The position numbers and the translations under genes were made by a program. Below, piece after piece: positions 1 through 27,059 of a stretch of 27,059 bases of DNA (positions are counted from its first letter, which is position 1; every line of letters starts with the position of its first letter). The notes under the pieces are model-generated. The model was not told the DNA's origin, made no database searches, and saw nothing but the letters and a program-made list of their open reading frames with translations. Origin of the DNA: Pseudomonadaceae bacterium UBA836. Its GTDB lineage: Bacteria > Pseudomonadota > Gammaproteobacteria > Pseudomonadales > Pseudomonadaceae. Location: NCBI GenBank assembly GCA_002296055.1, contig DBHE01000260.1:6716-33774 (forward strand). The letters are read 5' to 3'.

Positions 1-63
1 ATGGAGTTTGCGGTGGAAGCCGGCAAGCTGCTTGAGGTGAGTCTCGAAGGGTCAGTGGGCTGA
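1..63 (+). CDS. sufB: Fe-S cluster assembly scaffold SufB, C-terminal fragment
   Basis: Only the last 20 codons and the TGA stop are inside the window; the gene begins upstream. The fragment ends MEFAVEAGKLLEVSLEGSVG, which matches the conserved tail of SufB (in which EFAVEANKL...EGSVG is typical). SufB is the scaffold on which the SufBCD complex builds iron-sulfur clusters in the cytoplasm. The position 47 bases before sufC supports the call. The start and the catalytic residues cannot be seen here. Confidence 0.85.
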   Translation: MEFAVEAGKLLEVSLEGSVG

Positions 64-110
64 GCGCAGCGCGCCGCCTGACAACGGTTAAAGTAATTTA
101 TTAGGCATAA

Positions 111-863
111 ATGATGCTAAATATCAAAGACTTGTACGCGAAAGTTGAAGAGAAAGATATCCTCAAAGGGCTGTCTATCGACATCAAGCCGGGCGAAGTA
201 CACGCCATCATGGGGCCCAATGGTTCAGGCAAAAGCACCATGGGTAACGTGCTCTCCGGCCGTCCTGGCTATGAGGCGACTGCAGGCTCGGTGACCTTCA
301 AAGGGCAGGATCTGCTGGAGCTGGAAACCGAGGAGCGCGCGCGTGAAGGTCTGTTTCTGGCGTTCCAGTATCCGGTTGAGATTCCGGGTGTCAGCAACAT
401 GGAGTTTCTCAAGGCGGCAGTCGATGCAAAACGCAAGCACCAGGGGCTGGATGAAATCTCCTCGGTGGACTTTCTGAAGCTGGCCCGCGAGACCTGCAAG
501 CGCGTCAACCTGGATGCCAGCTTCCTCAAGCGCGGCGTCAACGAAGGTTTTTCCGGTGGCGAGAAGAAGCGTAACGAGATCATGCAGATGATGCTGCTTG
601 AGCCGGAGCTGTGCATTCTCGACGAGACCGACTCCGGTCTGGACATCGACGCCCTGCAGGTCGTTGCCGATGGCGTCAACGCCATGCGTGACGGCAAGCG
701 CAGCTTTCTGGTGGTAACTCACTATCAGCGCCTGCTCGACTACATCGTGCCTGATTATGTGCACGTGCTGGCCGGTGGTCGCATCGTCAAGTCCGGCGAT
801 AAGAGCCTGGCACTGGAGCTGGAAGCCAAGGGTTACGGCTGGCTGGAAAACGAGGTGGTTTGA
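111..863 (+). CDS. sufC: Fe-S cluster assembly ATPase SufC
   Basis: SufC is the ABC-type ATPase of the cytoplasmic SufBC2D scaffold; ATP-driven dimerisation reshapes SufB-SufD during cluster assembly. The protein is 250 residues, normal for the family. Walker A GPNGSGKST is at 35-43, the ABC signature FSGGEKKR at 147-154, and Walker B LCILDE at about 167-172. The signature FSGGEKKRNEI is SufC-specific and differs from the LSGGQ of transport ATPases. Two ATG codons stand in tandem at 111 and 114; either could be the start, as homologues usually begin MLxIKDL. There is no strong Shine-Dalgarno sequence. The stop lies four bases before sufD, so translation is probably coupled. Confidence 0.97.
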   Translation: MMLNIKDLYAKVEEKDILKGLSIDIKPGEVHAIMGPNGSGKSTMGNVLSGRPGYEATAGSVTFKGQDLLELETEERAREGLFLAFQYPVEIPGVSNMEFLKAAVDAKRKHQGLDEISSVDFLKLARETCKRVNLDASFLKRGVNEGFSGGEKKRNEIMQMMLLEPELCILDETDSGLDIDALQVVADGVNAMRDGKRSFLVVTHYQRLLDYIVPDYVHVLAGGRIVKSGDKSLALELEAKGYGWLENEVV

Positions 864-867
864 TCCG

Positions 868-2175
868 ATGAGCGATTTTCAACAGACGGCCTTGCAGCTG
901 GCGGCACAGCAGCAGTCACCCGAGTGGCTGGCGGGCCTGCGTGAGCAGGGCGCCAGCACGTGGGGTGAGGCAAGCTGGCCGACGCGCAAGACCGAAAACT
1001 GGAAGTATCTGTCGCTGGCGCCATTACAGCAGTATCAGCAGTTGGGTTGGAGCAACGCGCCTGATAGCCACGCTCTGGACGAGGTTGAACAGCTGCAGCT
1101 GGACGCGACCCGCCTGGTGTTCATCAACGGACGCTTCAGTACGGAGCATTCCAGCAGTTTGCCGGCGGAGGTCGTACGTTTTGGCGCGGCTGACGCAGAA
1201 CAGCGCGCATTGATCGGCCAGCATCTGGGTAAAGTGGTCGACAGTGAGCGCCACCTGTTTGCGGCGCTCAGCAACGCCTGGGCCGCTGATGGCGTGCTGG
1301 TGCACGTGCCGCGTGGCGTACGCCTGGAGAAGCCGTTGTACGTGGTCAACCTCAGTACTCCGCAGCGCACGCCGGTAGCCGCTAGCCAGCGCTTGCTGGT
1401 GGTGCTGGAAGACAATGCCCAGGCCGAGCTGATTGAGCATTACGCCTCTGACGCCCATGCCCAGAACGGCTTTGTCAACAGCCTCACCGAGGTGGTTGTA
1501 GGCCAGAATGCGCAGGTGCAGCACTACCGCATCAACCTGGAACAGGAAGACCTGCTGCACGTTGGTGGTGTGCACGTGAACCTGCAGCGTGATGCGCGTT
1601 TCCACGGTTTTACCCTGGCTCAGGGTAGTCGCCTCAAGCGCATCGACTACCAGGTGAACATGCTGGGCGAGGGCGCCCATCTGGATTTGAATGGCATTTA
1701 CCTGCCGCGTAATCGCCAGGTGATCGACTATCACACCAACGTCGAGCATTGCGTGCCCCATTGCACCAGCAACGAGGTGTTCCGCGGCATCATTGGTGAC
1801 GCCGCCAAAGCAGTCTTCAATGGCCGGATTCACATTCATCCGCAGGCGCAGAAGACGCTGGCCGAGCTCAGCAACAAGAACCTGCTGACCTCGCGCACCG
1901 CCGAGATCAACACCAAGCCGGAGCTGGAAATCTACGCTGATGACGTGCGTTGCGCTCACGGCGCGACCATCAGCCAGCTGGATGAAACCTCGCTCTACTA
2001 TCTGCAAAGCCGTGGCGTGTCGCATGCCGATGCCGTCACCATGTTGAGCTTCGGCTTCATCAACGAGCTGCTTAACCAAGTGCCGGAGCAGGCGGTGCAG
2101 GATTATCTGCGCCCGCGGCTGGTGTCGTTGTTTGGCCAGGCTAGCGAGATGGTAGGGCAGATCGGTTATGAATGA
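868..2175 (+). CDS. sufD: Fe-S cluster assembly protein SufD
   Basis: SufD partners SufB in the SufBC2D scaffold and is needed for iron acquisition during de novo cluster assembly. The frame is open from 757, but the start was set at the ATG at 868, just after the sufC stop, giving MSDFQQTALQ and 435 residues, typical for SufD. The N-terminal third is variable and helical. The C-terminal two thirds is the right-handed beta-helix shared with SufB, including NEVFRGIIGD, FNGRIHIHPQAQKT and the conserved DDVRCAHGAT segment near the C-terminus. The stop overlaps the start of sufS by eight bases. Confidence 0.96.
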   Translation: MSDFQQTALQLAAQQQSPEWLAGLREQGASTWGEASWPTRKTENWKYLSLAPLQQYQQLGWSNAPDSHALDEVEQLQLDATRLVFINGRFSTEHSSSLPAEVVRFGAADAEQRALIGQHLGKVVDSERHLFAALSNAWAADGVLVHVPRGVRLEKPLYVVNLSTPQRTPVAASQRLLVVLEDNAQAELIEHYASDAHAQNGFVNSLTEVVVGQNAQVQHYRINLEQEDLLHVGGVHVNLQRDARFHGFTLAQGSRLKRIDYQVNMLGEGAHLDLNGIYLPRNRQVIDYHTNVEHCVPHCTSNEVFRGIIGDAAKAVFNGRIHIHPQAQKTLAELSNKNLLTSRTAEINTKPELEIYADDVRCAHGATISQLDETSLYYLQSRGVSHADAVTMLSFGFINELLNQVPEQAVQDYLRPRLVSLFGQASEMVGQIGYE

Positions 2176-3406
2176 GCAGGTAAAGCCACTGGCCTTTGAT
2201 GCCGAGCGAGTGCGCGCCGACTTCCCGATTTTGCATCAGGAGGTTAACGGCCACCCGTTGGTATACCTGGACAACGCCGCTACCACGCAGAAGCCGCGGG
2301 CGGTGATCCAGGCACTGGTGGACTACTACGAGCAGGACAACAGCAACGTCCATCGCGGCGCCCACGCGCTGGCTGACCGGGCAACGCAAAAGTTTGAAGC
2401 GGCCCGTGTGAAGGTGGCCGAGTTTATCAATGCACCTGAGGCACGCCAGGTCATCTGGACCCGTGGCACTACCGAAGGCATCAATCTGGTAGCCGCCAGT
2501 TGGGGCCGAGCCAACCTGAAGGCTGGCGATCGGGTGCTGGTGTCGGCCATGGAGCACCATTCCAATATCGTGCCCTGGCAGCTGGTGGCGGCCGAGAGGG
2601 GCGCCAGCGTAGAGCCAATACCGGTCGATGCCGAAGGCACGCTGGACCTGGCGGCGCTTGAAGGCATGCTGGATGAGCGCGTAAAAATGGTCGCTTGTGG
2701 CCATGTATCTAACGCCCTCGGCACAGTCAATCCGGTCGAGCAGGTGGTGCAGCTGGCCCACGCTGCAGGTGCGCTGGTCTTGATTGACGGCGCTCAGGCG
2801 GTCAGTCATTGGCCGGTGGATGTGCAGGCGCTGGATTGCGACTTTTACGTATTCTCGGCCCACAAGCTGTTTGGCCCGACGGGCTTGGGCGCGCTCTACG
2901 GCAAGACGACGCTGCTGGAGGCGATGCCGCCCTACCAGGGTGGTGGTGAGATGATTGAGACGGTGAGCTTTGCCGGCACGACCTTCAATCAGCTGCCCTA
3001 TAAATTTGAGGCGGGCACACCCGATATCGCCGGTGTGATTGCCTTTGGCGCGGCCATTGATTATCTGAATCAGCTCGACCGAGCCGGCGCCGCCGCCCAC
3101 GAGCAGGCGCTGCTGGCCTACGCAGAAGAGCGCGCCAAAGCCACGCCGGGCGTGCGTTTGGTCGGTACCTCGGCCAACAAGACCAGCGTCATGAGCTTTT
3201 TGCTGGAGGGCGCGCACCCCAACGATGTGGGCATGTTGCTCGATCAGCAAGGTGTTGCGGTGCGTACGGGCAATCACTGTGCGCAGCCGATCATGGAGCA
3301 ATACGGTATTCCAGGTACGGTGCGGGCAAGTCTGGCTTTCTATAACACCCGTGCCGATATTGACCGACTGTTCGTGGCCTTGGAAAAAGTACGGCAGTTT
3401 CTTTAG
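2168..3406 (+). CDS. sufS: Cysteine desulfurase SufS
   Basis: SufS is a PLP-dependent class-V aminotransferase fold enzyme that takes sulfur from L-cysteine as a persulfide and passes it to SufE. The protein has 412 residues. The PLP lysine is K233 in FSAHKLFGPTG, the active-site cysteine is C371 in VRTGNHCAQP, and the cofactor-contact motifs YLDNAATTQKP (about 33-43) and MEHHSNIVPWQ (about 128-138) are intact. The RTGNHCAQP loop is the group II (SufS) form. The ATG overlaps the end of sufD, indicating translational coupling. The dedicated SufE lies three genes downstream. Confidence 0.97.
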   Translation: MNEQVKPLAFDAERVRADFPILHQEVNGHPLVYLDNAATTQKPRAVIQALVDYYEQDNSNVHRGAHALADRATQKFEAARVKVAEFINAPEARQVIWTRGTTEGINLVAASWGRANLKAGDRVLVSAMEHHSNIVPWQLVAAERGASVEPIPVDAEGTLDLAALEGMLDERVKMVACGHVSNALGTVNPVEQVVQLAHAAGALVLIDGAQAVSHWPVDVQALDCDFYVFSAHKLFGPTGLGALYGKTTLLEAMPPYQGGGEMIETVSFAGTTFNQLPYKFEAGTPDIAGVIAFGAAIDYLNQLDRAGAAAHEQALLAYAEERAKATPGVRLVGTSANKTSVMSFLLEGAHPNDVGMLLDQQGVAVRTGNHCAQPIMEQYGIPGTVRASLAFYNTRADIDRLFVALEKVRQFL

Positions 3407-3416
3407 GAGTCATCAG

Positions 3417-3773
3417 ATGAGCGTTGAATCCTTCGATCCCAGTCAACCAGTAGTAACCGTTACCCCCGCTGCGTTGGCGCATTTTCGCCACCAGCTTGGC
3501 GGGCAGCAGGGTAAGGCTGTGCGCTTAAGCGTCAAGAAAAGCGGCTGCACCGGGTTCAAGTATGTGATCGACTTGGTAGAGCAGGCTGGCGCGAGTGACC
3601 TGCACTATCAGCTGGACGAGCAGGTTGAGCTGCTGGTTGATGGCGACAGTCTGCAAATGCTGTCCGGCACCGAGATTGATCTGGTGCGAGAGGGCATCAA
3701 TAAACAGATCAAATTCGTGAACCCCAACGTCAAGGACGAGTGCGGCTGCGGCGAAAGCTTCAGCGTTGACTGA
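3417..3773 (+). CDS. sufA: A-type Fe-S carrier (SufA/HesB-IscA family)
   Basis: This is an A-type carrier, 118 residues from the ATG at 3417. An AGGAG sits at 3405-3409 and overlaps the end of sufS. Such proteins bind iron-sulfur clusters and transfer them from SufBCD to apo-enzymes. The three invariant cysteines are present: C44 in KKSGCTG, and C109 and C111 in ECGCGESF. The frame is open further upstream (from 3225), but that part is out of phase with sufS and only reflects the overlap. It could be named IscA- or ErpA-like; the place in the suf operon favours SufA. Here the carrier follows sufS, whereas in E. coli sufA is first. Confidence 0.88.
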   Translation: MSVESFDPSQPVVTVTPAALAHFRHQLGGQQGKAVRLSVKKSGCTGFKYVIDLVEQAGASDLHYQLDEQVELLVDGDSLQMLSGTEIDLVREGINKQIKFVNPNVKDECGCGESFSVD

Positions 3774-3785
3774 TTCGTCGCTGTT

Positions 3786-3813
3786 AAGGGCGCGTCCACT
3801 GATGCCGCGCCTT
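3786..3813 (+). other. Intra-operon hairpin between sufA and sufT
   Basis: The 64-base gap between the carrier gene and sufT holds an imperfect inverted repeat. AAGG-CGCG (3786-3794, one bulged G) pairs with CGCGCCTT (3806-3813) around an 11-base loop. No T-run follows, so it is unlikely to stop transcription fully. It may be an mRNA processing or stabilising element. Confidence 0.35.
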
Positions 3814-3837
3814 CATGTCTTGCTGTGAGGAACTCTG

Positions 3838-4371
3838 ATGGAACGTCGCATGGTGGTAGCGCGGGCCGATTGCCCGGCTCGCCGAGTCCCCGACGGAACT
3901 CCCCTGACCATCCCCAAGGATACCTTTGTCACCATCACCCAGGCGCTTGGGGGTAACTACACCGTTACCTACAATGGCCAGATGGTGCGGGTGGATGGCA
4001 CCGACGCTGAAGCCCTGGGGCTTGAGCCAGAGCTGCTGTCTTTCCCCGAGGCAGAGGATGACCAAATCCGTGAGGAGCAGGTCTGGGAGGCGCTAAAAAC
4101 CGTTTATGACCCGGAAATTCCGGTTGATCTGGTGAATTTGGGACTTGTCTATGCTGTCGAGGTCGATCAGTCGGCGCACAAGGTCACCATTGAAATGACG
4201 CTCACAGCCCCTGGCTGCGGTATGGGCCCGGTGCTGGTTGGAGATGTTGAATACCGCGTCAAACTGGTGCCCAACGTGGATGAGGTCAAGGTCAATCTGG
4301 TATTCGATCCGCCTTGGCAGCGCCACATGATGAGTGAAGAAGCCCAGCTTGAAACCGGCATGTTTTTTTGA
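3838..4371 (+). CDS. sufT: Putative Fe-S assembly protein SufT (DUF59/MIP18)
   Basis: SufT is an auxiliary factor for maturing iron-sulfur proteins. The DUF59 (MIP18) family is related to eukaryotic CIA factor MIP18 and to PaaD. The protein has 177 residues. A short N-terminal domain of about 70 residues precedes the DUF59 domain (about 78-165). The conserved VYDPEIPVDLVNLGLVY stretch starts at 89, and the family cysteine is C127 in TLTAPGCGMG, followed by VFDPPW. A GAGG lies ahead of the ATG. A second cysteine, C12, is in the N-terminal part. sufE follows after 12 bases. The function is known mainly from Gram-positive homologues, so the exact client proteins here are unknown. Confidence 0.9.
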   Translation: MERRMVVARADCPARRVPDGTPLTIPKDTFVTITQALGGNYTVTYNGQMVRVDGTDAEALGLEPELLSFPEAEDDQIREEQVWEALKTVYDPEIPVDLVNLGLVYAVEVDQSAHKVTIEMTLTAPGCGMGPVLVGDVEYRVKLVPNVDEVKVNLVFDPPWQRHMMSEEAQLETGMFF

Positions 4372-4383
4372 GGACAGCAACAC

Positions 4384-4800
4384 ATGAGTCGATTTGGTAC
4401 GGAGATCACCAGCGAGGATATCGTTGATACCCTGTCGTTTTTCGACAGCTGGGAAGACCGTTACAAGTACATCATTGATCTCGGGCGCGAGCTGCCCGAG
4501 CTTGATGCTGCCCAGCGCACCGAAGAAAATCTGGTGCGCGGCTGCCAGAGTCAGGTATGGCTGGTTAGCCGCCGTGACGGCGACAGGCTCTATTTTGACG
4601 CAGACAGTGATGCTTTTATCGTCAAAGGGCTGCTCGCGGTGGTACTTGCTGCCTACAATGGAAAAGACGCAGCCAGTATTCGCGAATTTGATATCGAAGG
4701 GTATTTCAGCGATCTGAATCTGCTCAAACACCTGAGCGTTACCCGTGGCAATGGCTTGCGCGCCATGGTGCAACGTATTCAGGCCAGCGCAGCGGCCTGA
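4384..4800 (+). CDS. sufE: Sulfur acceptor protein SufE
   Basis: SufE accepts the persulfide sulfur from SufS, stimulates its desulfurase activity and hands the sulfur to SufB. The protein is 138 residues, normal for SufE. The acceptor cysteine is C54 in LVRGCQSQVW, the family hallmark. SWEDRYKYIIDLGRELP (about 22-38) is the typical N-terminal helix. It is the last gene of the suf run; a series of hairpins follows in the next 160 bases. CsdE is a close paralogue family, but the operon context favours SufE. Confidence 0.95.
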   Translation: MSRFGTEITSEDIVDTLSFFDSWEDRYKYIIDLGRELPELDAAQRTEENLVRGCQSQVWLVSRRDGDRLYFDADSDAFIVKGLLAVVLAAYNGKDAASIREFDIEGYFSDLNLLKHLSVTRGNGLRAMVQRIQASAAA

Positions 4801-4804
4801 ATAA

Positions 4805-4924
4805 ATGGCGCCAGATAATGGCGCTATGCAATCAGCTGTTGTGCCTGACTACAGCTCCGGTTATGGTCGCATTGCGACCGGATGCCAAACAGAAGCCCCC
4901 GGCGTAGTCGGTCGTTGGGGGGCT
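4805..4924 (+). other. Three hairpins downstream of sufE
   Basis: The 159-base gap between sufE and the next gene contains three stem-loops in series. ATGGCGCC (4805-4812) pairs with GGCGCTAT (4820-4827). GGTCGC (4865-4870) pairs with GCGACC (4874-4879) around ATT. AGCCCCC (4894-4900) pairs with GGGGGCT (4918-4924). None is followed by a T-run on the + strand, so I do not call a classical intrinsic terminator. They could together end the suf transcript or protect its 3' end. Confidence 0.45.
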
Positions 4925-4959
4925 GACTGATAAAAAACAACAACTGCAGAGTTCACTGC

Positions 4960-5964
4960 ATGCGGACATTCTGGTCCAGGCTGAAGGATGACTTTCAGCT
5001 GTCTATCATCACGCTGGTTGGTCTTCTGGCCATCGTCGGCATCGCACCCTATGCTGTCTTCCGCCTGAGTGAGGGCAGTTGGCTAGTGGGGGCTACCGAT
5101 ACCTTTCTGGTGGTCAGCAGCATCCTGGCCGTGGTTTATGCCTGGCGCAGTGGTGACACCATTCGTCCTGGCCAGTTTCTGGCTCTCATCTATTCGGTTG
5201 GTGCGTTTTTGGTGGCTGCCAAGTTGGGCGCCAACGGCCTGTTCTGGATGTACGTGCTCATCCTGTTTAACTTCTTTGTGGTGCCGCCGTTGCAAAGCCT
5301 GGTTGCAACCATGACGACGTTGATTGCGATCTGCGCGTACGGTTGGCTGCACCCCGAACGGGTATTTGAAAGCCATTATCAGATGGCGTCCTTCGTTGTG
5401 ACCTGCCTGCTTTGCGGTTTGTTTGCCTTCGTCTTCGCCTTTCGCGGGCGTGCGCAGCGCCGCCAGCTCTCACGCCTGGCTACTCTCGACCCGCTTACCG
5501 GCGCCGGAAACCGGCGCACCATGGACAGCGAGTTGGATATCGCCATCGCCGATAGCAGGCGGTATGACATCAACTTTGGCTTGCTGGTGCTCGATCTTGA
5601 CCACTTCAAGCAGGTGAACGACCAGTTCGGCCATGCCATCGGCGATCAGGTGTTGGTACGCTTTGTGGCCGCGGTACGAGAGGTGTGCCGTCCGTCCGAC
5701 CGGCTGTTCCGGCTGGGAGGGGAGGAGTTTGTACTCCTGGTGCCGAAGGCAGATGATGCCAGTTTGCAGACAATAGCCCGGCATATTCAGCAGCGCGTAC
5801 GCGAGCAGCTGCGCCGCCCGGACGGTCAGCCCGTGACGGTGTCTATCGGCGGCAGCTTGCTGACGGGGCAGCAGAGCAGGGACAACTGGTTGAAGGCGGC
5901 GGACGAAAGCATGTACGAAGCCAAGCGTGCAGGCCGCGATCAGACAGTGATCAGCAGCTGCTGA
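4960..5964 (+). CDS. Membrane diguanylate cyclase (GGDEF)
   Basis: Predicted to make cyclic di-GMP from two GTP molecules at the inner membrane. The N-terminal half (about 15-160) has five or six hydrophobic segments with no recognised ligand motif and resembles an integral-membrane sensory (MASE-like) region. The GGDEF domain runs from about 170 to 330. It opens with LDPLTGAGNRR, contains LDLDHFKQVND, and has an intact active site GGEEF at 253-257. The inhibitory I-site RPSD (244-247) lies exactly five residues before it, so feedback inhibition by the product is likely. The Shine-Dalgarno sequence is weak. It is probably a single-gene unit, and the signal sensed is not evident. Confidence 0.92.
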   Translation: MRTFWSRLKDDFQLSIITLVGLLAIVGIAPYAVFRLSEGSWLVGATDTFLVVSSILAVVYAWRSGDTIRPGQFLALIYSVGAFLVAAKLGANGLFWMYVLILFNFFVVPPLQSLVATMTTLIAICAYGWLHPERVFESHYQMASFVVTCLLCGLFAFVFAFRGRAQRRQLSRLATLDPLTGAGNRRTMDSELDIAIADSRRYDINFGLLVLDLDHFKQVNDQFGHAIGDQVLVRFVAAVREVCRPSDRLFRLGGEEFVLLVPKADDASLQTIARHIQQRVREQLRRPDGQPVTVSIGGSLLTGQQSRDNWLKAADESMYEAKRAGRDQTVISSC

Positions 5965-6058
5965 GGCTGACACGCCCAATCGGGCGGTTGCAGCGCTCTG
6001 ACGAGCTGATTACCATCGTTGCTATGCCATTGTTGGCAGCCAACTGGAGTCAGCCGTT

Positions 6059-6406
6059 ATGAAATCGACTTTTACTGATCGAGAATTCTGGCAAAAACTG
6101 GCCAACCATGCCCGGCTTGCCGGTCGCGAAGTGGTAGAGAAAGCGCTCTGCCTCTACTACGCGGCTAGACGTCCGGAAACGCCCAGTTGGGCCAAAGCTG
6201 TTATTTTTAGCGTGCTGGCCTACTTTATTGCGCCGCTGGATGCGGTACCGGACTTCACGCCGTTGGTCGGATTCACCGATGATCTTGGCGTGTTCGCGTC
6301 GGCTCTGGCCCTGGTGGCCATGTACATTGACCGCGATGTGCAGCGCCAGGCGCGTGAGCGGGCTGAAAGCTGGTTCGGCCCGCATATCGAAGAGGTGTTT
6401 GAGTGA
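6059..6406 (+). CDS. YkvA/DUF1232 family membrane protein
   Basis: A 115-residue protein of the DUF1232 (YkvA) family, whose function is not established. The core motif lies at about 42-75: PSWAKAVIFSVLAYFIAPLDAVPDFTP and then VGFTDDLGV. The IAPLDxxPDxxPxxGxxDD pattern is the family signature. One or two hydrophobic segments (about 44-62 and 74-90) suggest membrane association. A GGAG lies about ten bases before the ATG. The gene stands alone and faces a DUF411 gene tail to tail; a shared hairpin separates them. Confidence 0.88.
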   Translation: MKSTFTDREFWQKLANHARLAGREVVEKALCLYYAARRPETPSWAKAVIFSVLAYFIAPLDAVPDFTPLVGFTDDLGVFASALALVAMYIDRDVQRQARERAESWFGPHIEEVFE

Positions 6407-6411
6407 TGCGA

Positions 6412-6438
6412 GCAAGGCCCTGAAACATCAGGGCTTGC
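6412..6438. terminator. Hairpin shared by convergent DUF1232 and DUF411 genes
   Basis: GCAAGGCCCTG (6412-6422) and CAGGGCTTGC (6429-6438) form a stem with one bulged G around the loop AAACAT. It lies between the stops of two convergent genes, the expected place for a bidirectional terminator. Neither side has a strong T-run, so efficiency is uncertain. Confidence 0.5.
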
Positions 6439-6442
6439 CCGG

Positions 6443-6865
6443 TCAGTGGCGGTTGAACACCTGCCGCTGGCCGTCGGCGTCAATCGCGATGACCTCATAT
6501 GGGTCTTGTCTGTCCCCCATCTCCATGCCGGGCGAGCCAATCGGCATGCCAGGTACCGCCAGGCCGCGCAGGCCGCTATCCGCGTCTGCAGCCAATATGT
6601 CGCTGGCCGGTACGTGCCCTTCGATGAACATATCCTTGTAAATCGCGGTGTGACAGGAGCGCAAATCTGGCGAAATGCCCAGTTGCTGCTTCAGCGTTAC
6701 CACATTAGCGGTGACATGGTCTGTTACCTCAAAGCCGTTTTCCTGCAGGTGCTCAATCCACGCATGGCAGCAACCACAGTTTGGGTCGCGGTACACATCG
6801 ATACTGGCGGCCTGAACCAGGCCGGAGCAGAGCAGCAGAGCGCTGGCAAGCAGGTTTCTTTTCAT
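6443..6865 (-). CDS. Secreted DUF411 metal-binding protein
   Basis: A DUF411 family protein of 140 residues; the family is often linked to copper resistance and is thought to bind metal, but its role is not proven. The start was set at the ATG at 6865, where GGAGAG precedes it and a clear signal peptide follows (MKRNLLASALLLCSGLVQA, cleavage before ASID). The family motif PNCGCCHAW is at about 28-36, with three cysteines and one histidine as likely ligands. The conserved DLRSCHTA and the GLAVPGMPIGSPGMEMG segment follow, the last rich in methionine and glycine. No copper oxidase or efflux gene is beside it, so the copper link is inferred from the family only. Confidence 0.88.
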   Translation of the reverse strand: MKRNLLASALLLCSGLVQAASIDVYRDPNCGCCHAWIEHLQENGFEVTDHVTANVVTLKQQLGISPDLRSCHTAIYKDMFIEGHVPASDILAADADSGLRGLAVPGMPIGSPGMEMGDRQDPYEVIAIDADGQRQVFNRH

Positions 6866-6961
6866 TTGACTCTCCACGGTGTGATGGGCGCTGCATCGGG
6901 TCGCCTTGCTTCTGTTACCATACAAGGATTCAGCAGCGGGCAGGCTAACTGCTTTGGCTGA

Positions 6962-8203
6962 ATGCTGTCATCCCGATTGCTCATCCAGCAGCCCCGTTGT
7001 CATTGCACGATGTTTCCATTGCCATTGATCTTTCTTACATTCAGCCACCGGCTGTGCCGACGTCTTTGCCTGCTTCTGGGTTTGGCATCGTGCGGCTTGT
7101 TTTCCGCACCATTGTTGGCGATGAATGTGGTGTTTGTGAGCCCGGGCAAGCCGGACGAGCCCTTCTGGATGGACGCTGCCGAGGGTTTACAGCATGCCGC
7201 AGCCAGCCTCGGCGTAGAGCTGGAGATACTCTACGCTGAACGCGACCACCTGGCGCAGTTGAGTCTGGTGCGTGATGTCGTCGAGCGGCCTGTCACGCAG
7301 CGACCTGACTATTTGCTGATTGCTGCCGACAAACAGGCCCTCACGGGCCAGCTGGAGCTGGCAGAGCGCGCGGGCCAGCGGGTGTTCGTCGCCTACAATG
7401 GCGTTCAGCGCAAGGAGCGCGCTCTGCTTGGCTACCCCCGTCAGCGCTTACCACACTGGTTGGGCAGCCTGGTGCCAGATGCGGAAGAGGCCGGATACCT
7501 CAGCGCACGAGCACTGATCCTGCGCGCTCAGCGCAAATGGCCAGGGGAGCAGAACGATGTACTTGAGATGGTCGCTATCTCGGGTGATCGCACTACGGAC
7601 AGCTCGCGTCGTCGCACCGCGGGGATGCTGCGCGCTGCCAGCGAGTTTGCTCGCGTGCACCTGCGTCAAACCGTGTACGGAGATTGGCAGCAAGAACATG
7701 CCCGCTACCAGACGCCGATTTTGCTCAACCGTTATCCCGATATTCGATTGATCTGGACGGGCAGCGATCTGATGGCATTTGGTGCCAGTGATGGTTTGCG
7801 CAGCAGCGGACGAGTGCCGGGCGAGGATGTATTGCTGTCGACCATCAATATGACAGAGCGCGCAACACGAGCGCTGTTGAATGGGGAGTTGCAAACGGTG
7901 GTGGGTGGTCATCACTTGGCGGCCGCCTGGTCCCTGGTGTTGCTCTACGACTATGACCAGGGCATCGACTTTGCCGAGACCGAAGGGCTGGAGATGGAGA
8001 AGAGCATGTTTACGCTCTTTAACCAGCCAATGGCAAAAACCTATCTACGCTACCTCGCGGCCGGGCGGCCTCAAGTGGACTATTGCTTCTTTAGCAAGGC
8101 CTGCAACCCATCTCGTACAGCTTATGACTTTACGATTGCGGCCTGGTTAAACGCTGCCAGCGACGCCATTGCTGTGCAGCAGCTGGACGCTGCTAATCGC
8201 TGA
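6962..8203 (+). CDS. Orphan ABC-type sugar-binding periplasmic protein
   Basis: A periplasmic binding protein of the ribose/galactose type (type I fold, Peripla_BP_4). The frame gives 413 residues from 6962. An internal ATG at 7010 would place the hydrophobic signal segment nearer the N-terminus and may be the true start. The signal ends near FSAPLLA, before MNVVFVSPG. VVFVSPGKPDEPFW is the first strand and ligand-facing loop; later come DYLLIAADKQAL, GDRTTDSSRRRTAGML and IWTGSDLMAFGASDGLR, all typical of this fold. No permease or ATPase gene lies nearby, so it may feed a distant transporter or act as a sensor partner. The ligand cannot be read from the sequence. Confidence 0.85.
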   Translation: MLSSRLLIQQPRCHCTMFPLPLIFLTFSHRLCRRLCLLLGLASCGLFSAPLLAMNVVFVSPGKPDEPFWMDAAEGLQHAAASLGVELEILYAERDHLAQLSLVRDVVERPVTQRPDYLLIAADKQALTGQLELAERAGQRVFVAYNGVQRKERALLGYPRQRLPHWLGSLVPDAEEAGYLSARALILRAQRKWPGEQNDVLEMVAISGDRTTDSSRRRTAGMLRAASEFARVHLRQTVYGDWQQEHARYQTPILLNRYPDIRLIWTGSDLMAFGASDGLRSSGRVPGEDVLLSTINMTERATRALLNGELQTVVGGHHLAAAWSLVLLYDYDQGIDFAETEGLEMEKSMFTLFNQPMAKTYLRYLAAGRPQVDYCFFSKACNPSRTAYDFTIAAWLNAASDAIAVQQLDAANR

Positions 8204-8236
8204 TTCATAGCGTTGTTCGGGCGACTAGTTGGGCGT

Positions 8237-8268
8237 CGCCTTGCTCGGAGGTGTCCTCCGGCAAGGCG
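8237..8268. terminator. Long hairpin between convergent genes
   Basis: CGCCTTGC (8237-8244) plus CGGAGG (8246-8251) pair with CCTCCG (8255-8260) plus GCAAGGCG (8261-8268). This gives 14 base pairs with one bulged T and a TGT loop. It lies between the stops of the binding-protein gene and the convergent yqaE gene. It is very stable but has no T-run on either side, so its role as a bidirectional terminator is inferred from position. Confidence 0.6.
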
Positions 8269-8279
8269 AGCGACTGACG

Positions 8280-8438
8280 TTAGCGCTTGGCGATAATCCA
8301 CACCGCGTGCACGATGCCGGGAATGTAACCCAGCAGTGTCAGCAGGATGTTCAGCCAGAAGGCGCCACCAAAACCAACCTGCAGAAACACGCCCAGCGGC
8401 GGCAGCAAGATGGCGATCAGGATGCGAATCAGGTCCAT
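8280..8438 (-). CDS. YqaE/Pmp3 family small membrane protein
   Basis: A 52-residue protein of the UPF0057 (YqaE/Pmp3) family. It reads MDLIRILIAILLPPLGVFLQ, then VGFGGAFWLNILLTLLGYIPGIVHAVWIIAKR. Two transmembrane segments (about 4-20 and 27-48) surround a short GFGGAFW turn. The LPPLGVF and LGYIPGIVHA motifs identify the family. Fungal Pmp3 affects membrane potential and salt tolerance; bacterial members are often stress-induced. An AAGGA precedes the ATG. The gene stands alone, downstream of phoX on the same strand but separated from it by 59 bases. Confidence 0.93.
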   Translation of the reverse strand: MDLIRILIAILLPPLGVFLQVGFGGAFWLNILLTLLGYIPGIVHAVWIIAKR

Positions 8439-8497
8439 GTGTCGTTTCCTTATGTGGTTAAAGACTCATTTGTGTGACCCGCCAGACGGCCGATTGT

Positions 8498-10465
8498 TCA
8501 GCTCCCGATAACGCCGCCGTCCTCTCGCGTGATCAGCACGGTTGTCGAGCGTGGGCGGGTCTTACCGTCGCTGGCCGGGTAGCTGATGCCCGGATGCTGG
8601 ACGTTCACCCACATGGCCCGCGCGTCCGGTGTCCAGGTGATACCGGTGATCTCAGCGCCCCGTGGACCTACCAGAAAACGGCGTATTTCGCGGCTGAGCG
8701 GGTCTGCGCAGAGCATCTGGTTGCAGCCAATGTCGGCGGTGTAGGGCGCCTCTTCGTCGGCATCGGTCAAAATCCACAGACGCCCGCTCGGGTCAAAGGC
8801 CATGCCGTCAGGTGAGGAGAACGGGTCGCCGTTGATGGTGCCTACGCGATTGGGCGGGATGCTGCCATCAGCCTTCTGGCGCTCGCCGGCCAGGACAAAC
8901 AAATCCCACTCAAATTCAGTTGCCCACGGGTCGGCGCCGTCCTCGCGCCAGCGCAGAATCTGACCGTGCACGTTTTCCTCGCGCGGGTTGGCAGCGTCGA
9001 CCGGGTCTGCCTTGCCGCGCTCGGTGTTGTTGGTCAGGCTGACGTACATCTCGCGGGTGGTCGGGTGCGAGGCCACCCACTCGGGGCGGTCCATCGGCGT
9101 CGCGCCAACAGCATCCGCTGCGCCGCGGGCATTGAGTAACACGGCGTGTTGGTCTGCGAAGCCGTTATCTGGCGTGAGGCCAGGTTCTCCCCAGCGCAGG
9201 GGTAGCCAGCGGCCCCGGCCGTCGGCGTCAAACTGGGCGGCATAGAGTGTGCCTGCATCCAGCAGGTCGCGGTTGTGGCTGCTGTTACCGGCTTGGTAGG
9301 GCTGCTGCGGAACGAACTTGTATACGTACTCACCCCGCGCATCATCGCCGGAGTACACCGCCATGTGGCCGTTGTCGTCGATCACGCAGGTGGCGCACTC
9401 GCGGCCAAGGCGGCCCATGGCCGTGCGTTTGCGTGGTTTATGGGTTGGGTCGAAGGGGTCCACCTCGACGACCCAGCCAAAACGGTTGGGTTCGTTTACG
9501 TGTCCTAGATGCGGGCGGCTGGCGTCGGGCGTAGCGTTGAAGCGCGGCTCCACTGCTTCCCAGGCGTAGTAGCGGCTGCTGCCGCCAAGGCCGATGCCGT
9601 AGCGTTTGTGGCTGGGGCGTGCGTTGTAATCAGCTTCATCGCGGTTGACGAAGTAATTGTGGAAATTCTCTTCGCAGGCCAAATAGGTTTGCCAGGGCGT
9701 TGCGCCCATCGAACAGTTGTTGATGGTACCCAGAATCTCCAGCCCCTGCGGGTCACTTTCTGTACGCATAGCCGGGTGGCCGGCGAGCGGACCGCTGACC
9801 GCCATTGGGGTTGCCGCGGTGATACGGCGGTTGAGTGGTGAGTCAGCGACCCGCTGCCACTGGCCATGAGCAGAGCGGCGGATCTCGATGATGCTCAACC
9901 CATGTGCAGCTATTTCCTTGTACACCTGTTCTGGTGGGCGGCTACGGCTGTTGTCGGGCCCGGCAGTGAACTGCATGCCGTCTGGGTGCAGTGTCGGGTT
10001 CACGTATTCGTGATTGACCACCAACAGGCCGCGGTCATTGGGCTGCTCGGCAAACGGGAAGTAATGCATGCCATCGTTGTTGTCGCCAGCCTGCATCAGC
10101 TGATCCTCCCAGCTGTTACTGGCATCGGGCTGCCAGCTTGGTGCACCCGGCAGTACGGCGTCACCCCAGCTGAAAAAGGGTGTGGCCCGGTAACCGGCAG
10201 GCACGACTACCGAGTCGAATGTACTGGAGGTTTGCGCTGCAACTGATTGAAAACCAAAAAACTGCTTTCCGATAGGGGCCTTTTCTGCGCTACAGGCGCT
10301 GAGCAGCGACGGTAGCAGGGTGGTCAGCGACGCTGCACCGATCCCCTTGAGCAGCGTGCGCCGGCTGAGGGCGATGCTGCCCAGCGCCTGATTGCCGGTC
10401 GGGTTGATGGAGCGGTCGTCGACTACTTCCAGCTGACGGTGAAATTCCGGGTTTTGCCAACTCAT
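8498..10465 (-). CDS. phoX: PhoX-type alkaline phosphatase (Tat-exported)
   Basis: A 655-residue PhoX (DUF839) phosphatase. Known PhoX enzymes hydrolyse phosphate mono- and diesters in the periplasm or outside the cell, using calcium and iron. A twin-arginine signal is seen at 34-40 (SRRTLLK), followed by a hydrophobic stretch and LSAC at 55-58. LSAC fits a lipobox, so the protein may be a Tat lipoprotein anchored at C58. The motif NNCSMGATPWQTYLACEEN (about 249-267) holds the metal-ligand region, with C251 and E265/E266. Further family motifs are RLGRECATCVIDDNGH, YSGDDARGEYVYKFV and FSSPDGMAFDPSGRLWILTD. It is the last gene of the six-gene run and lies seven bases after tonB. Confidence 0.93.
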   Translation of the reverse strand: MSWQNPEFHRQLEVVDDRSINPTGNQALGSIALSRRTLLKGIGAASLTTLLPSLLSACSAEKAPIGKQFFGFQSVAAQTSSTFDSVVVPAGYRATPFFSWGDAVLPGAPSWQPDASNSWEDQLMQAGDNNDGMHYFPFAEQPNDRGLLVVNHEYVNPTLHPDGMQFTAGPDNSRSRPPEQVYKEIAAHGLSIIEIRRSAHGQWQRVADSPLNRRITAATPMAVSGPLAGHPAMRTESDPQGLEILGTINNCSMGATPWQTYLACEENFHNYFVNRDEADYNARPSHKRYGIGLGGSSRYYAWEAVEPRFNATPDASRPHLGHVNEPNRFGWVVEVDPFDPTHKPRKRTAMGRLGRECATCVIDDNGHMAVYSGDDARGEYVYKFVPQQPYQAGNSSHNRDLLDAGTLYAAQFDADGRGRWLPLRWGEPGLTPDNGFADQHAVLLNARGAADAVGATPMDRPEWVASHPTTREMYVSLTNNTERGKADPVDAANPREENVHGQILRWREDGADPWATEFEWDLFVLAGERQKADGSIPPNRVGTINGDPFSSPDGMAFDPSGRLWILTDADEEAPYTADIGCNQMLCADPLSREIRRFLVGPRGAEITGITWTPDARAMWVNVQHPGISYPASDGKTRPRSTTVLITREDGGVIGS

Positions 10466-10472
10466 GTATAAC

Positions 10473-11273
10473 TCACTGTGACAGGCGGTAGCGGAAGGTA
10501 TTACGCACTCCGGCTACTGTAACCGGCTGGCCATCGACCAGGCGGGGTTGATAAATAAAATCCTTGGCCGCAGCCAGCGAGGGACGAGCAAACAGCGGGT
10601 TATCGCAGGCCCCGGCTACCAGTCGGGGATTATCGACGTGCCCGCTGGCGGTGACGTCGTACTCGACTGTGCAATCGCCCTCAAGCTTCTGTGCCAAGGC
10701 GCGCCTGGGGTAGTCAGGCTCGGGCTTGCTGATCGGGCGATACTGCCTCTCAGCTGCGGCTCTTGCTGCCTCTGCGGCGGCTCGTGCTTGGGCTTGCTCT
10801 CTCGCCAGTGCATCGCGGCGCTGTTGTTCGGCCGCCGCCGCTTCCGCCAGTCGCTGTTGCTCGGCCAGCTTTCGCGCTTGCTCTTGGGCCTCTCGCTGTT
10901 GCTGCAGCTCGCGTTGGCGTTGCTGCTCCTCGGCGACCCTTCGTCGGGCAATGGCTGCCTCGTCTACCACCGGTTTTGGCGGCGGCGCTTCTACCACAGG
11001 TGGCGGTGGGGTGGGCTCAGGCTGCGGCGCGGCAGGCAGCTCGGCTATCGGCTCAGGTTGTGGTGCGGGAAGGGTAACGAGTTGAGTGCGCAGGCTTGGT
11101 TTGTCTGCTACCGGCAGCGCGCTGACCGGCGCCCAGCCTTGCCACAGCGCGGCGGCGATGGCTGCGTGCAGCACCGCCGTGGCGAGCAGCGGTAGCGCTA
11201 ACTTGCTGCGCTCTTCGCTGGGTTCGCTACAGCGGTATTGCGAGTCGATCAGGAAAGGGCTTGCTGTGCTCAT
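10473..11273 (-). CDS. tonB: TonB-family energy transducer with TolA-like coiled-coil stalk
   Basis: A 266-residue inner-membrane protein that should transmit proton-motive force to the outer-membrane receptor encoded upstream. A cytoplasmic N-terminus is followed by one transmembrane helix (about 25-44), a proline-rich segment (about 70-102), a long Ala/Gln/Arg/Glu coiled coil (about 105-177) and a TonB C-terminal domain (about 178-266). The C-terminal domain contains PEPDYPRRALAQKLEGDCTVEYDV and YQPRLVDGQPV. Two cysteines (C201 and C223) in that domain could form a disulfide. The coiled coil resembles TolA domain II more than the usual short Pro-rich spacer of TonB. The start overlaps the tolR-like gene by four bases. 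Confidence 0.88.
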   Translation of the reverse strand: MSTASPFLIDSQYRCSEPSEERSKLALPLLATAVLHAAIAAALWQGWAPVSALPVADKPSLRTQLVTLPAPQPEPIAELPAAPQPEPTPPPPVVEAPPPKPVVDEAAIARRRVAEEQQRQRELQQQREAQEQARKLAEQQRLAEAAAAEQQRRDALAREQAQARAAAEAARAAAERQYRPISKPEPDYPRRALAQKLEGDCTVEYDVTASGHVDNPRLVAGACDNPLFARPSLAAAKDFIYQPRLVDGQPVTVAGVRNTFRYRLSQ

Positions 11274-11716
11274 GGCGCTTCCGTAATCAGGCCAAGCTGG
11301 CTGATACCGGCCTGCTGTAGTGCAGCCATCGCGGCAACGACTAGGCCGTAGCCGGCTGCCGCATCGGCGCGGATGAACACCTGGGTGTCAGGCTGCGTAT
11401 TGGTGACAGCGGCAAGCTCACGGGTCAGGTCGTCCAGCGTGGCGGAGCTGTGCTGATAGCTGTCGGTCTCAACGTTTTCACCAAGATTCCAGTGATAGCC
11501 GCCGCTCGCTTCCACCGACACTGTCACGATGGATGCAGGGTTGTCTGGCTCAAGCGCCTCGGCGGCCACTTTAGGTAGTTCGATCTGCACGCCCTGGGTC
11601 ATCATCGGTGCGGTGACCATGAAGATCACCAGTAGTACCAGCATGACGTCGATGTAGGGCACTACGTTCATTTCAGCCTTTGGCTTGCGTTTGTTTCTGG
11701 TCGCTCGCATGTCCAT
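11270..11716 (-). CDS. TolR/ExbD family proton-channel subunit (TolR-like paralogue)
   Basis: A 148-residue biopolymer transport protein, the single-helix partner of the proton-driven motor. It has a short basic N-terminus, then EMNVVPYIDVMLVLLVIFMVTAP. D23 is the conserved membrane aspartate essential for proton flow. The periplasmic domain ends AALQQAGISQLGLITEAP. From memory, both this tail and the VPYIDVMLVLLVIFMV core follow Pseudomonas TolR closely, more than classical ExbD. The neighbours (TonB-like protein, receptor) argue for an ExbD-like job. A second ATG (M3, 11710) is a possible start. It follows the tolQ-like gene by six bases. Confidence 0.9.
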   Translation of the reverse strand: MDMRATRNKRKPKAEMNVVPYIDVMLVLLVIFMVTAPMMTQGVQIELPKVAAEALEPDNPASIVTVSVEASGGYHWNLGENVETDSYQHSSATLDDLTRELAAVTNTQPDTQVFIRADAAAGYGLVVAAMAALQQAGISQLGLITEAP

Positions 11717-11722
11717 GGTGGC

Positions 11723-12400
11723 TTACCCCGCGTGTTGGCTGTGCAGGCGGCGATGCAGGATGGCGCTGAATTCGTCAGCAAAGTTGTAGTAGTGCCCAAG
11801 CAGGTTCTCGCTGCGAGTGCTGAAGCGGTTGTAGGCAATAACCGCTGGAATAGCGGCGAACAGACCAATTGCTGTCGCGACGAGTGCCTCGGCGATACCG
11901 GGTGCGACGGTGGCAAGGGTCGCTTGCTGCACCTGTGACAGGCCGATGAATGAGTTCATGATGCCCCAGACGGTACCAAACAGACCGATATAGGGACTCA
12001 CGGAGCCGACGGTGGCCAGGAAGGGCAGATGCCGATCCAGCCGCTCCTCTTCTCTGGAGATTGCCACCCGCATGGCACGTTGCACGCCTTGCATCACGGC
12101 CTCGGGCTCACCGCTGCCGCGCTGATTCAACTGGGTGTATTCCTTGAATCCGGCACGAAAGATCTGCTCTACGCCCGGGCCGCTGGCCTCGGTGCTGTAG
12201 AGCTTGGTCAGTTCGGTGCCCGACCAGAACTTACTTTCAAACTGTTTGAGCGCGTTTTGTGCTTGGGCGAATAGTCTGCCGCGCTGGGCGATCAGGAACC
12301 AGGTGGCGATAGAGGCGAGCAGTAGCGTCAGCATCACGCCCTTGACCAGCAGGCTGGCCTCCAGCACCAAACTCCAGATGCTGTGATCGGTGGTAGTCAT
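11723..12400 (-). CDS. TolQ/ExbB family proton-channel subunit (TolQ-like paralogue)
   Basis: A 225-residue MotA/TolQ/ExbB protein, the main subunit of the inner-membrane proton channel that powers TonB-type transducers. The frame opens at 12430, but the ATG at 12400 is preferred because AGAGG precedes it and the resulting length suits TolQ. Three transmembrane segments are seen (about 18-38, 128-150 and 166-190). The conserved block ATVGSVSPYIGLFGTVWGIM is at about 129-148, and VAPGIAEALVATAIGLFAAIPAV follows. FWSGTELTKLY, GVEQIFRAGFKE and AMRVAISREEE are typical of Pseudomonas TolQ rather than ExbB. It is likely a TolQ-derived energiser for the adjacent TonB; the cell's main tol-pal locus is not in this window. 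Confidence 0.9.
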   Translation of the reverse strand: MTTTDHSIWSLVLEASLLVKGVMLTLLLASIATWFLIAQRGRLFAQAQNALKQFESKFWSGTELTKLYSTEASGPGVEQIFRAGFKEYTQLNQRGSGEPEAVMQGVQRAMRVAISREEERLDRHLPFLATVGSVSPYIGLFGTVWGIMNSFIGLSQVQQATLATVAPGIAEALVATAIGLFAAIPAVIAYNRFSTRSENLLGHYYNFADEFSAILHRRLHSQHAG

Positions 12401-12422
12401 ATTTACCTCTCTGCCGGCCCTA

Positions 12423-12478
12423 GGGAGCACTGATCAATTCCACACGCCCTCTGCATGCGGAATTAGTCAGTGCTTCCC
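12423..12478. repeat. 56-bp imperfect inverted repeat (MITE-like or attenuator)
   Basis: GGGAGCACTGATCAATTCC (12423-12441) and GGAATTAGTCAGTGCTTCCC (12459-12478) form an inverted repeat of about 19-20 bases with one gap and two mismatches, around a 17-base centre. It occupies the gap between the phytase stop and the tolQ-like start, just before the ribosome-binding site. The CACTGATCAATTCC look recalls insertion-sequence ends, but no transposase is present and no clear target duplication is seen. It could instead be an RNA hairpin that lowers expression of the downstream energiser genes. Confidence 0.6.
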
Positions 12479-12516
12479 AACGGGCCGGTCTTGTCATGTC
12501 GGTTAAGTAGGAAAGT

Positions 12517-14439
12517 TCAGGGCAGTTGCAGCAGCTCGGCGATGGGCTGCCAAGGCACCAGCTTGAAGTTCTGATTGCCTTCGGGCAGGCGCTTGCGACC
12601 GTCTTGCACCACCAGTAGGCCGCCCGGCCAGGCGGCGCCGAAGTCGGCTGAGCTGACTTCAAGGCCATCGGTTTCCGATACCCCATCGACACCCTTGCCG
12701 GCGTTTAGGCCGATGCGAAAGGCTCCGTGGGCGGCGTAGGGCGGTACGGCGTCGAATATCACGTAGCTGTCGTTGCCCTGGCTGGAGACGATCAGGTAGG
12801 GGCGGTCCCGGTGCTGGTAGACGGCCATGCCTTCTACGTCGTCGTGCAGCAGCTCGCTGACACGGGCAACCTCGGTCAGCTCGGTGGGCTGATCTTCTGC
12901 GCTGGATAGAGTCCAGATGCCGACGCCTTCTTCGCCGACGAACAGGCGTTGGCGCGCGTCGTCAGCGACGCAGCCTTCCGGCTGGGTGTCAGTTTTGAAC
13001 TGGCGGACAGCCTTGGCAGTAATCTGCCCGCTGCTGCCGTCGAGCCGATATTGAATGAAGCGCCCGTCCTTGTCGTTGGGGATGGCGTAGACAGCGCCGT
13101 CTGGGCTCTGCGCCATGCATAGTCCATAGATATCTGTCAGCTCGGTAGGCAGGTCGCCAAGGCCGGTGACCCGACCGTTGGCCGGATCAATGGCGAACAG
13201 CTCCAGGCTGTTGCGATCACGATTGGAGGCAACGGCCAGGTCTATTGCCTGATCACCCAAGGTGAAGCCCTTACGCAGATCGACGTTGTTGATGCGGCCT
13301 ACCGGGAGGTATTGCAGCTCATGGCCCTGCAGGTCGTAGACGCCCAGGCCGCCTCGCTTGTCGGTGCCCAACACCCGGGCCAGCTCCGGGATGCCTGGAT
13401 GCGGCCAGATGGCCGGGTCGTCGGCGGCGTCGCCGCCATGGGGCACGGGCTGGGTTTGCGACAGGGCCAGAACCTCTGGCAATGAGTCTGTGTTGGCTGG
13501 GCGGGTTACGCCCGTCAGCTCGGTAAGCAGCTGGACGCCGTTGTCGTCGGTTATCAGCACCTGCAGTGTGTCGTCCACCGTACGTGCCGACAGCTGTTCG
13601 GGCTTGCTGCCCTCGGTCAGTTGCCAGCTGTCGTGTTGCCATTGCTGGTCCTGCCAACGATAGCGGTGCAAGCTGTTGCTGCCGGTGTCCAGCGCAAGCA
13701 GGCCGTCATCGGTGCCAGCCAGGCCTTCTGGGCCCTCGGGGAGCGCACCCCAAGGCTGGACCAGGTCAAGGATGTGGCGCGTGCTGTCGGTTTCGGGATG
13801 GGCGGCGTACTGCCAGATGCCAATATTCTCTTCGCTGATGAACAGCGCTCCAAGTGCGGTACTGACAGCGCACCCCTTGGCGCCGACCGGCAGGTGCAGA
13901 TTGCGCACCAGACGTGATGCAGCCCCTTGTTCGCCAATGAGCCATTGCTGCCCAAGGCCTTCTTCGCCAATCAGGAACAGGTAGTTGTGATTGCTCTGGT
14001 CCTGGTAGAAGCACAGATCCTCCAGCGGATAGCCGGTGCTAGGGAGGTATTCCGGCGCTGTTGCCACACCAGAGGCACTCCAGCGCAGCACTACGGGTTG
14101 ATCCCGTTGCAGGTCATGGCTGGCGGCAACCAGGCCAGCGGCGCCTTGATGTACGGCGAGGGTGTCGTAGTAGCCGGGCAGAGCGCTAGAGGCCGGATTG
14201 TCGTTATCGTCGAGCAGCTGGACGCCCCGACTGGTGATCACCAGGCTACCCGCCTGCTTGCCGGCGATCAGGCGCTGGGCGCTGATGCCGTTGGCTTCGC
14301 GGACCTGCAGGGCCAGCTCGGCAGGATTGGCAGGCGCTGCTGACAGTGGCTCGGGCCGCGTGTCCGCGCCTTGCTCGGTGCAGGCGACCAGCAGCGCTAC
14401 GCTGCCGGCCACTGCGATGATGGATGTTACTGGACGCAT
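12517..14439 (-). CDS. Beta-propeller phytase-like lipoprotein with two propeller halves
   Basis: A 640-residue phytase-like protein. Beta-propeller phytases remove phosphate from calcium-phytate. The signal MRPVTSIIAVAGSVALLVAC has a lipobox LVAC with the lipid cysteine at C20. The C-terminal half (about 325-640) is the phytase domain, with DAADDPAIWPHP at about 337-348, LGTDKRGGLGVYDLQG at about 358-372, RINNVDLR, and later DIYGLCMAQ, FVGEEGVGIW and DDVEGMAVY. The N-terminal half (about 45-320) has parallel repeats (FLIGEEGLGQQW, LFISEENIGIW, PEGPEGLAG) but lacks the DDPAIW motif, so it is a degenerate second propeller. It follows the receptor by 55 bases. Confidence 0.9.
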   Translation of the reverse strand: MRPVTSIIAVAGSVALLVACTEQGADTRPEPLSAAPANPAELALQVREANGISAQRLIAGKQAGSLVITSRGVQLLDDNDNPASSALPGYYDTLAVHQGAAGLVAASHDLQRDQPVVLRWSASGVATAPEYLPSTGYPLEDLCFYQDQSNHNYLFLIGEEGLGQQWLIGEQGAASRLVRNLHLPVGAKGCAVSTALGALFISEENIGIWQYAAHPETDSTRHILDLVQPWGALPEGPEGLAGTDDGLLALDTGSNSLHRYRWQDQQWQHDSWQLTEGSKPEQLSARTVDDTLQVLITDDNGVQLLTELTGVTRPANTDSLPEVLALSQTQPVPHGGDAADDPAIWPHPGIPELARVLGTDKRGGLGVYDLQGHELQYLPVGRINNVDLRKGFTLGDQAIDLAVASNRDRNSLELFAIDPANGRVTGLGDLPTELTDIYGLCMAQSPDGAVYAIPNDKDGRFIQYRLDGSSGQITAKAVRQFKTDTQPEGCVADDARQRLFVGEEGVGIWTLSSAEDQPTELTEVARVSELLHDDVEGMAVYQHRDRPYLIVSSQGNDSYVIFDAVPPYAAHGAFRIGLNAGKGVDGVSETDGLEVSSADFGAAWPGGLLVVQDGRKRLPEGNQNFKLVPWQPIAELLQLP

Positions 14440-14465
14440 GTTGATTCTCGCTGAAAGGGCAGGTG

Positions 14466-14488
14466 GCGGCGGGCGTTGGGCCCGCCGC
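14466..14488 (-). other. GC-rich hairpin between receptor and phytase genes
   Basis: GCGGCGGGC (14466-14474) and GCCCGCCGC (14480-14488) are perfect nine-base arms around a five-base loop. The hairpin lies just after the receptor stop on the minus strand. No T-run follows, so partial termination or 3'-end protection of the receptor message is more likely than a full stop. This would lower expression of the phytase and later genes relative to the receptor. Confidence 0.55.
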
Positions 14489-14494
14489 AGTCGC

Positions 14495-17005
14495 TCAGAA
14501 GTGGGTCAGGGTCAGGCCGACCTTGTAGGTCGGGCCGTACTCCTCGTACTGCGCGTTGTAGTCACGCTCACCGGTGTAGACGTAGTAGCTTTCATCGGTG
14601 ATGTTCTGGGCGGCCATGAATAGCTGCAGGTTGTCGGTCAGGAAGTAACTGGCTGACAGGTCGATGAACAGTTGATCGTCCACGCGGTAGTCGTAGCGCT
14701 TGTCGAGCACGTCGCCAACTTCGTCCAGGTAGTCTGATTTGTAGTTGGCCGATACCCGCAGGCTCAACCGATCGTTTTCCCAGCCCAGGGTGAGGTTGCC
14801 GGTGAGGTCGGACTGGCCGGGCAGGTCGATGCTGCGACTCTGCATGGCACCAGTGTCGGCGTTGTACTGCTCGATGTCCGCATCGGATCGGCTAATGGTG
14901 GTGTTGGCGTTCACCAGCAGGCCATTCCAGGGCGCCGGCAGCCAGCTGAACTTCTGGGCGTAGGCCAGTTCCAGGCCGTAGACAGTGGCGCTGTCACCGT
15001 TGACGTAACTCATGGCCTCGTCAAAGGCGGCGTACTCACCGGTACCTGCCAGGTCTGCGGCGTAGGCGAAGTTCTCGATGTCTTTGTAGAAGACGAACGC
15101 CGATACCGCGCCAGCCCGGCCCATGTAATGTTCGATACCCAGGTCCAGGTTGCTGGACTCAAGCGGCTTGAGATTCGGGTTGCCGAACTCGGCCTCGTCG
15201 CCATCCAGCACAAAGCCCGGGAATAGCTGGCCGAAGGTCGGCCGCACGACGCTATTGGTCCAGCTGGCGCGCAGCTGGCTGTCGGCGCCTAACTGATAGA
15301 TGGCGTGCAGGCCCGGCAGCCAGTGGTGGTAGTCGTTGCGTGTATTAACGTCTTCATACACGCCCTGATTCAGGCCAGTGCCCTTGGCTTTTAGCTTGGT
15401 GCCTTCATAGCGCAGGCCGGCGATCAGACGCAGGTCGTCGATATCCACCGTATTCATCAGGTAGGCGGCGTTGATGTTCTCCTGAATCTCGAAGTCGTTG
15501 ATGCGCGACTGTTCCTCGTCGTAGAAGTCGGCCGCATCTAGGCCGGCGATCAGTCGCTCCAGTGCACTGGCGGAAATCGCCGGGCCGAGATTAGTGCGTC
15601 CGTCCACAAATTGATCGAGGCTCAGCTCGGCGTCGCTGAAACCGTAAGTATCCAGATCCTCGTAGACCCAGACCTCCAGGTCGTTGTCTTTGGTGCGCGT
15701 GCTGAACTTGGCACCAAACTGCAGTTGCGAGGGCAGGTCGGCCATGAACCAGTCGCGGGTGAGGTCAACCCGGATGTTTTGCTCGGTGTCGGTGGTCAGC
15801 CCCTGTTCACGTTCGATTTCTTTCAGGCTGAAGTTGGCCGGGTCGTAGAAGCCATCATCAATGCGCAGGTTTGGTTGCTTGCTGTCATCGAAGCCGGCAT
15901 TGATGAAGTCGTCGTTGCCTTCGAACGCGGCGCCAGGGGTGTGCAGCGGGCTATCTTCTTCTGCCTCGCTGTAGCCGTACTGGGCGGCGACGGTCCAGTC
16001 GCCCAGGCGGCGTTCGCCGCCAAGCACCAGGCTCTTGATCTCCTGGGTTTCCTCACGGTCTTTCAGCTCGCGTGCCGCTTCGGCATCACCGCGCTCACCC
16101 GGCAGCTGCGGGTCGGTAAATTCCACCACGTTAGCCTGGCGGGTTTCGCTGTCCTTGAAGCGGCTGTAGAGCGTTCGCAGGTACAGCTCCGTGTCGTCAT
16201 CAGGGCGATAATCCAGGTTGAATCCGGCGCCTGCGCGCTCGCGGCTGATGTCGTAACGGCGCTCCTCCAGTTCCTCCAGGCGAGCACCGGCGGGGTCGTC
16301 AAAGTCCCAGGCGCCACCGGTTTCGACGTTGTCTGACCCGAAACTGCGGTCTTCCCAGCTGAGTGCGGCGGCAACAGCCAGGTTATCCACGCCGTCACCG
16401 ACGCTGAAACGGTTGCTGGCTGCACCCGATACCTTGGGGCTGGTATCGCCGGTGTTTTCGTCGTAACTGGCCTCGGTTGATAGGCTGTAGAACAGACCGT
16501 CGTGGTCAAAACCCGACAGGCTTTCTACTTCGATGGTGCCGCCCAGCGAGTTGGCATCCATATCGGGCGTCAGTGTTTTGACCACCGCAAGCGATTGAAT
16601 CAGCTCGCTGGGCAGCACATCCATCGCTACCGCGCGTCGATCGCTTTCGGGTGCCGGCACCAGTGTGCCGTTGATGGTCACGCTGTTGAGGTCGGCGCCC
16701 AGGCCACGCACCCGCACAAAGCGGCCTTCACCTTGATCGCGCTCGACTGAAATGCCGGGCACGCGCTGCAGCGCCTCAGCGGCGTTTTCGTCAGGTAACT
16801 GACCGATGGCGTCGGCGTGTACCACGCTCTCGGTGCTGTTGGAAAAGCGCTGCTGTTCCAGCGCCTGTTCCATTTGGGCGGCCTGCCCGATGATGGTGAT
16901 GACCTCTGGCGCAGTCTCGGCGCTGGCATTCCCTGCACCAGCGATGGCGAGGGTCAACGCGCTGATGGCAAAGCGGGTGTGACGACGGGGGTGACGGACA
17001 GACAT
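14495..17005 (-). CDS. TonB-dependent outer-membrane receptor
   Basis: An 836-residue TonB-dependent receptor. The start was set at the ATG at 17005, where AGGAGAGGAAG precedes it and a signal peptide follows (cleavage near GNASA|ETAPE); the frame is open upstream to 17191. A TonB-box-like segment EVITIIG is at 34-40. The plug runs from about 57 to 165, with ADAIGQLPDENAAEALQRVPGISVERD, RFVRVRGLGADLNSVTINGT and the closing NSLGGTIEV. These match the Xanthomonas/Caulobacter-type receptor subfamily. The rest is the beta-barrel, ending with a terminal phenylalanine (TLTHF). The downstream phytase and PhoX genes suggest an organic phosphate or phytate-derived substrate; that is inference. Confidence 0.92.
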   Translation of the reverse strand: MSVRHPRRHTRFAISALTLAIAGAGNASAETAPEVITIIGQAAQMEQALEQQRFSNSTESVVHADAIGQLPDENAAEALQRVPGISVERDQGEGRFVRVRGLGADLNSVTINGTLVPAPESDRRAVAMDVLPSELIQSLAVVKTLTPDMDANSLGGTIEVESLSGFDHDGLFYSLSTEASYDENTGDTSPKVSGAASNRFSVGDGVDNLAVAAALSWEDRSFGSDNVETGGAWDFDDPAGARLEELEERRYDISRERAGAGFNLDYRPDDDTELYLRTLYSRFKDSETRQANVVEFTDPQLPGERGDAEAARELKDREETQEIKSLVLGGERRLGDWTVAAQYGYSEAEEDSPLHTPGAAFEGNDDFINAGFDDSKQPNLRIDDGFYDPANFSLKEIEREQGLTTDTEQNIRVDLTRDWFMADLPSQLQFGAKFSTRTKDNDLEVWVYEDLDTYGFSDAELSLDQFVDGRTNLGPAISASALERLIAGLDAADFYDEEQSRINDFEIQENINAAYLMNTVDIDDLRLIAGLRYEGTKLKAKGTGLNQGVYEDVNTRNDYHHWLPGLHAIYQLGADSQLRASWTNSVVRPTFGQLFPGFVLDGDEAEFGNPNLKPLESSNLDLGIEHYMGRAGAVSAFVFYKDIENFAYAADLAGTGEYAAFDEAMSYVNGDSATVYGLELAYAQKFSWLPAPWNGLLVNANTTISRSDADIEQYNADTGAMQSRSIDLPGQSDLTGNLTLGWENDRLSLRVSANYKSDYLDEVGDVLDKRYDYRVDDQLFIDLSASYFLTDNLQLFMAAQNITDESYYVYTGERDYNAQYEEYGPTYKVGLTLTHF

Positions 17006-17067
17006 GGCTTCCTCTCCTGGCAATGGGTTCTCGTGTCCCGATGTGGAGGGCAACTTAGGCAGTGCAG

Positions 17068-17085
17068 ATGGCGTTTCTGTGACAG
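17068..17085 (-). promoter_or_regulatory. Candidate PhoB (Pho) box upstream of the receptor gene
   Basis: Read on the minus strand this is CTGTCACAGAAACGCCAT. It matches 13 of 18 positions of the enterobacterial Pho box (CTGTCAT-N4-CTGTCAY); the first half-site is 6 of 7. Ten bases further comes TAAGTT, a weak -10-like sequence at the spacing expected for PhoB-activated promoters. It lies 63 bases before the receptor ATG. The second half-site is poor, so this is a candidate only. Confidence 0.4.
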
Positions 17086-17092
17086 TGATCGG

Positions 17093-17120
17093 GCCAACGC
17101 CCGTAATTGCCGGCGTTGGC
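17093..17120. promoter_or_regulatory. Perfect 9-bp dyad next to the candidate Pho box
   Basis: GCCAACGCC (17093-17101) and GGCGTTGGC (17112-17120) are perfect inverted arms separated by ten bases. The position just upstream of the candidate promoter of the receptor fits an operator. It could also fold as a hairpin. The binding protein, if any, is unknown. Confidence 0.4.
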
Positions 17121-17320
17121 GGCATGTTGGCCGCAAAATTGAGCTGATTTGACCTGTTTGTCGCGCTGTAAACCGCTCTGTGACGGGCCATTCAGCGAAA
17201 CGGGTTGGCTAATTAGCCCGGTGAGGTGGGGTGGCGTGAGCCAATTTGACCCCGGGCGCTGCAACACAAGCGTCATCTTGTTTTGGTCAGCTGGCGCCAC
17301 TGTGCTGATGCGAGGCGCGC

Positions 17321-18238
17321 ATGAACTCGATGTTTTATCTGCACCGGCTTAAATGGGCCGGACTGTTACTGGTGGCAAACGCCGGGCTGCTGCTGTATCT
17401 CAGTCTGGGCGACCTCAAGACGATGCCAAGCTGGTCCTGGACAGACATTGCCGGGGAGGGTGGTTCGGCGGCGCTGGTGCTGGTGTGGCTGGGGCTGATG
17501 CTCAAGGGGCGGCCAGCCGGGCGCGTGACCAATCTGCTGTTTATTGGGCTGGCGTGTTTGTTTCTTTCGCTCTGGATGGACACGCTGGACGAGTTTGTCG
17601 CCTTGCCCGAGGCTTGGGTTTGGGACCATTGGCTTGAGTCAGCACCGATGCCGGTAGGCTTTGTGCTGCTGACAATCGGTATCTATCACTGGCACCGCGA
17701 GCAGCTGGCCATCAACGCCCAGATGGTCAACCGCGAACGGCATTTCCGCGAACATCGCCAGTTCGACAAGGTAACGCCGCTGGCCGATGCCGACTACTTG
17801 CGCAGCCAGCTTGCGGCGGCATTGCCTGAAGCCCAGGCAAACCAGCAGCCGCTGTCGCTGCTGGTGCTTGATTTGGACGAGTTTCATCTGATCAACGCCC
17901 GCTATGGCCATGCAGAGGGCGACCGGGTGCTGCAGCTGGTGTGTCAGCAGATGATGATGAATTTGCGGCGCCATGACCTGCTCTGCCGGTTGGCGGGTGA
18001 CCGCTTTGCGGTGCTGCTGCCCAATACGCTGGAAGCGCAGGCGCACACCCTGGCCCTGGAGCTAACTCAGTCGATTGCCCATCTGGCGTGTAAAAGCAGC
18101 CTGCAGGGCGAGCGGATCCAGTTGCGCGCCACCACGGTGGCAGTGATGGCCCGGCAGGATGATGCCGAGTCGCTGCTGGCGCGCAGCAATTTGGCGATGG
18201 CCCGCGCCAAGCAGGCGCTTGAGCTCAAGCGGGCCTGA
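17321..18238 (+). CDS. Membrane protein with degenerate GGDEF domain (AGDRF) and I-site
   Basis: A 305-residue protein with four hydrophobic segments in the first half (about 12-30, 48-62, 70-86 and 110-124) and a GGDEF-fold domain at about 145-300. The domain keeps LLVLDLDEFHLINARYGHAEGDRVL, but the catalytic loop is AGDRF (225-229) instead of GGDEF. The usual LTxxxNRR entry is replaced by TPLADADYL. Cyclase activity is therefore doubtful. The inhibitory-site motif RRHD (216-219) is kept at the correct five-residue spacing, so cyclic di-GMP binding remains possible. The stop is four bases before an AraC-type regulator gene, with which it probably forms an operon. Confidence 0.85.
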   Translation: MNSMFYLHRLKWAGLLLVANAGLLLYLSLGDLKTMPSWSWTDIAGEGGSAALVLVWLGLMLKGRPAGRVTNLLFIGLACLFLSLWMDTLDEFVALPEAWVWDHWLESAPMPVGFVLLTIGIYHWHREQLAINAQMVNRERHFREHRQFDKVTPLADADYLRSQLAAALPEAQANQQPLSLLVLDLDEFHLINARYGHAEGDRVLQLVCQQMMMNLRRHDLLCRLAGDRFAVLLPNTLEAQAHTLALELTQSIAHLACKSSLQGERIQLRATTVAVMARQDDAESLLARSNLAMARAKQALELKRA

Positions 18239-18242
18239 CACC

Positions 18243-19283
18243 ATGAGTACAGCCACAGTAGATAGCTGGCTAGACCTGGACTGCCGCTACCTTAGCGCCG
18301 GTCACCAGCCGGCGTGCGTGGTGGACCTGGCGTTGGCACGCGGCATAGACAGCCACCGCCTGCTGCGTGGCAGCGGTTTGTTTTACGAAGACCTGCTGGC
18401 GCCTGATGCCTGCGTGAGTACGGCGCAGTATCTGCGCTTACTGGACAATGCGCGGACGCTGCTCGATACCCGCGACGCCAGTTTTTTGCTCGGACAACGT
18501 TTGTTGCCCGGCCATTTCGGGGTTGCCAGCAACCTGTTGCTGCACGCTGACACGCTGCTGCACGCCCTGCAGCACCTGGTGCGGTTTCGAGCGTTGCTTA
18601 GCCCTGGGTTGGCGCCACGTCTGCATCTGGATACGCATCACCTTTATCTGTATTGGGTCGAGGTCTTTGATTTGGGACGCAGCCGACGCTTTGTGCATGA
18701 GGCGGCTATGAGTGCGGTAACTGCGCTTAGCCGGGCTCTACTGGCGGAGCGGCTGCCTTGGGAGTATCAATTGAGCTGGTCCCAGCCAGGCTATATCGAG
18801 CAGTACTGGGTCCACTTGGGCGAGAAACTGCGTTTTGAGGCGCCACTAACCTGCATGCGCTTGCCTCGCGCTTATCTTGCGCGCCGGCCGGCGGCGGCAT
18901 CGCCAACCCTCGGCCGCATAGCCGAGCAACAGGCCGCCCAGGCGCTGGCTGAGCTGCCGGCTGCCGGTAGCCTCGGTGAGGCGGTGTTTGACTGTCTGTA
19001 CGGGCTGGGTGGTCGGCGCGCGGGTCTGGAGCACATCGCTGAGTCATTCGGTATGAGCGCGGCGACGTTCAAGCGTCGCTTGCAACGCGATGGCTGCGGC
19101 TTTCAGGCACTGCTGGACCGCGTTCATGCACAGCTGGCGATGGAGTTGTACCAGAGTCGGGGATATAGCCACGATCAGGTGGCTGCGTGCCTGCACGTGA
19201 GTGATCGGACCAACTTCAGACGGCTGCTGAAGCGACTGACCGGCAAGTCGCCGGACAGTCTGCGGGTTTGGCTTGAAAGCTAA
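18243..19283 (+). CDS. AraC-family transcriptional regulator
   Basis: A 346-residue regulator. The frame opens earlier (18159), but the ATG at 18243, just after the GGDEF gene stop, gives MSTATVDSWL and the usual length. The N-terminal part (about 20-210) resembles the arabinose-binding-like domain of the OruR/ArgR type, including GQRLLPGHFGVASNLLLHADTLLHAL. The C-terminal HTH region (about 245-346) has two helix-turn-helix units: LEHIAESFGMSAATFKRRLQ, then DQVAACLHVSDRTNFRRLLKRLTGKSPDSLR. The second is the conserved AraC signature with one substitution region. The effector and targets are unknown; co-transcription with the degenerate GGDEF protein suggests a joint role. Confidence 0.9.
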   Translation: MSTATVDSWLDLDCRYLSAGHQPACVVDLALARGIDSHRLLRGSGLFYEDLLAPDACVSTAQYLRLLDNARTLLDTRDASFLLGQRLLPGHFGVASNLLLHADTLLHALQHLVRFRALLSPGLAPRLHLDTHHLYLYWVEVFDLGRSRRFVHEAAMSAVTALSRALLAERLPWEYQLSWSQPGYIEQYWVHLGEKLRFEAPLTCMRLPRAYLARRPAAASPTLGRIAEQQAAQALAELPAAGSLGEAVFDCLYGLGGRRAGLEHIAESFGMSAATFKRRLQRDGCGFQALLDRVHAQLAMELYQSRGYSHDQVAACLHVSDRTNFRRLLKRLTGKSPDSLRVWLES

Positions 19284-19306
19284 TACTAATCAATATGTTA
19301 CGGCGC

Positions 19307-20125
19307 TTATTTAAGGCGTCGCTCGATACCCATCTGCATAAGGATCTTGGCGGAGATTTCCTCCACCGAGAAGTGCGTTGAGTTGATGAATGGAATGTTT
19401 TCCTTGCGGAACAGGTTTTCCACTTCGCGCACCTCGAACTCGCACTGGGCAAAGCTGGAGTAGCGGCTATTGGGGCGCCGCTCGTTGCGAATGCCCTGCA
19501 GGCGATCCGGGTCAATGGTCAGGCCGAACAGCTTGTGTTTGTGCTGTTTGAGGGCTTTGGGCAGCTGCAGGCGTTCCATGTCATCTTCGGTCAGCGGGTA
19601 GTTGGCCGCCCGAATACCGTATTGCAGCGCCATGTACAGGCAGCTCGGTGTCTTGCCGCAGCGTGAAACACCCACGAGGATGATGTCTGCCTGGGCGTAG
19701 TGGTGAGTGCGCGCGCCATCGTCGTTATCCATGGCGTAATGCACCGCATCAATACGGTCCTTGTAGTGCGTATTGTGCTGGATAGAGTGGGTCTTGCCGA
19801 CGGAATAGGACGACCCGTCGCCCAGTTCCTGCTCCAGTGGCGCCAGAAAGGTCGAGAAGATGTCGATCATGTAGCCCTGGGATTTCGCCAGTTCCTGTCT
19901 GATCTCGCCATTGACCACAGTGTCAAAAATGATCGGACGAGCCGCATCTTTCTCGGCAGCGGCATTGATTTGTTGTACCATGTCACGCGCTTTTTCCACG
20001 GTGTCCACGTAGGGACGCAGCAGCTTGGTGAACTGGATGTTCTCGAACTGTGCCAGCAGACTTTGGCCAAGCGTCTCGGCGGTGATGCCAGTACCATCAG
20101 AAATGAAAAAAGCGGTGCGTTTCAT
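19307..20125 (-). CDS. ppsR: Phosphoenolpyruvate synthase regulatory protein (PSRP, DUF299)
   Basis: A bifunctional serine/threonine kinase and phosphotransferase that inactivates PEP synthase by ADP-dependent phosphorylation and reactivates it by phosphate-dependent removal. The protein has 272 residues, as in the family. It starts [21 protein letters not shown]. The P-loop GVSRCGKTP is at 152-160 and is followed by [36 protein letters not shown] is also conserved. AAGG precedes the ATG. It is divergent from its target ppsA across a 154-base gap, the usual arrangement. Only 23 bases separate its stop from the convergent AraC gene. Confidence 0.95.
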
Positions 20126-20279
20126 TCACGAAGCCTTAATATGTCGTCTCTCAAAGACAGGGCAACCCGGACCAACGGCCTGCGTGTCCCCCGGTGAACG
20201 GCATTGTGGCGCATTTGCAGCAGGCAGGCCAGTATGCCGCTGCCGCCAGAATTTTTAATTGATTGACGGAGAGATCACC

Positions 20280-22649
20280 TTGTTAGAGTACGTAGTGTCC
20301 TTCGAGCAGCTGGGTGTTGATGACGTTGAACGCGTAGGTGGCAAAAACGCCTCGCTCGGCGAAATGATCAGCAACCTGGCCAACGCCGGCGTATCGGTTC
20401 CCGGTGGCTTTGCAACCACTGCACAGGCCTATCGGGAATTTCTCGAGCAAAGTGGTCTGAACGACCGCATTAACGCTGCGTTGGATGCACTCGACGTCGA
20501 CGACGTCAACGCGCTGGCCCAGACCGGCGCCCAGATTCGCCAATGGGTCATGGATGCGGAGTTCCCGCCGGCGCTGGACAAGGCTATTCGTGAGGCCTTT
20601 GACACACTCTCTGAAGGCAACCCCAACCTGGCTGTTGCCGTGCGTTCCTCTGCTACCGCCGAAGACCTGCCCGATGCATCCTTCGCCGGTCAGCAAGAAA
20701 CCTTCCTGAACATTCGCGGCGTTGACAACGTCATCTATGCCGCCAAGGAAGTGTTCGCCTCGCTGTTCAACGACCGCGCCATTGCCTACCGCGTGCACCA
20801 GGGCTTTGACCACAAGCTGGTTGCCTTGTCTGCAGGCGTTCAGCGCATGGTCCGCTCTGAAACCGGTACCGCCGGTGTGATGTTTACCCTGGACACCGAA
20901 TCCGGCTTCCGCGACGTGGTCTTCATCACCGGCGCATACGGCCTGGGCGAAACCGTTGTTCAAGGTGCGGTCAACCCTGACGAGTTCTATGTACACAAGC
21001 CCACTCTGGCTGCCGGCCGTCCGTCGGTACTGCGCCGCAACCTGGGCAGCAAGGCCATCAAGATGGTCTATGGCGATGAAGCCAAGGCGGGCCGTTCGGT
21101 CAAGACCGTAGACGTGGATCTGGCTGAGCGCAGCCGCTTCTGCCTGAGCGAGGAAGAAGTGGTCAACCTGGCCAAGCAGGCGGTGATCATCGAGCAGCAC
21201 TACGGTCGTCCGATGGACATCGAGTGGGCCAAAGATGGTGATGACGGCAAGCTTTACATCGTGCAGGCCCGCCCTGAAACCGTGAAGAGCCGCAGCAGCG
21301 CCAACGTCATGGAGCGTTACCTGCTGAAAGAGAAGGGCACTGTGCTGGTAGAAGGCCGTGCTATCGGCCAACGCATTGGTGCCGGTCCTGTGCGGATCGT
21401 CAACGATGTTAGCGAGATGGACAAGGTACAGCCGGGTGATGTTCTGGTCTCCGACATGACCGATCCTGATTGGGAGCCGGTGATGAAGCGCGCCAGCGCC
21501 ATCGTCACCAACCGTGGCGGCCGTACCTGCCACGCGGCGATTATTGCCCGCGAGCTGGGCATTCCGGCCGTCGTTGGCTGCGGCAACGCCACCAGCGAGC
21601 TGAAGGATGGTCAGGAAGTGACTGTGTCCTGTGCCGAAGGTGATACCGGCCTGATTTACTCCGGTCAGCTGTCTTTCGATGTCAAGACCAACAGCGTCGA
21701 CGCCATGCCGGAGCTGCCGTTCAAGATCATGATGAACGTGGGGAACCCGGACCGTGCCTTCGACTTTGCCAACCTGCCCAATGAAGGTGTTGGCCTGGCG
21801 CGCTTGGAGTTCATCATCAACCGTATGATCGGCGTGCACCCCAAAGCGCTGCTGAACTTCGACAGCCTGCCGCCGGACGTCAAGGAAAACGTGCAGAAGC
21901 GCATCGCTGGCTACAGCGCACCGGTCGACTTCTACGTCGACAAGCTGGTTGAGGGTATCAGCACCCTGGCTGCTGCGTTCTGGCCGAAGAAGGTCATCGT
22001 GCGCATGTCGGACTTCAAGTCCAATGAGTACGCCAACCTGATCGGCGGCAAGCTGTACGAGCCGGAAGAAGAGAACCCGATGCTGGGCTTCCGCGGCGCC
22101 TCGCGCTACATCAGCGATTCGTTCCGCGACTGCTTCGAGCTGGAATGCCGCGCCATGAAGCGCGTGCGCGACGAAATGGGTCTGACCAACGTCGAAATCA
22201 TGATTCCCTTCGTGCGGACTGTCGGCGAAGCCAAGCAGGTTGTTGAGCTGCTGGGTGAAAACGGTCTGAAGCGCGGTGAAAACGGCCTGCGTCTGATCAT
22301 GATGTGCGAGTTGCCGGCCAACGCTCTGCTGGCTGAAGAGTTCCTGGAGCACTTTGACGGTTTCTCTATCGGCTCCAACGACCTGACTCAGCTGACCCTG
22401 GGCCTGGACCGTGACTCCGGTATCATCGCGCACCTGTTCGATGAGCGTAACGCTGCCGTCAAGAAGTTGCTGAGCAATGCGATTTCGGCTTGCCGCGCGG
22501 CTGACAAGTACATTGGCATCTGCGGTCAGGGCCCATCTGACCACCCGGATCTGGCGCGCTGGCTGATGGAGCAGGGTATTGAAAGCGTATCGCTCAACCC
22601 CGACTCGGTGATGGACACCTGGTTCTTCCTTGCCGAGAATGGCAAGTAA
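20280..22649 (+). CDS. ppsA: Phosphoenolpyruvate synthase
   Basis: PEP synthase converts pyruvate, ATP and water to phosphoenolpyruvate, AMP and phosphate, and feeds gluconeogenesis. The start is most likely the TTG at 20280: GGAGAG precedes it at good spacing and the product then begins (M)[11 protein letters not shown], as in Pseudomonas homologues. A TTG at 20259 has no ribosome-binding site. This gives 789 residues. The ATP-grasp domain comes first ([32 protein letters not shown]), then the swivelling domain with phospho-His H418 in [14 protein letters not shown]. The PEP/pyruvate-binding barrel is last, with the catalytic cysteine C748 in CGQGPSDHP. The codon bias suggests high expression. 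Confidence 0.97.
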
Positions 22650-22681
22650 ACCGGTTTACCCCAACGCTTAAGGAGAATGCC

Positions 22682-23167
22682 ATGCACTATGTAACGCCGG
22701 ATCTGTGTGACGCCTACCCGGATGTCGCTGTGGTCGAGCCGATGTTCAGCAACTTCGGTGGTCACGATTCCTTTGGTGGTCAGATCGTCACCGTGAAGTG
22801 TCACGAGGACAATTCCATCGTCAAGGAGCAGGTCGATCAGGACGGCACTGGCAAAGTCATGGTCGTCGACGGTGGTGGTTCGCTGCGCCGCGCGCTGCTG
22901 GGCGATATGCTCGCCGAAAAAGCTGCTAAAAACGGCTGGGAAGGCATCATCGTCTACGGCTGTGTACGTGACGTGGATGTGCTGGCTCAGACCGCGCTGG
23001 GCATTCAGGCGCTGGCCAGTCATCCGATGAAAACCGACAAGCGCGGTATCGGTGATCTCAACGTTGTGGTGACCTTTGGTGGCGTGACCTTCCGCCCGGG
23101 TGAGTACGTCTATGCCGATAACAACGGCATTATTGTTTCACCCACGGCGCTCAGCATGCCCGAGTAA
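22682..23167 (+). CDS. rraA: RraA family protein (ribonuclease E activity regulator)
   Basis: A 161-residue RraA protein. In E. coli RraA binds RNase E and slows mRNA decay. Related proteins are 4-hydroxy-4-methyl-2-oxoglutarate aldolases, and the Pseudomonas copies may have either role. Motifs are [57 protein letters not shown] and [15 protein letters not shown]. The GDxxAExA, GxxRD and YADxxGxxV motifs seen here are shared by both functional groups. AAGGAG precedes the ATG. It lies 32 bases after ppsA and is probably co-transcribed with it. Confidence 0.92.
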
Positions 23168-23186
23168 GAGCATGCGACACCAGCTG

Positions 23187-23219
23187 GCGAGGGGGAGAGT
23201 AGCAATACCTCCCCCTCGC
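23187..23219. terminator. Perfect 11-bp hairpin after rraA
   Basis: GCGAGGGGGAG (23187-23197) and CTCCCCCTCGC (23209-23219) are perfect arms around an 11-base loop. An outer CCAGCT...AGCTGG pair flanks them. It follows the rraA stop and should end the ppsA-rraA transcript, although no T-run is present. Confidence 0.65.
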
Positions 23220-23267
23220 TGCGTTATAGCTGGTGTACAAGTGCTGCCAACCGACCCGGAGAGACCC

Positions 23268-23528
23268 ATGTCAGACGACGATTCCCTGGAGCGCGCACTG
23301 CGCGCCATGTTGCAGGACGAGCCTGCCAATCACGCTGCGCGCAGCGATGATCAACGCTTGGACAGCGTCCTGCATCGGGCGCACTTGCACGGCGCTGCCG
23401 GGGATTTGCTTGGCCTGTTCAGTCGCTGGGGGTGGGTATTGTCCGAAGGTGGTGCGCGCGGTTTGCGGCATCTGCGTCCTGCGCGCCGTGATGCCGATGC
23501 TGCTACCCCTCAATCCCCCGAGCTCTAA
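23268..23528 (+). CDS. crfX: CrfX-like small protein upstream of cmpX
   Basis: An 86-residue protein beginning MSDDDSLERALRAMLQDEP. The ATG at 23268 has GGAGAG ahead of it; the open frame reaches further back only through rraA. It is polar with a short hydrophobic middle (about 42-60, HGAAGDLLGLFSRWGWVLSEG) and a basic C-terminus, with no catalytic motif that I recognise. Its place between rraA and cmpX-sigX-oprF is that of crfX in Pseudomonas, where the gene belongs to the SigX/cell-wall stress locus. The name rests mainly on this position; the function is not known in detail. Confidence 0.7.
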   Translation: MSDDDSLERALRAMLQDEPANHAARSDDQRLDSVLHRAHLHGAAGDLLGLFSRWGWVLSEGGARGLRHLRPARRDADAATPQSPEL

Positions 23529-23564
23529 CGAGCGGTCTATCTGTCTAATCTGGAGATTTCTGCC

Positions 23565-24386
23565 ATGGAGTTCGACGTCTGGAGCCAAAGCTTCGTTGCA
23601 GCCATGACCACGCTGTGGAGCAAGGTTGCCTCCTTTATTCCTGACCTGATTGCTGCCCTGTTCATCGTGGTGCTGGGCCTGATCGTTGCCAAGATTGCCG
23701 ACGCAGTCCTCGGCAAGGGGCTGGCGAAACTTGGCTTGGACCGTCTGATGAGCGGCACGGGCGTCAACAAGATGCTGGCCCGAATCGGCATCAACATGCC
23801 GGTGTCCGCCATCACCGGAAAGGTGGCGTACTGGTTCATCCTTTTGACCTTTGTGGTTTCTGCCTCTGAGTCGCTCGGGTTGGCGCGGGTGTCCTCGACG
23901 CTGGATGCCATCACGCTGTATCTGCCCAAGGTGGTTGGTGCCGCGCTGATTTTGCTGGGCGGCCTGCTATTGTCTCACCTGGCAAACGGGGTTGTGCGCG
24001 GCACGGCAGAAAGTGTTGGTGTTGAGTACGCCAACGGTATCGGTCGCTTTGTACAAGGCCTGCTGGTGATCATCACGGTTTCACTGGCGATCGGCCAGCT
24101 GCAGATTGAGACCGCGTTGCTGAATATGGTGATCGCCATTGTGCTTATCACTTTCGGTATGGCCGCGGCATTGGCGCTGGGCCTCGGCAGTCGTGATCTG
24201 GTCTCTCAGATCATCGCCGGAATATATGTACGAGAGTTATACCAGCCGGGTGACGACATAGCGGTAGGTAACGTCGAGGGTGTGATAGAGGAAATTGGTA
24301 CTGTCAAAACCCAGATTCTGAGCGCTGACGGACAGCTTATTTCGGTCGCAAACCGAGAGCTGATCGAGCAGCAGGTGCGGCGCTAA
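23565..24386 (+). CDS. cmpX: MscS-related inner-membrane protein CmpX
   Basis: A 273-residue membrane protein of the mechanosensitive-channel-related group found beside sigX in Pseudomonas (CmpX). Five hydrophobic segments are seen at about 23-43, 85-105, 120-140, 160-178 and 184-205. The last, rich in Ala and Gly, is followed by GLGSRDLVSQIIAGIYVRELYQPGDDIAVGNVEGVIEEIG. This is the junction of the MscS pore helix with the beta domain. The large C-terminal cage of full MscS is missing. In Pseudomonas CmpX is linked to SigX activity and cell-envelope stress. TGGAG precedes the ATG. The gene is read together with crfX. Confidence 0.9.
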   Translation: MEFDVWSQSFVAAMTTLWSKVASFIPDLIAALFIVVLGLIVAKIADAVLGKGLAKLGLDRLMSGTGVNKMLARIGINMPVSAITGKVAYWFILLTFVVSASESLGLARVSSTLDAITLYLPKVVGAALILLGGLLLSHLANGVVRGTAESVGVEYANGIGRFVQGLLVIITVSLAIGQLQIETALLNMVIAIVLITFGMAAALALGLGSRDLVSQIIAGIYVRELYQPGDDIAVGNVEGVIEEIGTVKTQILSADGQLISVANRELIEQQVRR

Positions 24387-24423
24387 GCGCCGGTGTCCGC
24401 CGATAGCTGAAGATGTTGGTACC

Positions 24424-25011
24424 TTGACCAGTCCGAGCAGAACTCCCCGTCGCTATAATCCAGCCGATCTTGATGATGACGCGCTGGTCCTTAAGGCAAA
24501 AAGTGAACTAATTCACACCACTACTGCCTATGAGGAGCTGATGCGGCGATATCAGCGAACTTTGTTCAATGTCTGTGTTCGTTATTTAGGTAACGAGCGC
24601 GACGCTGACGATGTTTGCCAGGAAGTAATGCTGAAAGTGTTGCACGGCCTCAAGCAGTTCGAGGGTAAGGCCAAATTCAAAACGTGGCTTTACAGCATCA
24701 CTTACAACGAATGTATTACACAGTACCGCAAGGATAAGCGGAAGCGTCGATTGATGGATGCGCTCAGTCTCGACCCCCAGGATGAGGGTGAGGAACAGGA
24801 AGTGCGAACGTCCGATGGATCGGAAGGCTTGAGCCAGCTACTGGCGCATGTCAATCCGATCGACCGGGAAATCCTGGTGCTGCGATTCGTCGCAGAGCTG
24901 GAGTTCCAGGAGATCGCCGACATCATGCACATGGGCTTGAGCGCGACTAAAATGCGTTACAAGCGTGCGTTGGAAAAGTTGCGAAACCAGATTGACAGTC
25001 CTTTCATATAA
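24424..25011 (+). CDS. sigX: ECF sigma factor SigX
   Basis: SigX directs envelope and fatty-acid genes and oprF in Pseudomonas. The protein has 195 residues. Region 2 (about 36-105) includes YEELMRRYQRTLFNVCVRYLGNERDADDVCQEVMLKVL and FKTWLYSITYNECITQYRK. Region 4 (about 135-190) includes NPIDREILVLRFVAELEFQEIADIMHMGLSATKMRYKRALEKL. The only start near the expected N-terminus is the TTG at 24424; the next in-frame ATG would delete the start of region 2, and a nearby ATG at 24412 is stopped at once. The Shine-Dalgarno sequence is weak, so translation may be low. No anti-sigma gene is adjacent, in keeping with SigX being linked to CmpX. Confidence 0.95.
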   Translation: MTSPSRTPRRYNPADLDDDALVLKAKSELIHTTTAYEELMRRYQRTLFNVCVRYLGNERDADDVCQEVMLKVLHGLKQFEGKAKFKTWLYSITYNECITQYRKDKRKRRLMDALSLDPQDEGEEQEVRTSDGSEGLSQLLAHVNPIDREILVLRFVAELEFQEIADIMHMGLSATKMRYKRALEKLRNQIDSPFI

Positions 25012-25101
25012 GGCTTGTATAGTTATCAGAGTAATTCAGCTATACTGCGTCGGAGTTTTGCGAAAGCTTAACGTCTTAATGGATTTGATGGGGATTCAAA
25101 G
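25012..25101 (+). promoter_or_regulatory. oprF leader with promoter-like sequence
   Basis: The 90-base AT-rich gap before oprF holds TATACT at 25041-25046, a good -10 match, without a clear -35 at 17 bases. GTAAT (25031-25035) and CGTC (25048-25051) resemble ECF promoter elements but are closer together than usual. A GGGGA lies ahead of the ATG. In Pseudomonas oprF has both SigX-dependent and housekeeping promoters; which elements act here cannot be decided. Confidence 0.35.
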
Positions 25102-26064
25102 ATGAAATTGAAAAACACTGTGGGTCTCGTTGTTGGTGCCGCTGTTGCCGCGTCCAGCATGTCTGTGCTGGCCCAGGGTAAAGCCGGCTCTGTCGAGGTA
25201 GAAGCCTTTGCAGACCGCTACTTCACCGATAGCATGTACGACGCCAACGATGGCACTCTGGTAGGTGGCAGCATCGGTTACTTCGTCAATGACGATGTCC
25301 TGCTGAACATCGGTCTGGGCAAGTACGAAAACCTGGAGCACGAGCCGACCAACACTGATGTTGACGGCAAGCTGCTGCAGCTCGAAGCGGTTCGCCACTT
25401 CGGCGCTGGTAACGTACGTCCGTACATCTCCGCCGGTCTGGCGCACCAGGAATTTGAGCCCGATGGAACCACCATCGAGGACCGCACCACCATGGCTATG
25501 GCCGGTGTTGGTATCAAAAACTACCTGAACGAAAACTTCTTCGTGAAGGCCGGTGTTGATGCGCTGTATGGCTTTGACCACGGTAATACTGAATGGCAGG
25601 CAGGTGTAGGCCTGGGTATCAACTTCGGCTCCAAGTCTGAGCCGGTTGCTGAACCCGCTCCGCCGGCACCTGCTCCGGCTCCGGCACCTGCTCCGGCCCC
25701 GGAAATGCAGTCTGTCCGCGTTGAGCTGGACGTGCTGTTTGACTTCGACAAGGACACTATCCGTCCGGAGTTCCGTCAGGACATCCAGAGCCTGGCTGAG
25801 TTCATGAAGACCTACCCGTCGGTAACTACTACCGTTGAAGGTCACACTGACTCCGTCGGTAGCGATACCTACAACCAGAACCTGTCCGAGCGTCGTGCCA
25901 ACGCGGTACGTGAAGCTCTGATCAGCGAAGGTGTAGACGGCTCCCGCGTCAGCTCTGCTGGCTACGGCGAAGCTCGTCCGATCGCTGATAACGCTACAGA
26001 CGAAGGCCGCGCGATGAACCGTCGCGTTGAAGCTGAAGTCGAAGCGCAGGTTGAAGTGAAGTAA
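25102..26064 (+). CDS. oprF: Major outer-membrane porin OprF
   Basis: OprF is the main structural porin of Pseudomonas; it forms a barrel and binds peptidoglycan. The protein has 320 residues. A signal peptide ends at SVLA|QGKAG. An N-terminal eight-stranded barrel covers about 25-180. A Pro/Ala linker (about 185-205) follows. The OmpA C-terminal domain covers about 207-315, with FDFDKDTIRPEF, EGHTDSVGSDTYNQNLSERRANAV and GYGEARPIADN. The whole protein lacks cysteine, whereas P. aeruginosa OprF has four in the linker region. Codon use is biased towards favoured codons, as for an abundant protein. SigX is encoded just upstream. Confidence 0.96.
   Translation: MKLKNTVGLVVGAAVAASSMSVLAQGKAGSVEVEAFADRYFTDSMYDANDGTLVGGSIGYFVNDDVLLNIGLGKYENLEHEPTNTDVDGKLLQLEAVRHFGAGNVRPYISAGLAHQEFEPDGTTIEDRTTMAMAGVGIKNYLNENFFVKAGVDALYGFDHGNTEWQAGVGLGINFGSKSEPVAEPAPPAPAPAPAPAPAPEMQSVRVELDVLFDFDKDTIRPEFRQDIQSLAEFMKTYPSVTTTVEGHTDSVGSDTYNQNLSERRANAVREALISEGVDGSRVSSAGYGEARPIADNATDEGRAMNRRVEAEVEAQVEVK
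25651..25701 (+). repeat. Pro-Ala coding repeat in the oprF linker
   Basis: CCGGCACCTGCT and CCGGCT units repeat imperfectly here and code for a run of alternating proline and alanine. It is the hinge between the barrel and the peptidoglycan-binding domain. Such repeats can change length between strains. Confidence 0.6.
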
Positions 26065-26081
26065 TCTTCACTTTCAGAAAA

Positions 26082-26107
26082 AACCCGGCCATTGGCCGGG
26101 TTTTTTT
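26082..26107. terminator. Intrinsic terminator of oprF
   Basis: AACCCGGCC (26082-26090) and GGCCGGGTT (26094-26102) form a stem around ATT, followed by a T-run to 26107. A-rich sequence lies on the other side, so it probably also terminates the minus-strand thioesterase gene that ends at 26128. It is a classical Rho-independent terminator. Confidence 0.95.
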
Positions 26108-26127
26108 ACGTCTGAAACACGGTTGTT

Positions 26128-26589
26128 TCAGGCTGGAGTGCTTTCAGCTTCTACGCTGTTGACGCCAGGGAAGCGGACGCGGAAATCTTCTGGCATGGGG
26201 CGCACCTTGCTGCTGGCAAAGTGATAGAAGACAAAGCCGGATTTGGCCAGCGCAACCAGTTCGCCATTACTCGCTTTGCTGATGCGGAAGATGATGTCGC
26301 CGCCATATCTGTTCAGGTCCATCAGACCTACTTCAAAGATCAGAGCATCGCGAGCGAATGCTTCGCGTAGATAGGTCGTAGCTAGATCGGTCACGATGAT
26401 GCCAACGCCTTTCTCGCTGACCTCCTCAATACCGAACTGGTAGAGAAAACGGGCTCGCGCCTCAGAGATCATCGAGATCATGGAGTCGTTCGCCAAGTGA
26501 TTGGCGCCGTTGATGTCGGTGATGCGAACTGTTAGTTGGGTTGTGAAGTAAAACTGGTTCTCGGGAAATTCCAGATGCAGACGCGCCAT
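26128..26589 (-). CDS. Hotdog-fold thioesterase (4HBT-like)
   Basis: A 153-residue protein of the thioesterase superfamily, with a likely role in cleaving acyl-CoA or another thioester in the cytoplasm. The order TVRITDINGANHLANDSMISMISEARARFLYQFG (about 20-53) is the 4HBT core, in which D25 and N27 to N34 take the positions usually occupied by the D/N-H motif. TYLREAFARDALIFEVGLMDLNRYGGDIIFRI follows and forms the sheet. The C-terminus is variable. It stands alone between two strong terminators. The substrate cannot be assigned. Confidence 0.85.
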   Translation of the reverse strand: MARLHLEFPENQFYFTTQLTVRITDINGANHLANDSMISMISEARARFLYQFGIEEVSEKGVGIIVTDLATTYLREAFARDALIFEVGLMDLNRYGGDIIFRISKASNGELVALAKSGFVFYHFASSKVRPMPEDFRVRFPGVNSVEAESTPA

Positions 26590-26673
26590 ACGGATAGAGC
26601 CTTGCTACTTGCGGTGAATTCATAGGGGAGGGCGGTGGCGCGCATTTTACCTGAGCGCCGCGGTACTGGACAG

Positions 26674-26707
26674 AAAAAAGGGGCTGCCGGTTGGCAGCCC
26701 CTTTTTT
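26674..26707. terminator. Symmetrical intrinsic terminator after aceA
   Basis: AAAAAAGGGGCTGCC (26674-26688) and GGCAGCCCCTTTTTT (26693-26707) are perfectly inverted around a GGTT loop. T-runs lie on both sides. Read on the minus strand it terminates aceA, which ends at 26742. It works in either direction in principle. Confidence 0.95.
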
Positions 26708-26741
26708 ACACCTGAGCCCGGAGGCTCTGAATCAGTGGCTA

Positions 26742-27059
26742 TCAGCCGAACTGGTTCATGGTGTTGTCTTTACCGCTAGCTTTCAGAGCAGCTTCGCCAG
26801 CGAAGTACTCTTTATGGTTGTCGCCGATGTCGGAGCCAGCCATGTTCTGGTGCTTGACGCAAGCGATACCCTGACGCAGTTCCTGACGCTGAACGCCTTT
26901 CACGTAAGCCAGCATGCCTTGCTCTGCGAAGTAACCTTTTGCCAGGTTGTCGGTAGACAATGCGGCAGTGTGGTATGTCGGCAGAGTGATCAGGTGGTGG
27001 AAGATGCCAGCGTGAGCCGAACCATCGCGTTGGAAGGTGCGGATGCGCTCGTCAGCTTC
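26742..27059 (-). CDS. aceA: Isocitrate lyase, C-terminal part (gene continues past the window)
   Basis: The last 105 codons of the glyoxylate-cycle enzyme that cleaves isocitrate into succinate and glyoxylate. The frame runs off the right edge of the window without a start. The visible part contains FQRDGSAHAGIFHHLITLP and TYHTAALSTDNLAKGYF, then RQGIACVKHQNMAGSDIGD and ends KDNTMNQFG. These are typical of the long Pseudomonas-type isocitrate lyase. The catalytic KKCGH segment lies outside. The codon at 26960 is a TTG inside the gene, not a start. A strong terminator follows. Confidence 0.95.
   Translation of the reverse strand, partial: EADERIRTFQRDGSAHAGIFHHLITLPTYHTAALSTDNLAKGYFAEQGMLAYVKGVQRQELRQGIACVKHQNMAGSDIGDNHKEYFAGEAALKASGKDNTMNQFG

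Follow-up and report, generated by a model that had tools for sequence, protein, structure and literature searches.

The eight-gene block described here probably enables relatives of Pseudomonas to import and degrade phytate, in which plants store phosphorus and which is a major reserve of soil organic phosphorus. It lies in a 27,059-nucleotide stretch (the window) of a Pseudomonadaceae draft genome of 3.56 Mb in 275 contigs. Our best explanation, to which we give a probability of about 0.65, is that the block is an inositol-phosphate acquisition module under two-input control, one input being phosphate hunger, conveyed by PhoB, and the other a substrate signal, conveyed by an AraC-type regulator together with a degenerate GGDEF protein. 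Phosphate starvation would activate PhoB, and PhoB would bind a Pho box in the divergent promoter. The AraC-type regulator, working with the membrane-anchored GGDEF protein, would bind direct-repeat operators at a fixed distance from that box, and the presence of substrate, or of its product, would lead the pair to switch the operon on. The receptor, powered by its own TolQ–TolR–TonB motor, would import phytate—the likely substrate—or partly dephosphorylated forms of it; the two-domain phytase would carry dephosphorylation as far as about InsP3; and PhoX, in those loci that have it, would act on leftover phosphate monoesters. Fixed gene order, co-occurrence of GGDEF protein and phytase, Pho boxes, operators, their spacing and induction in leaf extract (in an excerpt of PMC2803797) all support this two-input model.

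The six-gene operon

Six genes follow one another on the minus strand. They encode a TonB-dependent receptor of the TIGR01782 subfamily (14495..17005; 586 bits against a cut-off of 310); a two-domain beta-propeller phytase with the lipobox LVAC (12517..14439; PF02333, 276 bits); a TolQ-type proton channel subunit, part of a dedicated motor (11723..12400; TIGR02796, 286 bits against 221); a TolR-type motor subunit (11270..11716; TIGR02801, 141.6 against 127.3); a TonB-type transducer, the partner of the TolQ/TolR-type pair (10473..11273; PF03544, TonB_C); and a PhoX phosphatase (8498..10465; PF05787) with a Tat-type SRRTLLKG signal and then a lipobox-like LSAC. The sequence-only reading had named these six genes on one strand, in this order, with gaps of 55, 116, 6, –4 and 7 bases; places, strand and gaps are all correct, and the Pfam and NCBIfam models against which the names were checked support every one. 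It drew the unit too narrowly in ending it at 17005. Two divergent genes, GGDEF and AraC (17321–19283), also belong, as does the intervening promoter.

The receptor gene starts with the ATG at 17005, preceded by AGGAGAGG; a longer open reading frame, starting at 17191, would cross the promoter. The protein has the plug (PF07715), barrel (PF00593) and TonB box of a TonB-dependent receptor, the last being a box-like EVITIIGQA near the likely mature N-terminus that was picked by eye and is conserved as EhVeV.GQA.

The motifs listed for beta-propeller phytases in the available part of PMC12406696—YG, EGxxxD, DxEG and DG—are all present in the second gene product and invariant in 17 aligned rows. 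With these motifs and the propeller fold the protein passes as a member of that family, and is predicted to hydrolyze phytate. Its C-terminal half is of the catalytic type, like Bacillus phytase, and its model matches 3amr with a TM score of 0.85 by target length. The N-terminal half has no sequence match among solved structures; it is probably a propeller too, to judge from an all-strand model and from the Pseudomonas sp. FB15 phytase, whose extra propeller-shaped N-terminal domain, according to an excerpt of PMC9728340, raises activity. The FB15 enzyme has the same two-domain build as the one in the window; the work, as far as that excerpt goes, covers the enzyme only, whereas the window holds a whole locus. 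Beta-propeller phytases yield Ins(2,4,6)P3 (part of PMC12406696), an end product that leaves work for PhoX.

The PhoX of the operon aligns over residues 68–654 with the solved PhoX 3zwu and keeps the CEENF stretch. Simple patterns find the RR motif in 80 of 88 PhoX sequences, and crude ones find a lipobox in 52 of these 88 and in 101 of 158 phytases. The same genome has a second PhoX, at L002 (G000:C109), 42% identical to the one in the operon.

Conservation among relatives

A PF02333 phytase is encoded by 80 of the 198 genomes of the window's family. The corresponding 80 loci (79 fetched with flanks, and the window) were scored with profiles built from the same loci, and in all of them, wherever the sequence reaches, receptor, phytase, TolQ, TolR and TonB come in constant order. 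Loci with short flanks, five of the 80 on each side, were dropped from the counts that follow. Where at least 5 kb is available to the right, TolQ and TonB are each present in 75/75 loci, and PhoX follows in 60/75. TolR was not called in 11 of the 80, by an overlap rule, and tblastn found it in seven of those 11. Order across genomes had been proposed as a check on the six-gene set, and the order holds; the idea of one conserved unit for organic phosphate, comprising a receptor, a pair of unlike phosphatases and an energizer of its own, is supported. Receptor and phosphatase genes occurring apart, which was to have counted against such a unit, were not encountered in the family; the receptor is present in all 75 loci whose left flank is 5.2 kb or longer. 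The idea that the six-gene set is special to the window falls with this family-wide occurrence.

A second set consisted of the 80 named loci whose phytases are most like the query among the matches listed, a choice that says nothing about distant phytases. Seventeen repeat family loci and 63 are new. The hosts, among these matches, include Pseudomonas, Stutzerimonas, Acinetobacter, Alcanivorax, Salinicola, Methylophaga, Ketobacter, Herminiimonas and Oxalicibacterium, and the nearest named relative among them is Halopseudomonas oceani (L123), with 77% phytase identity. Short flanks removed nine of the 63 on the left and six on the right. Of the 57 that remain, with a right flank of 5 kb or more, 51 have TolQ, 49 TonB and 16 PhoX, and a same-strand motor is missing from eight; two Massilia loci have no motor, and one locus (L193) has TolQ and TolR matches on the opposite strand only. 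The sequence-only reading saw in the six genes a complete pathway, a picture that needs correction in two parts. PhoX, lacking in 15/75 family loci, is not a core member; we regard it as an add-on, present nonetheless in 22/22 loci of the window's own genus. The motor, too, is dispensed with in the eight of 57 new loci just mentioned.

Class-wide, 11 of 369 genomes have the phytase, and nine of the ten other phytase genomes were read, one with a 124-residue frame (G405) being omitted. Three of these nine distant loci (L206, L207 and L211) have AraC, GGDEF and receptor genes, four have the receptor alone and two give no receptor match. In L206 (G406:C29:188500-204500) the order is AraC, GGDEF, receptor, phytase and then PhoX directly, with no TolQ–TolR–TonB between. 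In close relatives, then, AraC, GGDEF, receptor and phytase form the part that is hardly ever lost, and in distant members of the class the link between phytase and the AraC/GGDEF pair is looser.

A TolQ–TolR–TonB motor

Tol-Pal and TonB–ExbB–ExbD motors both consist of a proton-driven channel pair and a transducer that spans the periplasm, and the motor of the window is built along the same lines. It differs from both in pairing a TolQ/TolR-type channel with a TonB-type transducer, rather than with TolA, and in lieu of ExbB/ExbD. The operon TolQ is 69% identical to the Tol-Pal TolQ of its own genome and 38% to the next paralogue. It scores above the TolQ cut-off and below that for exbB (165.8 bits against 206.2), and the ExbD_1 score, 78.9, is also below its cut-off (152.95); on these scores, and on the 69% identity, we reject an ExbB/ExbD motor. 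Nor is this a Tol-Pal system: the transducer has TonB_C and falls below the tolA cut-off, and family searches found no tolB or pal in the window. A TolQ-type channel with a TonB-type transducer makes the motor a TolQ–TolR–TonB hybrid, and the combination would amount to a private motor for one receptor.

In a tree, operon TolQ rows group with TolQ and apart from ExbB-like rows (100/99). Fifteen housekeeping TolQs form a single clade (100/97), and 28 operon rows fall outside it; of the labels used, that of the own-genome TolQ (C222) was confirmed by its place beside a thioesterase gene, and the other housekeeping and ExbB-like labels were given by identity. One paralogue in the tree (C189) is below both the TolQ and the ExbB cut-offs. 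In Ectothiorhodospira lacustris (L130, NZ_JAJNQN010000019.1) the operon TolQ has its place beside a TolQ of the window's genus (100/100), a hint of transfer or contamination.

The divergent regulators

Divergent from the receptor gene, on the plus strand, lie the gene for a membrane-anchored degenerate GGDEF protein (17321..18238) and, four bases past it, that for an AraC-type regulator with Arabinose_bd and HTH domains (18243..19283). The listed reading frame of the latter starts at 18159; an in-frame ATG at 18243 was judged the likelier start. Both genes accompany the phytase closely. Where a family locus extends at least 5.2 kb to the left, AraC is present in 74/75, the exception (L038) being a fetched stretch that ends first, and GGDEF in 74/75. 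Both are present in 54/54 of the new named loci, among the matches listed, that have at least 6.5 kb to the left. A profile of the GGDEF N-terminal part matches exactly once in 79 of the 198 family genomes. Each of these 79 belongs to the 80 that encode a phytase, and the 118 that encode none give no match; class-wide it matches in four of 369, all among the 11 with phytase. The family exception is L072 (G018:C1:987600-1003600), which has AraC, receptor, phytase, motor, PhoX and the exact operator, and no GGDEF gene. The GGDEF protein is thus not indispensable everywhere, and this locus offers a natural test of the need for it.

The GGDEF protein can hardly be an active diguanylate cyclase. 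In the window AGDRF takes the place of GG(D/E)EF, and the catalytic glutamate is found in 0/126 readable unique sequences, arginine or lysine standing instead in 125/126; that candidate was rejected. An RxxD (R216 and D219 in the window) is kept in 125/126; it lies at the I-site position, five residues ahead of the degenerate motif. Since the glutamate is replaced and the RxxD retained, we predict that the protein is a c-di-GMP receptor. Degenerate GGDEF proteins that act as c-di-GMP receptors include PelD and PopA, and the likeness to these lies in the lost A-site and the kept RxxD of the I-site. It differs from them in its N-terminal helical membrane domain, which has no Pfam match at E up to 1, and in its association with an AraC gene and with a phytase operon. 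Of 150 positions in this N-terminal part, 27 are invariant across 16 rows. In a structure search with the full model the GGDEF domain claimed the matches, which left the N-terminal domain barely probed. If the pseudo-cyclase binds c-di-GMP, acquisition of phosphate from plants would be linked to the control of lifestyle.

Operators and Pho box

The promoter between the divergent genes has three elements on the minus strand: a distal operator (GGTCAAATTGGCTCA, 17237..17251) and a proximal one (GGTCAAATCAGCTCA, 17140..17154), both found as motif matches, and a Pho box (CTGTCACAGAAACGCCAT, 17068..17085) that scores 10/14 and lies 73 bp from the proximal operator, measured between the starts of the scored windows. 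Corresponding regions were collected by removing loci that lack either gene, stretches outside 50–900 bases, and near copies, giving 121 regions and then 102, 99 or 98. In 72 of 102 non-redundant GGDEF–receptor regions a Pho box of at least 11/14 points toward the receptor, where 0.8 would be expected; it precedes the receptor match by a median of 88 bases, the middle half lying at 85–92. Toward the GGDEF gene, one of at least 11/14 is found in 53 of 102, against 1.8 expected, and the regulators may accordingly be phosphate-responsive too; in the window's region no box of at least 10/14 faces that way. The window reaches 10/14 or more at 14 places, and its own box, at 10/14, therefore stands on position and conservation rather than on score. 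With a Pho box at a conserved place before it, the operon is predicted to belong to the Pho regulon, and to be controlled by phosphate.

With the Pho boxes masked, motif discovery gave the operator, GGTCAWWTCRGCTCA. In the 98 regions on which the motif was trained it exceeds the 99% null level in 98/98, with exactly two copies in 87. The motif consists of two blocks one turn apart, the arrangement to be expected for a single AraC-family monomer. A search of 119 family genomes for the exact pattern gives 27 occurrences, with 23 of them at the phytase locus, and a backwards control occurs twice. Thirty-eight of the 119 have the phytase; 21 of these carry the exact pattern at the locus, and a weight matrix finds degenerate copies in the others. 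Of 91 regions, 75 have a distance of 73 bp from proximal operator to Pho box, six have 72, seven 62 and one 84, and two have other values; the variants are mostly steps of one helical turn. Outside the training set, L206 and L207 each have two operators, with the Pho box at 73 and 72 bp respectively, and L211 has one operator.

For 86 operator pairs less than 220 bp apart the helical phasing is strong (R 0.59; 0/2000 random sets as high). When each distinct spacing is counted once, giving 38 values, the phasing is not strong (358/2000 random sets as high), so we do not claim looping as shown. In four Stutzerimonas-like loci (L081, L098, L104 and L037) the spacing of the operators is 346 to 691 bp, the divergent genes having extra sequence between them; in most loci it is far narrower.

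Relation to known systems

A beta-propeller phytase beside a TonB-dependent receptor is said to have been described by Lim in 2007. The sequence-only reading gave such pairs as known, rightly: available parts of PMC3400609 describe one in Citromicrobium, and of PMC8115612 another, Fjoh_1367/1368 of Flavobacterium johnsoniae. The window has the same two protein families side by side, and differs in adding a motor, a PhoX in the unit, an AraC/GGDEF pair and an operator, none of which those parts mention. The Pus systems of Flavobacterium (also PMC8115612, in excerpt) resemble it, too, in that phosphate-responsive outer-membrane import is clustered with phosphatases; they differ in having SusCD-type receptors and other enzymes, in belonging to another phylum and, as far as the excerpt goes, in the lack of any mention of such a regulator pair. 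A search of open-licence papers found none on the regulator pair, the operator or the motor, and none combining phytase, GGDEF, AraC and TonB-dependent. The phytase–receptor link, then, is already known; the regulator pair, the operator–Pho box geometry and the hybrid motor look new.

How these phytases are regulated has been touched on before. A 2016 proteomic study of three Pseudomonas strains reports, in the part of PMC5082522 available, no evidence of PhoBR control of phytases, and suggests induction by phytate. The Pho boxes support phosphate control, yet that study saw no PhoBR-dependent phytase, which makes a second input likely. The regulator pair may explain how these bacteria notice phytate and, with operator and Pho box, gives the suggested induction the definite form of a two-input circuit. 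In P. syringae pv. phaseolicola an excerpt of PMC2803797 gives 3.2-fold for the phytase PSPPH_2990 and 2.3-fold for the AraC-type PSPPH_2994, apparently in the bean leaf extract column, the genes not being connected in that excerpt. PSPPH_2990–2994 is likely the same cluster as that of the window, with the reservation that the tags are four apart and the gene order here predicts three.

Several things count against the two-input model: this tag spacing, the lack of any sign of PhoBR in PMC5082522 (as excerpted), genome G018 without a GGDEF protein, and the exact operator in only 21/38 genomes. The F. johnsoniae phytase and receptor do too, in that both respond to phosphate depletion in the available text of PMC8115612, where phytate goes unmentioned in their regard. 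So does strain DSM4166, which makes a distinctive PhoX at low phosphate (PMC5082522, in part); if that PhoX is the one of the operon, substrate is not required, and this would count against an AND gate. A bolder version of the model has the pseudo-cyclase reading c-di-GMP through its I-site and a DNA-looping AraC activator as its partner, the two forming a two-part inositol-phosphate sensor that is AND-gated with PhoB by the rigid 73-bp geometry. We hold this version tentatively, and would sooner wager against it than for it. If true, the sensor would be a new regulatory unit, one that brings lifestyle (c-di-GMP), phosphate hunger and plant phytate to bear on an outer-membrane importer whose TolQ-type motor is its own.

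Alternative explanations

The closest competitor concerns the GGDEF protein. Its catalytic site is lost in 126/126 readable unique sequences and its N-terminal part, with 27 of 150 positions invariant in 16 rows, is constrained beyond the needs of an anchor; perhaps it is a membrane sensor or anchor for the AraC-type regulator that uses the GGDEF fold for dimerization only and is no c-di-GMP receptor. The RxxD kept at the I-site position in 125/126 tells against this, and we consider it a real possibility, though not the favored one. A different objection would make the unit one for organic phosphates generally, phytate being one substrate among others, and would see in the operon no more than a member of the PHO response. 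PhoX in 60/75 family loci and Pho boxes on both sides of the promoter would fit. Against that, PhoX is optional and the phytase is present in every locus (the loci were found through it), a dedicated operator almost confined to the phytase locus speaks for a second, specific signal, and PMC5082522, in the part available, reports no PhoBR dependence of phytases; we think it unlikely.

More doubtful still is a role in metal uptake, in which the receptor would import phytate-bound iron or calcium, the metal being freed by the phytase. Pho boxes at a fixed distance from the receptor gene, a second phosphatase in 60/75 family loci and the lack of a metal-transport gene among the conserved neighbors all point elsewhere, even granting that the receptor belongs to a family common to metal-chelate receptors, gives weak matches, below cut-offs, to siderophore and heme receptor models, and has a possible parallel in P. 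aeruginosa, which reportedly takes up iron-phytate. Least probable by our estimate, to the point of being far-fetched, is that inheritance or transfer as a block is all that holds the neighbors together, the AraC/GGDEF pair being unrelated to the rest. The block is patchy (80/198 genomes), and the E. lacustris TolQ grouping (100/100) suggests transfer or contamination; yet outer flanks differ between genera while the AraC/GGDEF pair stays, and the operator–Pho box spacing is fixed in L206 and L207 as well, outside the training set. Two-input control of an inositol-phosphate module remains the reading we prefer.

Flanking genes and broken loci

The window's flanks contain suf genes, ppsA–ppsR, and a sigma factor beside oprF, a content that suits a pseudomonad. 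Just 3′ of phoX, and on the same strand, is a gene for a small, 52-aa, Pmp3/YqaE-like membrane protein (PF01679; 8280–8438, minus strand). At the same end a gene for a protein like periplasmic binding proteins (6962–8203, plus strand) has blastp matches that adjoin phoX in L106–L109 too. In two loci, L096 and L124, the TonB match is split into two pieces in different frames. In L111 (G117:C1:1496000-1512000) the GGDEF, receptor, phytase and PhoX matches are all in pieces, as if the whole module were decaying.
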